The translations under genes and the position numbers were made by a program. From Gemmatimonadaceae bacterium (GTDB taxonomy: Bacteria; Gemmatimonadota; Gemmatimonadetes; Gemmatimonadales; Gemmatimonadaceae): a stretch of DNA of 64,000 nt. Shown piece after piece: positions 1-64,000 of the stretch (position 1 is the stretch's first letter; every line of letters starts with the position of its first letter). Where the stretch lies: contig DASXUN010000030.1 in assembly GCA_036504815.1 (NCBI GenBank), positions 186,001-250,000 of the forward strand, written 5' to 3'. The notes beneath the pieces are model-generated. The model saw only the letters and a program-made list of their open reading frames with translations, was not told the DNA's origin and ran no database searches.

Positions 1-722
1 GATACGACCGCCAGCGTCGTCACGAAGCCCGAGTCGAACCAGTCGTAGCGCTCGCCGCGCTCGAGCATCCACTGCAGCGACCCGATAGCCACGGTGAGCA
101 GTCCGATGCCCAGCCAGTCCACCTTCTCGGCGCGCTCCTGGTGCTCGGAGTCGGTGACGTACGTCCAGACGAGCGCGGCGGCGAACAGGCCGAGCGGCAG
201 GTTGATGTAGAAGATCCAGGGCCAGTTCCAGTTGTCGACGATGAAACCGCCCAGCGTCGGGCCCAGCGTGGGCCCGACCATGATGCCGATGCCGAAGATT
301 GCCTGGCCGATGCCCACTTCGTGGGGAGGGAACGCCTCCCACAGCGTGGACTGCGCCGTGGAGAGCAGCGCCCCGCCGCCGATGCCCTGCACGACGCGCC
401 AGAAGACGAGCCCCCAGAGCGATGTGGCGGCGCCGCAGAAGAATGACGCCGCCACGAACAGGAGAATCGAGAACGTGAGGTACCGGCGACGCCCGAAGTA
501 CGCCGACAGCCACGCGGACATCGGGATCACAATAACGTTGGCAATGATGTACCCGACGCTCACCCACGAGATCTCGTCGAGCGTGGCGCCGAGATTCCCC
601 ATCATGTGGGGAATGGCGACGTTCACGATGGACGTGTCGATGAGCTCGAGCACCGCCGCCATGGTGACGGCGGCGGCGATCAGGTACTTGTGCTGGTACT
701 TGTCGGGGGGCGAGGGTTGCAC
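1..722 (-). CDS. emrB: EmrB/QacA-type MFS drug efflux transporter (DHA2), C-terminus cut by window edge
   Basis: Reading leftward from a GTG at 722 gives a protein beginning QPSPPDKYQHKYLIAAAVTM, followed by a first membrane helix with LELIDTSIVNVAIP, the DHA2 motif in which the helix-1 Asp sits in an LDxTIVNVALP-like stretch, and then WVSVGYIIANVIVIPMSAWL and FGRRRYLT (MFS motif A region). About 240 residues are visible; the remaining half or so lies beyond base 1. It is the inner-membrane pump of a tripartite exporter with the HlyD and TolC genes just upstream. The gap to the HlyD stop (771-723) holds a 14-base tandem repeat rather than an obvious ribosome site, so the exact start is uncertain. 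Substrate unknown; proton-driven export of toxic organics is the family role. Confidence 0.88.
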   Translation of the reverse strand, partial: MQPSPPDKYQHKYLIAAAVTMAAVLELIDTSIVNVAIPHMMGNLGATLDEISWVSVGYIIANVIVIPMSAWLSAYFGRRRYLTFSILLFVAASFFCGAATSLWGLVFWRVVQGIGGGALLSTAQSTLWEAFPPHEVGIGQAIFGIGIMVGPTLGPTLGGFIVDNWNWPWIFYINLPLGLFAAALVWTYVTDSEHQERAEKVDWLGIGLLTVAIGSLQWMLERGERYDWFDSGFVTTLAVV

Positions 723-771
723 GAGTTCGAGACGGGAGACGGAAGACGGGAGACGGAAGACAGACGCGTGC
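723..771. repeat. 14-base tandem repeat between emrA and emrB (copy A of a dispersed repeat)
   Basis: On the + strand the unit GACGGGAGACGGAA occurs twice head to tail (731-744 and 745-758) followed by a partial third unit. The block 730-756 is identical over 27 bases to the minus strand of 57890-57916, which lies inside metH. The repeat fills almost the whole gap between the emrA stop and the emrB start. Confidence 0.8.
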
Positions 772-1797
772 TTACTTCACCTGCACGTTCGCGATGACGC
801 TCATGCCCGGGCGCAGCGGCCGATCCGGGCCGCAGCCCTTGGTGACGGCGATTCGCACCGGTACGCGCTGCACGACCTTGGTGAAGTTGCCGGTCGCGTT
901 ATCGGGAGGGAGCAGCGCGAAGCGCGCGCCGGTGGCCGCGCCGAGGCTCTCGACCTTTCCCTCGGCCGCACAGCCGGGATAGGCGTCGACTTCGAGCGCA
1001 ACCGGCTGCCCGACCTTCATGTCGGAGAGCTGCGTCTCCTTGAAGTTCGCCGTAACCCAGCTGTTCAGTGCGTCAACGAGGGTGAGGAGCGGCTGACCCG
1101 GCGAGACGAGCTGTCCGACTTCCACCTGCTTCTTGGACACGACACCGGTGAGCGGGGCGCGGGCGCTCGTGTACGAGAGCTGCAGCCGGGCATTGTCGAG
1201 CGCCGCGCGCGCGGCCGCGAGCCGCGCCTGCGCGAGCCGCGTGCCGGCCTGCGCGCCGATGTACTGCGCATCCGCCGACCGCGCCTGCCGCTCCACCGCC
1301 TGCAGGGCGGCGTTCGCCTGGTCAAACGCCGACTGCGCGGCGTCGAGCTGCTGACGGCTGACGATCTGCCGGCCGACGAGTTCCCTGGCACGCGCCAGAT
1401 CGGCGGTCGCCTTGGCCACCTGCGCGCGCGCGGCATCGATCTGGGCGGCCACGACCTGCTGCTGCCCTTCCGCGCCCTTGAGTTGCGCGCCGGCCTGGCC
1501 GGTGGCGCCGGCCACCGAGGCGGCCGCGTCGTACTCCGCCTGCGCCTGCACCACGCGCACCGCGTACTCGGTGCTGTCGATGCGAACCAGCAGGTCGCCT
1601 TCCTTCACCGGCTGGTTCTCGGCCACGGCGAGCTGCGAGACGTAGCCGCCAACCTTGGCGAGCACCGGGACAATGGAGGCATCCACCTGCGCATTGTCCG
1701 TGCTCTCGTGCGCGCGGCGGTACATCGCGGTCTTGCCGACCCAGAAGAGGACGCCGGCGGCGGCGACGATGATGATTGGGATAAGAGGCTTCTTCAT
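772..1797 (-). CDS. emrA: HlyD/EmrA-family membrane fusion protein
   Basis: 341 residues. An N-terminal anchor helix (about residues 5-22, PLIPIIIVAAAGVLFWV) is followed by the HlyD biotinyl-lipoyl half VLAKVGGYVSQLAVAENQPVKEGDLLVRID, a long Ala/Gln/Arg-rich alpha-helical hairpin (about 85-205), the second lipoyl half (TSARAPLTGVVSKKQVEVGQLVSPGQPLLTLVD) and a beta-barrel domain (VTANFKETQLSDMKVGQPVALEVDAYPG). This is the periplasmic adaptor linking the MFS pump to TolC. It follows tolC after a 63-base gap containing short repeats and precedes emrB. The pairing with a DHA2 transporter rather than RND makes EmrA the better name than AcrA. Confidence 0.92.
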   Translation of the reverse strand: MKKPLIPIIIVAAAGVLFWVGKTAMYRRAHESTDNAQVDASIVPVLAKVGGYVSQLAVAENQPVKEGDLLVRIDSTEYAVRVVQAQAEYDAAASVAGATGQAGAQLKGAEGQQQVVAAQIDAARAQVAKATADLARARELVGRQIVSRQQLDAAQSAFDQANAALQAVERQARSADAQYIGAQAGTRLAQARLAAARAALDNARLQLSYTSARAPLTGVVSKKQVEVGQLVSPGQPLLTLVDALNSWVTANFKETQLSDMKVGQPVALEVDAYPGCAAEGKVESLGAATGARFALLPPDNATGNFTKVVQRVPVRIAVTKGCGPDRPLRPGMSVIANVQVK

Positions 1798-1860
1798 ACG
1801 ATTGATGATTGGGAATTCGGATTGCGATCCACGATTGCGATCAGTGATTGCGACTTGCGA
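1798..1860. repeat. Short degenerate GATTGCGA-type repeat between tolC and emrA
   Basis: This gap is made of variants of GATTGCGATC/GATTGNGA (about four occurrences on the + strand). The part 1807-1828, read on the minus strand, matches 48195-48216 in 19 of 22 bases (ATCGCWATCCGAATTC core followed by SCRATC), so it belongs to a dispersed family. No ribosome-binding motif is clear in it. Confidence 0.6.
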
Positions 1861-3198
1861 TTACGGCAGTTCGGTGACGGTGCCCTCGGCGCGCGCGAGT
1901 GTGACGCGCGCGGTCTGGTATGCGGCGCGGGCGTCGACCACTTGCGTGCGCGCGGCGTTGATGCCGAGCGAGGCAGTGATGACGTCGGCGTTGCCGGAGA
2001 CGCCGGCGGTGAAGCGGGCGCGCGCCTGCTCCAGCTCCTGCTGGGCGAGCGCGAGGCGGTCCTCGGCGGCGGCGAGCATCTCGCGCGCCGTGTTGAGATC
2101 GAGAAGCGCGGTGCGAACGTCGATGGCAGCCTGCGCCTCGAGATCGCGACGGCGGGCATCGGCCTCGCGAACCGCGGCGCGCTGCTCCTGCACGCGCCCC
2201 TCGCGGCGGAAGCCGTCAAAGATGGGAATCGAGACCTGCAGGCCCCAGCTGTAGGTATTCAGCAGGTGCGCGCTCGATGGGCCGATGGCCCCCTGGTCGC
2301 CGAAGAGGCCGAGGGTGGGGAGGCGTTCGAGGCGCGTGGCCGCGACGTTGCGCTCGGCGGCGACCTTCTGCTCGTTCGCCGCGCGAATGTCCGCGCGGCG
2401 CGCAACGGCAATCCGGGTTCCTTCGTCGACCGAGGGAAGCGGTGCGCCGACCGGCAGCGCGAAGAGCGAGTCGCTCAGCACGAGCTCTGCCGCGGGGTCG
2501 ATGCCGGCAATGCGGCGCAGGTCGAGCCGCGCGCGATCGCGGTCGGCGCGCGCGCCGATGAGCTGCGCGTGCGCCAGCGAGAGCTGGCTGCGCGCGCGCG
2601 TGACGTCGAGGGCGACCCCCACGCCGGCCTGCAGCTGCTCGTTGGCGATGGTGAGGAGTTCGGCGGCCAGCGTCGAATCGGCGAGCCGGGCGCTGAGTAC
2701 GGCGTCGGCGCGCGCCGCGCGCACATAGGCATTCGCAGCAAGCGCGGCCGCCTGATCGCCGGCACCAGTGGCCTCGGCTTCGGCGACGCGCACCTGCTGG
2801 CGCACGGAACCCAGCTTCGCGGCCACCGAGAGGTCGAGCAGGTTGGCTTGGGCTCGGCCGCGCAGGTCGAGGACCTTGACCGGCGGGAGGATCACCCCGT
2901 TGGGATCGAAGTACGGCCTGCCACTCGGATCACGGAACGAGAAGCCGAACGTGGCCGTGTTCATGTTCCGTTCGCTTTCGCCGGCGGCCGCCGAGAGCGT
3001 CGGGAAGAGCAGCGACCGTGCCTGGCGGACGCGGGCATCGGCCTGGTCGATGCGCGTGCGCGCGATGACGGCGGCGCCGCTCTGCGTGGCCGCGAGCCGA
3101 GCCGCGCCGCCGAGCGTGAGCGTGACGGGAGATTGCGCGGCGAGCGCCGCGGGGAGCAGCACGAGCGCGGCGGGGAGCAGATGACGTGACAGGTTCAT
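1861..3198 (-). CDS. tolC: TolC-family outer membrane efflux protein
   Basis: 445 residues with a Sec signal (MNLSRHLLPAALVLLPAALAAQ) and two OEP repeats of long coiled helices, e.g. about 100-230 and 300-440, with the typical short DLRRIAGID and ARFTAGVSGNADVITA segments. It forms the outer-membrane channel of the EmrAB-type exporter. The ATG at 3198 was chosen because it directly precedes a signal peptide and overlaps the stop of the TetR gene (ATGA, 3195-3198), implying translational coupling. A longer open frame upstream has no coding character because it runs through tetR in another frame. Confidence 0.93.
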   Translation of the reverse strand: MNLSRHLLPAALVLLPAALAAQSPVTLTLGGAARLAATQSGAAVIARTRIDQADARVRQARSLLFPTLSAAAGESERNMNTATFGFSFRDPSGRPYFDPNGVILPPVKVLDLRGRAQANLLDLSVAAKLGSVRQQVRVAEAEATGAGDQAAALAANAYVRAARADAVLSARLADSTLAAELLTIANEQLQAGVGVALDVTRARSQLSLAHAQLIGARADRDRARLDLRRIAGIDPAAELVLSDSLFALPVGAPLPSVDEGTRIAVARRADIRAANEQKVAAERNVAATRLERLPTLGLFGDQGAIGPSSAHLLNTYSWGLQVSIPIFDGFRREGRVQEQRAAVREADARRRDLEAQAAIDVRTALLDLNTAREMLAAAEDRLALAQQELEQARARFTAGVSGNADVITASLGINAARTQVVDARAAYQTARVTLARAEGTVTELP

Positions 3199-3851
3199 GA
3201 GGTCGGGCCGGTGAACGCGGGATTTCGAAGCGCGGCGAGCGCGAAGTCGACGATGGTGTCGATCAGCTCTCCGCGATCCGCCTGCTGGTATTCGGGACGG
3301 ATGGAGCCGCTGGAGATCCACTGGCGATGCATCACGACGAGGGCGTTGACGAGGCCCACGGCGCGACGAGGATGGATGGGGCGAAACTCGCCGCTGCGGA
3401 CGCCGCGTTCGATGACCTGCTGCAGCATCGCCCAGTTGCGATCGATGACTTCGCGATTGTAGAACTCCAGCAGTTCCGGGTGCCGCGGCAGCTCGGACAT
3501 CAGGATGCGATACCACCGGTCGAAGCGCGGCTGCGCGGTGAGCGCCCAGCGGCGGCGCAGCGTGCGTTCCAACTCATCGCTGGCGGAGCCGGGCGGCGAC
3601 GCCGACTCCGCGTCAGTGAGCTGCTGACCGATGGTATGCCGCACCACGGCCTTGAAGAGCTCTTCCTTTGAAGGGAAGTAGAGATAGATGGTGCCCTTCG
3701 AGACGCCGGCGCGATGCGCGATATCCTCGAGCTTGGCGGCCGAGAATCCGTGCTCGGAGAACGTCTCGAGGGCCGCGTCGATCAGTTGCGTGGGGCGTTC
3801 GTCGGGGAGACGGCGCCAGCGCGGATCCGGAGCGGCTTCAGTCGTGGACAT
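3195..3851 (-). CDS. TetR/AcrR-family transcriptional repressor
   Basis: 218 residues. The N-terminal TetR helix-turn-helix is clear: IDAALETFSEHGFSAAKLEDIA, then HRAGVSKGTIYLYFPSKEELF (about residues 24-67). The C-terminal part resembles the AcrR/TetR ligand domain. It is the first gene of the efflux operon, coupled to tolC by a 4-base overlap, so it probably autoregulates the operon through the palindrome at 3920-3937. Inducer unknown. Confidence 0.92.
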   Translation of the reverse strand: MSTTEAAPDPRWRRLPDERPTQLIDAALETFSEHGFSAAKLEDIAHRAGVSKGTIYLYFPSKEELFKAVVRHTIGQQLTDAESASPPGSASDELERTLRRRWALTAQPRFDRWYRILMSELPRHPELLEFYNREVIDRNWAMLQQVIERGVRSGEFRPIHPRRAVGLVNALVVMHRQWISSGSIRPEYQQADRGELIDTIVDFALAALRNPAFTGPTS

Positions 3852-3896
3852 TCAGAACCTTCATCAAATGACTCACGGGTCATGTACAGGAATGGA

Positions 3897-3921
3897 AAGG
3901 CTGGGCTCGTAGCCCAGCCTT
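3897..3921. other. Perfect 11-bp hairpin upstream of tetR
   Basis: AAGGCTGGGCT (3897-3907), loop CGT, AGCCCAGCCTT (3911-3921). The stem is perfect and abuts the TetR palindrome by two bases. In the minus transcript it would lie in the tetR leader, where it could act in mRNA stability or attenuation. It has no U-tract on either side, so a simple intrinsic terminator is not supported. Confidence 0.7.
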
Positions 3922-3937
3922 ACTGACTGGTTAGTAA
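3920..3937. promoter_or_regulatory. Putative TetR-family operator palindrome
   Basis: TTACTGACTGGTTAGTAA is an 18-base imperfect palindrome in which 7 of 9 positions per half match (TTACTNACN). Half-sites of this shape are typical of TetR/AcrR autoregulatory operators. It lies 69 bases upstream of the tetR start and just downstream of the promoter-like elements, where a bound repressor would block transcription. Confidence 0.65.
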
Positions 3938-3963
3938 GTTAATAACACTCAGCGTGCTGTCAA
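3938..3963 (-). promoter_or_regulatory. Candidate sigma70 promoter for the efflux operon
   Basis: On the minus strand a perfect TTGACA (3963-3958) is followed after 16 bases by TAACTT, a weak -10 resembling TATAAT at only three positions. The position immediately before the TetR palindrome fits a repressible promoter. The -35 is strong and the -10 is not, so this is tentative. Confidence 0.4.
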
Positions 3964-4124
3964 GATAGGGAGGCTCCCCGGCAGATGGCTTACTAATGGT
4001 CGTCAGGCGACGCGATTGTGAGCCCGAGCGCCGCAGCGGAGGCTGTGGGACGAGCACCGCTACCCCGCGACTGGATCTCGACGCACATTCGGTCTGACTT
4101 CTCGACCCTTTCACCTCGGTCGCC

Positions 4125-6023
4125 ATGCGCCTTGCCCGCACGTTTTTCGCGCTTCTGCTGCTCGCCGCGCCCGCCCTGCCGGCACAGGAATCCGACGCCG
4201 CGTTCATCAAGGCGAACTACACCAAGCACATCGCGCGCATTCCGATGCGCGACGGCGTGAAGCTGTTCACCATCTACTACGTGCCGAAGGATGCGGGCCC
4301 CGGGCGCACTTACCCGATGGTCATGGAGCGCACCTGCTACTCCATCGCGCCGTACGGCGAGAACGAGTACCCGGCGCAGCTCGGCCCCAACCGGTTCATG
4401 ATGCGCGACAAGTACATCGTCGTGTACCAGGACGTGCGCGGCCGGTTCATGAGCGAGGGGAAGTGGACGAACGTTCGCCCGATCATCGACCACCCGTCGG
4501 GACCGTCGCAGATCGACGAGGCGACGGACACATACGACACCATCGAGTGGCTGCTCAAGAACGTGCCCAACCACAACGGACGCGTGGGACAGTGGGGGAT
4601 CTCGTACCCGGGCTTCTTCACGACGGCCGGCATCCTCTCGCGCCACCCGGCGCTCAAGGCCGCGTCGCCCCAGGCGCCGGTGACGGACTTCTACTTCGAG
4701 GACTTCCACCACAACGGCGCGCTCACGCAGGGCTACTTCTACACCTACCCGGTCTTCGGATTCGACTCGCCCACCGGGCCGACGTCGCAGCCGTGGTTCT
4801 TCAGCAAGATGATTCAGGAAGGGCTCCCGGCCGACTACGACTTCCAGCTCCGGTTGGGCGCGCTGAAGCACACGACGGAGCGCTACTACAAGGACAACTA
4901 CTTCTGGCAGGAACTCGTCGAGCACCCGAACTACGACGCGCACTGGCAGGAGCGTGCCATCGCGCCGCACCTGCGTGACGTGAAGGCCGCCGTGATGACC
5001 GTCGGCGGCTGGTACGATGCCGAAGATCTCTACGGCCCGCTCAAGGTCTACAAGACCATCGAGCAGAAGAACGCGGGCATCTACAACACGCTCGTCATGG
5101 GGCCGTTCCGCCACGGCGGCTGGGCGGCGCAAGGCGTCGTGCACACGCTGCACGGCGACATCTGGTTTGGCGATTCGCTCGAGACGAAGTTCCAGCGCGA
5201 CGTCGAAGCTCCCTTCTTCCAGCACTTCCTGAAGGGCGCGGGGGACGGCAAGACCGGCCTGCCCGAGGCGTACATGTTCGACACGGGCAAGAAGGAATGG
5301 GTGCGCTTCGCCAAATGGCCGGCCGACCATTCGCAGTGGAAATCGCTCGCGTTCCAGGCCGGCGGGAAGCTCGGCCTCGACGTGGCGCCGGACACGGGCA
5401 GCGACTCGTACGTCAGCGATCCGGCGAAGCCGGTGCCGGGGCGGTGCGTGGGCCCGAGCATCGAAGGGTTCACCATGTACCAGTACATGAGCGACGACCA
5501 GCGCTGCTTCAGCACGCGTCCGGACGTGCTCACGTACGAGACCGAGCCGCTCGCCGAGGACGTCACGCTGGGCGGCGAGATCAAGATCCGGCTTCGCGTG
5601 GCAACGACGGGAACCGATGCCGACTTCGTGGTCAAGCTGGTGGACGTCTACCCGCCGACTGAAAAGGACCATCCGTACCTGCCGAGCAAGAACATCCACC
5701 TGGCGGGCTACCAGCAGATGGTGCGCAGCGAGATCATGCGCGCCCGCTGGCGCGATGGCTTCGAGACGCCCAAGGCGCTCGTGCCGGGCGAGGTGACCGA
5801 AGTGCCGTTCGCGCTGCAGGACGTCCTGCACACGTTCAAGCAGGGGCACCGCATCATGGTGCAGGTGCAGAGTTCGATGTTCCCGGTCTTCGACCGCAAC
5901 CCGCAGAAGTTCGTGCCGAACATCTTCACGGCGGATGACAGGGACTTCATCAAGGCGACGCAGACGGTCTACCGTAACAGCAGCATCCAGGTGCAGGTGC
6001 TGGGAGCGGAACTCAAGCCATAG
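4125..6023 (+). CDS. Secreted CocE/NonD-family hydrolase (X-Pro dipeptidyl-peptidase S15 fold)
   Basis: 632 residues with a Sec signal (about 1-20, MRLARTFFALLLLAAPALPA). The S15 alpha/beta-hydrolase core shows MRDGVKLFTIYYVP, YQDVRGRFMSEG, the nucleophile elbow GQWGISYPG with Ser160, GGWYDAEDLYGP (Asp candidate) and GPFRHGGW (His candidate). The C-terminal jelly-roll domain (about 440-630) is typical of X-Pro dipeptidyl peptidases and cocaine esterase-like acylases. Expected to cleave peptides or acyl bonds outside the cytoplasm; specificity cannot be read from sequence. The start follows a divergent intergenic region after the efflux operon, and a strong hairpin follows the stop. Confidence 0.9.
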   Translation: MRLARTFFALLLLAAPALPAQESDAAFIKANYTKHIARIPMRDGVKLFTIYYVPKDAGPGRTYPMVMERTCYSIAPYGENEYPAQLGPNRFMMRDKYIVVYQDVRGRFMSEGKWTNVRPIIDHPSGPSQIDEATDTYDTIEWLLKNVPNHNGRVGQWGISYPGFFTTAGILSRHPALKAASPQAPVTDFYFEDFHHNGALTQGYFYTYPVFGFDSPTGPTSQPWFFSKMIQEGLPADYDFQLRLGALKHTTERYYKDNYFWQELVEHPNYDAHWQERAIAPHLRDVKAAVMTVGGWYDAEDLYGPLKVYKTIEQKNAGIYNTLVMGPFRHGGWAAQGVVHTLHGDIWFGDSLETKFQRDVEAPFFQHFLKGAGDGKTGLPEAYMFDTGKKEWVRFAKWPADHSQWKSLAFQAGGKLGLDVAPDTGSDSYVSDPAKPVPGRCVGPSIEGFTMYQYMSDDQRCFSTRPDVLTYETEPLAEDVTLGGEIKIRLRVATTGTDADFVVKLVDVYPPTEKDHPYLPSKNIHLAGYQQMVRSEIMRARWRDGFETPKALVPGEVTEVPFALQDVLHTFKQGHRIMVQVQSSMFPVFDRNPQKFVPNIFTADDRDFIKATQTVYRNSSIQVQVLGAELKP

Positions 6024-6039
6024 CGGCCGGCCGATGGGG

Positions 6040-6076
6040 CGAGGGGCGCGACGACATTCCGTCGTCGCGCCCCTCG
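6040..6076 (+). terminator. Strong hairpin terminator after the CocE-type hydrolase
   Basis: A perfect 15-bp stem, GAGGGGCGCGACGAC / GTCGTCGCGCCCCTC, with a 5-base loop ATTCC (6056-6060), extended by one more C-G pair. It begins 16 bases after the stop at 6023. The following T content is low (GTTCGCTT), so efficiency is uncertain, but position and stem strength fit a terminator. Confidence 0.65.
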
Positions 6077-6162
6077 TTCGCTTGGCGGTGATCGCGCCGC
6101 CACACTTACCGCGCCTGCCGGGCCGGCGCAGATTTTCCGCGTCACCCTCGCTCGGGACTTCC

Positions 6163-9100
6163 ATGTCATCTCGCCACTTCTCCCTCGCTGCCGCGGCGCT
6201 GCTGTCGCTCGCGGCGTTTTCGTTTTCAGCCGGCGCGCAGCAGGGCAAGCGTGCGCCAGCTCCCGCACCGGCGGCCGCCACCCCGTCGGCGGACGCGTGG
6301 AAGGACCTGCATTGGCGCAACATCGGCCCGGAAGGGAATCGCTTCTCGGCGGCCGCGGGGATTCCCGGCGACCCGCTGACGTACTACGTGGGCGCCGCCT
6401 CGGGCGGCATCTGGAAGACGACCGATGGCGGCACGAACTGGCGACCGCTCTTCGACGCGCAGCCGGTGCAGAGCATCGGGTCCATTGCCGTCGCGCGTTC
6501 CGACAAGAACGTCGTGTGGGTGGGGACGGGCGAGGGAAAGATTCGCAGCCACATCTCGGTGGGGCAGGGCGTCTACAAGTCCACCGATGCCGGTGAGACG
6601 TGGCAGTTGATGGGGCTTGAGAAGACCTCGCGCATTCCGCGCATGGTCGTCCACCCCAGCGATCCCAACACGGCGCTCGTCTGCGCGCTCGGTCACGCCT
6701 ACGGCCCGCAACCGGAGCGCGGCGTGTACCGCACCACCGACGGCGGCGTCTCGTGGACGCGCGTGCTCTTCGTGGACGAGAACACCGGCTGTTCGGACCT
6801 GGCGATGGATCCGTCGAACCCGCGCGTGCTCTTCGCGGGAATGTGGCAGCTCGAGATCCACACATGGGGGCGCACCAGCGGCGGCCCCGGCGGCGGGCTG
6901 TTCGTGTCGCGCGACGGCGGCACCACCTGGACGCGGCTCAAGGGGAATGGCCTTCCCACCAAGCCCGTGGGCAAGGTGGCGGTGGCCATTGCCAACTCCA
7001 ACCCGCAGCGGGTCTATGCGCTGATCGAGACGGGTGACGGCCTCCCCTGGAACGGCGAGCCGACGGAAAGCGGCCAGCTCTGGCGCTCCGATGACGGCGG
7101 CCGTCAGTGGACGCTGATCAGCCGCGATCGCAACGCGATGGGGCGCGCGCACTATTACTCGCGCATGGCCGTCGCCACCGATGACGAAGACGAGGCGTAT
7201 TTCCTCACGAACGGATTCGCCAAGTCGATCGACGGCGGCCGCACTCTTACGACGCTGCCGCGCGGCCTGGCGCCCGGCGGCGACCATCACGACATCTGGA
7301 TCGACCCGACGAACGCCAACCGGATGATCGTGGCGCACGACCAGGGGCTCTCCATCTCGCAGAACCGCGGCAAGACGTGGTACCGCCAGCGCCTCACCAA
7401 CGCGCAGATCTACCACGTCACCGTGGACAACATGATCCCGTACAATGTGTTCGGGAACAAGCAGGACGAGCCGACGTACCGCGGGCCGAGCAACAGCCGG
7501 CTGCCGAGCGGACGCATCGCCCGCGGGCAGTGGCATGCCGTGGGCGGCGGCGAGAGCGGATGGGCCACGCCGGATCCGGTGGACCCGAACATCATCTGGT
7601 CCACCGCCTCGGGGTCGGGGATGGTGGGCGGCATCGTCGTGCGGTTCGAGGAGAACCGGCGGCAATTCCGCACGGTGGAGATCTGGCCAAAGCAGTCGAA
7701 CGGACCGGCTGCCGGGGTGAAGTACCGCTTTGTCTGGGATTCGCCGCTGCAGATCTCGCCCTGGGACCACAACACCATCTACGTCGGGAGCCAGCACATA
7801 CACCGCACGCGCGACGGCGGGCAGAGCTGGCAGGTGATCAGCCCCGATCTCACGCTCAACGACCGCAGCAAGATGGGAAGCTCCGGCGGCTTGACGCCCG
7901 ACAATATCGGCGTCGAGTATGCGGGGGTGGTGTACTCCATCGCGGAATCGGCCAAGGAGCGCGGGTTGATCTGGGCCGGGACCAACGATGGCCTGGTGCA
8001 CGTGTCGCGCGACACGGGCGCGACGTGGACCAACGTGACGGCGAACATCCCCTCGCTGCCGGTCTGGGGATCGGTGCGCAGCATCGCGCCCTCGAAGTAC
8101 GATGCCGCCACGGCGTATCTGGCGGTGGACTTTCACCAGATGAACAACCGCGACCCGTTCGTCTACAAGACGACGGACTACGGCAAGACATGGAAGGCGA
8201 TCACCAACGGACTGCCGCGGGACAACCTGAGCTATGCGAAGGTCATTCTCGAGGATCCGGTGCGCCGCGGCCTGCTCTACCTCGGCACCGAGAACGGCAT
8301 CTACGTCTCGTTCGACGCCGGCGAGCAGTGGATGCCGCTGCAGGCCGACCTGCCGCACGCGCCAGTGTCGGGGATCGTGGTGCAGGAGCACTTCAACGAT
8401 CTCGTGATCTCAACCTACGGCCGCGGCTTCTACATCCTCGACGACATCGGGCCGCTGCAGCAGCTCACGCCCGAGGTCACGAACGCTGCATCGCACCTCT
8501 TCGCGCCGCGCGCGGCCTACCGGTTCCGGACCATCACGGCGCCGTCGTCGTCGTACGACGACCCGACGACGGGTGAAGATCCGGCGTACGGCGTGAGCAT
8601 CAACTACTGGCTGAAGGCGCCGGCGGAGAAGGCGCCGGTAATCACGATCCTCGACGCGCAAGGGCGCACGGTGCGCACGTTGCGCGGCACGAACAGCGCC
8701 GGCATCAACCGCGTGACGTGGGACCTGCGCGACGAGCCCAGCCGGGAGACGCGCCTGTACACGAGTCCGCGTTACGCGCCGTACATCGCCGTCGGCCCCG
8801 AAGGGCGCGTCGCGCCGGGAACCTCCACGCTGTCGCTGCTCGTCGCGCCGGGGACGTACACGGTGAAGCTCGCCGCGGGCGGCGCGGAGCAGACGCGGTC
8901 GCTCGAGGTGCGCAAGGATCCGAACACCGCCGGCAGTGCGGCCGACCTCGTTGAGCAGACGCGCATGCTCGAGGCGATCCGCGCCGACCTGAACAGCGGG
9001 GCGTCGGCCGTCACGCGCGCCGAAGTCGTGCGGGCCCAGCTCGCCGCGCTGCGGCGTGTGGCCACCGACGCCGAGGTGCAGCGCGCCGCGGATGCGCTCG

Positions 9101-9408
9101 ACACGAAGCTCGCCGACGCCGAGATGCCGCTGGTCGACCTGCGGCAGACCGGCGGCGGACAGGACGGCGTGCGCTTCGCGGCGGCGCTGCTCGCCAACCT
9201 CGGGTATCTCGCGAACGGCCTGGCCGGCGGCGACTTCCGTCCGACGAACCAGCAGGTGGAGGTGCAGGCGCTGCTGAAGGATCTCGTGCGCACGAACGTC
9301 GGCGCCATCGAGGCGCTGTTGTCCAATGACCTTTCCGCGTTCAACGCGATGCTGAAGGCGAAGAACGTGCCGAACGTGATCAGTGGCAACGCGCCACCGG
9401 TGCCGTGA
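6163..9408 (+). CDS. Secreted sortilin/VPS10-like BNR beta-propeller protein
   Basis: 1081 residues. The ATG at 6163 is chosen because it begins a signal peptide (MSSRHFSLAAAALLSLAAFSFSAGAQ). Residues from about 45 to 760 carry repeated Asp-box/BNR motifs (TTDGGTNW, STDAGETW, TTDGGVSW, SRDGGTTW, SDDGGRQW, TRDGGQSW, SRDTGATW, TTDYGKTW, SFDAGEQW), as in VPS10/sortilin-like ten-bladed propellers usually annotated as glycosyl hydrolase. About 800-930 contains an Ig-like FlgD-type domain (VTWDLRDEP), then a helical tail. No catalytic residues are evident, so a binding or scaffold role on secreted or surface polymers is as likely as hydrolysis. Its stop overlaps the next gene's GTG by 4 bases, implying coupling. 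Confidence 0.88.
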   Translation: MSSRHFSLAAAALLSLAAFSFSAGAQQGKRAPAPAPAAATPSADAWKDLHWRNIGPEGNRFSAAAGIPGDPLTYYVGAASGGIWKTTDGGTNWRPLFDAQPVQSIGSIAVARSDKNVVWVGTGEGKIRSHISVGQGVYKSTDAGETWQLMGLEKTSRIPRMVVHPSDPNTALVCALGHAYGPQPERGVYRTTDGGVSWTRVLFVDENTGCSDLAMDPSNPRVLFAGMWQLEIHTWGRTSGGPGGGLFVSRDGGTTWTRLKGNGLPTKPVGKVAVAIANSNPQRVYALIETGDGLPWNGEPTESGQLWRSDDGGRQWTLISRDRNAMGRAHYYSRMAVATDDEDEAYFLTNGFAKSIDGGRTLTTLPRGLAPGGDHHDIWIDPTNANRMIVAHDQGLSISQNRGKTWYRQRLTNAQIYHVTVDNMIPYNVFGNKQDEPTYRGPSNSRLPSGRIARGQWHAVGGGESGWATPDPVDPNIIWSTASGSGMVGGIVVRFEENRRQFRTVEIWPKQSNGPAAGVKYRFVWDSPLQISPWDHNTIYVGSQHIHRTRDGGQSWQVISPDLTLNDRSKMGSSGGLTPDNIGVEYAGVVYSIAESAKERGLIWAGTNDGLVHVSRDTGATWTNVTANIPSLPVWGSVRSIAPSKYDAATAYLAVDFHQMNNRDPFVYKTTDYGKTWKAITNGLPRDNLSYAKVILEDPVRRGLLYLGTENGIYVSFDAGEQWMPLQADLPHAPVSGIVVQEHFNDLVISTYGRGFYILDDIGPLQQLTPEVTNAASHLFAPRAAYRFRTITAPSSSYDDPTTGEDPAYGVSINYWLKAPAEKAPVITILDAQGRTVRTLRGTNSAGINRVTWDLRDEPSRETRLYTSPRYAPYIAVGPEGRVAPGTSTLSLLVAPGTYTVKLAAGGAEQTRSLEVRKDPNTAGSAADLVEQTRMLEAIRADLNSGASAVTRAEVVRAQLAALRRVATDAEVQRAADALDTKLADAEMPLVDLRQTGGGQDGVRFAAALLANLGYLANGLAGGDFRPTNQQVEVQALLKDLVRTNVGAIEALLSNDLSAFNAMLKAKNVPNVISGNAPPVP

Positions 9409-12400
9409 CGACGGCGCTGGTCCAAGTAGGGCGACAATTTTGGCGTGCCCGCGTCGCCGCGCTCACTGCGGCGGGCGCGGCCGCCGCGACCCTCGCGGTG
9501 ATCTCGGCTATGATGGCCTGCTCACCGCGCGTGGTCGTGGTGCCAACTGGACGCCCGGCACCGGCGACGGTTGCCGCGGCGCCCGCCGACGGACTGCATC
9601 CCGAGTTGACGCTCGTGGATGTCGCTACGCAGGGAGATGGTGACTGGCTGCGCTACCGCATCCCGGCGCTGACCGTCGCCCCCAACGGCAATCTGCTCGC
9701 GTTCTACGACGGGCGGCCGAGCATGCAGGACCTGCCCTCCCCCATCTCGTTGCTCATGCGCCGCTCGACCGATGGCGGGCGCACGTGGCAGGCGCCGCGA
9801 ATCATCCGGTCGGCACCCGCTCCCGCCGGATTCGGCGATCCCTCGGCGCTGGTGGACCGGATGACGGGCCAGGTGTTCGTCTTTCATGCCGCGTCCATCG
9901 ACGCCGGCTTCGGGAGCTCCACGACGGGGAGCGACGACGCCGATCCCAGGGTGCTGCACGCCGACTACGGCGTGTCGAGCGACAACGGCGCCACGTGGAC
10001 CTACCGGCGGATCACCGCCGAGCTGAAGGCAGGCCACGCCGACTGGGCCGGCCTGTTCGCGGCGTCGGGAGAAGCGATTCAGATCCGGCGGGGACGCTAC
10101 GCTGGCCGGCTGATCCAGCAGTACACGGTGCGCATCAAGAACAGCAATTATGCGTTCAGCGCCTACTCCGACGACCACGGTGCGACGTGGCACACGTCCG
10201 AGCCGGTGGGTCCGGGGGCCGACGAGAACAAGACGGTCGAACTGTCGGACGGGCGGATCCTGCTCAATGCGCGTGCCGCACCATTTCGCCTGATCGCCTT
10301 CTCGTCCGACGGCGGCGCCACGTACACGACGCTGGCGGCCGACACCGCGCTTCCCGACCCGGGCAACAACGGGTCGATCATTCGCGCGTTTCCGGATGCC
10401 GACCCGGCGGATCCGCGCGCTCGCATGCTGCTCTTCTCGAACGCTGCCAATCGGCAGGTGCGCCGCGACCTCACCGTGCGGTTAAGCTGCGACAACGGCG
10501 CCACCTGGCCCGTGAGCCGCATGGTCCAGACGGGCGCCGCCGCCTACTCCACGCTCACGCCGTTGCGCGGGCCCGATGGCCGACTCGGCGGTCGGTACGG
10601 CCTTCTCTATGAGCGAGACGGCTACCGTTACATCTCCTTCACGAGTTTCACGCTCGAGTGGCTGGGCGGCGGTTGCGGGGCGACCGCCACCGGTGCGCGC
10701 GAAGCGGCGGCTACGGCAAGCACGTCGACGCAGTCTACCGCATCGCTCGCGCTGCGACCCGTGATCGACGCCATCTACCCGAACGATCCGCCAGGCTTCC
10801 TGGGCGATCGCATTCAGCCGTGGGTCGAGGTGATCAACACCGGCACCGCGTCGCTGACGGACATCGCCATCACGGCCACCAAGGCCAGCGGCACGTGCCG
10901 ATTTCAGTCGCTCGTCCCAGGCGCCACGACGGTCTGCCGCAACAACGCGCCATACCGGATCGTCACGGCGGCGGATCTCGCGGCCGGTTCGTGGGCGCCC
11001 GTCTTTCGCGCCACCGCCCGCGCGGGCGCGGCCATCATCGAGGGGAGCGCGGCGCTGTTTCCGGTGGAGTTGATCGAGCGACGCACCGCGACGCCACGCC
11101 ATGCCACCACGTGGGTACCGACCGGCGTCTTCGAGTCCTCGTCGTTCGTTCGCGTGCCGCGAGTCGGCGCGCCGGGCGAGGCGCTCGCCGATGGCGCGCG
11201 GCTCGACCTGCTGGTGCCGCGCAACTCCCGGACTTCAGCGCAGCTGGTTGTCACGGCACCGGCTGAATTGAATCAATTGCGCGTCGATATCGGACCTCTC
11301 GTCTCGCGGTCGGGCACGAAGCTGCCAGCCACGACCGTCGAAGTCCGCTATCCGGACTACGTCGTCGACCTCGAAGCCGGCGGCCTGGTCGAGGACCCGC
11401 TTCGCGCGATGGCGTCGGTGGATGTCGAGGCCGGACGCAACCAGCCGGTCTGGATCACTGCGCGCGTGCCGGCCGCCGCTCGCCCGGGGATTTATGGCGC
11501 CGATGTCGTGGTGAAGAGCGCGGCGGGAGTCATCGGACGCTACCGCCTGCAGCTTGCAGTGCCGGAGGCGACGATGCGTCGCGTCGCCGACCGGCCGTTC
11601 GTGCTGGATCTCTGGGCGCACCCGGACGCGGTTGCCGATTACCTCCGCCTGAAACCGTGGAGCGACGCCCACTTCGCCGCGCTCGCCCCCTATTGGGCCG
11701 ATCTCGCCGCAACCGGGCAGCGCGTCATCAACGTGGCGATCACGGAGGATCCCTGGCTGGTCGATCATCAGGGGACGATTCGCGCGCAGACCTGGAGTCC
11801 GTACCGCTCGACCGTCGATTGGCATTGGGACGGCGCGCGCTTCGCCTTCAACTTCGACGTATTCGACCGGCTCGTCAGCGATGCGCTCCGGGCCGGCATC
11901 GGCCCCGACATCCATGCATTCGGGCTGCTGCAGTTTCAGGGGCGGGATCGCATTGCGTACACCGACACGCGAACCGGAGAGCGACGGTCGGAGACCGTGG
12001 CGCTGGAATCGCCGCGGTATCGCGAGGCGTGGACGTCGTTTCTCGCGGCCTTCGAACAGCACCTGCAAGAGAAGGGCTGGCTTGAGCGCACGCGCCTGGC
12101 GTTCGACGAACAACCGCTGGCGCGGATGACTGCCGTGTTCGATCTGCTGCGCGCCGCCGGTCCGGCGTGGCCGAATCGCGTTGCGCTCGCGGCCAACTCG
12201 CTCGCCGAGGGCGACATCGCTCAGGTCATCGCCTTCAACTTCGCGTTTCTCGATCGCGTGCCGCAGGCGCTGATCGACCGCCGTCGCGCCGCCGGCCGCC
12301 GTACGCTGTTCTACACGTGGGCCGAGCCCGTCGCACCCAACACGATTACCGGGACGCCGCCGTACAACCTGCGCACGCTTCCCTGGGTGGCGGCGGCGCG

Positions 12401-12725
12401 CCACCTCGACGGCTACCTGCGCTGGAGCTACAACTCGTGGCCCCGTGACGTCTACGAACAGCCGAAGTTCCGCTATGCGCAGGGCGACGAGTATCTGGTG
12501 TATCCGGGTGCCGACGGACCGGTTTCGTCCATTCGGTGGGAACTCTTCCGTGATGGACTGGAGGATGTGGAACTGCTCGATCTGGCCGGGAAACAGACCG
12601 GCGGCAGCGCTCGTGCCGCCGAGGCGCTGGCAGCCGTGAACGCCGTCGGGTCGAGCGCGTCGGCCAGCTGGGCGTCGCTCGTCGCGCACCGCGCGCGCTT
12701 AATCGCGGCGCTCGCGCGGCCCTGA
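9405..12725 (+). CDS. Lipoprotein: exo-sialidase-like propeller fused to a DUF4091-type glycoside domain
   Basis: 1106 residues from GTG 9405, overlapping the preceding stop (GTGA). The N-terminus has a hydrophobic stretch ending in ISAMMACS, a plausible lipobox. Residues about 65-420 look like a GH33-type sialidase propeller: [22 protein letters not shown] (FRIP-like motif with the arginine) and Asp boxes [41 protein letters not shown] middle beta-rich CARDB/NEW3-like region (about 445-700) follows, then a C-terminal DUF4091-like domain (about 740-1080: [40 protein letters not shown]). DUF4091 domains occur next to or within glycoside-degrading proteins. Predicted surface glycan-processing enzyme; sialic acid as the substrate is not established. 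Confidence 0.85.
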
Positions 12726-12893
12726 GTCCGTTTCGCTGGACTGCTTCGTTTCGCTGACTTCGTCGTGCAGCGCGCGCATCGCCGGCGTGTCGAGGTCGTC
12801 GAACTGCCCGCGCCGCGCCGCCCAAACGAAACCCGCCACCGCCACGAAGACGACGAGCAGGGCCAGCGGAAGAATCAGGTACAACACGCTCAT
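12699..12893 (-). CDS. ccoS: CcoS, small cbb3 oxidase maturation protein
   Basis: 64 residues: one membrane helix ([25 protein letters not shown]) followed by the conserved CcoS stretch [16 protein letters not shown]. CcoS is needed to insert cofactors into cbb3 oxidase. It is the last gene of the leftward cco locus, 32 bases after ccoI. Its last 27 bases overlap, convergently, the 3' end of the sialidase-like gene. Confidence 0.93.
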
Positions 12894-12925
12894 GGGGCCG
12901 GCTCGGTGCGGGGGATGCCGGATGA

Positions 12926-15400
12926 TTAAGCGCGGTCGGCCTCGGCCGCAACGCTCCCGAGGAACGTGCGACTGCGCCAGCTCGTCAGCACGACGCTGAG
13001 CGAACTCATCGGCATCAGCACCGCGGCGATGAGCGGATCGAGGATGCCGAGCAGGGCGAGCGTGGCGCCCAGCAGGTTGTACGCAATGGAGAAGATGATG
13101 TTGTTGCGGATCACGAGCATCGTGCGATGCGCGCCCTCCACCAGTTCCACCAGCGGCCGGAGTCCGGGGCGCGACAGGTAGACATCAGCCGCGCTCATCG
13201 ACGCCTCGGCGCCGCCGTGGACGCCTACGCCCACCGTGGCGGCGGCAATGGCCGCGGCGTCGTTGACGCCATCGCCCACCATGAGGACGGTGCAGCGCGT
13301 GCGCGCCTCTTCCACGCGACGCAGCTTGCCCTCCGGTGAGGCGCCACCGATCGCATCGGCGAGGTCGATGCCCAGGCGCTGCGCCATGTCGCGCACCACC
13401 GCCGGATGGTCACCGCTGAGCAGCGCCACGCGCCAGCCGAGGGCGCGCAGGCGATCGATGGACGCGCGCGCGTCGGCGCGCAGCGGATCGCCAAAGCCGG
13501 CCCGCGCCACGACGGTGCCGTCCACCGCCACCCAGACGGGCGTCAGCCCTTCCTCGGCGAACGCGTCGATGCGGACTTCGGGAGCGTCGGCGGGACCGCC
13601 GATGCGGTGCGCCACGAACGTCGGTGCGCCGACCACCACACGATGACCCGAAACCGTGCCCTCGATGCCGCCGCCAGCAGTTTGCGTGACGTCCTGCGCC
13701 TCGAGCAATTCCAGCACCGGCCAGGCTTGCTGCACGGCGATGGCGATCGGATGGCTGCTTTCGCGCTCCAGCGCGGCCACCAGCGGCTTCGCGCTCTCCG
13801 CCCCTTCCCATCGCACCAGGCGCACCCGTCCTTCGGTGACGGTCCCGGTCTTGTCGAGCAGGATCAGCCCGGGATGGTTCAGCGCCTCGATGGCATCGCC
13901 GCCCTTGATGAGGATGCCCGCGCTCGCCGCGCGGCCGATGCCGACGGTGATGGCGAGCGGCGTGGCGAGCCCCAGCGCACAGGGGCAGGTGACGACCAGC
14001 AGCGCGATGGCGTTGTCAAGCGCGCGCGCCGGGTCGGTTTGCATGCCGTACACGTAGGTCACCGCGGCGACGACGAGCACGGCCGCGACGAACCATCCGG
14101 CAATGCGATTGGCCAGCTGCACCACCGGCGCGCGGCGGCGCGCGCTCTCCTCCATGCGGCGCAGCAGCGCGCCGAGGCGGCTCATCTCGCCCGCCTGCGT
14201 CACCTTCACCAGCAGGCGGCCGGTGAGGTTGACGGTGCCCGCGTAGACGCGCGTGCCGACGTCCACCGGCTCCGGACGCGGCTCGCCGGTCAAAAGTGAA
14301 CAGTCCGCGGCGGAGCGCCCGTCGGTGACGTCGCCGTCGGCGGCGAACGTCTCCCCGGCGCGCACGCTCATCACCATCCCCGGCAGCAGCGCCTCGACCG
14401 GCACGCGGTGCTCGCCCTGCTCATCGACGACGCGCGCCGCGTTCGGCGCGAGCGACCCGAGCAGCTCTGCCGCATCGGCCGCGGCGCGCTGTCCGCGGTT
14501 CTGCAGGAAGCGGCCGCTCAGCAGCAGGAAGACGAGCGTGCCGACCGCGTCGAAGTAGATGGGACCGCTGCCGTTGATCGTGTTCACCGCGCCGCGCGTG
14601 AAGCCGGCGAGCAGGGCGATGGCGATGGGCAGGTCAATGTGCAGGCGGCGCGTGCGCAGCGCGGCGAGCGCGCCCTGGAAGAAGAGCCAGCCGGGTCCGA
14701 AGAGCGACGGAATGGTCAGCGCCAGCGAGATGATGCGGAAATAGCGCTCGTACTCGGCTTCCATGCCGCTGAACCAGCCGCTGTACTGCGCGAGCGCGAG
14801 CAGCATGATGTTGCCGGCGAGCGCGCCCGCGATGCCGATGCGCGTGAGCATCGCGCGGTCTTCCTTGCGGCGCATCTCCTCGGCGGCGACGCCGCGATAC
14901 GGATGCGGCGGATATCCCAGCACGTCGAGCTGCTGCGCAATGGCGGCGAGCGAGACAGCCGTGGGATCCCACTCGACATGCGCACGGGCCCGCCGGATGT
15001 CGAGTTCGGCACGGACGACGCCCGACAGCAGCAGCGGCACGCGTTCCACCAGCCAGACGCACGACGAGCAGTGCACGCCCTCGAGGTAGAGCTCCGTGCT
15101 GCAGAGGCCGCCGCGCAGCCGCTTCACGTAGAGCGACTGGAATGCCTCGTGGTCGAACTCCTCGTACTGCTTGCCCGTGGGCCGGACGGGTGCGTCGCGC
15201 TTCTCGCCGAACGCGTAGTACTGGCCCAGGCCGTGTTCGTGGAGGATGGCGTACGCCGTGCGGCACCCCGTGCAGCAGAACTGGCGTTCGGCACCGGTCT
15301 CGATCAGCCCCGCCGGGACATCGAGTCCGCAGTGGGCGCAGCTGATGAGTGCGGGTGCGGGAGCGCCGGCGCCGGCCTGCGCGTCAGGGACGGTGCTCAT
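12926..15400 (-). CDS. ccoI: CcoI/FixI-type copper P1B-ATPase for cbb3 assembly
   Basis: 824 residues from the ATG at 15400 (MSTVPDAQ). The N-terminus holds a CAHC/CCTGC Cys-rich module (about 20-46) and a heavy-metal-associated domain with GVHCSSC. The ATPase core has [11 protein letters not shown] in the transport helix, the phosphorylation site DKTGTVTEG, the SSHPIAIAV (HP) motif and [12 protein letters not shown]. These features match copper-exporting FixI/CcoI pumps that supply copper to the oxidase. The start overlaps the preceding TauE/SafE-like gene's stop by 17 bases, and the neighbours are all cbb3 assembly genes. Confidence 0.95.
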
Positions 15401-16154
15401 GCGGGCGCTGAGCGGTGTCGGGAGTGACGGCGGGTGCCGGTTGTGCCAGCGATGCCGGCACCATCCGGCGCGCGTGCATTGCGACCCTGGCCGGATCCCT
15501 CTGGATGCCGCCGCCGAGCGAGTAGAGCCCGATGGCCACGAGGACCATCGCGCTGAAGACCGGCAGCCGATCGCGCAGCGGGCCCGCGAGGCGACGAAGC
15601 CCGACACCGATGGCGAGCATCATCGGGAGCGTACCGATCCAGAAGGCCGTCATCACGAGCACCGCGTCACGCACCGTGCCCGTCGCCGCGGCGGTGATCA
15701 CGAACGCGTAGAGCCAGCCACAGGGCAGCAGCGTGGTGAGCAATCCGACGGTCAGTGCTCGGGCGGTCGGCGCGAGCTCGCGCACGTCGCGCAAGCGCGC
15801 CGCCATCCACCGCTGCGCGCCGGCGAGCGGCGCCGGCGTCGGCACCTTCACGCCGCGGATGACCAGCAGCTGCACGACACCCCACGTGATCATCAGGATG
15901 CCGGCCAGCGTGGCGGCCGCGCGCGAGACGCCAACGCCAAGGCCCACCTGCTGGACGCCGGCCCCCACCGCGCCAGCGATGGCGCCGAGCAGCAAGTACG
16001 AGACGAGCCGGCCGCCGTTGTACGCGAGGTGCCCCCACGCGCTGGCGCGCGCATCGGCGCCGGCGTAGAAGCAGACGAAGGGCGTGCACATCCCGGCGCA
16101 GTGCACGGAACCGAGCAGGCTCGCGACGAGGACCGCGCCGACCAGCGTGATCAT
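15384..16154 (-). CDS. TauE/SafE-like (cytochrome biogenesis-type) membrane protein in the cco locus
   Basis: 256 residues with about six membrane helices: ITLVGAVLVASLLGSVHCAGMC (a GSxHCxGMC motif), LLLGAIAGAVGAGVQQVGLG, LAGILMITWGVVQLLVI, LLTTLLPCGWLYAFVITAAA and later helices. The HCxGMC and LPCGWLY motifs belong to the membrane family often annotated as sulfite exporter TauE/SafE or DsbD-like and are recurrent in ccoGHIS clusters. A role in copper or thiol handling during cbb3 assembly is inferred. Coupled on both sides: ATGA overlap with ccoH (16151-16154) and a 17-base overlap with ccoI. Confidence 0.85.
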   Translation of the reverse strand: MITLVGAVLVASLLGSVHCAGMCTPFVCFYAGADARASAWGHLAYNGGRLVSYLLLGAIAGAVGAGVQQVGLGVGVSRAAATLAGILMITWGVVQLLVIRGVKVPTPAPLAGAQRWMAARLRDVRELAPTARALTVGLLTTLLPCGWLYAFVITAAATGTVRDAVLVMTAFWIGTLPMMLAIGVGLRRLAGPLRDRLPVFSAMVLVAIGLYSLGGGIQRDPARVAMHARRMVPASLAQPAPAVTPDTAQRPHEHRP

Positions 16155-16630
16155 TGGCGTTCGGTCCCGAGGTCGAGCCGCTGCGACGCCACAAACCGAT
16201 CGCCGCCGCGCACGACTTCGACATCGAAGTTCCACAGCCCGCCGCGGCGCACCGGCAGGGCGGCGACATACCGGTCGCCGGCCTCGATGGCCGTCGTGGT
16301 GAGCACGGCGTTGCTGCGGGCCACGGCATGCGCCGCGATGCGGACAATCGCGCCGCGCACCGGCTGGCCGGCGGTGTCCACCAGGGTCGCCGAGATCCTG
16401 GCGTCCGTCGCCGACGTGCGCACGGCGTCGAGCGTCACGCGCCAACCCAGCCGTTCACTGCGCCGTCGCAGCGCCTGGTCGGCGTCGAAGCGCACTGCCT
16501 TCTGGTAGTAATCGCTCTCGATGTGCACCGAGGGATCGTCGTTGGCGCGCACGGCGATGTAGATGTTGCCGAGGATGGTGAGCGCCAGCACCGTGGCGAC
16601 GCCGATGGGCCACTGCATCCCGTTCTTCAC
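16151..16630 (-). CDS. ccoH: CcoH/FixH family cbb3 assembly protein
   Basis: 159 residues: one N-terminal helix (WPIGVATVLALTILGNIYIAV), the FixH hallmark NDDPSVHIESDYYQKAVRFDADQALRRRSERLGWRV, and a periplasmic beta-sandwich. CcoH/FixH stabilises cbb3 assembly intermediates. It overlaps ccoG upstream and the TauE/SafE-like gene downstream by ATGA junctions, so all three are translationally coupled. Confidence 0.92.
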   Translation of the reverse strand: MKNGMQWPIGVATVLALTILGNIYIAVRANDDPSVHIESDYYQKAVRFDADQALRRRSERLGWRVTLDAVRTSATDARISATLVDTAGQPVRGAIVRIAAHAVARSNAVLTTTAIEAGDRYVAALPVRRGGLWNFDVEVVRGGDRFVASQRLDLGTERQ

Positions 16631-18048
16631 TGGCGGTGCGCCCCGGAACGCTCCCTGTCGTCATGGTCCTGTTCGCGCATCGGACCCGCGAGCCGGTACT
16701 GGAACGTCCCGGCGTACTGCCCGCCGTCGCTGACGCGCACGGTGACCGTGCGAATGCCCTCGTCGAACGCGTCGGCCGGCAGCGTCACGAAGACGGGCAT
16801 CGTCTCGGTGCGGCCGGGCTGCACGGGAAGCGGGCTCAGCGGGGCGATCACCTGCATCCGCTCGGCGCCGGTCACTTCGACCGCGTAGGCGTGCGCCACG
16901 CCGGTCCGGTTGGCGACGCGCACGCGCAGCTGGTTCACGATGCGGCCGTCCTGCTCCACTTCGAACGGCGCGCCCGCCGGGCCGAGCAGCGTGATGTCGG
17001 CGGCGTCCTTGTGCGTCAGCTGATACACGAACGCGCCGAAGACGAGGGCAAACGCGACGGGGTACAGCACCGTGCGCGTGCGCAGGAAGTGCTTGCCGTT
17101 GCCGGCCAGCGCCGCCCGCGAGGAGTAGCGAATCAGCCCGTCCGGCCGGCCGACCTTGCGCATGACGGCGTCGCAGGCGTCCATGCACTGGGTGCAGTGG
17201 ATGCACTCCATCTGCAGGCCGTTGCGAATGTCGATGCCGGTGGGGCAGGTCGTGACGCACGCCTGGCAGTCCACGCAATCGCCCTTGCCGGTGCGGTCCT
17301 TGCCCTTGCCGCGCGGTTCGCCGCGGTTGTAGTCGTACGCGACGATCAGCGAGTCGTTGTCGAGCAGCGCCGACTGCCAGCGGCCGTACGGACAGGCCAC
17401 CATGCACGTCTGCTCGCGGAAGTACACGAAGTCGAGCATCATCGCGATCGTCGTCATCGTGACGATGGTGAAGCCGACGGGATGGTCCTTGGGGCTGCCG
17501 AAGACCCAGTGCACCACCTGCTCCCAGCCCACGAAATACGCCAGGAACGTGTGCGCGAGGAACGAGCTGATCACCAGGTAGGCGGCGTGCTTGGCGAATC
17601 GCCGCGGATGGAACTTGCCGCGGTCGTTGTCGATAAGGGTCGAGCCGCGCGCGCCGCCCTCGAAGAACCGCTCGAGCGGGCGGTACACGAACTCCATGTA
17701 GACCGTCTGCGGGCAGGCCCAGCCGCACCAGACGCGCCCGGCCAGCGCCGACGCGAGAAAGATGCCGATGACGATGCTGATGGCGAGGAGCATCAGCAGC
17801 AGCGTGTCGGTCGGCAGGAACGTGGCGCCGAAGAAGGTGAACTCGCGGCGCTGCAAATCGAGCAGCATCGACGGCTTCCCGTTCATGTAGACGTGGGGAA
17901 TGGCGATGTAGACGACGATCAGCAGCCACGCGACGACAATGCGGCGGGAGAACCAGGCGCCGGGCGACGGCTTGGGACGCAGCCAGCGGCGCGTGCCGTC
18001 TTCATTCAGGGTCGGGAGCACACGACCCGGAGCAACCGGGGCAACCAT
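16627..18048 (-). CDS. ccoG: CcoG/RdxA-type polyferredoxin, cbb3 assembly (copper reductase)
   Basis: 473 residues. Membrane helices flank the conserved GRVWCGWACPQTVYMEFVYRPLER motif; two 4Fe-4S clusters are given by CVDCQACVTTCPTGIDIR and CIHCTQCMDACDAVM; the C-terminal region (about 360-470) is the Ig-like FixG/CcoG accessory domain. CcoG is known to reduce Cu(II) for cbb3 biogenesis. It starts the ccoGH-(TauE/SafE)-I-S assembly block, separated from ccoP by an 80-base gap with a hairpin. Confidence 0.95.
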   Translation of the reverse strand: MVAPVAPGRVLPTLNEDGTRRWLRPKPSPGAWFSRRIVVAWLLIVVYIAIPHVYMNGKPSMLLDLQRREFTFFGATFLPTDTLLLMLLAISIVIGIFLASALAGRVWCGWACPQTVYMEFVYRPLERFFEGGARGSTLIDNDRGKFHPRRFAKHAAYLVISSFLAHTFLAYFVGWEQVVHWVFGSPKDHPVGFTIVTMTTIAMMLDFVYFREQTCMVACPYGRWQSALLDNDSLIVAYDYNRGEPRGKGKDRTGKGDCVDCQACVTTCPTGIDIRNGLQMECIHCTQCMDACDAVMRKVGRPDGLIRYSSRAALAGNGKHFLRTRTVLYPVAFALVFGAFVYQLTHKDAADITLLGPAGAPFEVEQDGRIVNQLRVRVANRTGVAHAYAVEVTGAERMQVIAPLSPLPVQPGRTETMPVFVTLPADAFDEGIRTVTVRVSDGGQYAGTFQYRLAGPMREQDHDDRERSGAHRQ

Positions 18049-18084
18049 AATCGGGAGACTCTGCGTGAAGCTGGGGGGCGAGCG

Positions 18085-18122
18085 GGAACGAAGGAGCGCG
18101 GACGATCCGCGCCCCTCGTTCC
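18085..18122 (-). terminator. Hairpin between ccoP and ccoG
   Basis: Outer arms GGAACGA / TCGTTCC and inner arms GCGCGGA / TCCGCGC with a CGA loop, separated by a small internal loop. It lies 7 bases past the ccoP stop in the transcription direction. It has no clear U-tract, so it may be a partial terminator or an mRNA-processing/stabilising structure between the structural (NO-Q-P) and assembly (G-H-I-S) genes. Confidence 0.55.
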
Positions 18123-18128
18123 GGGGGA

Positions 18129-18731
18129 CTACGGCGCCTTCGGCGCCGCCGCAGCCGGCGCCGCTGCGGAATCGGACGGATACTTGGTGCCCTGCGGTTC
18201 CTTGGGGTTGGCGGGGTTGGTGCCGTGCAGCGTCTGCACGTACGCCACCGCGCCTTCAATCTGGTCGGGTTTCAGCACCTTGCCCCAGTTCGGCATGCCC
18301 TTGGCGAGCACGCCCTCGTTCACCGTCTTGTAGATGTCGGTCGGCTTGCCGCCGTGAATCCAGAAATCGTCGGTGAGGTTGGGGCCGATCATGCCGCCGC
18401 CATCCGGGCGGTGGCAGGCGGCGCAGTAGCTCGTGAACACCACCTTGCCGGCTTCCACCTTGGCCGGATCCTTGGCGAACGCGAGGAGCTGCTCGTCGGT
18501 GTAGGTGCCGCCCGTCTTCGGGTGCGCGGCGTTGAATGCCGCCATCTGCTCCTCGTACGACTTCACCTTGCCCGGCCCGACGCCAATGCCCATCGGGTCC
18601 CACAGGTAGATCGGCACGACGAGGATGGTCGCGTAGAAGATCCACTTCCACCACGTGGGGAGCGGGTTGTCGAACTCCTGGATGCCGTCGTAGGCGTGCT
18701 CGAGCAGCTTGTCGTTGTCGTTGTCAGCCAT
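18129..18731 (-). CDS. ccoP: CcoP-type cytochrome c subunit of cbb3 oxidase, single heme-binding motif
   Basis: 200 residues. It begins with the CcoP N-terminus (KLLEHAYDGIQEFDNPLPTWWKWIFYATILVVPIYL, one membrane helix) and has one c-type heme domain: SYCAACHRPDGGGMIGPNLTDDFWIHGG with the distal methionine likely in GMPNWG. Classical proteobacterial CcoP is near 300 residues with two CXXCH motifs; only one is present here and the protein is correspondingly shorter. The tail is Ala/Pro-rich. It follows ccoQ by about 25 bases. ATG 18731 was chosen because it begins the conserved CcoP N-terminus. Confidence 0.92.
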   Translation of the reverse strand: MADNDNDKLLEHAYDGIQEFDNPLPTWWKWIFYATILVVPIYLWDPMGIGVGPGKVKSYEEQMAAFNAAHPKTGGTYTDEQLLAFAKDPAKVEAGKVVFTSYCAACHRPDGGGMIGPNLTDDFWIHGGKPTDIYKTVNEGVLAKGMPNWGKVLKPDQIEGAVAYVQTLHGTNPANPKEPQGTKYPSDSAAAPAAAAPKAP

Positions 18732-18756
18732 ATGCGCTCCGGTGCGCGGCGCGAGG

Positions 18757-18939
18757 TCAGCGCGGCGTCTGAGGATGTTCGTCGTCGAGTGGCATCCGGC
18801 TGGCCGCGTCGTACGTCCGCTTCCGGCCGGGGGCGAAGATGGCAAGCACGATGACCACGAACGCCGCGAGAAACAGCACCATCGCCACCTCGGCGTAACC
18901 CGAGAGGTTCGCGGCGCCCATGATATCGGAGAGCCGCAT
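18757..18939 (-). CDS. ccoQ: CcoQ/FixQ-like small cbb3 subunit
   Basis: 60 residues with one helix (YAEVAMVLFLAAFVVIVLAIFA) followed by a basic stretch (PGRKRTYDAASRMPLDDE), matching the size, topology and location of CcoQ. Its ATG overlaps the ccoNO stop by one base (TGATG), a coupling junction. The TYxxASRMPLDDE tail resembles CcoQ tails that carry short acidic motifs after the helix. Confidence 0.85.
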   Translation of the reverse strand: MRLSDIMGAANLSGYAEVAMVLFLAAFVVIVLAIFAPGRKRTYDAASRMPLDDEHPQTPR

Positions 18940-21176
18940 CAGCGGCTCCCCGCCGGACCGGCCGGGGCGGTCGCTGCCGTCGGTGCCGCGGCGGCCGGCG
19001 CGGCCTGCTGCGCCGTTCCCGCCGTCGCGTTCTTCAGGTCGCGTCCCAGGCGCTGCAAATACGCCGTCAGCGCCACGATCTCCTTGTCCGCGAGCCCCTT
19101 CGGGCCGCCTGCCGCCTCGATCGAGGCCGCCAGCTGCTCGGCCTGCGCCTTGGCCATGGCCGGCGCGGTGTTCACCGCGTCGCCGTACGGCACGCCGATC
19201 ATCGCCATCGCATCCACGGACTTCTGGATGGCCGGGAAGTCGATGACGTTGGTCTCGAGGTGCGGATACGCCGGCATGATCGACTTCTGCGTCACCTCGC
19301 GCGGATTCTTCATGTGCCGCACGTGCCACAGGTCCGGATACTTGCCGCCCTCGCGCGCGAGATCCGGCCCGATGCGGCGCGAGCCCCACAGGAACGGATG
19401 CTCGTACACCGACTCGCCGGGCTTGGAGTAGTCGCCGTAGCGCTCGGTCTCGTACGTGAGCGGGCGCACCATCTGCGAATGGCAGTTGAAGCAGCCCTCG
19501 CGCTGATAGATGTTGCGGCCGGCAAGCTCGAGCGGGGTGTACGGCTTGACGCTCGCGATCGTCGGCACGTTCGACTTGATGAGGAACGTGGGAATGATCT
19601 CGAAGAGCGACGCCACGATCACGGCGACCGCCGTCATCACCGAGAAGAAGAGCGGCATGCCTTCCCAGCGGCGGTGCCAGCCCATGTGCGTGAAGCGCGC
19701 CCAGAGGCCGCCGGCTTCCGGCGCGTGATCGTCCACGTACACGGGATTAAGCGGCGCCGCCTGCACCACCGGCACCTCGTACGCGGCCGGACGCGCCGCC
19801 CACGTCTTGTACAGGTTGTACAGCGCGAGCAGCATGCCGGTGATGTAGAGCGTGCCGCCCACCACGCGCACCCAGTACATCGGGATGAGCCGTATGACCG
19901 TCTCGACGAAATCGGGGTACTGCAGGCGCCCCGTCTCGTCGAAGGCGCGCCACATCAGCCCCTGCGTGGCGCCCGCCGAGTAGATGGCGACGACATACAG
20001 CAGGATGCCGAAGGTGGCGAGCCAGAAGTGCAGGTTGACCAGCTTCTTGCTGTAGATCTCCGTCTGGAAGAGGCGCGGCGCGAGCCAGTACACCATGCCG
20101 AACGTCAGGAAGCCGTTCCAGCCGAGCGCGCCCGTGTGCACGTGGGCGATGATCCAGTCGGTGTAGTGCGCGAGCGCGTTCACGCTCTTGATCGAGAGCA
20201 TCGGGCCCTCGAACGTGGACATGCCGTACGCCGTCACGGCGACGACAAAGAACTTGAGGATCGGATCCTCGGTCACCTTGTGCCAGGCGCCGCGCAGCGT
20301 GAGCAGGCCGTTGACCATGCCGCCCCAGCTGGGCATCCACAGCATCACCGAGAAGAGCATGCCAAGCGTCGACGCCCAGTCGGGGAGCGCCGTGTAGTGC
20401 AGGTGGTGCGGGCCAGCCCAGATGTAGAGGAAGACCAGCGACCAGAAGTGGAGGATCGACAGCCGGTAGCTGAAGACGGGGCGGTCGGCCGCCTTCGGCA
20501 TGAAGTAGTACATCAGGCCCAGGAACGGCGTCGTCAGGAAGAAGGCGACGGCGTTGTGCCCGTACCACCACTGCATGAAGGCGTCCTGCACCCCGGCGTA
20601 GATGCTGTAGCTCTTGAACGGTCCCGCCGGGACCGAGAGGTTGTTGAAGATGTGGAGCAGCGCCACCGTGATGATCGACGCGATGTAGAACCAGATGGCG
20701 ACGTAGATGTGGCGCTCGCGACGCTTGGTGAGCGTCACGAAATAGTTGACGGCGAACGCCACCCAGACCACCGCAATGGCGATGTCGATGGGCCACTCGA
20801 GCTCGGCGTATTCCTTGGACTGCGTCAGGCCGAGCGGCAATGTGATGGCCGCCGCGACGATGATCGCCTGCCAACCCCAGAAGTGGAACTTGCTGAGGGC
20901 GTCGCTCCACATGCGCGTCTTGAGCAGGCGCTGCGTGGAGTAATAGGCGCCGCAGAAGAACGCGTTCCCCGCGAAGGCGAAGATGACGGCGTTCGTGTGC
21001 AGCGGACGCAGCCGCCCGAAGGTGAGGTACGGCGCGGCGTTGAAGCCCGGCCACGGCAACTGTATGGCGATGATCAGGCCGATCAGGAAGCCGACCAGAC
21101 CCCAGATCATCGCGGCCCACAGGAACTTCCGTACGATGTCGTCGTCGTACGAGAACGAGTCGAGGCGAGCGTTCAT
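18939..21176 (-). CDS. ccoNO: Fused cbb3 oxidase subunits I and II (CcoN-CcoO)
   Basis: 745 residues. The N-terminal ~480 residues are CcoN: heme-copper ligands are visible in RPLHTNAVIFAF, WWYGHNAVAF, AGPHHLHYTALPDW and DWIIAHVHTGALGWNGF, and TAYGMSTFEGP contains the region of the cross-linked tyrosine. The C-terminal ~230 residues are CcoO: a membrane helix (FFSVMTAVAVIVASLFEIIPTFLI) then GREGCFNCHSQMVRPL with the heme c motif, usual in CcoO. Fusion of N and O is a known variant outside Proteobacteria. It is the first gene of the operon; ATG 21176 precedes the natural CcoN N-terminus. Confidence 0.95.
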   Translation of the reverse strand: MNARLDSFSYDDDIVRKFLWAAMIWGLVGFLIGLIIAIQLPWPGFNAAPYLTFGRLRPLHTNAVIFAFAGNAFFCGAYYSTQRLLKTRMWSDALSKFHFWGWQAIIVAAAITLPLGLTQSKEYAELEWPIDIAIAVVWVAFAVNYFVTLTKRRERHIYVAIWFYIASIITVALLHIFNNLSVPAGPFKSYSIYAGVQDAFMQWWYGHNAVAFFLTTPFLGLMYYFMPKAADRPVFSYRLSILHFWSLVFLYIWAGPHHLHYTALPDWASTLGMLFSVMLWMPSWGGMVNGLLTLRGAWHKVTEDPILKFFVVAVTAYGMSTFEGPMLSIKSVNALAHYTDWIIAHVHTGALGWNGFLTFGMVYWLAPRLFQTEIYSKKLVNLHFWLATFGILLYVVAIYSAGATQGLMWRAFDETGRLQYPDFVETVIRLIPMYWVRVVGGTLYITGMLLALYNLYKTWAARPAAYEVPVVQAAPLNPVYVDDHAPEAGGLWARFTHMGWHRRWEGMPLFFSVMTAVAVIVASLFEIIPTFLIKSNVPTIASVKPYTPLELAGRNIYQREGCFNCHSQMVRPLTYETERYGDYSKPGESVYEHPFLWGSRRIGPDLAREGGKYPDLWHVRHMKNPREVTQKSIMPAYPHLETNVIDFPAIQKSVDAMAMIGVPYGDAVNTAPAMAKAQAEQLAASIEAAGGPKGLADKEIVALTAYLQRLGRDLKNATAGTAQQAAPAAAAPTAATAPAGPAGSR

Positions 21177-21404
21177 CGCTGCTCCGAAAGGGTGGGGGAG
21201 ACGCGCGCGCTCGCTGTCGTTTGGAGGCGCGCCTTGCAAGCGACAACTATCTATAGAGGGGCCGGAGGCGGCAATCAGCGCAGTCCCCGCACGATGTAGG
21301 GGATCAGCTGACGAGATGTGCGGGGTTGGGGCAGTTCGCCCTTCGGGCGGGGAACGGGCACGGGCACGGAAGCCGTTTGACGTGCCCTCTCCTGGCGTCG
21401 GCTC
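21177..21404. other. Intergenic region upstream of ccoNO, candidate promoter and small hairpin
   Basis: For the leftward ccoNO operon a weak sigma70-like pair is visible on the minus strand: CTGATT (21278-21273), 17 bases, TATAGA (21255-21250). I searched for an FNR/ANR-type TTGAT-N4-ATCAA box and found none. Toward the ATPase stop there is a 7-bp inverted repeat GGGCACG/CGTGCCC (21362-21368 and 21381-21387) that could end the upstream ATPase transcript but lacks a U-tract. Confidence 0.35.
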
Positions 21405-23279
21405 CTACTCCGCCGAGGCCCGCAACGCGTTGAGGATCACCGCCACGTCGATCGCCTCCTGCAGCATCGCACCGGTGGTCGGCGAGAAGTACCCGAGCGT
21501 GGCGAAGATCATCGCGAGCCCGCTGAGCCCGAGGCCAACCACGATGCTCTGCCGCGCGATGGCCACCGAACGGCGGCCGATGCGCACCGCGTCGGCGACG
21601 CGCGTGATGTCGTCGCACAGGATCACCGCGTCGGCCGCCTCGGCCGCGATGCCGCCGCCGTGGGCGGCCAGGGCGATCCCCGCCGTCGCCGCGCTGAGGG
21701 CGGGGGCGTCGTTGGTCCCGTCGCCGACCATCACCACATGCCGGCCCTGCCGCATCAGCTCGCGCACCGCCTCGACCTTCTCCTGCGGCAGCAGGTCGCC
21801 GCGGGCGTCATCGATGCCGACGGCGCGGGCGATGCCCTCCACGTTCGCCTGATGGTCGCCGGAGAGCAGCACGAGATGCCTGAGGCCGAGGTGCCGGAGC
21901 TGTTCGAAGAAGCCGTGCAGGCCATCGCGCGCATGATCGGCATACTCGATGGCGCCGGCGATCCGGCCATCCACGGCGACGACGCCGCGAAGCCCGGCTC
22001 CGCGCGCCGTGGCGATCGCCTCGCGCTCGTCCGGGAAGAGCGAGGTCAGCCAGGCGGCCGCGCCCACCGCCACGTCGCGTCCCTCCACCGAGCCGCGCAT
22101 GCCCATGCCCGGCGCGTCTACCACGTTCGATGGCGCCGGGGGCCTGATGCCCCGGTGCATCGCCGCGTCCACCGTGCTGCGTGCCAGATGATGCCCCGAT
22201 CCCATCTCCACCGCGGCGGCGAGCCGCAGCACGTCGTCTGGCGTCCAGTCGCCGAGCGTGTCCACCGCCACCACCTCGGGACGGCCGATGGTCAGCGTGC
22301 CGGTCTTGTCGAAGACGGCGGTGTCCACGCTCGCAAGGCGCTCGAGCGCGCCGCCGCTGCGCACGATCACCTGATGGCGCGCCGCGCGGTTGATGCCGCC
22401 GATGATCGCGACGGGCGTGGCGAGGAGAAGCGGGCAGGGCGTGGCAACCACCAGCACGGCGAGCACGCGCAGCGGGTCGTGCGTGAGGAACCAGGCCACG
22501 GTGCAGACGAGGATGGTGGCCGGCGTGAACCAGACGGCGTAGCGGTCGGCGAGCCGCTGGATGGGCGACTTCTCCGCCTGCGCGGTGCGCACCAGCTCCA
22601 CGATCCGCGCATATAGCGACTCGCTGGCCGGACGCGTGGCCCGCACGACGATCGCGCCCTCGAGGTTGACGGCGCCCGAGCGGACGTCGCTCCCGGCCTG
22701 CACCAGGTCGGGGGGCGCTTCACCCGTCAGGCGCGAGACGTCGAGGTGCGACCGACCGCTGACGACGACGCCGTCGGCGGGGAGCATCTCCCCCGGGCGC
22801 ACGAGCAGCCGGTCGCCGACTACGATGTCCGACGCCGCGATGTCGTCGAAGTGTCCGTCGTCGCGCTCGCGATGCGCCGCGCGCGGTGCGGCCTCCTCCA
22901 GCGCGCGCACCGCGTTGGAGGCACGCCCCTCGGCGTAGCGTTCGAGCCACTCCCCGCCGGTCTGCATGAGCACGATCACCAGGCCGGCGATCGGCTGGCC
23001 CAGCGCGACGGCGCCGAGGATCGACAGGGTGGCGGCGACATCGGCGGCGAAGTTCCCGCGCAGCAAACCGCGCACCGTGCGAACCACCACGGGGAGGCCG
23101 GCGAAGACCAGCACCAGCATCCAGCCACGCCAGACCCACGGGTTGCCGGGGTCGGCCCAGCGAACAGCTCCACCAATGATGAGGGCCGCGACCGCCGCCG
23201 CGGGGAGCCAGGTGGCGCCGCGTGTCAGCGAAAGCGCCCCCACGCCAGAGGAAGCGGGGGGGCGCTCGACCTGCGTCAT
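21405..23279 (-). CDS. P1B-type metal ATPase with TPCP transport motif (P1B-5-like)
   Basis: 624 residues. It lacks an N-terminal metal-binding domain. Visible motifs: TGEAPPDL (actuator), VVATPCPLLLATPVAIIGGINRAA (transport helix TPCP instead of CPC), phosphorylation site FDKTGTLTIG, GSGHHLARS (HP-loop variant) and MVGDGTNDAPAL. TPCP is the signature used to define P1B-5 pumps, a group linked to Ni/Fe transport in rhizobia; metal choice here is inference. It is not the cbb3 copper pump, since CcoI is separately present. The small membrane protein gene at 23288-23446 lies 8 bases upstream of its start. Confidence 0.88.
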   Translation of the reverse strand: MTQVERPPASSGVGALSLTRGATWLPAAAVAALIIGGAVRWADPGNPWVWRGWMLVLVFAGLPVVVRTVRGLLRGNFAADVAATLSILGAVALGQPIAGLVIVLMQTGGEWLERYAEGRASNAVRALEEAAPRAAHRERDDGHFDDIAASDIVVGDRLLVRPGEMLPADGVVVSGRSHLDVSRLTGEAPPDLVQAGSDVRSGAVNLEGAIVVRATRPASESLYARIVELVRTAQAEKSPIQRLADRYAVWFTPATILVCTVAWFLTHDPLRVLAVLVVATPCPLLLATPVAIIGGINRAARHQVIVRSGGALERLASVDTAVFDKTGTLTIGRPEVVAVDTLGDWTPDDVLRLAAAVEMGSGHHLARSTVDAAMHRGIRPPAPSNVVDAPGMGMRGSVEGRDVAVGAAAWLTSLFPDEREAIATARGAGLRGVVAVDGRIAGAIEYADHARDGLHGFFEQLRHLGLRHLVLLSGDHQANVEGIARAVGIDDARGDLLPQEKVEAVRELMRQGRHVVMVGDGTNDAPALSAATAGIALAAHGGGIAAEAADAVILCDDITRVADAVRIGRRSVAIARQSIVVGLGLSGLAMIFATLGYFSPTTGAMLQEAIDVAVILNALRASAE

Positions 23280-23287
23280 GACAGCTC

Positions 23288-23446
23288 CTACCTGGTGGCT
23301 TCAGCGGCGGCCTTGGTGTGCGCGCCGAACTTCATGTTGGTCAGCTTGACGATCGTGAAGCAGATGACAATCAGGGCCACGGCCCCGACGATGAGTCCGG
23401 CGAAGGCCGCCTTCCGGTCCTCGGCGTGATAGTTGCTCGCGCTCAT
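23288..23446 (-). CDS. 52-residue single-helix membrane protein upstream of the TPCP ATPase
   Basis: The frame from ATG 23446 to TAG 23288 encodes MSASNYHAEDRKAAFAGLIV... with one strong membrane helix (AAFAGLIVGAVALIVICFTIVKL) and a hydrophilic tail containing KFGAHTKAAAEA. The stop is 8 bases from the ATPase start, so the two are likely cotranscribed. GAGGACAC (minus strand) lies just before its ATG and gives a modest ribosome site. I do not recognise a family; it may be a small subunit or regulator of the ATPase or an unrelated membrane peptide. Confidence 0.65.
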   Translation of the reverse strand: MSASNYHAEDRKAAFAGLIVGAVALIVICFTIVKLTNMKFGAHTKAAAEATR

Positions 23447-23480
23447 GGGTGTCCTCGCAAAGTGGGGGGCGGACGTCGGG

Positions 23481-23939
23481 CTACGCGACGCGCACCTTGG
23501 TCATGACATCGTTCTGCTTGATCTTCTTCATCACGTCGAGGCCGCTGGTGATCTGGCCGAAGACGGTATGCACGCCGTTCAGGTGACGCGTGTTCGCCTC
23601 GCTGAGCACCATGAAGAACTGGCTGCCCCCGGTATCCTTGCCGGCGTGCGCCATGGAGAGCGCGCCGACGCTGTGCTTGTGCGGATTGCCCGCCGTCTCG
23701 CACTTGATGGTCCACCCCGGGCCGCCGGTGCCGACGCGCGGATGGCCGTTGGGGAGGTCCTTCGACAGCGGATCGCCGCCCTGCACGACGAAGTCGGGGA
23801 TGACGCGATGGAACTTCACGCCGTCATAGAACCCGTCATTGGCGAGTTTCTCGAAATTCGCGACCGTCAGGGGCGCGGCGTCATCGTAAAGATCGGCGAC
23901 GATCGTGCCGACGTTGGTTTCGAAAGTGGCGGTCTTCAT
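23481..23939 (-). CDS. ppiB: Peptidyl-prolyl cis-trans isomerase (cyclophilin)
   Basis: 152 residues of a compact cytoplasmic cyclophilin: [46 protein letters not shown] (catalytic arginine and the FxxQGGD loop), [21 protein letters not shown] and [22 protein letters not shown] 23939 is preferred over an upstream in-frame ATG (23972) because it begins the conserved [13 protein letters not shown] start; no signal peptide. It is 34 bases upstream of the small membrane protein gene, possibly the same transcript. Confidence 0.94.
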
Positions 23940-23960
23940 GAGGCAAGCTCGAGAAAAGAA

Positions 23961-24002
23961 ACAGAGAGACAACAGAGAGAAAACAGAGAGACAACAGAAA
24001 AC
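23961..24002. repeat. 11-base tandem repeat upstream of the cyclophilin gene
   Basis: On the + strand ACAGAGAGACA, ACAGAGAGAAA, ACAGAGAGACA and a partial ACAGAAAAC follow each other, giving nearly four copies of an 11-base purine-rich unit. It sits in the 5' leader of ppiB (minus strand). Low-complexity purine composition is unlike the G+C-rich surroundings. Confidence 0.75.
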
Positions 24003-24109
24003 GGGGGCGAGTCGTACGGCGGCTTCGCTCTCTTGAAAGCTAAACGGGCGGGTGGGGGTGGGCTACGTGGCTTCTGACGGCGGGGGACCGTCGGGCACGC
24101 GGTGGTGCA

Positions 24110-24661
24110 TCAGGGAGCGGTCCTGGCGGGCGGCTTGGCCGCGGGTCTCGCGGCCGGTTTCGTCGTCGTGGGGCGGCGCACCGCGGGTGCTGGCTGGGGA
24201 CGCTGGCCGGGGGAGGCGGTGAAGACCCAGAGTCCCGCCACGCGGCAGCCGTTCTTGTACGCCGGCGTGAAGTTCCACTTGGGAATGGCCGCCTTCAAGT
24301 TGTCGGCCAGCCATTTGTGGCTGGTTTCGACCACGGTGAAGGTGCTCATATCGGCCTTGCCGACCGTATCGACGACCACCGACACCTTCACCTTGGTCGT
24401 CCCATCGCGCCTGATGACACCCGGCGGATAGCCGTTGCGCGGCCGCGCCAGCGGCGGCGGATCGTACTTCACGACGTCCGGCGCGCGGTCCACCTCGAGG
24501 CTCGGCGCCTTGGCGGCCTCAGCCTGCACGAGGTAGCAGAGGTCGCTATTGGCCAGTGCCACGGAATCGGGCGTGGGAGAGAGCGGCAGGGCGGTCTTGG
24601 CCCGGGAACAGGCCGTCAGCAGGACGGCGGCCGCGAGAGCGAGCGAGAGGCGAGACGTCAC
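24110..24661 (-). CDS. TonB-like C-terminal domain lipoprotein
   Basis: 183 residues from GTG 24661: signal SRLSLALAAAVLLTAC with a clear lipobox (LTAC), then a domain resembling the TonB C-terminus (VIRRDGTTKVKVSVVVDTVGKADMSTFTVVETSHKWLADNLKAAIPKWNFTPAYKNGCRVAGLWVF) and a basic, Pro/Ala/Lys-rich tail. Such lipoproteins lack the N-terminal helix of real TonB, so energy transduction is doubtful; periplasmic or outer-membrane protein interaction is more likely. It starts 23 bases after nth. Confidence 0.78.
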   Translation of the reverse strand: MTSRLSLALAAAVLLTACSRAKTALPLSPTPDSVALANSDLCYLVQAEAAKAPSLEVDRAPDVVKYDPPPLARPRNGYPPGVIRRDGTTKVKVSVVVDTVGKADMSTFTVVETSHKWLADNLKAAIPKWNFTPAYKNGCRVAGLWVFTASPGQRPQPAPAVRRPTTTKPAARPAAKPPARTAP

Positions 24662-24684
24662 AGAATCGGGGTTGAAGGGGCGGG

Positions 24685-25350
24685 TCAGGTGGCCGAGGGG
24701 CAGATGTCGGCAAGCGTGCACTCGGCGCAGCGCGGCTTGCGCGCGTCGCAGACGCGCCGACCGTGCCAGATGAGCAGGTGCGACAGACGGGCCCAGCCGT
24801 CGTGCTCGAACAGCGGCATGAGCGCCTGCTCGATGCGCACGGGGTCGGTCTCCGCGGTGAGGCCCAGGCGAGCGGCAAGGCGCGCCACGTGGGTGTCGAC
24901 GACGATGCCTTCGTTGCGCGCGAAGGCATTCCCCAGGAGCACATTGGCGGTCTTTCGCCCGACGCCCGGCAAGGCGGTGAGCGCATCCATCTCGGCGGGG
25001 ACCGCGCCGGCATGCGCTTCTACAAGCGCCCGGGCCATGCCGATGAGCGACTTCGCCTTGCTGCGGAAGAAGCCCGTGCTCTTGATCACCATCTCGACGT
25101 CGTCCGGCGAGGCGGCTGCGAGCGCCGCGGCATTCGGCCAGCGCCGGAACAGGTCCGGAGTCACCAGGTTGACACGCTTGTCGGTGCACTGCGCCGACAG
25201 GATGGTGGCGCACAGCAGCTCGAAGGGCGACTGGAAATCGAGCTCGCAGTGCGCGTCGGGATAGAGCACGACGAGCCGGCGCTCGATCTCGCGGGCATGC
25301 GCCGCGAGCGCGGCGCGGGACCGGCGTCTGGTGGAGGGTTTCTTCATCAA
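24685..25350 (-). CDS. nth: Endonuclease III (base-excision repair glycosylase/AP lyase)
   Basis: 221 residues. HhH motif LPGVGRKTANVLLG carries catalytic Lys133; Asp152 lies in IVVDTHVARLAARL; the 4Fe-4S loop is Cys201, Cys208, Cys211, Cys217 (CX6CX2CX5C). It removes oxidised pyrimidines and cleaves abasic sites. The ATG at 25350 is followed by a second ATG codon, so the start may be one codon later. Confidence 0.96.
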   Translation of the reverse strand: MMKKPSTRRRSRAALAAHAREIERRLVVLYPDAHCELDFQSPFELLCATILSAQCTDKRVNLVTPDLFRRWPNAAALAAASPDDVEMVIKSTGFFRSKAKSLIGMARALVEAHAGAVPAEMDALTALPGVGRKTANVLLGNAFARNEGIVVDTHVARLAARLGLTAETDPVRIEQALMPLFEHDGWARLSHLLIWHGRRVCDARKPRCAECTLADICPSAT

Positions 25351-25351
25351 C

Positions 25352-25386
25352 TCTCAAAAATAAACCCCGGCGGAAGCCGCCGGGGT
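25352..25386 (-). terminator. Intrinsic terminator downstream of the 25.4-25.9 kb gene
   Basis: A perfect 10-bp stem ACCCCGGCGG/CCGCCGGGGT with an AAG (CTT on minus) loop at 25364-25386, followed on the minus strand by a T-rich run TTTATTTTTG (25363-25354). This is the clearest Rho-independent terminator in the window. It ends the transcript of the gene 25405-25860 and separates it from nth. Confidence 0.88.
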
Positions 25387-25404
25387 CCGCGAAACGGGGG
25401 GCGC

Positions 25405-25860
25405 CTATTCCTCGATGCCCGCGTGAATGGCGAGACGGTCGATCAGGGCGTGCAGCTGCTTCTCGGTCAGGTCGATCTCCTGCGCGGCTCCCTCGACGTC
25501 GAGCAGGCCGGCCCGCATCGAGATGGCGACCTGGTTGAGGTAGCGGATCTTGGCGAGGATCTCATCGGTTGCCTTGCGCAGGCCGTGGTACCGCCGCTTC
25601 TCCGCGAGCGCCCGCTTGTGACGGCGCACCAGTTCATCGGGTGGAATGCGGCGCGCGAGGGTGAGCACCTCGTCCTTCGTCCGGCCAGGCAGGGCGCCCC
25701 GGTCGGGGAGGCCGAGGTCGTCCCACGACTCATCGGCGAACCAGAGGCGCCCGACGTACTCGATGCCGTCGTACGTGATGCGCACCGAGACCGTGTAGCG
25801 CTTGCCCTCGGTCTCGATGGTGGCGACGTACGGTTGGGAGATCTCGTCGTAGGCGCTCAT
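25405..25860 (-). CDS. Conserved protein of unknown function
   Basis: 151 residues, hydrophilic, no signal peptide or membrane helix. It opens MSAYDEISQPYVATIETEGKRYTVSVRITYDGIEYVGRLWFADESWDD, a beta-rich domain, then a charged helical half (KDEVLTLARRIPPDELVRRHKRALAEKRRYHGLRKATDEILAKIRYLNQV). I do not recognise a family. It follows the alpha/beta hydrolase gene by 4 bases and is followed by a terminator, so it is the last gene of that transcript. Confidence 0.82.
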   Translation of the reverse strand: MSAYDEISQPYVATIETEGKRYTVSVRITYDGIEYVGRLWFADESWDDLGLPDRGALPGRTKDEVLTLARRIPPDELVRRHKRALAEKRRYHGLRKATDEILAKIRYLNQVAISMRAGLLDVEGAAQEIDLTEKQLHALIDRLAIHAGIEE

Positions 25861-25864
25861 GCGG

Positions 25865-26737
25865 TCAGTGGCCCGGCGGCGTTGGGCGGTCGAGGAAGCC
25901 CCGGATGGCGCGGAAGAGCGCCTCCGGTTGCTCAACATACGGCACGTGGCCGCAGTCATCCAGTATGACCAGCTCGGCCCGAAGGGCCTCGGCCACGGCG
26001 ACCGACGACTCCAGCGGGATCGGATCCTGCCGTCCGTGAACGACGAGTGCCGGGCAGCGGACGTCGCGCAGCGCCGAGGTGAGGTCGAAATCGCCGAGTG
26101 AATCCCAGATGGACTGCTGCACGCGGCCGGTCACCCGGAAGGGGGTGAGCGCGCGGGCTCGGAGTGGATCGGCGAAATACCCCGCGACGCTCAGCTCGAA
26201 GGCGCGATGGCGATACGCCGCGGGGTCGGATTCCCGGAGGCCGGAAGCGGCGAGTTCATCGCGCAGCGCCTGGATGGCGGCGGACTGCTGGCGCGCCGCG
26301 AACTCGGCCTCGAAGCGGGCACGCCAGGCGCGCGAGACGGGCGCGGGATCGACGAGCACCAACCGGGACGGAGTCGGCGTCGCATGGCCGTGCGCGGCCT
26401 GCAGGCTGTAGAGGAGGGCGAGGAGGCCGCCCCACGAGTATCCGACCAGCGTCAGCGGGGTGAGCTCGAGTTCGCGCACGACGGCCTCGAGGTCACGCAC
26501 CTGCGATTCCCAGGTGATCGTCGCGCGGTCGTCATCGTGGCGCGACCGGCCGCCGCCGCGCTGGTCGTAGAGCACGAGCTCGCGGTCCGCCGCGAGGTCC
26601 AGCATCTGCGGCAGCAGATAGTCGTGGTGTGCGCCAGGGCCGCCGTGCAGCACGAGCAGCCGCGCGCCGCCCGAGGGGCCGTGCGCGACCCAGTACAGCG
26701 GGACGGGAGTGCTGGCGGTGAAGCCGGACCAGGGCAT
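25865..26737 (-). CDS. Alpha/beta hydrolase of proline iminopeptidase (S33) type
   Basis: 290 residues. HGGPG (31-35) is the oxyanion motif, YDQRGGGRS follows, the nucleophile elbow is GYSWGG with Ser101, with Asp in VVHGRQDPI and His in DDCGHVPYVEQP. This order fits proline iminopeptidases and related S33 hydrolases, which release N-terminal proline from peptides. No signal peptide, so cytoplasmic. It fits with the many peptidases around it; exact substrate unproven. Confidence 0.88.
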   Translation of the reverse strand: MPWSGFTASTPVPLYWVAHGPSGGARLLVLHGGPGAHHDYLLPQMLDLAADRELVLYDQRGGGRSRHDDDRATITWESQVRDLEAVVRELELTPLTLVGYSWGGLLALLYSLQAAHGHATPTPSRLVLVDPAPVSRAWRARFEAEFAARQQSAAIQALRDELAASGLRESDPAAYRHRAFELSVAGYFADPLRARALTPFRVTGRVQQSIWDSLGDFDLTSALRDVRCPALVVHGRQDPIPLESSVAVAEALRAELVILDDCGHVPYVEQPEALFRAIRGFLDRPTPPGH

Positions 26738-26766
26738 GGCTACAACTTACGATATGGAATCCGGAT

Positions 26767-28095
26767 CTACCCCCGCTTGCCCAGCGTCACCTTCAGGGTC
26801 ACCTCGGCGCCCGCGCGCTTCACGACGATGTCCACGACGTCCCCCGGCTTGTACGCGCCCATCGCGTCGGTGTAGTCGTAGATGTTGTTGATCACCTTGT
26901 CGCCGAACTTGATGATGATGTCGCCGGCCTTCAGCCCGCCCTGCTCGGCGGGGCTTCCCGGGCGCACGCCGGAGAGCGGCATGCCCTTCACATCGCCGGC
27001 GCCCATGTCGGGCACGGTGCCCAGGTAGACGCCGGTCCCCGCGCGCGACGAGGGACGACTGGCGGCCGCGGTCTGCACCTTCTGGAAGGTGAGGCGCCCC
27101 GGACGGTCGGCCAGCGCGCGCACGACGCGCTCGGTGTAATCCGCCACGCGCACCATCCCGTCGATGTTGAGCTTCTCCGGCACGTCGGCGGCGGTGTGGT
27201 AGTCGTCGTGCAGGTCGGTGAAGAGGTGCAGCACGGGGAGGTCCTTGCGATAGAACGCGGCGTGATCGCTGGGCCCTTCGCCATCGCCGACCGCCGAGAT
27301 GTTGAGCCTGGGCTCGACGTTGGCGCTGTCCACGATCCCCTTCATCTCCGTCGCCGTCATCACGCCGTAGACGATGAGCTTGTCGTTCTTCAGGCGGCCG
27401 ACCATGTCGAGGTTGACCATGGCCTGCACCTTCTCCTTCGCGACGGGCAGGGTGTTGACGAACTGCGTGCTGCCGAAGAGGCCGAGCTCCTCGCCGGTGA
27501 AGTTGGCGATGAGGATCGAACGGTTCGCCGGCCGCTTGGCGAGCCGGCGGGCGACTTCCATGACGACGGCCGTGCCCGAGCCATTGTCGTCGGCGCCGTA
27601 GTGAATGACGTGTCCCTTCTCCGGATCGCGCGCGCTGGCGGAGTCACGCCCGATGTGATCGAAGTGCGCGCCCACGATCACGTACTCGTCGGCCTGCGGT
27701 CCCTTGCCCCGAACGATCGCGGCGACGTTCTGCGTCTTGAGCGACCGCGGCGGGGCGTTGCGCACCGGGACGCTCGCCGTGAACGGCAGCACGAAGCACT
27801 CGGCCCTGCCGGTGACGCCGCCCTTGGCGCAGGCCGGACGATCCGCCTGCGAGATGCTGGCCAGCCGCAGCGCATTGTATCGGCGCGCGATGAAGACGGC
27901 CGCGCTGTCATTGCCGGCCGTGCCGGTCCCGCGCCCTTCGAGCGCCGGGCTGGCAAGGAACGTGACATCCTCGCGCAGCTGGTCGGCGGGCGGCGTGCTC
28001 AGGAGCGCCGTCACCGGGGCGGTATGGTGGCAAGCGGCAAGCAGCAGGGCGGCGGCGCCAAGCAGGGCGCGGCGCGAGCGGTTTGAGGCGTGCAT
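26767..28095 (-). CDS. M28-family zinc aminopeptidase lipoprotein with C-terminal PDZ domain
   Basis: 442 residues from ATG 28095, with lipobox LLLAAC. The M28 metal site is visible: VGAHFDHIG (His/Asp), YGADDNGSGTA (bridging Asp), FTGEELGLFGS (catalytic and metal Glu), NLDMVGRL (Asp) and DLHDDYHTAAD (His). A PDZ domain (about 345-440, GVRPGSPAEQGGLKAGDIIIKFGDK) follows. Expected to trim N-terminal residues from peptides outside the cytoplasm. Divergent from the HEAT-repeat gene across about 90 bases. Confidence 0.92.
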   Translation of the reverse strand: MHASNRSRRALLGAAALLLAACHHTAPVTALLSTPPADQLREDVTFLASPALEGRGTGTAGNDSAAVFIARRYNALRLASISQADRPACAKGGVTGRAECFVLPFTASVPVRNAPPRSLKTQNVAAIVRGKGPQADEYVIVGAHFDHIGRDSASARDPEKGHVIHYGADDNGSGTAVVMEVARRLAKRPANRSILIANFTGEELGLFGSTQFVNTLPVAKEKVQAMVNLDMVGRLKNDKLIVYGVMTATEMKGIVDSANVEPRLNISAVGDGEGPSDHAAFYRKDLPVLHLFTDLHDDYHTAADVPEKLNIDGMVRVADYTERVVRALADRPGRLTFQKVQTAAASRPSSRAGTGVYLGTVPDMGAGDVKGMPLSGVRPGSPAEQGGLKAGDIIIKFGDKVINNIYDYTDAMGAYKPGDVVDIVVKRAGAEVTLKVTLGKRG

Positions 28096-28187
28096 GACTG
28101 TGATGGGTGTTGAGGACGGGGGGAACCCGCGTATGTTAGGCGGGCGGGGGTTTGAAAGCCAGATAATCGCGCCCTTCTCGGCCATCC

Positions 28188-29891
28188 ATGGACCGCCACG
28201 TCGAGTTCGCCACCCAGCTATCGCACCTGGTCGCGCTCTACGCACGCGATCCGATTGATCGCGCCGCCGAGAAGGCGGCGCTGCGCGCGGCACGCGGCGC
28301 CGCTAAGCACGGCGCCATCGAACTCTCCCTCGTCAACGGTGTGCTTCGCGCCGGCCCTCGCGACGTCGAGGATCCCCATCCCGACGTCGAGGCGCTGCAA
28401 CTCCTGCTATCAGCGCTGGGCGTGTCAGCCATCAACGTTGCCCATCACGCGAAGCAGGAAGAAGTGAAGCGGCTCGCACAGCTCCTCGGCGCGGTGGCCG
28501 TGGGCAAGACCTCACCGCAGGCCTTTGCCGACGAGCTCGCCGCGCACCGATGGGAAGAGGTGACGGTCGAGCGCGTCGTCGCCGCCGAGTCGCCGCCAGC
28601 CGAGACGGCGGAGACTCTCGACGCCGCAGGCGCACCGACAGCCGCGAAGCCAGCCGACGAACAGGCGGTTGCCGAGCCACTGGACGCGGCACCCGCCGCG
28701 CGGCCCGAGGAATCGCCGGCCGAGGTGCTGGACGTCGTCGCCGCGGACGGCGTTGCGGAAGGCGTCGCGGAAGTCGTCGCGGAAGGCGCCGCGCCGGCCG
28801 CGGATGCGCCCTCGCGACCGCTGGCCGAGCGATTGCCCGAGGGCGTGGAACAGCTGGCTGGACCGGAGTACCGCGGACTGTTCGAGCGGCTCATCACCTC
28901 GAGCGAGCCGCTCACGCTGCGCCGCCTGCTCGAACCCGTGCAGTCCGCAATCGAACAGACGGCGCGGGGCGGGCAGGTGGCACTCTCGGCGCGGCTCGTG
29001 CTGTCGATGTTCGCGTGCGAGGCCTGCGCGGACGACTCGGAGATGCGCCGACAGTTCGTGGTGACGCTGCGTCGCCTGACCAAGCCGACCCTGACCCGCG
29101 CGTACGCGGTGCTGTATGCCGGCGCGCCGGAGGTCCGTTCCGAACTCGAGCAGGTGCTCGCCCGCTTCGGTGAGGATGGCGCCGAAGCGGTCGCCGACTG
29201 CATCGGCAGCGCCCCGACGCGTGCGGTGCGGGCGCTCTACCTGGAATTGATGAGCCGCCTGCCGGGCACGAAAGACGCGCTGGTCGCCATGCTGGACGAT
29301 CAGCGCGAAATCGTGGTCGAGCGCGCGATCGGCCTGATGGTCGAGCTGCGTCATCCCGAGATGGAACGGGCGCTCGGCGACCAGCTTGGGGCGGAGCGCA
29401 CACGGGTGCGTCAGGCGGCGGCGCGAGCGCTGGCGACCGCGAAGGACTCAAATTTCGCGGCCGATGCGCTGGTTCGCGCGGCGCAGGATGCCTCGCCCGA
29501 GGTGCGCCTTGCCGCCGCCGTGGCACTGCAGGGCCGTCGTGAGGAGCGGCTGGTCGCGTCCATTCTCCCGCTCGTCGATGCGGAAGAGGAGCTCGACGTG
29601 CAACTGGCGCTCGTGGCCGTGCTGGGCAAGATCGTGACGGCCGAGGGGGTGCAGAAGCTGATCGCACTCGCCAATCCAACCGATCGCATGCTGCGGCGGC
29701 GGCGCGCTCCGGTGCTCCGGCTGCACGCCATCGAGGCGCTGGGCGAAGCGCGCACGCCGGCGGCGATGGTCGCGCTGCAGAAGCTGCTCGAAGACAAGGA
29801 ACAGGATGTGCGCGAGGCCGCGGCCCGGCTCTACACGCGTGCGCGCCGGCAGACCGCGGCCACGGGCATGGCCGCCGTGAGCGGCACCTGA
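28188..29891 (+). CDS. HEAT-repeat protein with acidic Ala/Pro-rich linker
   Basis: 567 residues, no signal or membrane helix. Residues 1-130 are helical; 130-215 is a low-complexity Ala/Glu/Pro/Val linker; about 215-555 contains tandem HEAT-like helical repeats (e.g. DALVAMLDDQREIVVERAIGLMVELRHPEMERALGDQL, VRQAAARALATAKDSNFAADALVRAAQDASPEVRLAAAVALQGR). A protein-interaction scaffold is inferred; partner unknown. Start ATG 28188. Confidence 0.85.
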   Translation: MDRHVEFATQLSHLVALYARDPIDRAAEKAALRAARGAAKHGAIELSLVNGVLRAGPRDVEDPHPDVEALQLLLSALGVSAINVAHHAKQEEVKRLAQLLGAVAVGKTSPQAFADELAAHRWEEVTVERVVAAESPPAETAETLDAAGAPTAAKPADEQAVAEPLDAAPAARPEESPAEVLDVVAADGVAEGVAEVVAEGAAPAADAPSRPLAERLPEGVEQLAGPEYRGLFERLITSSEPLTLRRLLEPVQSAIEQTARGGQVALSARLVLSMFACEACADDSEMRRQFVVTLRRLTKPTLTRAYAVLYAGAPEVRSELEQVLARFGEDGAEAVADCIGSAPTRAVRALYLELMSRLPGTKDALVAMLDDQREIVVERAIGLMVELRHPEMERALGDQLGAERTRVRQAAARALATAKDSNFAADALVRAAQDASPEVRLAAAVALQGRREERLVASILPLVDAEEELDVQLALVAVLGKIVTAEGVQKLIALANPTDRMLRRRRAPVLRLHAIEALGEARTPAAMVALQKLLEDKEQDVREAAARLYTRARRQTAATGMAAVSGT

Positions 29892-29960
29892 TCGTCGTCG
29901 GCGCGCTCGCCTTCACTCGGCGCCGGCGTGACCGTCCCCCTTTCATCCAGCCAACGAACC

Positions 29961-30317
29961 ATGGATTCGACGCTGCTTGTGGTCATCGGTCTCGCGGCCG
30001 GCGTGCTCGCCGGGCTCTTTGGCATCGGCGGCGGCATCATCATCGTGCCGGCGCTGGTGTACATCGCGCGTCTTCCCCTGCAGACGGCCATCGGCACGTC
30101 CCTCGGTGCGCTGCTGCTGCCCGTCGGCGCGCTGGGCGCCTGGGCGTACTATCGCACGGGCCACCTGCAGTGGAAGGCGGCGGCGTGGGTCGCGCTGGGC
30201 CTGTTCTTCGGCGCCTGGCTCGGCGCCAAGGCCGCGCAGGCGATGCCCGACGTGTCGCTGCGGCGCCTCTTCTCGCTGGTGCTGGTGGGCGTGGCGGTGA
30301 AGATGTGGGTCGGGTGA
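29961..30317 (+). CDS. Half-size TauE/SafE-family membrane permease
   Basis: 118 residues with about four helices: LLVVIGLAAGVLAGLFGIGGGIIIVPALVYIA, with the family-typical GLFGIGGG motif, ISLGALLLPVG-like TSLGALLLPVGALGAWAYYR and two more. Full-length TauE/SafE permeases are about 250 residues with two such halves; this one has one and would need to dimerise. ATG 29961 is preferred over an ATG-free upstream extension because it begins the first helix. Substrate, classically sulfur compounds, is unknown. Confidence 0.82.
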   Translation: MDSTLLVVIGLAAGVLAGLFGIGGGIIIVPALVYIARLPLQTAIGTSLGALLLPVGALGAWAYYRTGHLQWKAAAWVALGLFFGAWLGAKAAQAMPDVSLRRLFSLVLVGVAVKMWVG

Positions 30318-30321
30318 GCGC

Positions 30322-30708
30322 CTATTCCGGCATCCGGACGACCGACAGGCTCATCGCGAAGACGAGCGCCCCAGGAAGCACGAACCGCCATTCGCCAGTG
30401 AGAAAGAGCATCACCCCGCCAAAGAGCGCCGCGAACTCCCCCACGGCCCACGCCACCACGGACAGTGAGCGCCGCATCGCGGGCTCCGCTTCGGCGAGTC
30501 TCAGCTTCAGCGCCATGATGACCGCCGCGGCGACGCCCACCGCGACGTACATCACCGTCGTGAGCGTCGCGAGCGAGGCGGCGGCCACCGACGCCGGCTG
30601 ACCGCGCCCGCCGAGCATCCACGCCACCACGATGAACGTGGTGACGCCCACGGTCATGGCGAGCCGGATGAGGAAGAAGACCTTGGCCCCCGGCGAAGCG
30701 GAGGCCAT
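30322..30708 (-). CDS. Small four-helix membrane protein, unknown function
   Basis: 128 residues from ATG 30708, overlapping the amidohydrolase stop by one base (TGATG). Helices: VFFLIRLAMTVGVTTFIVVAWML, ASLATLTTVMYVAVGVAAAVIMALKL, SLSVVAWAVGEFAALFGGVMLFLT, FVLPGALVFAMSLSVV. No recognised motif. Coupling to a secreted amidohydrolase suggests shared expression, not necessarily shared function. It ends 5 bases from the convergent TauE/SafE-like gene. Confidence 0.75.
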   Translation of the reverse strand: MASASPGAKVFFLIRLAMTVGVTTFIVVAWMLGGRGQPASVAAASLATLTTVMYVAVGVAAAVIMALKLRLAEAEPAMRRSLSVVAWAVGEFAALFGGVMLFLTGEWRFVLPGALVFAMSLSVVRMPE

Positions 30709-32384
30709 CACGGGGCCGTCTCGTACACGCGCGTTCCGCCGACCCACGTCTGCAGCACCCTGGTGTGGAGGATGGTCTCGGCGGGACAGCGCATGATGTC
30801 CTGATCGAGCACGACGAAGTCCGCATACTTGCCCGGGGTGAGCGAGCCCAGGACCTTCTCCTGGAACGCCGCATACGCGGGCCAGATGGTCATCGACTTG
30901 AGGGCTTCATCGCGCGTCATGCGCTCGGCGGGATACCATCCCCCGGGTGGCCAGTCGCGGGCATCCTGCCGCGACACGGCCGCGTGGAACGAGATGAGCG
31001 GGTTGACCTGTTCGACGGGCGCGTCGCTGCCGTTGGGCACGACGACGCCGGTGTTGAGCAGCGAACGCCAGGCATATGCGCCCAGCAGTCGGCCGGCGCC
31101 GAGCCGCGCCTCGGCCCAGTACATGTCGCTCGTCTGGTGGCTCGACTGCATCGAGGGGATGACCCCGAGCGCGGCAAACCGCGGGATGTCGTCGAAGTTC
31201 AGAATCTGCGCGTGTTCCACCCGGAAGCGATGGTCCGCGGTGGGATTCGCCTTGAGCGCCGCCTCGTAGGCGTCGAGCACCAGGCGGTTGCCGCGGTCGC
31301 CGATGGCGTGCGTGTTCACCTGGAATCCTGCCTTCAGCGCGCGGGCTGCCACCTCCTGGATGTGCGCCGGCGCCGACACGAGCAGGCCGGTGTTCTTGGG
31401 GTCGTCGCGGTACGGTTCGAGCAGCGCGGCGCCGCGCGAGCCGAGGGCGCCATCGGCGTAGAGCTTGATGGAGCGCACCCAGAGCGTGCCGTTATAGCCG
31501 TCGGCCAGCGCACCGCGCTTGAACCAGGCGTCGATCGTCTGGGCGTTGTCGCTGATCATCGCGTTGACGCGGAACTTCAGCTGTCCGCTCTTGGCGAGTT
31601 CCTCGTACACGTCGAGTTCGGTGGCGCCGGCGCCGGCATCATGCCCGCCGGTGAGCCCCCACCGCTGGGCCTCCTTGACCGCGTCGAGAATGGATGTCTT
31701 GACGTCCTCGCGCGTCTGCCGTGGAATGGTGCGCCGCACGAGCCCCTGCGCATTGTCGACGAAGACGCCGGCCGGGGCACCGTTCGCATCCCGCTCGATG
31801 TGGCCCCCGGTCGGGTCCGGCGTCGCGGCCGTGACGCCGGCCGCCTGCAGCGCCTTGAGGTTCGCGAGTCCGGCGTGGCCGTCGACGCGCACGACGTAGA
31901 CCGGATGATCAGGAACCGCCGCGGTCAGCTTGTCGTGCGTCGGGAAGCGCGTGTCGCCCCAGTCGTTCTGGTCCCATCCGCGTCCCAGCACCCATTGCCC
32001 CTTCGGCACTTGCCGGGCGCGCGCGGCGATGCGGGCGATGACCTCGTCATAGCTCGTCGTCCCGGTCAGGTCGACGATGTGCAGCGCGTCGCCGAGCCCG
32101 GCGATATGCAGGTGCGCATCCACCATGCCGGGAATGACGGTGCGGCCGCCGAGGTCCACCACCTTCGTCGCCGTGCCGCGCAGCGCCAGCGCGCCCGACG
32201 CGTTGCCCGCGAAGAGCACGCGGCCGCCGGCGACGGCGATGGCCTCCACCACCGGACGGGACGCATCCACGGTGTAGATGCGCGCGTTGGTGACGATGAG
32301 ATCAGCAGCGGGTGTCGTGCCTTGCGCGAGCGCGATGCTGGCGCTGGCGAGGAACAGCAGGGAACGTGGGATCAAGCGGAGCAT
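30708..32384 (-). CDS. Secreted YtcJ-like metal-dependent amidohydrolase
   Basis: 558 residues with a signal (MLRLIPRSLLFLASASIALAQ). Amidohydrolase-3 features: IVTNARIYTVDASRP, GRTVIPGMVDAHLHIAG (metal HxH), GWDQNDWG, GGHDAGAGA, HAIGDRGNRLVLDAYE, RVEHAQIL and a C-terminal beta-sandwich (GSLTPGKYADFVVLDQD). YtcJ-like enzymes hydrolyse amide or imine bonds; substrate unknown. It begins 25 bases after the M61 gene and is coupled to the downstream membrane protein gene. Confidence 0.92.
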   Translation of the reverse strand: MLRLIPRSLLFLASASIALAQGTTPAADLIVTNARIYTVDASRPVVEAIAVAGGRVLFAGNASGALALRGTATKVVDLGGRTVIPGMVDAHLHIAGLGDALHIVDLTGTTSYDEVIARIAARARQVPKGQWVLGRGWDQNDWGDTRFPTHDKLTAAVPDHPVYVVRVDGHAGLANLKALQAAGVTAATPDPTGGHIERDANGAPAGVFVDNAQGLVRRTIPRQTREDVKTSILDAVKEAQRWGLTGGHDAGAGATELDVYEELAKSGQLKFRVNAMISDNAQTIDAWFKRGALADGYNGTLWVRSIKLYADGALGSRGAALLEPYRDDPKNTGLLVSAPAHIQEVAARALKAGFQVNTHAIGDRGNRLVLDAYEAALKANPTADHRFRVEHAQILNFDDIPRFAALGVIPSMQSSHQTSDMYWAEARLGAGRLLGAYAWRSLLNTGVVVPNGSDAPVEQVNPLISFHAAVSRQDARDWPPGGWYPAERMTRDEALKSMTIWPAYAAFQEKVLGSLTPGKYADFVVLDQDIMRCPAETILHTRVLQTWVGGTRVYETAP

Positions 32385-32409
32385 GATGCCGGTCCGGGAG
32401 AGAGGAGCG

Positions 32410-34257
32410 TCAATCCTTGCGGGTCGATGAAAGCCAGCGGCGGCGGAACATGAGCTGCGCCGCGGTCGGCGCCTGCCCGGCCGACTCGCCGGGCACGAAC
32501 TCGTGATGCGGATTCTCCATCAGCGTGAGCACGGTCTCGTGCGTCCCGTCGCGGCCGAAGAAGACCAGGGGAATGCGATCGCCGGGGCGGTGCGCGGCGA
32601 CAATGGAGTCCACCTGCTCGGGCTGTGTGAGTGGCGCCCCGCCGAGCTGGACCAGCCGGTCGCCGAGTTCGACGCCTGCGGCGTAGAGCGGCGTGCCCTG
32701 CAGGACGGGGGTGGCCACCGACAGTCGCGGACCATCCGCAATGACGCGTGAATCACCGAGCCAGGCGGCGCCGGGATGTGTGCGTCGCACGACGACACCG
32801 GCGTGCGCGGCCAGCGCCGCGTAGTCGGGCACGTCGTGCCCGAGTACGAAGCGCGCAAAGAAGTCGTTCGCCCACGCGGTGTCGCCGGCAACGCGCCCGA
32901 GCACGCGGCGCGCGTCGTCGAGCCGATATGGCTTGGCGGGCGCATAGCCCGCCTGGGCGCGCCCGTACTCGGCCCACATGGCGCGCATGAACGTGTCGAG
33001 CGACAGCGTGTCGTGGCGCGTGCGCAGCGCCAGGTCGAGGCCGAGGGCGATGGCGGAGCCCCAGCTGTAGTACGAGATGAACGTGTTGGCCTTGTTCTGT
33101 GGATCCACGGAGACGGCGGCATCCACCAACGGCGCCTGCAGGCTCATCTCCGCGGCGCTGAACCAGCGGCGTCCTGGCGCCGTCGTCACGCCGTCCGCGT
33201 TGGCGCCGGCCGACTGGATGAACGCCGCCGCCGGCGTGAGCCCCGCGCGCGCCATGATCAGCTCACCGTAATACGACGTGAAGCCCTCGGCGAGCCAGAG
33301 TTCCGGCGAGGGATTGGCCTCGGAAAAGTCGAAGGGCTCGAGCGACTTCGGCCGCAGGCGTTCGACATTCCAGGCGTGGAAGAACTCGTGCGAGACAGTT
33401 TCGAGCAGGCCTGTCAGGCGGGAGGCCAGCGTGGCGCTCGATGTCAGCGACGTCGAGTTGCGATGCTCCATCCCGTCGCCGGAAGCCCACGGCAGATAGG
33501 CGGCCAGGAAGGTGTACTGGCGGAAATCGAACGCCGGCAGTTCGCCCCAGACAGTCGCCGCCTCGCCCACGATGCGCTGCGCGCCGTCGGCAAAGGCGTC
33601 CACCTGCGCGTCGCTCCCCTGATGCGCCAGCGCGATACGGAACTGCGCGGTGCGCCCGCCCGATGCGACCGTCCACGACCGGAAGACGAGCGGTCCCAGC
33701 ATGGTGGGGCTGTCCATGAGGTACTGCAGGTGCGGCGCGGTGAACGTGAGCGAATCGGCGGTCGGCGCGAGCTGGGTGGCGATGCGCCAGCCCGGCAGCG
33801 GGTGAAACGTGACCTGAATGGGGCGCGCCTCGAAGCCGCGCGCCCACATGAAGGCCGCGGGCATGTTCAGGTGCGCGTGCGACGTCGAGATGCCGGCGTA
33901 GGTGCCGTCCACCCGGTCGCCGAAGAGCGTGTAGCTCACGCGCACGGTGCCGCCGCCGGTGGTCACGTTCCACTGGTGGGGATTCGGCTGCGTGACACGA
34001 AGGTCCTTGCCGGTGCCGTCGGCGGCGCGCACGCCGTAGACGTTCTTGGCGAACTCATGCAGCGCGTAGCGACCGGGTGAACTGCGGCTCATGCGCAGCA
34101 CCAGCGTGCCGGCCGGCACCGCGCGAAACTCGACGGTGACGGATGCCTCGTGATGCACCGCGTTCGGGAAGGCGACGTCGTACCGCACGGGCGCCGGTTG
34201 CTGGGCGGCGATCAGTGCGGGTGCGAGGAGTGCGACGGCGATGGCGAAGGAGCGCAT
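32410..34257 (-). CDS. Secreted M61-family (glycyl aminopeptidase-like) metallopeptidase, paralog 1
   Basis: 615 residues from ATG 34257 with signal MRSFAIAVALLAPALIAAQ. The N-terminal beta domain is followed by the gluzincin site SHEFFHAWNVERLRPKSLEPFDFSE (HEXXH near residue 288) and a downstream Glu (LWLAEGFTSYYGEL). A C-terminal PDZ-like domain (VATPVLQGTPLYAAGVELGDRLVQLGGAPL) follows. M61 enzymes remove N-terminal glycine/alanine. It is divergent from the hybrid kinase gene. Confidence 0.92.
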   Translation of the reverse strand: MRSFAIAVALLAPALIAAQQPAPVRYDVAFPNAVHHEASVTVEFRAVPAGTLVLRMSRSSPGRYALHEFAKNVYGVRAADGTGKDLRVTQPNPHQWNVTTGGGTVRVSYTLFGDRVDGTYAGISTSHAHLNMPAAFMWARGFEARPIQVTFHPLPGWRIATQLAPTADSLTFTAPHLQYLMDSPTMLGPLVFRSWTVASGGRTAQFRIALAHQGSDAQVDAFADGAQRIVGEAATVWGELPAFDFRQYTFLAAYLPWASGDGMEHRNSTSLTSSATLASRLTGLLETVSHEFFHAWNVERLRPKSLEPFDFSEANPSPELWLAEGFTSYYGELIMARAGLTPAAAFIQSAGANADGVTTAPGRRWFSAAEMSLQAPLVDAAVSVDPQNKANTFISYYSWGSAIALGLDLALRTRHDTLSLDTFMRAMWAEYGRAQAGYAPAKPYRLDDARRVLGRVAGDTAWANDFFARFVLGHDVPDYAALAAHAGVVVRRTHPGAAWLGDSRVIADGPRLSVATPVLQGTPLYAAGVELGDRLVQLGGAPLTQPEQVDSIVAAHRPGDRIPLVFFGRDGTHETVLTLMENPHHEFVPGESAGQAPTAAQLMFRRRWLSSTRKD

Positions 34258-34403
34258 AGACCGGGGAGCGGTGGCACGAGCGGAACGGTGCGGGAGGGAG
34301 GAAGATGCCGTGCAACGGCGGTCAAGGCCAGCCGTTGCCCTCCCGCGGTGCGATGCCGAATATCTTGGGAGATGAATCCCCGAGCTTCCCGCTTCCGACA
34401 CGC

Positions 34404-37268
34404 ATGGCCCTGCTGACTCGCGCGACCTTCAATAGCCAGTCGTTGACCAGGCTCGCGCTGGCCGTCGGCTGCGGCGCGGCCACGTGGACGCTCAATCAGA
34501 TCCCCGCGCAGATCCTGTCGGCCGAGACGCCGAAGTTCGCCCTCGGCGGCGCCTTCGTGCTGTTTGCGTTCCGCGCGCTCGGCCCGCTTCCCGGCCTGCT
34601 CGCCGCCGTCATCGGGTATGCATCGGCCAGCTCGGTGTCCGAAGTGGTGCTGGTGGCGACCGCGCTGTACGCCATCGAGGGCTACGTCGTCACGCGCCTT
34701 GCCGACCGCACGCGCAGTCTCGTGGTGGCGGACGTCCTGTTCTGGCTGACCGGGGGCGCGCTTCTGGATGCCGTGGCATACCTGTGGTGGATGTCGCTGA
34801 CACCCGGCTTCGTTCTGCTGCTGGTGGTCAAGCAGATCCTGAATGGCGTCCTGAATGCCGTGCTGGCCGAGTGGGGGGCGCGGAGTCCCTGGGTCCGGGC
34901 TCGCCTGGGCCTGCCGGCCGAATCGCTGCGATCGTGGCGCGAGGTGCTCTTCGACCGCACGGTCCCGATCGTGATGGTGCCGATGGCGATCATCGTGCTG
35001 CTGCTTGCCCGCGCGTCGAACGCGGCGGCACGCAACCAGCTCGCCGCCGAACTCCGTCAGGTGGCCGCGAGCGCCGATGAGGGTGCCGATCGTTTTCTCC
35101 GTTCACGCCTGGCCTCGCTCGAGGACCTGCAGGACGCCGTCTTCGTGGCCGGCGACCCCGCCGGCCAGCGCACCGCGACGCTGCTCCGCGACTTCGTCGA
35201 CGCGCACGGCGAGTTCGTGAATGTCTTCGTGACCAATGCCGCCGGGACGGTGGTGGCAGCCGCGCCGGAACGGTCGAGCACCGGAGCGCTGAACGTCGGG
35301 CGGGACATCAGCCGTCGCCCGTACTTCACGGCCGCGCGCACGAGCCGCCGCCCCGAATTCGGCGACCTCGTGCTCGGACAGCTCCGCGTGCGCCGGCACG
35401 GCGTGGAGCCCATTCTCCCGGTCGCTGTTCCGCTGATAACGGCGCAGGGCGGATTCGGCGGCGTGGTGATGGGGGCGCTCGATGTCGCGGCGCTGCGCGC
35501 GATCCTGCGGGCCAGGGCGAGCCGGGGCGAGGGGGCCGTGCAGCTGCTCGACCGGACGGGGCGCGTGGTGGCGAGCTCGAATCCGCGCTGGCCGCCCGGC
35601 ACGCCGCGCAGCGCGGAACTCCGTGACGCCATCGAGGATCACGAGAGCGTGGTGCAGACCATCGCCTCCGCCAGCACCGACACGTACACCGATCGCCTGG
35701 GCGTCGCGCCGCGGCTGACCACGCTGTACCGCGTGTCGGCGTTCCCGTTCTCGATTCTGGTGGACGAGCCGATGTCGACGGTGCACCACGAGATGATCCC
35801 GACGTCACTGGCGCTTGTCGCGTTGATGCTCGTCGCCCTGCTCGCGGTGTACGCCGTGGCGCGCACGCTCGGGGCGCAGCTCGTCGCGCCGCTGCGTTCC
35901 ATCGGCGCGGTGGCGGAGGACCTCGCCAACGGCCAGCTCGTGCCTCGCGAGATCCTCCACCGGTTCGGCTCGAGCCCGGTGCAGGAGATTCGCACGCTGG
36001 GTGCGCAATTCTCCCGCATGGACGACGCGCTGCGCGAACGCCGCGAAGCCGATGCCCAGGCCGTGCAGCGAAGCGAGTCGCGATATCGGGAGACGCTGGA
36101 GCAGCTGGCGCAGGCGCAGAAGATGGAGGGGATCGGCCGCCTCGCCGGCGGTATCGCGCATGACTTCAACAACCTGCTCACGCCGATCGTCGGCTACACC
36201 GACCTCGCCCTGTCGAGCGTGCCGGCCGACAATCCGGCGCGCAAGGATCTGGCCCTGGTCCGCACCGCGGCCGGCCGCGCCAAGGAAGTGGTGGCCCAGC
36301 TGCTCGCCTTCGGGCGCGCGCAGGTGCTCGACACGCGCCGCATCGACCTGGCCGAAGTGGTCGCCGAGTTCGAGCCGCTCCTGCGCAAGTCACTCAGCGT
36401 GAACCACGACCTGACCGTGATCGCCGAGCCGGGCATCATCGTCGACGCCGATCGGGCCAAGGTGCAGCAGGTGCTGATGAACCTCGTGCTGAACGCCGCC
36501 GACGCCATGCCGTCGGGCGGGCGCGTCGAGGTGCGCCTGGGCGTCGCCGACATCGATCAGCCCGATCCATCCGATCCCGAGCCGCTGGCGCGCGGTGCCT
36601 ACGGCGTGATCGAGGTCGAGGACGTGGGCGTGGGCATGGACGAGGAGACGCAGCGCCGCGCCTTCGATCCGTTCTTCACCACCAAGCCGCGCGGCAAGGG
36701 GACGGGACTCGGCCTGTCGACCGCGTATGGCATCGCGCGACAGCACCGCGGGACCATCGAAGTGGTGAGCGCCCTCGGCGAGGGGACGCGCATGCGGGTG
36801 CTCCTCCCGCTCGCGACGGCGGTGCCGCACCTGGTCGATTCGGCGCCGCCGCTGCCGGACGTGCTCATCTCGCCCGGCATGCCGGCCGACGAAGGGGCGC
36901 GCACCATCTGCGTGGTCGAGGACGAGGGGGCGGTGCGCGAGCTCGTGCGCGTGACGCTCACGCGGGCCGGCTTCCGCGTGCTGGCGGCGCGCGACGGTGA
37001 GGAGGCGCTCACCCGGGTGGCGGCGTACGACGGGCGCATTGACCTGCTGCTTTCCGACGTGGTGATGCCGGGGCTGAGCGGCCCGGAGCTGGCGCGGCGC
37101 ATGCGGCAGGCGCGCCCGTCGGCGCGCGTGCTCTTCATGTCCGGCTACGCGTCCGACGTGATTGCGGACGAGGGCGGATCGATCAGCGATGGCGGACTGC
37201 TCGCGAAGCCCTTCACCCCCGATGAGCTGGTTGCACGGGTGCGCGAGGCGATCGACGGCAAGGTCTAG
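34404..37268 (+). CDS. Membrane hybrid histidine kinase with extracytoplasmic sensor and C-terminal receiver
   Basis: 954 residues. An N-terminal set of about five helices (MASE-like, residues ~15-205) is followed by another helix, an extracytoplasmic Cache-like sensor (~250-465, with VGRDISRRPYFTAAR typical of dCache), helix LALVALMLVALLAVYAVA, HAMP (~490-545), HisKA with phospho-His ~586 (GGIAHDFNNLL), HATPase (NLVLNAADAMPSGG, DVGVGMDEE, GKGTGLGLSTAYGI) and a receiver with acidic VVEDE and phospho-Asp ~885 (LLLSDVVMPGLSG). It has no output domain, so it may signal to a separate phosphotransfer partner. Start ATG 34404; a longer frame starts at 34353. Confidence 0.9.
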   Translation: MALLTRATFNSQSLTRLALAVGCGAATWTLNQIPAQILSAETPKFALGGAFVLFAFRALGPLPGLLAAVIGYASASSVSEVVLVATALYAIEGYVVTRLADRTRSLVVADVLFWLTGGALLDAVAYLWWMSLTPGFVLLLVVKQILNGVLNAVLAEWGARSPWVRARLGLPAESLRSWREVLFDRTVPIVMVPMAIIVLLLARASNAAARNQLAAELRQVAASADEGADRFLRSRLASLEDLQDAVFVAGDPAGQRTATLLRDFVDAHGEFVNVFVTNAAGTVVAAAPERSSTGALNVGRDISRRPYFTAARTSRRPEFGDLVLGQLRVRRHGVEPILPVAVPLITAQGGFGGVVMGALDVAALRAILRARASRGEGAVQLLDRTGRVVASSNPRWPPGTPRSAELRDAIEDHESVVQTIASASTDTYTDRLGVAPRLTTLYRVSAFPFSILVDEPMSTVHHEMIPTSLALVALMLVALLAVYAVARTLGAQLVAPLRSIGAVAEDLANGQLVPREILHRFGSSPVQEIRTLGAQFSRMDDALRERREADAQAVQRSESRYRETLEQLAQAQKMEGIGRLAGGIAHDFNNLLTPIVGYTDLALSSVPADNPARKDLALVRTAAGRAKEVVAQLLAFGRAQVLDTRRIDLAEVVAEFEPLLRKSLSVNHDLTVIAEPGIIVDADRAKVQQVLMNLVLNAADAMPSGGRVEVRLGVADIDQPDPSDPEPLARGAYGVIEVEDVGVGMDEETQRRAFDPFFTTKPRGKGTGLGLSTAYGIARQHRGTIEVVSALGEGTRMRVLLPLATAVPHLVDSAPPLPDVLISPGMPADEGARTICVVEDEGAVRELVRVTLTRAGFRVLAARDGEEALTRVAAYDGRIDLLLSDVVMPGLSGPELARRMRQARPSARVLFMSGYASDVIADEGGSISDGGLLAKPFTPDELVARVREAIDGKV

Positions 37269-37792
37269 TCGCCGGGACCGATGGCCGGTCCGGCCGACTC
37301 GCGCGCCTCGCGAAGCATCGTGATCGCGGAGGAGTGGATGACCACGTCGCCGAGCGCGCGCCCGTCCGCGGCGAGCGAGGCCGCCTTGACGCCCACGAAC
37401 TTTCCGCTCGAGCTCAGGTAATCGCTGAGGCGCTGCTGCGGGGCCAGCGGGAGGATCCCCTTCACCGTCGTGCCGCCCACGAGCACGATGTCCACGCTCC
37501 GTTCGCCCACGCCGATCGCGGACTGCCCGAGCACCAGCACGTTGCCGTCGGGGGCGGACGCCAGGACGATGTGGTCCGTCTGCACGATCAGGTGGCCCGG
37601 CGTCTCGTTGAGCTTCGGCCGGCGGGCGTGCACCATGTTCATCCAGCCGCCCTTGCGGTTGGCCAGGTACTGGACGAGCGGCGCGTCATCGCCGATGAAG
37701 ATCTCGCCCTCGAGCATCGTCGTGTCGCGCATGATCAGGTGCAGGCGCTTGGAGTCGACGGCCTTGGTGCTGCGAGTGCTGGGTCCGGTCAT
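37265..37792 (-). CDS. Conserved protein of unknown function, two-part beta protein
   Basis: 175 residues, no signal peptide. It contains RLHLIMRDTTMLEGEIFIGDDAPLVQYLANRKGGWMNMVHARRPKL then DHIVLASAPDGNVLVL and DIVLVGGTTVKGILPLAPQQRLSDYLSSSGKFVGVKAASLA: the two halves both have a strand-turn resembling 'TMLEG' / 'TTVKG', suggesting an internal duplication. No family recognised. Convergent with the hybrid kinase, overlapping by 4 bases at the stop codons. Start assigned from the in-frame ATG at 37792. Confidence 0.72.
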   Translation of the reverse strand: MTGPSTRSTKAVDSKRLHLIMRDTTMLEGEIFIGDDAPLVQYLANRKGGWMNMVHARRPKLNETPGHLIVQTDHIVLASAPDGNVLVLGQSAIGVGERSVDIVLVGGTTVKGILPLAPQQRLSDYLSSSGKFVGVKAASLAADGRALGDVVIHSSAITMLREARESAGPAIGPGD

Positions 37793-37976
37793 CTGGCGAG
37801 GCGCCTCGGAACGCGGGAACGGTATGACGAGTGGCGGCCCGAAAGCCGCCACCGCGACGACGAAGGAAACGGGTCGAGCGATGGCCCGACACCATACTAA
37901 TCAACGATTGATGCCCGAACGCGGCAACGTGCCGCCGGCCGCGCTAGCTTTCGTCCGGCCCCTCGACTCGGACCCC

Positions 37977-39806
37977 ATGCGCCCAATTGTCTCTTTCGCC
38001 GCGCTGGCTGCGGCCCTCCAGATCGCCGTGGCGCCCATCGCCCTGGCGCAGCCCGCCGTTGCCGGCGTCGCCGACTCCCTGTCGGCGGGCATCGATGACG
38101 TCCGCTACCAGCTGCGCTTCGACGCGGCGCACGGCGTCATGCGATCGATCGGCGTGGAGATGACGTTCACCGTGCGCGGCCCGAGGCCCGTCCTGCTCTC
38201 GCTCCCCGCGTGGACGCCGGGGGCCTACGAGATCAGCGACTACGCGCGCGACGTCTCGGGCTTTTCGGTCACCGCGGAGGGGAAGGCGCTTCGGTGGGAC
38301 AAGTCCGACCCCGATACCTGGCGCATCGAACCGGACGGCGCGCACGAAATCACCGTGCGCTTCGAGGCGCGCGCCGATTCGCTGGACAACGCGTTCAATT
38401 GGGCGCGCGACGACTTCGCGCTCATCAATGGCACCAACGTCTTCCTGTATCCCGAGGGGCAATCACCCGCCTTTCGCTCGCGGGTGAGCGTGCGGACGGA
38501 ACCCGGCTGGCGCGTGCTCACGGGGCTCGAGCGCGACAGCACCGGCGCGTTCACCGCGCCCTCGTATCACGAGCTGGTCGACGCGCCATTCTTCGTGGGA
38601 CGGTTCGACGTGGACAGCGCGGAGATTGCCGGGCGCTGGATGCGGCTCGCGACGTTCCCGCGTGGCAGCGTGGCCGGGGGACGGCGCGCGAAGCTGTGGG
38701 AGTCGCTGCGCCGGTCGGTGCCGCCCCAAGTGGCGATCTTCGGCGAGACGCCGTGGACGACCTACACCGTGATGCAGATTGCCGATTCGTCCTTCGGCGG
38801 GATGAGCGCCCTCGAGCACCAGAACTCGAATGTCGGCGTCATCGGCACGCCGTACCTGGATGAGTCGTTCGTGCCCAGCGTCTACGCGCACGAGATCTTT
38901 CACGCGTTCAACGTGAAGCGGCTGCGTCCGTCCGACCTGTGGCCCTACCGGTACGACCGCGCCCAGCCGACGACCTGGCTGTGGGTGAGCGAAGGGATCA
39001 CGGACTACTACGCCGACGTCGTCATGGTGCGAGGCGGCGCCATCACGCCCGCCGGATTCCTCGCCGTCACGCAGGGGAAGATGGACCACGTCGCGCAGCT
39101 CGCGCCGGTGGCCCTGGAGGATGCGTCGCTGCAGACCTGGCTGCGCATGCGGGACGGCACGCAGGACATCTACTACGACAAGGGGTCGCTGGCCGGGCTC
39201 GCGCTCGACATCCTGATCCGCGACGCCACCGACAACGCCGCGTCGCTGGACGGCGTGATGCGTGCGCTGTACGGGCGCACCTACAAGGCGGGGCGGGGAT
39301 TCACGGCGCAGGAGTGGTGGGACGCCGTCTCACGCGCGGCGGGCGGCGCGTCGTTCGCGGATTTCAATCGGCAATATGTGGACGGCCGCGAACCGTTCCC
39401 GTGGACGAGCTGGCTTGCGAAGGCGGGGTGGCGCTATGCCGTCGACACGCTGGTCGAGCCGCGGCTGGGCGTCGTGCTGAGCCCCGAGGCCGAGGGGCAG
39501 CTCATCACGCAAGTGAGTGAGCGCGGGGCCGCCGCGCTCGCCGGCGTGCGCGTGGGTGACATTTTGGTGAGCGTGGACGGCATTGCCGCCGCCGGCTTCG
39601 ATTTCTTCGACACGTGGCGATCGCGTGCCCGCGCCGGGGCGCCGATGACGCTGGTGGTGCGCCGCGACGGCCGGTCCCTGACACTCAAGGGCACCGTGCA
39701 GGTGATGACGATGATCAACGCGCGACTGGAGGATGATCCCGCGGCGTCGCCCAGGGCGCGGCGCATTCGGAACGGCATCCTCATCGGGGCGCTCGACGGC
39801 AAGTAG
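37977..39806 (+). CDS. Secreted M61-family metallopeptidase, paralog 2
   Basis: 609 residues with a signal (MRPIVSFAALAAALQIAVAPIALAQ). N-terminal beta domain (LSLPAWTPGAYEISDYARDVSGF), HEXXH in YAHEIFHAFNVKRLRPSDLWPYRYD (His ~305), downstream Glu in WLWVSEGITDYYADVV and a C-terminal PDZ domain (QVSERGAAALAGVRVGDILVSVDG). Same architecture as paralog 1 but clearly diverged, and on the opposite strand beyond the hybrid kinase. A hairpin terminator follows at 39838-39870. Confidence 0.93.
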   Translation: MRPIVSFAALAAALQIAVAPIALAQPAVAGVADSLSAGIDDVRYQLRFDAAHGVMRSIGVEMTFTVRGPRPVLLSLPAWTPGAYEISDYARDVSGFSVTAEGKALRWDKSDPDTWRIEPDGAHEITVRFEARADSLDNAFNWARDDFALINGTNVFLYPEGQSPAFRSRVSVRTEPGWRVLTGLERDSTGAFTAPSYHELVDAPFFVGRFDVDSAEIAGRWMRLATFPRGSVAGGRRAKLWESLRRSVPPQVAIFGETPWTTYTVMQIADSSFGGMSALEHQNSNVGVIGTPYLDESFVPSVYAHEIFHAFNVKRLRPSDLWPYRYDRAQPTTWLWVSEGITDYYADVVMVRGGAITPAGFLAVTQGKMDHVAQLAPVALEDASLQTWLRMRDGTQDIYYDKGSLAGLALDILIRDATDNAASLDGVMRALYGRTYKAGRGFTAQEWWDAVSRAAGGASFADFNRQYVDGREPFPWTSWLAKAGWRYAVDTLVEPRLGVVLSPEAEGQLITQVSERGAAALAGVRVGDILVSVDGIAAAGFDFFDTWRSRARAGAPMTLVVRRDGRSLTLKGTVQVMTMINARLEDDPAASPRARRIRNGILIGALDGK

Positions 39807-39837
39807 GGCCGTTCGCCGGCGAGCCAGGCGCGCACGC

Positions 39838-39870
39838 AACAGGCCCCGCACGCGTCGTGCGGGGCCTGTT
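39838..39870. terminator. Bidirectional hairpin terminator between convergent peptidase genes
   Basis: A perfect 15-bp stem AACAGGCCCCGCACG / CGTGCGGGGCCTGTT with a 3-base CGT loop. It lies between the stop of the M61 paralog (39806) and the stop of the M24 gene (39887), and its outer TT/AA ends give short U-tracts in both directions. Confidence 0.82.
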
Positions 39871-39886
39871 CCACGGGCGGGAGACG

Positions 39887-41380
39887 CTACGGCTTGAGCT
39901 TCCGGTAGGCCTCGACGCGCGCGGCGTCGCGGGGCGACGGGCCGGTAGGGAGCGCCATCTCCCGCTCCACCGCGTCGATCTCGCGCGGCACCGCGGCGGT
40001 GATGCGGTCGAACCCGCTGGCGGTCACGACGTAATCGTCCTCGATGCGCACGCCGATGTTCGCGTAGCGTGCGACCAGCGCGGCGAGCCGGGCGCGCAGC
40101 GCCGCATTGGCGGGGACGTCGGGGATGATCTCCACGGTGTTCGCCCGCACGTACAGCCCCGGCTCCAGCGTGAAGACACTTCCCTCGGCGAGCACGCCCT
40201 GCGTGTAGGCATCCACGTCGTGCACGTCGAGGCCAATCGGGTGCCCCAGGCCGTGCATGTAGAACAGCCGGTACTGCGGGCACTGGCTGTCGCGGGACGC
40301 CCGGCCGCAGGCATAAGTGGCGTCGGGCGATTCGATCAGCCCAAGGCGCGCGAGGCCCCGCTTGATCTCGCCGAGCGCGGCGTCGTTCACGACGCCGAAG
40401 GCCACCCCGGGACGGAGCTGACGCTCCGCCGCCATCTGCGCGGCCAGCACAACGCCGTACACCTCGCGCTGCGCGGGGCTGAACTTCCCGTTGACCGGCA
40501 CGGTGCGCGTGATGTCCGCCGAATAGCCGCCGTAGTACGCCGCCATGTCCATCGTCACGACTTCGCCGTCACGCATGAACCGATCGTCGCGATTGTAGTG
40601 CAGCACGGCGGAGTTGGGCCCCGAGCCGACGATGGAGCCGTATGACGGCCCGTCGCCGCCATTGCGGCGGAAGGTGTATTCGGCGATCGCCTGGATCTCG
40701 AACTCGTTCATCCCGGGTTCGATGGCGCGCATCGCCTCGCGGTGCGCGGCGGCGCTCACCGCGGCCGCGTCACGGATGAGGGTCAGCTCCGCCGCACTCT
40801 TCTGGCCGCGCTGCCGCATCACGAGCGCGTTGACGTCGGTCACCTTCACGCCGCGATGACGCCCCTTGAGGGCATCGAGGAACTGGTCGTGGGCGGTTCG
40901 TGGCGCGGCGTCGCCGGGAACGTCAGCGCCGCTGCTCCGCGAAAAGTCGCCAACCGCAAAGAGGGCGCCGCCGCCGCTGAGCAACGAGTCGAGCACGTGA
41001 CGCAGCGTACCCGCGTCGCGGCCGTCCAGCTTCAGCTGCGCCTTGGCGCCCGCCACGCCCAGCCGCTCCCCCGTCCAGACTTCCTGTGCCGGATCCCTGG
41101 GCGGGACGAAGAGGATGCTTTGGCTCGCGCCGCCCTGCTTCACGACCACGAGCGCCGCGTTGGGCTCGAGAAAGCCCGTGAGGTACCGGAAGTTCTGCGA
41201 CTGCCAGAAGTTCTGGTAGTTCTCCATCGGCTCGGGAGCGCCCAGCACGAGCAGGACGCCATCGCCGGGCAGCGCCGCGGTGAGCGCGCTGCGGCGCGCC
41301 TGATACTCGGTCTGCGGGATCTGCGCGCCGAGGAGGGAGGCGCCGCAGGCGAGGCCGAGGAGCGAACGGACGAGAATCAT
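39887..41380 (-). CDS. pepP: Secreted Xaa-Pro aminopeptidase (M24)
   Basis: 497 residues with signal MILVRSLLGLACGASLLGAQ. N-terminal creatinase-like domain; M24 metal ligands are visible as Asp in MDMAAYYGGYSADITRT, His in FYMHGLGHPIGLDVHD, Glu in FTLEPGLYV and Glu in VRIEDDYVVT. It releases the N-terminal residue before proline. Divergent from the M14 gene over a 203-base gap. The PepP name is by family; secretion makes it differ from the cytoplasmic enzyme. Confidence 0.92.
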   Translation of the reverse strand: MILVRSLLGLACGASLLGAQIPQTEYQARRSALTAALPGDGVLLVLGAPEPMENYQNFWQSQNFRYLTGFLEPNAALVVVKQGGASQSILFVPPRDPAQEVWTGERLGVAGAKAQLKLDGRDAGTLRHVLDSLLSGGGALFAVGDFSRSSGADVPGDAAPRTAHDQFLDALKGRHRGVKVTDVNALVMRQRGQKSAAELTLIRDAAAVSAAAHREAMRAIEPGMNEFEIQAIAEYTFRRNGGDGPSYGSIVGSGPNSAVLHYNRDDRFMRDGEVVTMDMAAYYGGYSADITRTVPVNGKFSPAQREVYGVVLAAQMAAERQLRPGVAFGVVNDAALGEIKRGLARLGLIESPDATYACGRASRDSQCPQYRLFYMHGLGHPIGLDVHDVDAYTQGVLAEGSVFTLEPGLYVRANTVEIIPDVPANAALRARLAALVARYANIGVRIEDDYVVTASGFDRITAAVPREIDAVEREMALPTGPSPRDAARVEAYRKLKP

Positions 41381-41583
41381 GGACCCACCGGGAATGTGGA
41401 GACCTCAATGATGCGGCTTCGCCAGACGCCCGGGGAGATGGCAGGGACGGGTGGCGCGGGCTAAGCTAGTCGGGTCCGCCCCCCAAGGGTGCCGCTCAAC
41501 GCGACGCCCCGGCCACACGTTACGGATGCATCGGTGTCACTGCGGCCTATCGCCGCGCCTCGTTCACTGATTCCCCCACGATC

Positions 41584-44322
41584 ATGCGACTCTCCGTCCG
41601 CCGCGCGCTGACCGCCTTGCTGCTGGTCGCCGCGCTCCCGATCGCCGCCGTCGCCCAGGGCCGGCTGACGACGCCCAAGCAGTTCTTCGGCCACGAAATT
41701 GGCGAAGACTACTGGCTGCCCAACTACACCCAGTTCGCCAAGTACTGGGAAACGCTGGCCAAGGAATCCGACCGGATGATCCTCGACACCATCGGCCTGA
41801 CGGCCGAGGGACGTCCGCAGCTCATGGCCATCGTGTCGTCTCCGGAGAACATCAAGAACCGGGACAAGTACCGGCAGATTGCCGAGAAGCTCAGCCACGC
41901 CGAAGGCGTGACCGAGGCGCAGGCCAGGGCCCTCGCCAAGGAAGGCAAGGCGGTCATCTGGATTGACGGCGGCCTGCACGCCACCGAGGTGCTCGGCGCC
42001 AACCAGCTCATCGAGACCAACTGGCAGTTCGTGTCGCAGAATGACGACGAGACGCTGCGGATCCTGAACGACGTCATCCTCGTCTTCGTCCAGGCCAATC
42101 CGGACGGCATGCAACTGGTCGCCGACTGGTACATGCGCGAGAGCGACCCGAAGAAGCGCAACATGCAGATCCCGCGCCTCTACCAGAAGTACATCGGGCA
42201 TGACAACAACCGCGATTTCTACGCGAACAACCAGCCCGAGACGATCAACATGAACCGCGTGCTGTACCAGGAATGGTACCCGCAGATCATGTACAACCAT
42301 CACCAGACCGGTCCGGCCGGCACGGTGATGTTCGCGCCGCCCTTCCGCGACCCGATGAACTACAACCTGCACTCGCTGATCATGACCGGGCTCGACCAGG
42401 TCGGTTCGGCGATGCACGCACGCTTCGTGGCGGAGGACAAGCCGGGCGTCACGATGCGCGCGTCGACGCTCTACTCGACGTGGTGGAACGGCGGCCTGCG
42501 CACCGGCGCCTACTTCCACAACATCATCGGCCTGCTCACGGAGACGATCGGCAATCCGACGCCGATGCGCATCCCGTTTGTCCCCGACAAGCTGCTGCGC
42601 AGCGCCGACCTCCCGCTGCCGATCACGCCGCAGGAATGGCACTTCCGTCAGTCCATCGACTACTCGGTGACGGCCAACCGCGCGGTGCTCGATTTCGCGC
42701 AGCGCTACCGCGAGACGCTGCTGTTCCGCCAGTGGCAGATGGGCGCCGAGATGATCGCCGCCGGCAGCCAGGATTCGTGGACGGTGTGGCCCAAGCGGCT
42801 GCAGGCGATGAAGGACGCCATCGCCGCCGCCTCTCCGCGCGGCACCGACGTGAACGCGCCCGCCATTCCCAACCGCGGCGGACTCGGCAGCGGCGTCGCG
42901 GACCCCAAGTTCGCGGCCCTGCTGCGCGCGCCGGAACTGCGTGATCCGCGCGGCTACATCGTGCCCGCCAACCAGGCCGATTTCCCGACCGCGCTCAAGT
43001 TCATCGAGAAGCTGCAGCAGAATGCCGTCATCGTGCATCGCGCCACGGCGCCGTTCGCGGTGGCGGGCAAGTCGTATCCGGCGGGTTCGATCGTCGTGAA
43101 GACCAACCAGGCCTATCGGTCCATGGTGATCGACATGTTCGACCCGCAGGACCATCCGAACGATTTCCGGTATCCGGGCGCGCCGCCGACGCCGCCGTAC
43201 GACAACGCCGGCTGGACGCTGGCGATGCTGATGGGCGTGCAGTACGACCGCGTGCTCGACGGCTTCGACTGCCCGTGCGAACGGGTCGAGCCCGCCAACC
43301 TCGTGACGGCGCCGGCGGGCGTGGTGGCCAAGAGCGGCACCTGGAAGCTCTCGCCCGTGCAGAACGATGCCTTCGCGGCGGTCGCGCGCCTGCTGAAGGG
43401 CGGCGTGGACGTGTACCGCGGCTTCGACGGCAACTTCTATGTCGCGTCGAACGGCAAGAGCCGCCCCATCGCCGAGAAGGCGGCCAAGGAACTGGGCGTC
43501 ACGTTCGCGGAAGGCAAGCGTCCCGCCGGTGCGCAGAAGGTCACGGCACCGCGCGTCGCGCTCTTCGACCGCTACGGTGGCCAGATGCCATCGGGCCACA
43601 CGCGCTGGCTGCTCGAACAGTTCGGGATGCCGTACACCGACATCTATCCGCAGGAGCTCGACGCGGGCAACCTGCGCGCCAAGTACGACGTGATCGTCTT
43701 CCCCGACGGCTCGATCCCGGCCGCGGCGGGCGGCGGACGGCGCGGTGGCTTCGGCGGCCTGGGACCCGACACCAACTCGCTGCCGCCGGAGTGGCGCAAG
43801 ACCACGGGGAGCGTGACGGTGGACAAGACGGTGCCGCAGCTCAAGGCCTTCATGGAAGCCGGCGGCCGCATCGTGACGATCGGTTCGTCGTCGTCGCTGG
43901 CCCAGCACCTTGGCCTGCCGGTGGAGAACTACCTGACCGAAGGCGGCAAGCCGCTGCCGGCGGAGAAGTTCTACGTACCGGGCTCGATCCTGAAGGCGTC
44001 GTTCGACACGACGGCGATGGTGAGCAAGGGCATGGCGGCGCGGGCCGATGTCTTCTTCGACAACTCGCCGGTGTTCAAGCTCGGCGCCGACGCCGCGTCC
44101 AAGGGCGTGAAGCGCATCGCGTGGTATGAGACGTCGCCGCTGGTCTCCGGCTGGGCATGGGGCGAGAAGTACCTCGATGGCGGCACGGCGATCGCCGAGG
44201 CATCCGTGGGAACGGGAACGCTCTACCTGTTCGGCCCGGAAATCCTGTTCCGCGCGCAGCCGCACGGGACGTTCCGGCTGTTCTTCAACTCGCTGTACGC
44301 GGTGAAGCCGCCGGTGCAGTGA
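41584..44322 (+). CDS. Large secreted M14 zinc carboxypeptidase-like protein
   Basis: 912 residues with signal MRLSVRRALTALLLVAALPIAAVAQ. M14 features: IDGGLHATEVLG (HxxE zinc ligands near residue 131), VQANPDGMQLVADWYMR, QIMYNHHQTG (third zinc His) and LLTETIGNP (likely catalytic Glu). Residues after ~400 form a large additional C-terminal region without a recognised motif and with a Gly/Arg-rich turn (AAGGGRRGGFGG). Expected peptide hydrolysis in the periplasm or outside the cell. Confidence 0.9.
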   Translation: MRLSVRRALTALLLVAALPIAAVAQGRLTTPKQFFGHEIGEDYWLPNYTQFAKYWETLAKESDRMILDTIGLTAEGRPQLMAIVSSPENIKNRDKYRQIAEKLSHAEGVTEAQARALAKEGKAVIWIDGGLHATEVLGANQLIETNWQFVSQNDDETLRILNDVILVFVQANPDGMQLVADWYMRESDPKKRNMQIPRLYQKYIGHDNNRDFYANNQPETINMNRVLYQEWYPQIMYNHHQTGPAGTVMFAPPFRDPMNYNLHSLIMTGLDQVGSAMHARFVAEDKPGVTMRASTLYSTWWNGGLRTGAYFHNIIGLLTETIGNPTPMRIPFVPDKLLRSADLPLPITPQEWHFRQSIDYSVTANRAVLDFAQRYRETLLFRQWQMGAEMIAAGSQDSWTVWPKRLQAMKDAIAAASPRGTDVNAPAIPNRGGLGSGVADPKFAALLRAPELRDPRGYIVPANQADFPTALKFIEKLQQNAVIVHRATAPFAVAGKSYPAGSIVVKTNQAYRSMVIDMFDPQDHPNDFRYPGAPPTPPYDNAGWTLAMLMGVQYDRVLDGFDCPCERVEPANLVTAPAGVVAKSGTWKLSPVQNDAFAAVARLLKGGVDVYRGFDGNFYVASNGKSRPIAEKAAKELGVTFAEGKRPAGAQKVTAPRVALFDRYGGQMPSGHTRWLLEQFGMPYTDIYPQELDAGNLRAKYDVIVFPDGSIPAAAGGGRRGGFGGLGPDTNSLPPEWRKTTGSVTVDKTVPQLKAFMEAGGRIVTIGSSSSLAQHLGLPVENYLTEGGKPLPAEKFYVPGSILKASFDTTAMVSKGMAARADVFFDNSPVFKLGADAASKGVKRIAWYETSPLVSGWAWGEKYLDGGTAIAEASVGTGTLYLFGPEILFRAQPHGTFRLFFNSLYAVKPPVQ

Positions 44323-44659
44323 TGGCGGATTGAGGGTCGGGAATCCGGAACGGGATCTCGGATCACGAACCCGGATCACGATGGGCGATCGGCTCGCGGC
44401 ACATGCGAGTCCGTCGCCCATCGGCCGTTCTGTCGGCCCTGCGACGGAAGCCTCACGTGCGATGGCGGCCGCACACAAGTGTCATCTCCGTGTTGCCGCG
44501 TGTAGGTCCCCGTGGCAACTTCAAGTCGTAGTCGCGCCGACGCCGGCGCCATGTCGTTCCGTCGCCCCCTTCGTTCATCGTTCAGATCGCCGAAGCGTGA
44601 CACAGCGCGAGACGCTCATCACCCACCGCTCCGCCCGTCGAAACTCGGTCGGGGAGACC
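44323..44659. other. 337-base gap before the EAL gene, with degenerate repeat
   Basis: The left part (44335-44400) contains a degenerate direct repeat around CGGATCACGA (two exact copies, 44359-44368 and 44374-44383) preceded by GGGAATCCGGAACGGGATC, resembling in style the GATTGCGA/GAATTCGGAT repeats elsewhere. The rest shows no ORF I trust, no hairpin with U-tract and no recognisable riboswitch. It must carry the promoter of the EAL gene. Confidence 0.4.
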
Positions 44660-45682
44660 ATGGCGCCGCTTGGCCGCCTCTATCTCTGGTTTCCCACCGA
44701 GCAGGCGATGGCAAAGGTGGTGGCGCTGCTCCGCCAGCACACGCTCGACTTCGAGTCGGCGGCTGGCGATGCCCTCGTCCTGGACGTCGAGTGGTCCGTG
44801 CTCCGCGACATCGTCGGGCCCCTGCGACGCCTGCTCACGCACGGCGAGGCCGACGAGACGCGCGTGCTGTACAAGCCCGCCGGCGGCGCGCTCTCCATCG
44901 GCGACTTCCCGACCGTCAAGTCGTATTCGCAGTTCGCGCTCGTCAGCCAGAGCACCTGGCTGCGGGAACTGCTCGACACCCGGCGCTACACGAGCGTGCT
45001 GCAGCCGATCGTGCACGCCGACGCCCCCGAGCAGGTGTACGCGCGCGAGGCGCTGCTGCGCGGGGCCGAACGCGACGGCGGCGTGGTGCATGCGCAGTAC
45101 CTCTTCGAGGTGGCGCGCGGCTGCGGCATGCTCGCCGAGCTCGACCTCGCCGCGCGCGACTCGGCCATCGACACGATGACGCGGGCCGGGCACCCGGAAT
45201 CGCTCTTCCTGAACCTCACCCCCAGCGCCATCGACGATCCGCTGGCCGCCCTCGCGCACACCGTGGCGCAGATCGACCGGCTGCAGCTGCCGCACGAACG
45301 CGTCGTCTTCGAGGTGGTGGAGAGCGAGCACGCGCCGGACATCGTGCACCTGCGCGGACTGCTCGCGACCTACCGTGATGCCGGCTTCCGCGTGGCGCTC
45401 GATGACGTGGGGGCGGGCTACTCCTCGCTGAACCGCCTGCACCAGCTGCGCCCCGAGTTCATCAAGCTCGACATGGACCTCGTGCGTGGCGTGGACCGCG
45501 ATCCGTACAAGGCGCTCATCGCGCGCAAGACGATCGAGATCGCCACCGAACTCGGCATCGCGACCATCGCCGAAGGGGTCGAGTCCCCTGGCGAGCTGGA
45601 GTGGGCGCAGGCGCATGGCGCCGCCTACGTGCAGGGCTATGCGACGGGCCGACCCAGCGAACCGATCTTCGGCCAGACCTGA
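44660..45682 (+). CDS. EAL-domain protein (probable c-di-GMP phosphodiesterase)
   Basis: 340 residues. The ATG at 44660 has a good GGGGAGA ribosome site. Residues 1-105 form an unrecognised N-terminal domain; the EAL domain follows: REALLRG (Glu130), LFLNLTPS (metal Asn), VFEVVESE (Glu), ALDDVGAGYSSL (Asp pair), FIKLDMDLVR (Lys), IAEGVESPGEL and VQGYATGRP (Gln). The known catalytic residues appear to be present, so hydrolysis of c-di-GMP is plausible, though DDVG and QGY are variants of DDFG and QGF. Confidence 0.86.
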   Translation: MAPLGRLYLWFPTEQAMAKVVALLRQHTLDFESAAGDALVLDVEWSVLRDIVGPLRRLLTHGEADETRVLYKPAGGALSIGDFPTVKSYSQFALVSQSTWLRELLDTRRYTSVLQPIVHADAPEQVYAREALLRGAERDGGVVHAQYLFEVARGCGMLAELDLAARDSAIDTMTRAGHPESLFLNLTPSAIDDPLAALAHTVAQIDRLQLPHERVVFEVVESEHAPDIVHLRGLLATYRDAGFRVALDDVGAGYSSLNRLHQLRPEFIKLDMDLVRGVDRDPYKALIARKTIEIATELGIATIAEGVESPGELEWAQAHGAAYVQGYATGRPSEPIFGQT

Positions 45683-45742
45683 GCATCCGAAACCCCGCCG
45701 TCCGCCGGGCGTAGGGTAATCGACCCCAATCGGAGTGCCGCG

Positions 45743-45955
45743 ATGTTTGCCCTGCTCGCTCGCCTGTTCGCGCTGCGTCCGCTGCTTGGCGTGGCAGTCC
45801 TCGGCATTCCGGTGCTCGGGCTCATCGCCATTGGCCTCACGGTCGTGGTCGTCGGCAAGCTGCTGCTCTTCGTCGTGCTCCCCATCGCGCTGGTGGTCTG
45901 GCTGGTGAAGCGCGTCTTCCGGCCGCACGACGACCTGGTGCCGCCGCCGGCATAG
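45743..45955 (+). CDS. 70-residue membrane protein, unknown function
   Basis: Two hydrophobic segments (LLGVAVLGIPVLGLIAIGLTVVVVG and KLLLFVVLPIALVVWLVKRVF) and a short polar, Pro-rich tail. A GGAG motif lies 8-12 bases before the ATG. No family recognised. It sits between the EAL gene and the small membrane protein/symporter pair. Confidence 0.75.
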   Translation: MFALLARLFALRPLLGVAVLGIPVLGLIAIGLTVVVVGKLLLFVVLPIALVVWLVKRVFRPHDDLVPPPA

Positions 45956-46045
45956 GGCGGGCGCCGTCGTGCGGCAGATCGCGGGCGCCGCCCCGGGCGC
46001 CGCCCTTGATCGACGCGGCGCGGGGCGCCACCTTGCCGACGCGCC

Positions 46046-46492
46046 ATGACCGCCCGCCTCCCACTCGCCTCGCTCCTCCTGTCGTGCGCCGCCATCGCCG
46101 GCGCATACGGCTTGGCGTTCCTGCCGGGCGGCGCGCCGCCTCTGGCGGCGTGGGGCCTCGCGCTGGGCAGCGCGGGAGCGCTGTCGTCCACGATGGCCCT
46201 GGGCGCGATGCGCACGGGACGGCTGCGGCCCATCGCCCTGCTCGCGTGCGTGCTGACCTTTCTCGTCGTGGGCGGCGCCTTCGCGGTGGTGCTCCTGCTG
46301 CCTCCCGCCGAGGGCGCGTCGGCCACCCTGGTGCTCGGCCTGCCGCTGCGCACGGCCATCGTGCTCTACGGCGTGGGCGTAGTGCCGATGCTGTTCCTCC
46401 CGCTGGCCTATGCGGCGTCGTTCGACTCCGACACGCTGAATGAAGCCGACATCGAACGGGTGCGGCGGGCCGCGCCGGAGCGCACGCCGTGA
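46046..46492 (+). CDS. Four-helix membrane protein coupled to a sodium:solute symporter
   Basis: 148 residues with four helices (PLASLLLSCAAIAGAYGLAFL, WGLALGSAGALSSTMALGAM, IALLACVLTFLVVGGAFAVVLLL, IVLYGVGVVPMLFLPLAYAASF) and a charged C-terminus (DSDTLNEADIERVRRAAPERTP). Its stop overlaps the symporter GTG (GTGA, 46489-46492). By position it resembles small accessory membrane proteins encoded just before SSS transporters, but I recognise no signature. Confidence 0.8.
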   Translation: MTARLPLASLLLSCAAIAGAYGLAFLPGGAPPLAAWGLALGSAGALSSTMALGAMRTGRLRPIALLACVLTFLVVGGAFAVVLLLPPAEGASATLVLGLPLRTAIVLYGVGVVPMLFLPLAYAASFDSDTLNEADIERVRRAAPERTP

Positions 46493-48000
46493 CCGGCTGG
46501 TTCGCGGTGCAGGCCGGGACGCCGGCGGCGCTCCGCCGGCCGGAGATCATCGGTGTCGCGGTGCTGTATTTCCTCGTCGTCGCGATCATCGGCGTATGGG
46601 CGACGCGCCACACGCGCAGCGCGCGCGACTTCTTCGTGGCGGGGCAGGGCATCGGCATCGTGACCCTCGCCGTTGCGGCGATGGCCAGTACGCTGTCGGG
46701 CTTCGCGTTCATTGGCGGACCGGGGCTCGTCTACTCGGCGGGCACCGGTGCGGTCTTCATCATCCTGTCGGCGTCCATCACGAACACGATGGGGGCATGG
46801 GTGCTGGCACGGCGCATGCGCCTGCTCGGCGAAGCGCGGGGACTGATCACCGTTCCCGACGCCATCGGCGCGCGATACCGCTCACCCGCGGCCCAAGGGC
46901 TCAGCGCGATCGCCATCCTCGTGGCGGTCATCGGCTACATGGCCACCAACTTCCTGGCGCTCGGTCTCGTCGTCGATGCGATGTTCGGCACGGGGCTGTC
47001 GCTCGGCATCTGGCTGGCCATGCTGATCACGCTGTCGTACACGGCGACCGGCGGCATTCTCGCCGGCGTGTACACCGATCTCTTTGAAGGACTGGTGAAG
47101 ACGGCGGCGTCGGTGACGGTCTTCTACTATGTGCTGCGCGCCGGCGGCGGGCTGGAGGGCATCTCGCGCGCGATCACGGCGGTCGACGCCACGTTCATCG
47201 GCCCGTGGGGCAAGATGCCGCCCCTCGCGGCGCTGTCGCTCTTCTTCGTCTTCGGGCTCGGCGCGCTCGGCCAGCCGCACGTGGCGCACAAGTTCTACAT
47301 GCTCCGCGATCCGCGGCGGCTCAAGTGGTATCCGCTGCTGATGAGCGCCGCGATGGCGCTGACGCTGCTGCTGTACGTGGGCGTCGGGTTCGTGATGCGC
47401 GCCAAGGTGGCGGTGGGCGCCCTGCCGCCGCTCGCGCGCGCCGATGACGCCACGCCGGCCTTCGTGCTGGGGTTCACCCCCGACGCCGTGGCCGGGCTCG
47501 TCTTTGCGGGCGTGATCGCCGCCGGCATGAGCACCGTGAACTCGTTCATGAACATCGGGGCGGCGGCGCTGACCCACGATCTGCCGCGCGCACTTGGCTG
47601 GCGCGTGGGCGATGAGCTGCGCTGGGGGCGCGCGTGGACCATCGCGCTCTCGCTGGCGGCCGTGATCCTGGCCCAGATGCCCGGGACGGTGGTCGCGTTC
47701 CTTGGCATCTTCGGCTTCGGCCTCTTCGCGGCCACGCTGGTGCCGTCGCTCGCCATCGGGCTCAATTGGCAGGGCGCCACACGCGAAGGCGCGATCGCGT
47801 CCATCGCCACGGGACTCGTGCTCACCTTGGCGCTCGAGTCGCTCGCGTTCCTGAAGGTGTTCTCGCTGCCGGCCGGCGTGACCATCAGCGGCCTGGCGCT
47901 CGTTCTCTCGCTGCTCGTCTTCTTCGCCGTCTCGTGGCTCACGCGTTCGCGCGCCGCCGGGCAGCTCGATCCGGACGTGCGCGTGGTGATGGAGGTCTAG
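46489..48000 (+). CDS. Sodium:solute symporter (SSS family)
   Basis: 503 residues from GTG 46489, with about 13 helices. SSS features: RSARDFFVAGQGIG, AAMASTLSGFAFIGGPGLVYSAG, LGQPHVAHKFYMLRD and FAGVIAAGMSTVNSFMNIGAAALTHDL (the conserved Na-binding region). Couples Na+ to uptake of an organic solute, possibly an organic acid, amino acid or sugar. Translationally coupled to the upstream membrane protein. Confidence 0.92.
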   Translation: MTGWFAVQAGTPAALRRPEIIGVAVLYFLVVAIIGVWATRHTRSARDFFVAGQGIGIVTLAVAAMASTLSGFAFIGGPGLVYSAGTGAVFIILSASITNTMGAWVLARRMRLLGEARGLITVPDAIGARYRSPAAQGLSAIAILVAVIGYMATNFLALGLVVDAMFGTGLSLGIWLAMLITLSYTATGGILAGVYTDLFEGLVKTAASVTVFYYVLRAGGGLEGISRAITAVDATFIGPWGKMPPLAALSLFFVFGLGALGQPHVAHKFYMLRDPRRLKWYPLLMSAAMALTLLLYVGVGFVMRAKVAVGALPPLARADDATPAFVLGFTPDAVAGLVFAGVIAAGMSTVNSFMNIGAAALTHDLPRALGWRVGDELRWGRAWTIALSLAAVILAQMPGTVVAFLGIFGFGLFAATLVPSLAIGLNWQGATREGAIASIATGLVLTLALESLAFLKVFSLPAGVTISGLALVLSLLVFFAVSWLTRSRAAGQLDPDVRVVMEV

Positions 48001-48039
48001 ACGCGGGTGGAAGCCGCTTCGTGCCTCGATAGTGGCTGC

Positions 48040-48119
48040 TTACCACGGATGGACACGGATTGAACGGATCAACGCGGATCGTTCTTGGGGTGATCGCCAT
48101 GAGTGATCCGCGTTCTTCC
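48040..48119. repeat. ACGGAT-rich repeat and inverted repeat after the symporter gene
   Basis: CCACGGATGGACACGGATTG and AACGGATCAACGCGGATC follow each other: four ACGGAT/GCGGAT units at 48043-48080. The last unit AACGCGGATC (48071-48080) is repeated inverted as GATCCGCGTT (48106-48115), giving a 10-bp stem around a 25-base loop. This looks like a short dispersed intergenic repeat. No gene is seen in 48001-48248. Confidence 0.6.
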
Positions 48120-48194
48120 GCTGCATCTTCGAATTCCGCGTCGCGAAGCTGACGTCGGCACTGCAATTCGTCCCAGCGCAACGCACCATCGCCA

Positions 48195-48216
48195 ATCGCT
48201 ATCCGAATTCGCGATC
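48195..48216 (+). repeat. Copy of the GAATTCGGAT-type dispersed repeat
   Basis: ATCGCTATCCGAATTC followed by GCGATC matches 1828-1807 (minus strand) in 19 of 22 positions. A second, weaker GAATTC unit (48231-48236, in CTCCGAATTCCAGATCC) follows. It lies just past the stop of the acyl-CoA dehydrogenase gene. Confidence 0.55.
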
Positions 48217-48248
48217 CTGAGTCCCACTCCGAATTCCAGATCCTAGGT

Positions 48249-49424
48249 CTATCGAAGGACTGCCTTGGCGATAGTCTGCAGCTGCATGTTGCTGGTCCCT
48301 TCGTAGATCGCGCCGATCTTCGCGTCGCGGTAGAACTTCTCCACCGGATAATCCTTGGTGTAGCCGGCGCCCCCCAGCAGTTCGACCGCGAGCGACGTCA
48401 CCTGCTGGCAGACCTGCGATGCGTACAGCTTGGCCATCGCGCCGGTGACGGCGATGTCCAGCCCGGCCTCCTTCTGCCGCGTGGCGTTGTACACCATCAG
48501 CCGCGCCGCCTCGAGTTCGGTGGCCGCCTGCGCCACCTGGAATTGAAGCCCCTGGAACTCGGCGAGCGCCTTGCCGAACTGCTTGCGTTCCTTGAGGTAC
48601 GCCACCGCCGCGTCGAGCGCGCCCTGCGCGTTGCCGATCATCTGGGCGCCGATGCCGATGCGCCCTTCGTTGAGCGTCTCGATGGCGATCTTGTAGCCCT
48701 GCCCCACCGGGCCCAGCACGTTGGCCGCGGGAACCGGCACGTTGTCGAGGATCAGTTCGCACGTGCTCGATGCGCGAATCCCCAGCTTGTCCTCCTTCTT
48801 GCCCACCGCAAAGCCGCGGAAGCCGCGCTCGACGATGAACGCCGTGATCCCCTTGTAGCCCTTCGACGGGTCGGCGTTGGCGAAGATGATGAAGAAGTCC
48901 GCCTCGGCGCCGTTGGTGATCCAGAGCTTGCGCCCGTTGAGCACGAAGGAGCCATCCGGCTGCGCGGTCGCGCGCGTCTGCAGCGCGAAGGCATCGCTCC
49001 CGGAGACCGCCTCGGAGAGCGCGTAGGCGCCCACCATGTCGGTGCACAGCCGCGGCAGGTATCGCGCCTTCTGCTCCTCGCTGGCGTACGTGAGCATCGG
49101 GTAGAGAACGAGCGTGTTCTGCACGTCCACCATGATGGCGGCCGCCGCGTCGGCCTTGCTGATCTCCTCGACGGCGATGGTGACCATCATCAGGTTCCCG
49201 CCGGCGCCGCCATGCTCCTCGGGGACCTGGATGCCCATCAGGCCGAGCTCGAAGTACTTGGGGATCAGCGTCGGGTCGAGCTTTGCCGCGCGCTCCATCT
49301 CCTGCACGCGCGGGCGCACTTCGCCGTTCGTGAACTCGGCGACGGCGTCGCGGAATGCGAGCTCGTCGTCGCTGAGGGTCGTCAGCGGGGGGCGCTGGGA
49401 GGAGAAGTCGTTGGTCATGGCCAT
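48249..49424 (-). CDS. Acyl-CoA dehydrogenase
   Basis: 391 residues. FAD/acyl-CoA features: GAYALSEAVSGSDAFALQTRA (signature 1), ITNGAEADFFIIFA, ERKQFGKALAEFQGLQF, LLGGAGYTKDYPVEKFYRDAKIGAIYEGTSNMQLQTIAKAVL with the catalytic Glu in IYEGTS as in short-chain enzymes. It oxidises acyl-CoA to enoyl-CoA and donates electrons to ETF. A second ATG two codons in (49418) is equally possible as start. Confidence 0.95.
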   Translation of the reverse strand: MAMTNDFSSQRPPLTTLSDDELAFRDAVAEFTNGEVRPRVQEMERAAKLDPTLIPKYFELGLMGIQVPEEHGGAGGNLMMVTIAVEEISKADAAAAIMVDVQNTLVLYPMLTYASEEQKARYLPRLCTDMVGAYALSEAVSGSDAFALQTRATAQPDGSFVLNGRKLWITNGAEADFFIIFANADPSKGYKGITAFIVERGFRGFAVGKKEDKLGIRASSTCELILDNVPVPAANVLGPVGQGYKIAIETLNEGRIGIGAQMIGNAQGALDAAVAYLKERKQFGKALAEFQGLQFQVAQAATELEAARLMVYNATRQKEAGLDIAVTGAMAKLYASQVCQQVTSLAVELLGGAGYTKDYPVEKFYRDAKIGAIYEGTSNMQLQTIAKAVLR

Positions 49425-49957
49425 AACCTAACACGGGCAGCGCGGGCGCACCCCACCCTCCGATGGGTACGGACATGGCTGACAGGAGATGAGGGACAGG
49501 CCAGCCGTTCTCCTGCGGGGGCGCGGAGGCTCACCTGACATCCTCGGGGGGCGAAGCGTGCAAGTCCCACGGTGGCCGCGCGTTGCCGGAACAATATTCC
49601 CCTACAAGTACGTATCGTAATAGACATTTACTTCGTCGACCCGGCCCGTTTTCGCGGTGCAATGTCCTGACGCGCGGTGCGCGAATTGCACGATAGGCAA
49701 GCCCCGAGTCCTCGGATATGCTACCCGGGTCCTTTGCCGACGTCCCCTGCCTTCGTGCGAGGCCCCGCTTCGGCGGACGCCAGCACGAGGCACCCACCCG
49801 AGCGACTCGCTGGGTTCCCAATGCGCCGCGCGCCGTACCGCCAAATGCTGGAGGACACTGCGCTCGCGCCGCGGCGGACCGGGGCTGGTGCCGGCTCTCC
49901 CGTCCTGTACCGGCCCGGCAGCGATCGATTCCCCTCTCACCCTCGGAACACGCTCCA
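49425..49957. other. 533-base intergenic region between acyl-CoA dehydrogenase and porin genes
   Basis: No convincing gene. It is divergent, so it must hold both promoters. Around 49580-49640 composition drops in G+C (CAATATTCCCCTACAAGTACGTATCGTAATAGACATTT split over the stretch), a plausible promoter region for the porin. A 7-bp inverted repeat GTGCAAT/ATTGCAC lies at 49657-49663 and 49685-49691. If transcription starts near 49640, the porin would have a long leader of about 300 bases. I tested it by eye against cobalamin, SAM and c-di-GMP riboswitch cores and saw no match. Confidence 0.4.
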
Positions 49958-51289
49958 ATGAAACGCTTCCTTCTGCGGACGGCCGCCGCTGGCCTGGCCT
50001 GCCTCCTCGCGTCGATCCCGGCCCAGGCCCAGACCGACATCGTGACCGACATGCTGAGCCTGCGCATCCAACTGCGAGGCCAGATGATCGCGGAGCACTC
50101 GGATTTCGGCGCCGGCAATGACCGGCTCGGCGATCGCACCGATCTCCGGCTCCACCGGTTTCGCATCACGTTCACCGGGATGTTCGATAGCACCTACGGG
50201 TTCGTGATGAACACCCACAGTGCCATCAGTGGCACGAAGTCCGGCATCGTCGGCCATACCATTTCCACGGCGGATACCGACTTCAACGACAGCGGCGTCA
50301 GGCTGCTCGATGCGTACTTCATCGCGAACTACAACAAGTACGTGAATTTCAAGTTCGGACTCACGAAGATCCCGATGACTCGCGGGAATCTCGACGGCTG
50401 CTTCGACCCGATCGGAATTGACCGGTCGCTGTGGGCGTTCACGGGATACGGAACGTCGCCGATCAAGGCGAGTCGGGACATGGGCGTGAACATGTGGGGC
50501 AAGCTCTTCGGTGGCCGCTCCGTGTACCAGCTCGCGGCCTTCCAGGGACGCGAGGGATTCGCCCGCACGACGCACCCGTTCAGCGGGGCAACCGTGACGT
50601 CGAGCCAGACGCCGGGGAACTCGCTGCTCTACGTCGGGCGCATCCACTACTCGCTGCTCGACGCGGAGGCGGACGGCTCGGGCTACCAGGGATCGTATCT
50701 GGGCGACTTGAAGGTGCTGACGTTCGGCGTCGGAATGGGGCACGAAAGCGACGCCATCTACAAGAACGTCACGTCGGCGGGCGTGGTGTCGAACGAGGAG
50801 ACGGTGGACTACAACGCCCTCACCGCCGACATGTTCTTCGAGTACCCGACCTCGGCCGGCACGGTCACCCTGACCTCCGCCTACATCAAGGTGGATTTCG
50901 ACGATGTCTACAAGACGAACCTCAACCCCGGCGACCTGCTCACCAACTACGGCGGCGTGAACGGGCAGAAGGACGGCTTCTATGTGAAGGGCGCCTTCCT
51001 CCTGCCCAAGAAGTTCGGGAAGGAAGGCAAACTGCAGCCCTACGGCTACTACGAGAAGTTTGACGTCGCGGCGATCGCGGGCGTGAAGGAACAGACCATC
51101 ACGCAGAAGGCGATCGGCGTGAACTGGTACATCCGCGGCCAGAACGTCCGGTTCACCACGGAGTACCTGAAGAACGAATTCGCCAAGCCCACCGGCCTGA
51201 TTGGCGGCCGCGTCAATGCTTCCAACCAGCCCATCGATCTCGTCACCGAGAACACCTCGCTGCGCGCGATGTTCCAAGTCGCGTTCTGA
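49958..51289 (+). CDS. Outer-membrane porin (phosphate-selective O/P-like beta barrel)
   Basis: 443 residues with signal MKRFLLRTAAAGLACLLASIPAQAQ. The mature protein shows alternating amphipathic strands (LRLHRFRITFTGMF, VNFKFGLTKIPMTR, LLYVGRIHYSLLD, VRFTTEYLKNEFAKP) and ends in ...LRAMFQVAF, the C-terminal aromatic signal for outer-membrane insertion. FKFGLTKIPMTRGNLDG resembles the porin O/P family, but selectivity cannot be read. It is followed after 41 bases by a small secreted protein. Confidence 0.85.
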   Translation: MKRFLLRTAAAGLACLLASIPAQAQTDIVTDMLSLRIQLRGQMIAEHSDFGAGNDRLGDRTDLRLHRFRITFTGMFDSTYGFVMNTHSAISGTKSGIVGHTISTADTDFNDSGVRLLDAYFIANYNKYVNFKFGLTKIPMTRGNLDGCFDPIGIDRSLWAFTGYGTSPIKASRDMGVNMWGKLFGGRSVYQLAAFQGREGFARTTHPFSGATVTSSQTPGNSLLYVGRIHYSLLDAEADGSGYQGSYLGDLKVLTFGVGMGHESDAIYKNVTSAGVVSNEETVDYNALTADMFFEYPTSAGTVTLTSAYIKVDFDDVYKTNLNPGDLLTNYGGVNGQKDGFYVKGAFLLPKKFGKEGKLQPYGYYEKFDVAAIAGVKEQTITQKAIGVNWYIRGQNVRFTTEYLKNEFAKPTGLIGGRVNASNQPIDLVTENTSLRAMFQVAF

Positions 51290-51330
51290 GTGCACCCGAC
51301 CACCGTTACCTCTCAACCAGGGATTCCACG

Positions 51331-51654
51331 ATGCTCAAGTACCTCTTCCTTCCCATGCTGCTTCTTACGCTCGGTTTCTCGCCGGCGAATGCGGCACCCG
51401 ATGATCCAGCCGGCGCGGTCACGTCCGTCGAAGGCACTCAGGTGACGCTGACAGTCACTGGCGCTATGCCGACGTGGGCCAGAAAGGGTGGCTATGTATC
51501 GGCCTTCACCGCCGAGGGGAAGCTCGTCGTCCGTGGTGCGAAGATCGTGAAGGTCGACGGGAACATCCTCACGGTCACGTCCCCCAAGGCCAAGGAGCTG
51601 AAGGTCGGAAAGGCGTACAAGCTCGCGAAGGCGAGAGTCACTGAAGGCTGTTAG
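51331..51654 (+). CDS. Small secreted beta-rich protein, unknown
   Basis: 107 residues with signal MLKYLFLPMLLLTLGFSPANA; mature part DPAGAVTSVEGTQVTLTVTGAMPTWARKGGYVSAFTAEGKLVVRGAKIVKVDGNILTVTSPKAKELKVGKAYKLAKA, which reads as a small SH3/OB-like beta barrel with no Cys pair. A GGGATTCC motif precedes the ATG. Cotranscription with the porin, from 41-base spacing, is likely. Function unknown. Confidence 0.82.
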   Translation: MLKYLFLPMLLLTLGFSPANAAPDDPAGAVTSVEGTQVTLTVTGAMPTWARKGGYVSAFTAEGKLVVRGAKIVKVDGNILTVTSPKAKELKVGKAYKLAKARVTEGC

Positions 51655-51700
51655 CGATCGCATGGGGGGTGGGTGCGACTCGCCTTCTGAAGTACCAAGC

Positions 51701-51735
51701 GGGGCGGCCATCGGCGCAATGCCGGTGGCCGCCCC
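51701..51735. terminator. Strong hairpin between convergent genes
   Basis: GGGGCGGCCATCGGC (51701-51715), loop GCAAT, GCCGGTGGCCGCCCC (51721-51735): 14 Watson-Crick pairs and one G-T pair. It lies 46 bases past the small secreted protein and 54 bases past the radical SAM gene on the opposite strand. No T-tract, so either a Rho-assisted or a bidirectional stabilising hairpin. Confidence 0.6.
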
Positions 51736-51789
51736 GAGGAGCCGCAATTCGAGCGCACGGACGGCTCGGGCCGGCGGCAAGCGGCGACG

Positions 51790-52872
<1,083 letters not shown>

Positions 52873-52877
52873 CGCGT

Positions 52878-54266
52878 TCACTCGTGCCACTTCGCGACCG
52901 TGAATCGCGACAGTTTCACGCCGGACGCCCAGAATCTTCCGGGAAGGCCCGCCTTCTCCTTCAAGTGAAAGAGGAACTCGGCGGGCTTCGGGAGCTGCTC
53001 CCACACCTGCGGGAGATAGACGCTGCGATGGCGCCCGTATTCACACAGCACGCCGTCGACGTTGGGCCGCAGCGCCGAGAGCGCCTCTGTCTCGCTGGCC
53101 ACCGTCATCGGTTCGGGCGCCGACAGCAGCGACACCTCCACGCGCACGTCCTCGAACTCGGTGTGCTTCAACGGGCGGAAGCGCGGATCCTGGAAGGCCG
53201 CGGCGACAGCGTTCTCCTGCACGTCCTCGCCCAGTGGGCGACGCGCCTCGATGGAGCCGATGCACCCGCACAGCTTGCCTCTCTTCGTAAGTGTCACGAA
53301 GGTGGCACCCGGTTTCGACAACCACGACGCATCGGCCGCCGCCGGCGTGCGCAGGCCAAGCGCTGCCCCGATGGCGCCGCGCGCGAGCCGCAGCAGCATG
53401 GCGCCCTTCACCTCCTCCGCGACCACGCCGGTGCGGGCGGCATCGTCCGCATCCACGGACACCGAGTCACCGCTCGCCGGCAGGAAGGCGAACGCGGCGT
53501 ACCCCACCACACGCTCCGCATCACCCGCCGTCTGGCTCGAGTTGCGCACGTCGAGCACCACCGGCTTCAGGCCGTGCCGCTGCGCCGCAAGCAGCAGGCC
53601 GTTGATCGGCGTGGCCCCGCAGGCCTGACGATGCCCGATATGGTGGTTCAGTTGCAGGATCGCCGCCACCGTATCGGCATCCACGCGGCGGGCGACCTCA
53701 TCGGGGAGGTAGTGCGAAAGGTCGGAACTGATCACGAGGAGTGTCTCGTCGCCGCCCCAGGCGAGGTCCAGCACGTCCGCCACCTGCGCCGCACTCGCCT
53801 CGCCCACCACCAGCGGGACCAGCTGGAAATCGCCGAGCACCTGCTGCAGAAACGGGAGCTGCACCTCGAGCGAGTGCTCGGGCTCGTGCGCGTCATCGTT
53901 GCGCGAGACGTGCGGCGAGGCATCAAGCTGTCGCATTACCTCGACGTCGAGGGCAACCTCACCGAAGGGGGTGCGGAAGCGGTCGCTCGTCGGCAGCGCG
54001 AGCCCCCGCAGCATCACGTGATGGGCGGGGCCGAGCAGCACGACCCGGCGATACCGGTCGCGCAGCGGCGCGAGTTGGGCGTAGGCGCTGGCAGCGATCG
54101 GTCCCGAGTAGATGTAGCCCGCGTGCGGCACGATGAGCGCCTTGGGCGCTCGCTCGAGCGCGGCGCCTTCGGGCCGTGCGAGCAGTTCGACAACGTCCTG
54201 CTTGAGCGAAGCGGGACGGGCGGCGTAGAACATCCCCGCCACGGCGGGAGGACGAACGGTGGTCAT
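52878..54266 (-). CDS. Fused Memo-like (AmrB) and AMMECR1-like (AmrA) protein
   Basis: 462 residues. Residues 1-265 are Memo-like: RPPAVAGMFYAARPASLKQDV, VPHAGYIYSGPIAASAYAQL, PAHHVMLRGLALPTSDRFRTPFGEVALD, EHSLEVQLPFLQ, ISSDLSHYLPDEVARRVDADT, CGATPINGLLLAAQRHG. Residues ~285-462 are AMMECR1-like: GATFVTLTKRGKLCGCIGSIEARRPLGEDVQENAVAAAFQDPRFRPL and PNVDGVLCEYGRHRSVYLPQVWEQLP. The fusion is a natural unit of the AmmeMemoRadiSam set with the following amrS. Pathway unknown; a metal-dependent redox or C-C bond step with the radical SAM enzyme is only inference. Confidence 0.92.
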   Translation of the reverse strand: MTTVRPPAVAGMFYAARPASLKQDVVELLARPEGAALERAPKALIVPHAGYIYSGPIAASAYAQLAPLRDRYRRVVLLGPAHHVMLRGLALPTSDRFRTPFGEVALDVEVMRQLDASPHVSRNDDAHEPEHSLEVQLPFLQQVLGDFQLVPLVVGEASAAQVADVLDLAWGGDETLLVISSDLSHYLPDEVARRVDADTVAAILQLNHHIGHRQACGATPINGLLLAAQRHGLKPVVLDVRNSSQTAGDAERVVGYAAFAFLPASGDSVSVDADDAARTGVVAEEVKGAMLLRLARGAIGAALGLRTPAAADASWLSKPGATFVTLTKRGKLCGCIGSIEARRPLGEDVQENAVAAAFQDPRFRPLKHTEFEDVRVEVSLLSAPEPMTVASETEALSALRPNVDGVLCEYGRHRSVYLPQVWEQLPKPAEFLFHLKEKAGLPGRFWASGVKLSRFTVAKWHE

Positions 54267-54411
54267 GGGGAATGACCTCGACGATCCGCGCGTTGCGCGT
54301 TGATCTCCGTGGGTGGAGCCTTCGGCCGCACCGGCGTCCGAAGGTCTGTCCTACGCTACTGTGCGCCGCGGCGGATTGCCATACGCGCCGGGGGCTCGGG
54401 GCGTTCCGGCG

Positions 54412-56289
54412 TCACGTCCGGAACACGTCGAGCGCCAATTCCACCTTCCCGAACGGCGCCGACACCTGCACGCCCTGCACCACCGGCCGCACCCGATCGA
54501 GCATCTCCCGCGCGATGGCGATCCCTTCGGCCACGGCGTGATCCTTGGACTTCTCGTTGGCGCGCCCCATGCGCTCGATGACGGCCGACGGCACCGTGAC
54601 CCCGGGCACTTCATTTGCCAGGAATTCGGCGTTGCGCACCGACACGAGCGGCCAGATGCCGGCCACGACGGGGAGATGATGCTCCTCGATGCGCCGTACG
54701 AACGACTCGAGTTGCTCCGTGTCAAAGACCGGCTGCGTGACCGCGAACTCGGCGCCCGCCTCCACCTTCCACGCGAAGCGCTTCAGTTCGTGTTCCACGT
54801 CGATCGCGACCGGGTTCACGCCGACGCCGATCACGTAGCGCGTGGGGGCGCCAATGCTGTTGCCGCCCGGATCGACGCCGTGGTTGAGGCGGCTCACGAG
54901 ATTCGTGAGGCCGATGGCATCGATGTCGAAGACCGCGGTCGCATCGGGATACGGCCCCATCTTGGGCGGATCGCCCGTGACGAGCAGCACATTGTGCAGG
55001 CCGAGCGCCGACGCGCCGAGCAGGTCGGAGAGCATACCCAGCAGGTTGCGGTCGCGGCAGGCGTAGTGGGTGACCGTCTCGATGCCGCAGGCCTGCTGGA
55101 TGAGCACGCTGGTGGCGATGGCGCTCATGCGGCTTTGCGCGCGCGGGCCGTCGGGGACGTTCACGGCGTCCACGCCGGCGGCCTTCAGCTTGCGCACCTC
55201 GTCGAGCATGCGCGATGGCTCGACGCCGCGGGGCGGCACGATCTCGACACTGGTCACGAAGGCGCCGGCCGCGAGCTTTCGTCCCCACGCCGAGCGCTCG
55301 CCCAGCGCCACCGGCTGCACCGCGTGCGACTCGTGGTGCGCGGCCACCCGCGACAGTCGCCCGCCGCCGGCCGAACCCTCGACCGTCGCGTGGCGCGGCA
55401 CCAGCGGGCGGACGCCGTCCACCATCGCGCGGATGTGGTCGGGCGTCGTCCCGCAGCAGCCGCCGATCAGTCGCACGCCGGCCTGGATCAGGTTGCGCGC
55501 ATACGTCGACATGTACTCGGGGCTCGCCATGTACATGCGACGCCCGCTGACCTCGCGCGGCATGCCGGCGTTCGGCATCGCCGAGAGCTTCTTCGACGTG
55601 ACCGGCACCATGCGCTCGATCGCCTCGAGGATGGTCTGTGGTCCCACGGAACAGTTGAGGCCGATGATGTCCGCGCCGCTCTCCTCCAGCGCCTCGGCCA
55701 CTTCCTCGGGCGGCACGCCAAACGACGTGACGCCGTCGGGGCCCACCGTCATCTGCGCGATGACGGGGAGGGCGGGGTCCACGGCGCGGGCCGCCTTCAC
55801 CGCCTGCGCGATCTCGTTCAGGTCGCTGAACGTCTCGAGGATGAAGCAGTCCACGCCGCCCTCGCGGAGGGCGCGCATCTGCTCGGCGAAGAACTCCTGC
55901 GCTTCCTCGCGCGAGGTGGGACCGTACGGCTCGATGCGCAGGCCCAGCGGGCCCACCGCCCCCGCCACCAGCGCCTGCTCGCCGGCCGCGTCGCGGGCCA
56001 GCGTCGCGGCGGCCACGTTGAACTCGCGCACGTTCGCCTCGAGCCCGTAGTGCTGAAGCTTGGGCCGGTTGGCGCCGAAGGAGTTGGTCTCCAGCAATTC
56101 CGCGCCGGCGCGCACGTAGTCGGCATGGATGCCGCGCACGAGGTCGGGCTGGCGGACGTTCAGCTCGTCGTAGCACTGGTTGATGAAGACGCCCTTCGCG
56201 TACAGCACGGTGCCCATCGCACCGTCGGCGATCACCACCTGCGCCGGATCAACGAGCCGATGCCGCAGCTCGTCGCGTGTTGCGCTCAT
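54412..56289 (-). CDS. Bifunctional homocysteine S-methyltransferase / 5,10-methylenetetrahydrofolate reductase
   Basis: 625 residues from ATG 56289 (overlapping the metH stop, ATGA). Residues 1-300 are the homocysteine methyltransferase barrel: IADGAMGTVLYAKG, LLETNSFGANRPKL, FILETFSDLNEI, IGLNCSVGP and RLIGGCCGTTPDHI, giving the Cys zinc ligands. Residues ~330-625 are MTHFR: SVEIVPPRG, VNVPDGPRAQSRMS, ETVTHYACRDRNLLGM, VLLVTGDPPKMGPY and FAVTQPVFDTEQLESFV. The fusion (as in YitJ-type proteins) reduces methylene-THF and may methylate homocysteine. Translational coupling to metH puts both steps under the metH leader. Confidence 0.93.
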   Translation of the reverse strand: MSATRDELRHRLVDPAQVVIADGAMGTVLYAKGVFINQCYDELNVRQPDLVRGIHADYVRAGAELLETNSFGANRPKLQHYGLEANVREFNVAAATLARDAAGEQALVAGAVGPLGLRIEPYGPTSREEAQEFFAEQMRALREGGVDCFILETFSDLNEIAQAVKAARAVDPALPVIAQMTVGPDGVTSFGVPPEEVAEALEESGADIIGLNCSVGPQTILEAIERMVPVTSKKLSAMPNAGMPREVSGRRMYMASPEYMSTYARNLIQAGVRLIGGCCGTTPDHIRAMVDGVRPLVPRHATVEGSAGGGRLSRVAAHHESHAVQPVALGERSAWGRKLAAGAFVTSVEIVPPRGVEPSRMLDEVRKLKAAGVDAVNVPDGPRAQSRMSAIATSVLIQQACGIETVTHYACRDRNLLGMLSDLLGASALGLHNVLLVTGDPPKMGPYPDATAVFDIDAIGLTNLVSRLNHGVDPGGNSIGAPTRYVIGVGVNPVAIDVEHELKRFAWKVEAGAEFAVTQPVFDTEQLESFVRRIEEHHLPVVAGIWPLVSVRNAEFLANEVPGVTVPSAVIERMGRANEKSKDHAVAEGIAIAREMLDRVRPVVQGVQVSAPFGKVELALDVFRT

Positions 56290-59200
56290 GTCGCCTCCGC
56301 CGCGGTGCGCACCGCGTAGTACTTGCATTCCGGATGGTGGAGAACGATGGCGGCCGTGCTCTGCTCGGGGACGAGCTGGAATGCCTCGGTGAGCGTCATG
56401 CCGAGCGCCTGTTCCGCGGGGAGCAGCTTGAACAGCTGCCCGTGGTCGTCGAGATCGGGGCACGCGCCGTACCCCCACGAGTAGCGCTTGCCCTGCACCG
56501 GGTCGACGCCCAGTTCACGGCGGATGTGCGCGTGCATCCACTGCGCGGTGGCCTCGGCCGCCTCGACGGCGAGGCCGTGCACCAGGAAAGCCTCGCTGTA
56601 CTCGCCGGCGGCCTGCAGCGCGGCGAACCGGGCCGCGGCCGCCTCGCCCACGGTCACGATCTGCAGGGCGATCACGTCCACCTCGTCGCTGGCGACCGGG
56701 CGCACGTAGTCGGCGAGGCAGAGATGCTCGCGTCCCACCTGGCGCGGGAAGTTGAAGCGTGCGATCTCGCGGCGCGCGCCGCCGTCGCTCTCGAACGCGG
56801 CGGGATCGTAGACGACCATCGCATTGCCATCGGCCTGGGCCGGGAAATAGCCGTACACCGCCTGCGGCTGCAGCCAGCCCTCGCGCGTGGCGTCGGCCTC
56901 GAGGCGCTGGCGCATGGGCTCGAACTCGGTGCGGACGAGGGTATCGAACGCCTCGCCCGAGCCGCGGCCGCCCCACTGCAGGCGGTAGAGCTCGTCGAGG
57001 TCGAGCAGGTCGAGCACTTCGCGCAGGGGGATGTCGTGCAGCACCCGCGTGCCGAAGAACGGCGCGCGCGGCACGGGCACGTCGGTGCGCACGGCGCTGC
57101 GCGCCCCGCCGGCCTCACCGGCACGGACGTCCTTGCCGACGTTCGTGTGCAGGAACACGTCGTTGCGCGCATCGGCCATCAGCTGCGCCGTGAACGAGGC
57201 ACGCACCGCCGGATCCTGCAGGCGGTCCATCGTCTCGAGCCCCTCAAACGCGTCCTTGCAGTAGAAGACCCCCGGCTCGTACGCGCGTTCACCCTCCACG
57301 AACATCGCGCGGCGGCCAAAGCGGCGATTGATCGCCGCGCCGCCGATGAGCACCGGCAGCTGCAGTCCGCGCCGGTCGAGTTCCTGCACGCACAGCGGCA
57401 TCTGCTTCGAGGTGCTCACGAGCAGGGCGCTGAGCCCGATGGCGTCGGCCTTCAGCTCGATGGCCTTGTCCACGATGGTGTTCACCGGCACCTGCTTGCC
57501 CAGGTCGTGCACCGTGTAGCCGTTGTTGGCGAGGATCGTGTTCACCAGCGACTTGCCGATGTCATGCACGTCGCCGTAGACCGTGGCGAGCACGACGGTC
57601 CCCTTGGTGTATCCCGCCTGCCGCTCGAGGAATTGCTCGAGGTGCTTGACCGCCCGCTTCATCACCTCGGCGCTCTGCAGCACGAAGGGGAGGATCAGTT
57701 CGCCCGCGCCGAACTTGTCGCCCACTTCCTTCATCGCCGGCAGCAGCACCTCGTTGAGCACACGCACCGGCTCCGCGCGCACCCCGGCCGCATCCAGCGC
57801 GTCCTCGATGCCTTCCTTCTTCCGGTGCACCACCATCCAGTGCACGCGCTGGGCGGCGGTCATCCCCGCTGTGGGATCGGCCTTCTCTCCCGTCTCCCGT
57901 CTTCCGTCTCCCGTCTGTTGGAAGTGCTCAAGGAACTTCTGCAGCGCATCCGGCCGCCGATTGAAGATCAGGTCGTCGGCGAGCGCCCGCTCCGTCTCCG
58001 GGATCTCGGCGTACGGCGTCACGTGCGCCGGATTCACGATTGCCGCGTCCAATCCGGCCTGCACGCAGTGGTGCAGGAAGACCGAGTTGAGCACGCCGCG
58101 CGCCTCGGGGGCGAGGCCGAACGAGACGTTGCTGACGCCGAGGATCGTGAGCACCCCCGGCAGCGAGCCCTTGATGGCGCGGATCCCGTCGATCGTCTCG
58201 TGCGCCGAATCCACCCACTCGGCGTCGCCGGTCGCCAGCGTGAAGGTGAGCGCGTCGAAGACCAGGTCGTCGGGCGACAGCCCGTACTCGCCGACCACGA
58301 TGTCGTGGATCTTGCGGGCCACCTCGAGCTTGCGCGCCGCCGTGCGCGCCATGCCGTGCTCGTCGATGGTGAGCGCGACCAGCGCGGCCCCGTGGCGCTT
58401 CGCCAGCGGCACCACCGCCTCGATGCGCGCGCGCCCGTTCTCCATGTTGATGGAGTTCACCAGCGCGCGCCCCGGCACGTGCTCGAGCGCGCGGGCAATG
58501 ACGTCCGGCTCCGTGGAGTCGATCATCAGCGGCGTCTCCACCGACTGCGACAGCAGGCGCACCACCTGCTCCATCTGGTCGGCCTCGTCGGCGCGTTCGG
58601 TGACGGCCACGCAGACGTCCAGCACGTGCGCCCCACCGTCCACCTGCTCGCGCGCGACCTCGAGGATGCCCTCGTAATCCTCGGCGAGCAGCAGCCGCTT
58701 CACCTTGCGCGAGCCCTGCGCATTGACGCGCTCGCCGACGAGCAGCGGCGCGGGGTCCTGGTGCAGCGTGATGGCGCGCATCGCCGAGGAGGCGCGCGGC
58801 ACATGGTGCGCGCGCGGGGCGAAGGGCGCGGTCACGGCGGCCGCCGGCGTCCCGGTGCCGGCGGCGGGCGTGGCGTCGCCGCGCACCGCCCGCACCACCG
58901 CCTCGAGATGCGCCGGGGTCGTGCCGCAGCAACCGCCCACCACGCGCACGCCGAATTGCTGCACGAAGTCGCGGAGCGCCTCGGCCATCGGCGCCGGCTC
59001 GAGCGGATAGACCGCGTCCCCGGTGCCGGTGTTGAGCGGCAGCCCCGCGTTGGGAATGCAGCTGATCGGCCGCGTGGCGTGCTCGGTGAGATAGCGCACC
59101 GGCTCGCGCATGTGCTCGGGGCCCGTGGAGCAGTTCAGCCCGATCACGTGCACCGGCAGGGCCTCGAGCGTCGTCATCGCGCTGGCGATGTCCGTGCCGA

Positions 59201-59840
59201 GGAGCATCCGCCCGCTCGTGTCCAGCGTCACCTGCGCCTGCACGGGCAGGCGATGCCCCGTCTCGGCAAAGAGTTGCTCGAAGCCGGCGATCGCCGCCTT
59301 GACCTCGAGAATGTCCTGCGACGTCTCCACGAGGAGCACGTCCACGCCCCCTTCGGCGAGGTACTTGGCCTGCCAGTAGTACTGCTCGGCGAGCGCGTCG
59401 AACGTGATGGCCGAGAGCGCGGGGTCGCTGGAACTCGGCAGCATCCCCGTGGGCCCGATGGAGCCGGCGACGAAACGCGGATGGCTGATGGTGGCGAACT
59501 TCTCGCTCGCGGCTCGGGCGAGGCGCGCGGCGGCAACATTGATGTCGCGCGCCTTGTCCTTGAGGCCCCACTCCGCGAGACGCCGCGGCGTGCTCTGGAA
59601 GGTGCAGGTCTCGACCACGTCGCAGCCGACGGCGAGGAACGACTCGTGGATCGCCTGGATGACGTCCGGGCGCGTGAGCACCAGATGGTCGTTGCATCCC
59701 TCCAGCGCCGCCCCGCCAAAATCCTCGGGCGTCAGGTGATACCGCTGGATGCTCGTCCCCATGGCGCCGTCGAACACGAGGACGCGCCGGCCGAGGGCGG
59801 CGAGATAGGCGGAACTGACGGCGGGAGGAGTGTGAGGCAA
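56286..59840 (-). CDS. metH: Cobalamin-dependent methionine synthase
   Basis: 1184 residues if started at TTG 59840. Domains in order: homocysteine methyltransferase (~1-320: VLVFDGAMGTSIQRY, GLNCSTGPEHM, GGCCGTTPAH), pterin-binding (~355-620: LLVGERVNAQGSRKVKRLL, MIDSTEPDVI), linker, B12-binding (~650-880: TKGTVVLATVYGDVHDIGKSLV with the cobalt-binding His, then GLSALLVSTSKQM) and reactivation domain (~900-1184: YGYFPAQADGNAMVVY, RYSWGYGACPDLDD). It transfers a methyl group from 5-methyl-THF to homocysteine. The frame is open to GTG 59903, but that codon sits inside a terminator-like stem and would add 21 low-complexity residues; TTG 59840 gives the usual N-terminal length, though without a clear ribosome site. 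A 27-base repeat lies near residues 642-650. Confidence 0.9.
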   Translation of the reverse strand: MPHTPPAVSSAYLAALGRRVLVFDGAMGTSIQRYHLTPEDFGGAALEGCNDHLVLTRPDVIQAIHESFLAVGCDVVETCTFQSTPRRLAEWGLKDKARDINVAAARLARAASEKFATISHPRFVAGSIGPTGMLPSSSDPALSAITFDALAEQYYWQAKYLAEGGVDVLLVETSQDILEVKAAIAGFEQLFAETGHRLPVQAQVTLDTSGRMLLGTDIASAMTTLEALPVHVIGLNCSTGPEHMREPVRYLTEHATRPISCIPNAGLPLNTGTGDAVYPLEPAPMAEALRDFVQQFGVRVVGGCCGTTPAHLEAVVRAVRGDATPAAGTGTPAAAVTAPFAPRAHHVPRASSAMRAITLHQDPAPLLVGERVNAQGSRKVKRLLLAEDYEGILEVAREQVDGGAHVLDVCVAVTERADEADQMEQVVRLLSQSVETPLMIDSTEPDVIARALEHVPGRALVNSINMENGRARIEAVVPLAKRHGAALVALTIDEHGMARTAARKLEVARKIHDIVVGEYGLSPDDLVFDALTFTLATGDAEWVDSAHETIDGIRAIKGSLPGVLTILGVSNVSFGLAPEARGVLNSVFLHHCVQAGLDAAIVNPAHVTPYAEIPETERALADDLIFNRRPDALQKFLEHFQQTGDGRRETGEKADPTAGMTAAQRVHWMVVHRKKEGIEDALDAAGVRAEPVRVLNEVLLPAMKEVGDKFGAGELILPFVLQSAEVMKRAVKHLEQFLERQAGYTKGTVVLATVYGDVHDIGKSLVNTILANNGYTVHDLGKQVPVNTIVDKAIELKADAIGLSALLVSTSKQMPLCVQELDRRGLQLPVLIGGAAINRRFGRRAMFVEGERAYEPGVFYCKDAFEGLETMDRLQDPAVRASFTAQLMADARNDVFLHTNVGKDVRAGEAGGARSAVRTDVPVPRAPFFGTRVLHDIPLREVLDLLDLDELYRLQWGGRGSGEAFDTLVRTEFEPMRQRLEADATREGWLQPQAVYGYFPAQADGNAMVVYDPAAFESDGGARREIARFNFPRQVGREHLCLADYVRPVASDEVDVIALQIVTVGEAAAARFAALQAAGEYSEAFLVHGLAVEAAEATAQWMHAHIRRELGVDPVQGKRYSWGYGACPDLDDHGQLFKLLPAEQALGMTLTEAFQLVPEQSTAAIVLHHPECKYYAVRTAAEAT
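57890..57916 (-). repeat. 27-base dispersed repeat inside metH (copy B)
   Basis: Identical over 27 bases to 730-756 in the emrA-emrB gap, on the opposite strand. It encodes QTGDGRRETGEK in the linker between the pterin-binding and B12-binding domains of MetH, reading through in frame. Its 14-base unit is GACGGGAGACGGAA. Confidence 0.85.
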
Positions 59841-59885
59841 GAGTGCGGTGGCGTGGTGAGGAGCGAGGAGTGGCGCGGGGGCGGG

Positions 59886-59932
59886 AAAAATGAAAGCGCC
59901 CACGGCGACGAGGTGCCCCGGGCTGGCGCTTT
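59886..59932 (-). terminator. Terminator-like hairpin between the riboswitch and metH
   Basis: On the minus strand AAAGCGCC (59932-59925) pairs perfectly with GGCGCTTT (59900-59893), followed after CA by TTTTT (59890-59886). This is an intrinsic-terminator layout. The loop is 24 bases and can pair further. Its left arm includes the AAAG of the conserved 3' GCTAAAG of the aptamer, so ligand binding and hairpin formation may compete. Confidence 0.6.
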
Positions 59933-59978
59933 AGCGAAGGATTAACGTGGCCGCAATTTGCCCGAAATCGCCACGTGG
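59929..59978 (-). promoter_or_regulatory. SAM-II-type S-adenosylmethionine riboswitch aptamer
   Basis: Minus strand, 5' to 3': P1 arm ACGTGGC (59976-59970), conserved GATTT (59969-59965), loop, TTGC (59956-59953), P1 arm GCCACGT (59951-59945), TTAAT (59945-59941), CCTTC spacer, then the conserved GCTAAAG (59935-59929). This order (GTGGYGAUUU, UUGCRGCCAC, UUAAA-like, GCUAAAG) is the SAM-II (metA motif) consensus as I remember it, with the 3' GCTAAAG forming the pseudoknot strand. Location directly before metH and MTHFR genes fits SAM feedback. SAM-II is best known from Alphaproteobacteria and often controls translation; here a terminator-like stem follows. Confidence 0.78.
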
Positions 59979-60068
59979 AACGGTTGTCTTCCTAATGATC
60001 GCTCGCCTTCGCGCCGAATTGCAAGGGAACGCCAGTGTTGCGGCGTTCGCCGCTGGTCCGGCGCGCGC

Positions 60069-60473
60069 CTAGACGCCCGGGCGCGATTCCGGCGGAGTCG
60101 GCGGCGTCACGCCGCGTCCCGTGTGACGGATGCGCGCCTGCACGTGCATCGCCAGCGCGATGAGGCGGGCGCGCTCCAGCGGCAGGCGGAGTTCCGCGAG
60201 GACGGCGCGACGTACCGGGGCGGGGAGCGGCGTGTCGGGATTGCCGAAGACGACGACTGCGCCGCCCGGCGCCAGTCCGAGCGCGCGCAGAGCGGCGGCG
60301 TTCGAGAGCAACTCGCGCTCGACGACGGCGAGCAGCGGCGCGGCCGCGGTGGCGACGAAGGTCGCCTCGGCGATGGAGCCGGCCGTCAGCACGTGGTGGC
60401 CAGCGGCGGAGAGTGCCTGCGCGATGCCTTCTACCAGCGCCGCGTCGGCGCCGACAAGCAGAATGGAGGCCAC
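60069..60473 (-). CDS. Degenerate response-regulator receiver-like protein
   Basis: 134 residues from GTG 60473 (MASILLVGADAALVEGIAQALSAAGHHVLTAGS). The alternating strand/helix pattern resembles a receiver domain, but the phospho-Asp position appears as Glu (LLAVVERELL) and the N-terminal acidic pair is reduced to GAD. A C-terminal tail (TPPTPPESRPGV) is disordered. If it is a receiver it is likely phosphorylation-independent. Start is uncertain (a CTG lies two codons upstream). It is 25 bases downstream of the DUF167 gene. Confidence 0.6.
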   Translation of the reverse strand: MASILLVGADAALVEGIAQALSAAGHHVLTAGSIAEATFVATAAAPLLAVVERELLSNAAALRALGLAPGGAVVVFGNPDTPLPAPVRRAVLAELRLPLERARLIALAMHVQARIRHTGRGVTPPTPPESRPGV

Positions 60474-60498
60474 GGTCAGTTCGAAAGGTGGCGAGAAG

Positions 60499-60798
60499 TC
60501 ATGATTCAGGGGCGAGCAGCCGCGCGGTGGCGGCGGAAGGGTCGATACCGTCAACATCCACGAGCTTCTGCCGGCTGCCGTGACCGGCGGCGATGCGCAC
60601 CGCGCGCAGCGGTACCCCGAGGGCGCCGGCGATCACCGCGATGACGGCGTCGTTGGCGGCCCCCTCGACCGGCGGCGCCTGCACCCGGACGCGGAGCGCG
60701 TCGCCGTGCGTGCCATCGATCCCCGGCCGCTTGGCCCGCGGCTGCACGTGCACGGCAAATCGGATGCCGGCGTCGCGGGGGCTGACGGTGAACGCCAT
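60499..60798 (-). CDS. DUF167/YggU-family protein
   Basis: 99 residues: FAVHVQPRAKRPGIDGTHGDALRVRVQAPPVEGAANDAVIAVIAGALGVPLRAVRIAAGHGSRQKLVDVDG is the complete DUF167 domain. Function unknown; the family is commonly encoded next to YggT, as here. Its ATG overlaps the YggT stop by one base (TGATG). Confidence 0.93.
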   Translation of the reverse strand: MAFTVSPRDAGIRFAVHVQPRAKRPGIDGTHGDALRVRVQAPPVEGAANDAVIAVIAGALGVPLRAVRIAAGHGSRQKLVDVDGIDPSAATARLLAPES

Positions 60799-61388
60799 CA
60801 GACGATCCGCACGAGGAAGCCCTGCACCAGGTCGAGCAGGAGATACGCCACGAACGGCGTGATGTCGATGCTCATCACCAGCGGAATGAAGCCGCGCAGC
60901 GGGTGCAGCATCCACTCGGTGAGGGCGTACGACCAGCGCACGTACCAGGCGAACGGCGCCGGCCGGATCCACGACACGATCACGCGCACGATGATCGCCA
61001 CGCGCAGCAGCGAGAAGGTCCACGACACGACGAGTCGGTACAGGCCGGCGAGGCCGCCGTTCAGCATCCCCGCGGCGATGGCCACCTGCTCGCGCAGGAA
61101 GCCCAGCAGTTCGAGCGCGACGATGCCCGCCAGCACGACCACGACCAGCGTCCACCACGGCGCGGCGGCCGCATGGCCGCCGGCGCGCACGAGGCGGCGC
61201 TCCACGGGGGCGATGAACGGGCGGATGTTCGTGCGGAGGACGCCCGCGAACGCGCCAAATGGGTTGATGCGGCGCGTGCGCACCATCCAGTCGAGCACGC
61301 AGAAGATGAGGACGGCCAGGGCGAAGGCCAGGAAGCCGCCGCGCAACGCGTTGATCAGATAGTCGAGGCCGTCCAGCAGCGCGTTCAC
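60798..61388 (-). CDS. YggT-family integral membrane protein
   Basis: 196 residues from GTG 61388 with several helices: FLAFALAVLIFCVLDWMV, WWTLVVVVLAGIVALELLGFL, LYRLVVSWTFSLLRVAIIVRVIVSWI, FIPLVMSIDITPFVAYLLLDLVQGFLV. The YggT signature RVIVSWIRP...LTEWMLHPLRGFIPL...DITPFVAYLLL is present once as the full C-terminal domain, with a second related half near the N-terminus (IRPFIAPVERRL). Function unclear in general. The GTG lies in the right arm of a 10-bp inverted repeat, so the real start could be elsewhere. Confidence 0.88.
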   Translation of the reverse strand: MNALLDGLDYLINALRGGFLAFALAVLIFCVLDWMVRTRRINPFGAFAGVLRTNIRPFIAPVERRLVRAGGHAAAAPWWTLVVVVLAGIVALELLGFLREQVAIAAGMLNGGLAGLYRLVVSWTFSLLRVAIIVRVIVSWIRPAPFAWYVRWSYALTEWMLHPLRGFIPLVMSIDITPFVAYLLLDLVQGFLVRIV

Positions 61389-61410
61389 GCCGAAAAATTT
61401 GCGTGAACGC
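61381..61410. other. 10-bp perfect inverted repeat spanning the yggT start
   Basis: GCGTTCACGC (61381-61390) and GCGTGAACGC (61401-61410) flank CGAAAAATTT. On the minus strand the second arm contains the GTG start of the YggT gene. It could mask the start codon, act as a binding site or be a terminator remnant for the aldehyde dehydrogenase transcript. Confidence 0.65.
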
Positions 61411-61431
61411 GCCGCGATCAACAAGGCATCG

Positions 61432-63063
61432 TCAGATCTTGCGTTTCGGCGCGAAGATGAGTCGCAGCACCTTCGGCAGCGCGCGGATCGCCGCCGGCAC
61501 GGACGCGCCGTGCGCCGCCACGAGGAACGCGTCGATCTCCTCGCGGTGCGACGGGCCGTAGCCAAACCACCACGGCTGCCGCCACGCCTGGAACCAATCC
61601 GCCGTGATGGCCTTGGTGCGCACGCATTCCTGCAGGCCGAGGTCGCCGTGCACCTTCCCGAGGCCACTCGCCTTGTAGCCGCCGTGCGGCACGTCGCTCA
61701 CGCCCGCCGACGTGCAGGCGTCGTTGATCAGCACCGAACCGGCCTGCAGCCGCTGTGCCACGGCGACGCCGCGCGTCACGTCGGCCGTCCAAACGCTTGC
61801 CGAAAGTCCCTGCGTGGTCTCGTTGGCGCGCGCGATCGCCTCCTCGACGTCGCGCACCTTGAGGACCGGCAGGAGCGGGCCGAACGTCTCCTCCGTCATC
61901 ACGCGGCTCTCCGCGGGCACGGCGGTGAGAATCGTCGGCGGGAAGTAGCAGTCACCGGCCGGGATGTCGAGGCGCAGCGTCTCCACGGCGCCTCGCGCCA
62001 GCGCATCGGCGTGCTGCGCGGCGATCGTCGCGCGCTGCTCCGGGCGGATCATCGGTCCCACGTCGGTGGCATCATCCGTCCCCGGGCCGACCTTGAGCTG
62101 GCTCACGGCCCTGGTGAGCAGCGCCAGGAACTCATCGTAGACGCTGGCCTCGACGAACACGCGCTTGGCGGCGACGCACGTCTGGCCCGCGTTGGAGAAG
62201 CGACCCCACGCGATGCCGCTCGCGGCGTGCGCCAGGTCGGCGTCGGCGAGCACGATGGCGGGATCACTCCCGCCAAGTTCCAGCGCGCACGGAATGAGCC
62301 GCTGCGCACAGGCCACCGCGACCTTGCGCCCCGTCGCCTCGGAGCCGGTGAAGAAGACCTTGTCCACCGCCTCGCACAGCGCCGCGCCGGTGGCGCCCGC
62401 GCCGTGCACGACCTGATAGACGTCCGCGGGCACCCCGGCCTCGTGCAGGCACTCCTTCACCAGCTCCGCGATGCCCGGCGTCCACTCGCTCGGCTTGTTG
62501 ACGACCGCATTGCCGCAGAGCAGTGACGGCAGCGCGGAGCTGAGCGGCAGGAACATGGGGTAGTTCCACGGCGAGATGACGCCGACGACGCCGTAGGGCT
62601 CCCGTACGAGGGTTGCCCGCTTGCGCCATGCGGCGAGCATCGTGCTGCGACGCCACCGGGCGCGCAGGAAGCGCGGCGCGGCCGCCGCAAAGTGGTCGGC
62701 CAGCGCGAGGGTCACGCCGATGTCCACGCCGAGCGCTTCGCCAATGGGCTTGCCGTTCTCGCGGGCGACGAGCAGCGCCGCCTCCTCGCGCCGGGCGAGG
62801 AGTTTCTGCGTGAACAGCCGAATGGCGTCGGCGCGCACGCGCGGCGGAAGCGCGGCCCACGCTGGCTGAGCGGACCGGGCCCGCGCGACGGCAGCGTGGA
62901 CGGCTGCGGCGTCGGCTACGGGATAGCGCCTCCAGACCTCACCCGTGGCCGGGTCACGCGACTCCGGAAGCCGGCCGCCGGCCGTGGGTTGGATAGCGAG
63001 GGCTTCGGCATCAGGGCTGAGCACGAACGATTCCCGGGCGAGAGGTGACTCAGACAATGCCAC
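61432..63063 (-). CDS. Aldehyde dehydrogenase family protein
   Basis: 543 residues if started at GTG 63063. NAD-ALDH motifs: GVISPWNYPMFLPLSSALPSLLCGNAVVNKPSEWTP, GSEATGRKV, catalytic Glu in ALELGGSDPAIVLADAD and catalytic Cys in RFSNAGQTCVAAKRVFVE, then EETFGPLLPVLKV and AGVSDVPHGGYKASG. The GGSDP variant instead of GGKSP is seen in succinate-semialdehyde-type enzymes, but substrate is uncertain. Another GTG at 63105 could add 14 residues. It ends 43 bases before the YggT gene. Confidence 0.92.
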   Translation of the reverse strand: MALSESPLARESFVLSPDAEALAIQPTAGGRLPESRDPATGEVWRRYPVADAAAVHAAVARARSAQPAWAALPPRVRADAIRLFTQKLLARREEAALLVARENGKPIGEALGVDIGVTLALADHFAAAAPRFLRARWRRSTMLAAWRKRATLVREPYGVVGVISPWNYPMFLPLSSALPSLLCGNAVVNKPSEWTPGIAELVKECLHEAGVPADVYQVVHGAGATGAALCEAVDKVFFTGSEATGRKVAVACAQRLIPCALELGGSDPAIVLADADLAHAASGIAWGRFSNAGQTCVAAKRVFVEASVYDEFLALLTRAVSQLKVGPGTDDATDVGPMIRPEQRATIAAQHADALARGAVETLRLDIPAGDCYFPPTILTAVPAESRVMTEETFGPLLPVLKVRDVEEAIARANETTQGLSASVWTADVTRGVAVAQRLQAGSVLINDACTSAGVSDVPHGGYKASGLGKVHGDLGLQECVRTKAITADWFQAWRQPWWFGYGPSHREEIDAFLVAAHGASVPAAIRALPKVLRLIFAPKRKI

Positions 63064-63378
63064 GCTAACTGCGGGGCCGCCAGCGTGTAAGGAATGTGAC
63101 GCCACATCGTGGGGGCGGGTATGTGAAGTGCGGGATCGCGGCGAGGTACTGCTGTCAATTTCCGAACTGTACGCAGCCGCAAGCTGTTTGTTCGCAATGG
63201 GTTACGTGTTTAGCAGGTCGTACCAAGCGGGACGATGGAGGCCTCCAGCCGATCGGGGCGCCTCCTCGGGATCTCGATCCGGAGCGTGATGGCATCGCAA
63301 TCACGGCGCTTGGGGGCGGTAGCGAGGGAGGAGTCGCCCGGGGTATTGTGGGCTATCCAACCAGCCAACCCGACCCCC
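63064..63378. other. 315-base divergent gap before the sigma factor gene
   Basis: It contains the promoters of the aldehyde dehydrogenase and the ECF sigma gene. A weak + strand pair TTGTTC (63188-63193), 17 bases, TAGCAG (63211-63216) is the best sigma70-like match and is not strong. The sigma frame stays open back to ATG 63235, but that upstream part has little coding character. Confidence 0.3.
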
Positions 63379-63930
63379 GTGCGAGAGAACTCCGACATCG
63401 ACCCCGCGATCCCGTTGCGTGCGCGCGGCGGGGACATGGAGGCGTATGCGGAGCTCGTGGAGTTCTTCCACGTGCGTTGTCTGCGTTACGCGCGGTACAT
63501 GCTGGGCGACGACGAGGATGCGGAAGAGGCGGTGCAGGACACGTTCGTGCGGGTGTATGACCACTTGGGGCAGTTCCGCCAGGACGCCCGCTTCGAACCG
63601 TGGCTGTTCCGGATTCTCGCGAACCGGTGCCGGACGGCGCGCGAGCGCCGGCGGCGGCGTGAGTCGCTGGTGGTGACGGGCGAGTTGCCCGCCGTGGCGT
63701 CGGCGGTGGCGGTGGAGTCAGCGGAGACGTCGCGGGACGTGATGGAAGAGGTGGAGGCGGCGCTGGAGTCGCTGCCCGCGGAGCAGCGGGAGGCGTTCCT
63801 GCTGCGCCACGTGGAAGATCTGTCGTACGAGGACATGGCGGTCATTACCGGAGTGCGGCTTTCCGCACTTCGCATGCGGGTGAAACGCGCGTGTGACGCG
63901 TTGCGCATCCGCCTGCAACAGGAGAAGTGA
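63379..63930 (+). CDS. ECF-type RNA polymerase sigma factor
   Basis: 183 residues from GTG 63379. Region 2: AYAELVEFFHVRCLRYARYMLGDDEDAEEAVQDTFVRVYDHLGQFRQDARFEPWLFRILANRCRTARER; region 4: EEVEAALESLPAEQREAFLLRHVEDLSYEDMAVITGVRLSALRMRVKRACDALR. It directs transcription of a small regulon, usually held by a cognate anti-sigma, here the truncated next gene. The start was chosen to give the normal ECF length; upstream ATGs at 63235 and 63289 exist in frame. Confidence 0.9.
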   Translation: MRENSDIDPAIPLRARGGDMEAYAELVEFFHVRCLRYARYMLGDDEDAEEAVQDTFVRVYDHLGQFRQDARFEPWLFRILANRCRTARERRRRRESLVVTGELPAVASAVAVESAETSRDVMEEVEAALESLPAEQREAFLLRHVEDLSYEDMAVITGVRLSALRMRVKRACDALRIRLQQEK

Positions 63931-63931
63931 T

Positions 63932-64000
63932 ATGCTGGACGCACATGACGAACTGATCGATCGGGCGGCGGCGACGCTGCGGCGACGGCAGGCGCCGAAT
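63932..64000 (+). CDS. Putative anti-sigma factor, N-terminus only (cut by window edge)
   Basis: ATG 63932 lies one base after the sigma stop; 23 residues are visible (MLDAHDELIDRAAATLRRRQAP), with GGAGAAGTG upstream as ribosome site inside the sigma gene end. An anti-sigma gene is the usual partner in this position; the visible residues alone do not show it. Confidence 0.5.
   Translation, partial: MLDAHDELIDRAAATLRRRQAPN

Follow-up and report, generated by a model that had tools for sequence, protein, structure and literature searches.

The window, by which we mean the whole 64,000-nucleotide stretch of DNA analysed here, contains on its minus strand what sequence and comparison identify as a real SAM-II riboswitch of a Gemmatimonadota bacterium, located ahead of a methionine-synthase operon. 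We consider it very probable that this riboswitch shuts down the metH / metH-MTHFR operon by terminating transcription. On a wider scale, and with a good deal less assurance, we lean towards SAM-II being a class-wide methionine regulator of the Gemmatimonadetes, with a wider range of targets (metH, metF, metK, panB and organosulfur genes), a conserved antiterminator formed by the P2 strand, and one lineage that pairs SAM-I (metX/aspartokinase) with SAM-II (metH). A sequence-only reading of the locus had found the aptamer and placed it at 59929-59978. The aptamer does lie there, but that reading overlooked the terminator and a second copy in the genome, and the functional element is larger, extending roughly from 60024 (promoter-like) to 59886 (end of the U-run).

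Results

Organisation of the locus

The features of the locus, all on the minus strand, are listed below with the basis for each in brackets.

59981..60024: promoter-like region (conserved upstream of P1 in 10 genus relatives)
60024-60019: TTGCAA (conservation)
60000-59992: GATCATTAG box (conservation)
59988-59981: GACAACCG, likely transcription start zone (conservation)
59976-59925: predicted aptamer, with ACGTGGC, GATTT, CGGGCAAA, TTGC, G, GCCACGT, TAATCCTTC, GCTAAAG and CGCC in this order (direct reading)
59970..59976: P1 5' strand, ACGTGGC (direct reading)
59965..59968: L1, AUUU (invariant in A1)
59960..59962: P2b 5' strand, GGC (pairs with 59927-59925)
59953..59956: P2a 5' strand, UUGC (pairing with GCUAA invariant)
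59945..59951: P1 3' strand, GCCACGT (direct reading and comparison with relatives)
59930..59935: P2a 3' strand, GCUAAA (invariant in A1)
59929-59925: GCGCC, overlapping the P2b 3' strand, proposed antiterminator strand (pairing comparisons)
59925..59927: P2b 3' strand, GCC (P2b pairing and covariation tests)
59898..59923: candidate terminator hairpin, GCCCGGGGCACCUCGUCGCCGUGGGC (-16.9 kcal/mol; directly after the pseudoknot)
59886..59897: U-rich tail of the candidate terminator, GCUUUCAUUUUU (direct reading)
56286..59840: metH, B12-dependent methionine synthase, likely start TTG 59840 (TIGR02082, 1085 bits, above cut-off)
54412..56289: homocysteine S-methyltransferase/methylenetetrahydrofolate reductase fusion (PRK08645, 736 bits; NF006396, above cut-off)

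The protein family matches confirm the two genes, metH and the MTHFR fusion, ahead of which the sequence-only reading had put a SAM-II-type riboswitch. The likely metH start, TTG 59840, aligns with the ATG or GTG of relatives. GTG 59903 was rejected as a start, as it falls within the terminator hairpin and TTG 59840 fits the starts of the relatives. The ATG of the fusion gene overlaps the metH stop codon as ATGA, so that a single leader probably controls both genes; overlap and synteny recur in named relatives, and the two genes are adjacent in all of these whose contigs extend far enough. The records that contain the nearest metH proteins (identity up to 88%) carry the name Gemmatimonadaceae or Gemmatimonadota, in keeping with the host that had been thought probable.

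The conserved blocks upstream of P1 suggest a promoter, at a place where a canonical sigma-70 scan gave no match; a promoter just before P1 has been published for SAM-II (PMC1273637). The segment from the terminator to the metH start (59800-59886, minus strand) is C-rich and G-poor and resembles a Rho-loading region. Upstream of the riboswitch, 60069-60557 (minus strand) encodes a weakly receiver-like orphan protein without a Pfam match; many named Gemmatimonadaceae have relatives of it upstream of metH. An AmmeMemoRadiSam B/A fusion and a neighbouring probable radical-SAM protein are encoded downstream of the metH operon (51790-54266, minus strand).

The aptamer

The minus-strand sequence 59976-59925 is predicted to fold as a SAM-II pseudoknot. 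Its core motifs occur in the order that had been read from the sequence, with coordinates within a base or two; P1 is indeed a perfect 7-bp stem (59976-59970 with 59951-59945), and the pseudoknot strand GCUAAA, earlier described as invariant-looking, does not vary in A1. After TAATCCTTC, the aptamer ends in GCTAAAGCGCC, as read directly from the minus strand. All three pocket motifs are intact: AUUU at 59968-59965, UUGC at 59956-59953 and GCUAAA at 59935-59930. We take the AUUU of L1 to be the major-groove triplex strand, U10-U12 in the solved SAM-II structure, and GCUAAA to be the strand contacting SAM; the three motifs together are presumably the ligand-pocket residues of the published structure. 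From the conservation of these family residues we infer that the window leader binds SAM.

In 30 distinct related aptamers, the pairs of P1, P2a and P2b are kept in 99.0% of cells, and sliding the 3' partner by 1-3 columns reduces pairing to only 28.7-51.5%. P1 taken separately is paired in 99.4% of cells, its pairs being invariant in the genus (6/6). P1 and P2a are near-invariant in the 30 aptamers and hence carry little information on covariation. The outer P2b pair does covary, occurring as G-C, A-U, G-U or U-G. When P2b was tested at its exact geometry against swapped partners in 123 leaders, a z of 7.6 was obtained, with kinship ignored; none of our pairing and swap statistics is corrected for relatedness. 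MFE folding alone yielded no useful information on the leader (z 0.40), as one expects of a pseudoknot.

Model scores

No match to Rfam release 15 was obtained at the gathering threshold when the whole window was searched. In a local search with lax filters, RF00521 (SAM_alpha) matches 59984-59911 on the minus strand with 29.7 bits (E 6.7e-5 for 451 nt). The gathering cut-off of this family is 36 bits, and standard annotation would therefore miss the window copy. RF00521 is the sole family with E <= 10 among 4227 Rfam families in the region 59700-60150. Thus, the covariance search proposed in the sequence-only reading singled out the expected family, but with a score under the cut-off that the reading had named as refuting. 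This cut-off is a database inclusion score, not a structural feature, and is too strict a test here. The deficit goes along with an L1 that is 3 nt shorter than in the model, and the family contains leaders of this type with scores of up to 46-49.5 bits. A lineage model made from 32 leaders of the metH and metF types, all outside the window's genus, gives the window copy 68.7 bits (E 1.7e-15), compared with 9.3 bits for the next-best place in the window. The 3.5-Mb genome has only two places that score well with RF00521, the window copy and one ahead of metY.

The terminator

A GC-rich hairpin followed by a U-run sits between the aptamer and the metH start codon. The lower stem covaries from C-G to U-A in the genus. 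Shuffles equal the score of the window terminator in 6.5% of cases and coding stretches in 0.8%. The stem is imperfect, and no terminator came out of a scan of the window with the strict consensus. At a loose setting, 116 of the 123 leaders have a hairpin and U-rich tail, yet so do 34% of shuffled tails. With the cut-off set at 5% of shuffles, 68/123 leaders pass versus 3/484 coding stretches, and the window copy falls just short. Given this shortfall and the negative strict scan, the case for the predicted terminator, which is modest in the window copy itself, is built on comparison more than on this copy alone.

The proposed antiterminator

Leaders of the metH type offer the P2b strand GCGCC a second possible partner, GGCGC at the terminator tip; this alternative pairing would loop out the terminator 5' arm. 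A fully paired 5-bp partner (GGCGC or GGUGC) is found in 24 of 32 GCGCC leaders, and all seven GCGCU leaders likewise have a fully paired partner; GGCGG is the partner in the CCGCC leader and in one of two CCGCU leaders. The terminator tip of each metH-type leader beats swapped tips (0/3000, kinship ignored). When all leaders are pooled, the own partner beats swaps for the fixed search range 0-11 x 16-45 only (0/3000), and the test was not significant for three other fixed ranges. It was also not significant for the AACG and AAAG leader types, and badly delimited terminators gave no signal (z -1.4). With a signal in the metH type and flat results for other types and ranges, we claim the antiterminator, as supported by comparison, for metH-type leaders only.

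In a simulated growing transcript of the leader L043, the antiterminator hairpin forms first and the terminator next. The window copy has A59914 where the other ten leaders of the genus have G. This mismatch breaks one antiterminator pair, and the antiterminator would be weaker here: it has -3.5 kcal/mol as drawn, and the best early hairpin has -6.2 versus -8.9 in L043. The free P2 strand of the window could instead extend the base of the terminator (AAAGC x GCUUU). We infer antitermination in the window copy.

Pairing of L1 with the terminator region also beats swaps (0/3000), and may provide an alternative or additional antiterminator, which we saw by eye mainly in metY-type leaders. P1 strands showed no pairing signal with the terminator region. 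In order-level relatives, GCUAAAACG matches CGUUUUAGC in the terminator loop by eye; both strands hardly vary, and the swap test is uninformative.

Proposed switching mechanism

Transcription would start about 10 nt before P1. Plentiful SAM would bind in the triplex of L1 (AUUU) and P2, locking UUGC-GCUAA and GGC-GCC into the pseudoknot. With the P2 3' strand (GCUAAAGCGCC) held in this way, the adjacent GCCCG...UGGGC hairpin would fold, and RNA polymerase would stop at the U-run ahead of the metH start; the fusion gene, its ATG overlapping the metH stop, would be shut off along with metH. When SAM is scarce, the P2 3' strand would pair with the emerging tip of the hairpin (GCGCC x GGCGC in relatives). 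This would confine the terminator 5' arm to a loop and let polymerase read through. The comparative data argue for the terminator and support read-through by the antiterminator in relatives, less strongly so in the window copy. The OFF direction of the switch is what the likeness to known leaders and the needs of methionine synthesis suggest, as discussed next.

Alternative explanations

An ON switch, in which SAM prevents termination because the P2 3' strand otherwise extends the base of the terminator (AAAGCGCC x GGCGCUUU), can draw on an 8-bp perfect complement in the window and on a slightly more stable free-strand fold with the extension (-19.2 versus -16.9). We regard it as very unlikely: the full match is peculiar to the window copy, several members of the genus being without it (L045, L050 and L054: GGGCAUUU), repression of methionine synthesis when SAM is scarce would be metabolic nonsense, and the SAM-II leaders known so far are regarded as OFF switches (PMC1273637). 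Somewhat less improbable, but still unlikely, is a SAM-II that acts mainly on translation, with SAM binding hiding the ribosome site and the hairpin being incidental. Some SAM-II riboswitches are translational, namely metX env87 and S. meliloti metA (PMC9373788, PMC6061858), and the class itself contains five leaders (L010, L011, L013, L018 and L026) that lack a terminator and directly precede the fusion gene; in four of the five, an ATG is found no more than ~15 nt from GCUAA. These leaders are likely translational versions of SAM-II. In the window, however, ~90 nt separate GCUAA from the metH start, with a hairpin and U-run in between whose conservation includes covariation, and P2 does not tie up any Shine-Dalgarno-like sequence.

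The low Rfam score, the shortened L1 and the weakened antiterminator might also be signs of a degenerate or ligand-changed relative of SAM-II that has lost SAM sensing. This is improbable given an intact core (the strands AUUU, UUGC and GCUAAA), methionine genes as targets, and a leader type and gene order that are kept across named Gemmatimonadaceae. Least credible of all is a SAM-V or SAM/SAH riboswitch instead of SAM-II. SAM-V, known from marine Alphaproteobacteria and Bacteroidetes, is translational, whereas the window leader appears to be coupled to a terminator. Despite the binding core that SAM-V shares with SAM-II (PMC6061858), neither SAM-V (RF01826) nor SAM/SAH (RF01727) matches up to E 10 in 59700-60150, where SAM_alpha does. 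We thus favour a SAM-responsive SAM-II riboswitch that acts by termination.

Distribution and target genes

A SAM-II match (E <= 0.01) is present in 179 of 295 genomes of the class, and 139/295 are above the Rfam cut-off; RF00521 gave 0 matches in 14 control genomes. These counts bear out the extension of range that had been anticipated from the window alone. Within the genus, all 11 genomes have a match, one of them above the cut-off. The second copy in the genome of the window (G000:C3:29207-29280, equivalent to L058:5208-5281; 32.4 bits) precedes metY-metX-thrA, encoding O-acetylhomoserine sulfhydrylase, homoserine acetyltransferase and aspartokinase-homoserine dehydrogenase, names that we read from the sequences and not from a family scan. 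This copy has a strong terminator, CCCGCGG...CCGCGGG plus a U-run.

Among 123 distinct leaders, 98 directly precede metH (62), the metH/MTHFR fusion (12), metY (11), metX (8) or thrA (5); metH is over-counted, as 16 of the 123 leaders were retrieved by way of metH. The remaining 25 mostly lie ahead of metF-like (a label from sequence reading, not a family scan), metK, panB, thrC, homoserine dehydrogenase, rhodanese or ATP-grasp genes.

Several individual loci deserve description. An unexpected target is panB (ketopantoate hydroxymethyltransferase), which directly follows the leaders L006(-), L020, L023, L191, L193 and probably L009, with thrC next after it in L191 and probably in L193. An uncharacterised ATP-grasp-like protein follows L046, L174, L185, L197 and L006(+); a luciferase-like monooxygenase is next in L174, L185 and L197, that of L174 being nearest to SfnG but below the SfnG cut-off. 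These ATP-grasp/monooxygenase loci possibly serve organosulfur scavenging. L006 carries back-to-back SAM-II leaders at 1509 and 1792, each serving one gene of a divergent pair. In L184 (109-1468), metK (SAM synthetase) follows the leader. The leader of L176 (1-3292) is followed by genes for a rhodanese-like sulfurtransferase, homoserine kinase and a protein that we read from its sequence as MoeB-like, a combination that could point to a route to homocysteine via a sulfur carrier.

Matches to SAM-II and to SAM-I occur together in thirteen genomes of one genus (g56, family f4). The only SAM-I locus examined there (L200) lies between the metX and aspartokinase genes, and the SAM-II loci examined lie before metH. 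A survey from 2007 reported no species with both (PMC2258182).

Discussion

SAM-II was defined in Alphaproteobacteria, with few copies elsewhere; many have terminators, and an OFF switch was proposed (PMC1273637). The sequence-only reading was right in this respect, the few published copies from outside the Alphaproteobacteria being in other Proteobacteria and Bacteroidetes (PMC1273637, PMC2258182). Terminators predominate among alpha- and betaproteobacterial SAM-II (PMC2258182), the S. meliloti metZ riboswitch is predicted to be transcriptional (PMC9373788), and SAM-II is mostly described as such (PMC6061858). The mechanism proposed here is therefore not new in kind, as terminator-coupled SAM-II is known in Proteobacteria. 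New relative to the literature searched are the range in Gemmatimonadota, the metH/MTHFR and other targets, and the co-occurrence with SAM-I. That search, which had a broad 2017 riboswitch survey outside its scope, found no paper linking SAM-II or 'SAM riboswitch' with Gemmatimonadota; an earlier mention is possible.

A riboswitch class usually described from Proteobacteria, and to some extent from Bacteroidetes, is thus extended to a whole class of Gemmatimonadota, a lineage type proves to be hidden by the Rfam cut-off, and metH, MTHFR, metK and panB can be named as SAM-II targets. The leaders amount to >100 natural variants whose SAM-binding strand seems to serve as an antiterminator too. 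They make SAM-II transcriptional switching, which has been little tested experimentally, directly testable.

Of the other SAM riboswitches, SAM-I (S-box, RF00162) senses the same ligand in the same pathway, often by termination, but has an unrelated four-way-junction fold; it has no match in the genome of the window and is present in other families of the class. SAM-V (RF01826) has the same pseudoknot architecture and ligand core as SAM-II (PMC6061858), but no Rfam match at the window. The closest likeness is to the alphaproteobacterial metA/metZ SAM-II (PMC1273637, PMC9373788), with which the window copy shares the P1 hairpin and P2 pseudoknot, the AUUU/UUGC/GCUAAA core, a promoter just upstream and a terminator just downstream (both predicted here), and methionine genes as targets. 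It differs in belonging to Gemmatimonadota, in its shorter L1 and in its score under the cut-off. The proteobacterial SAM_alpha regulon consists of a metY core with hom, metA, metX, metC and metW (PMC4239095), whereas the window copy precedes metH and the MTHFR fusion, neither of which is in that list.
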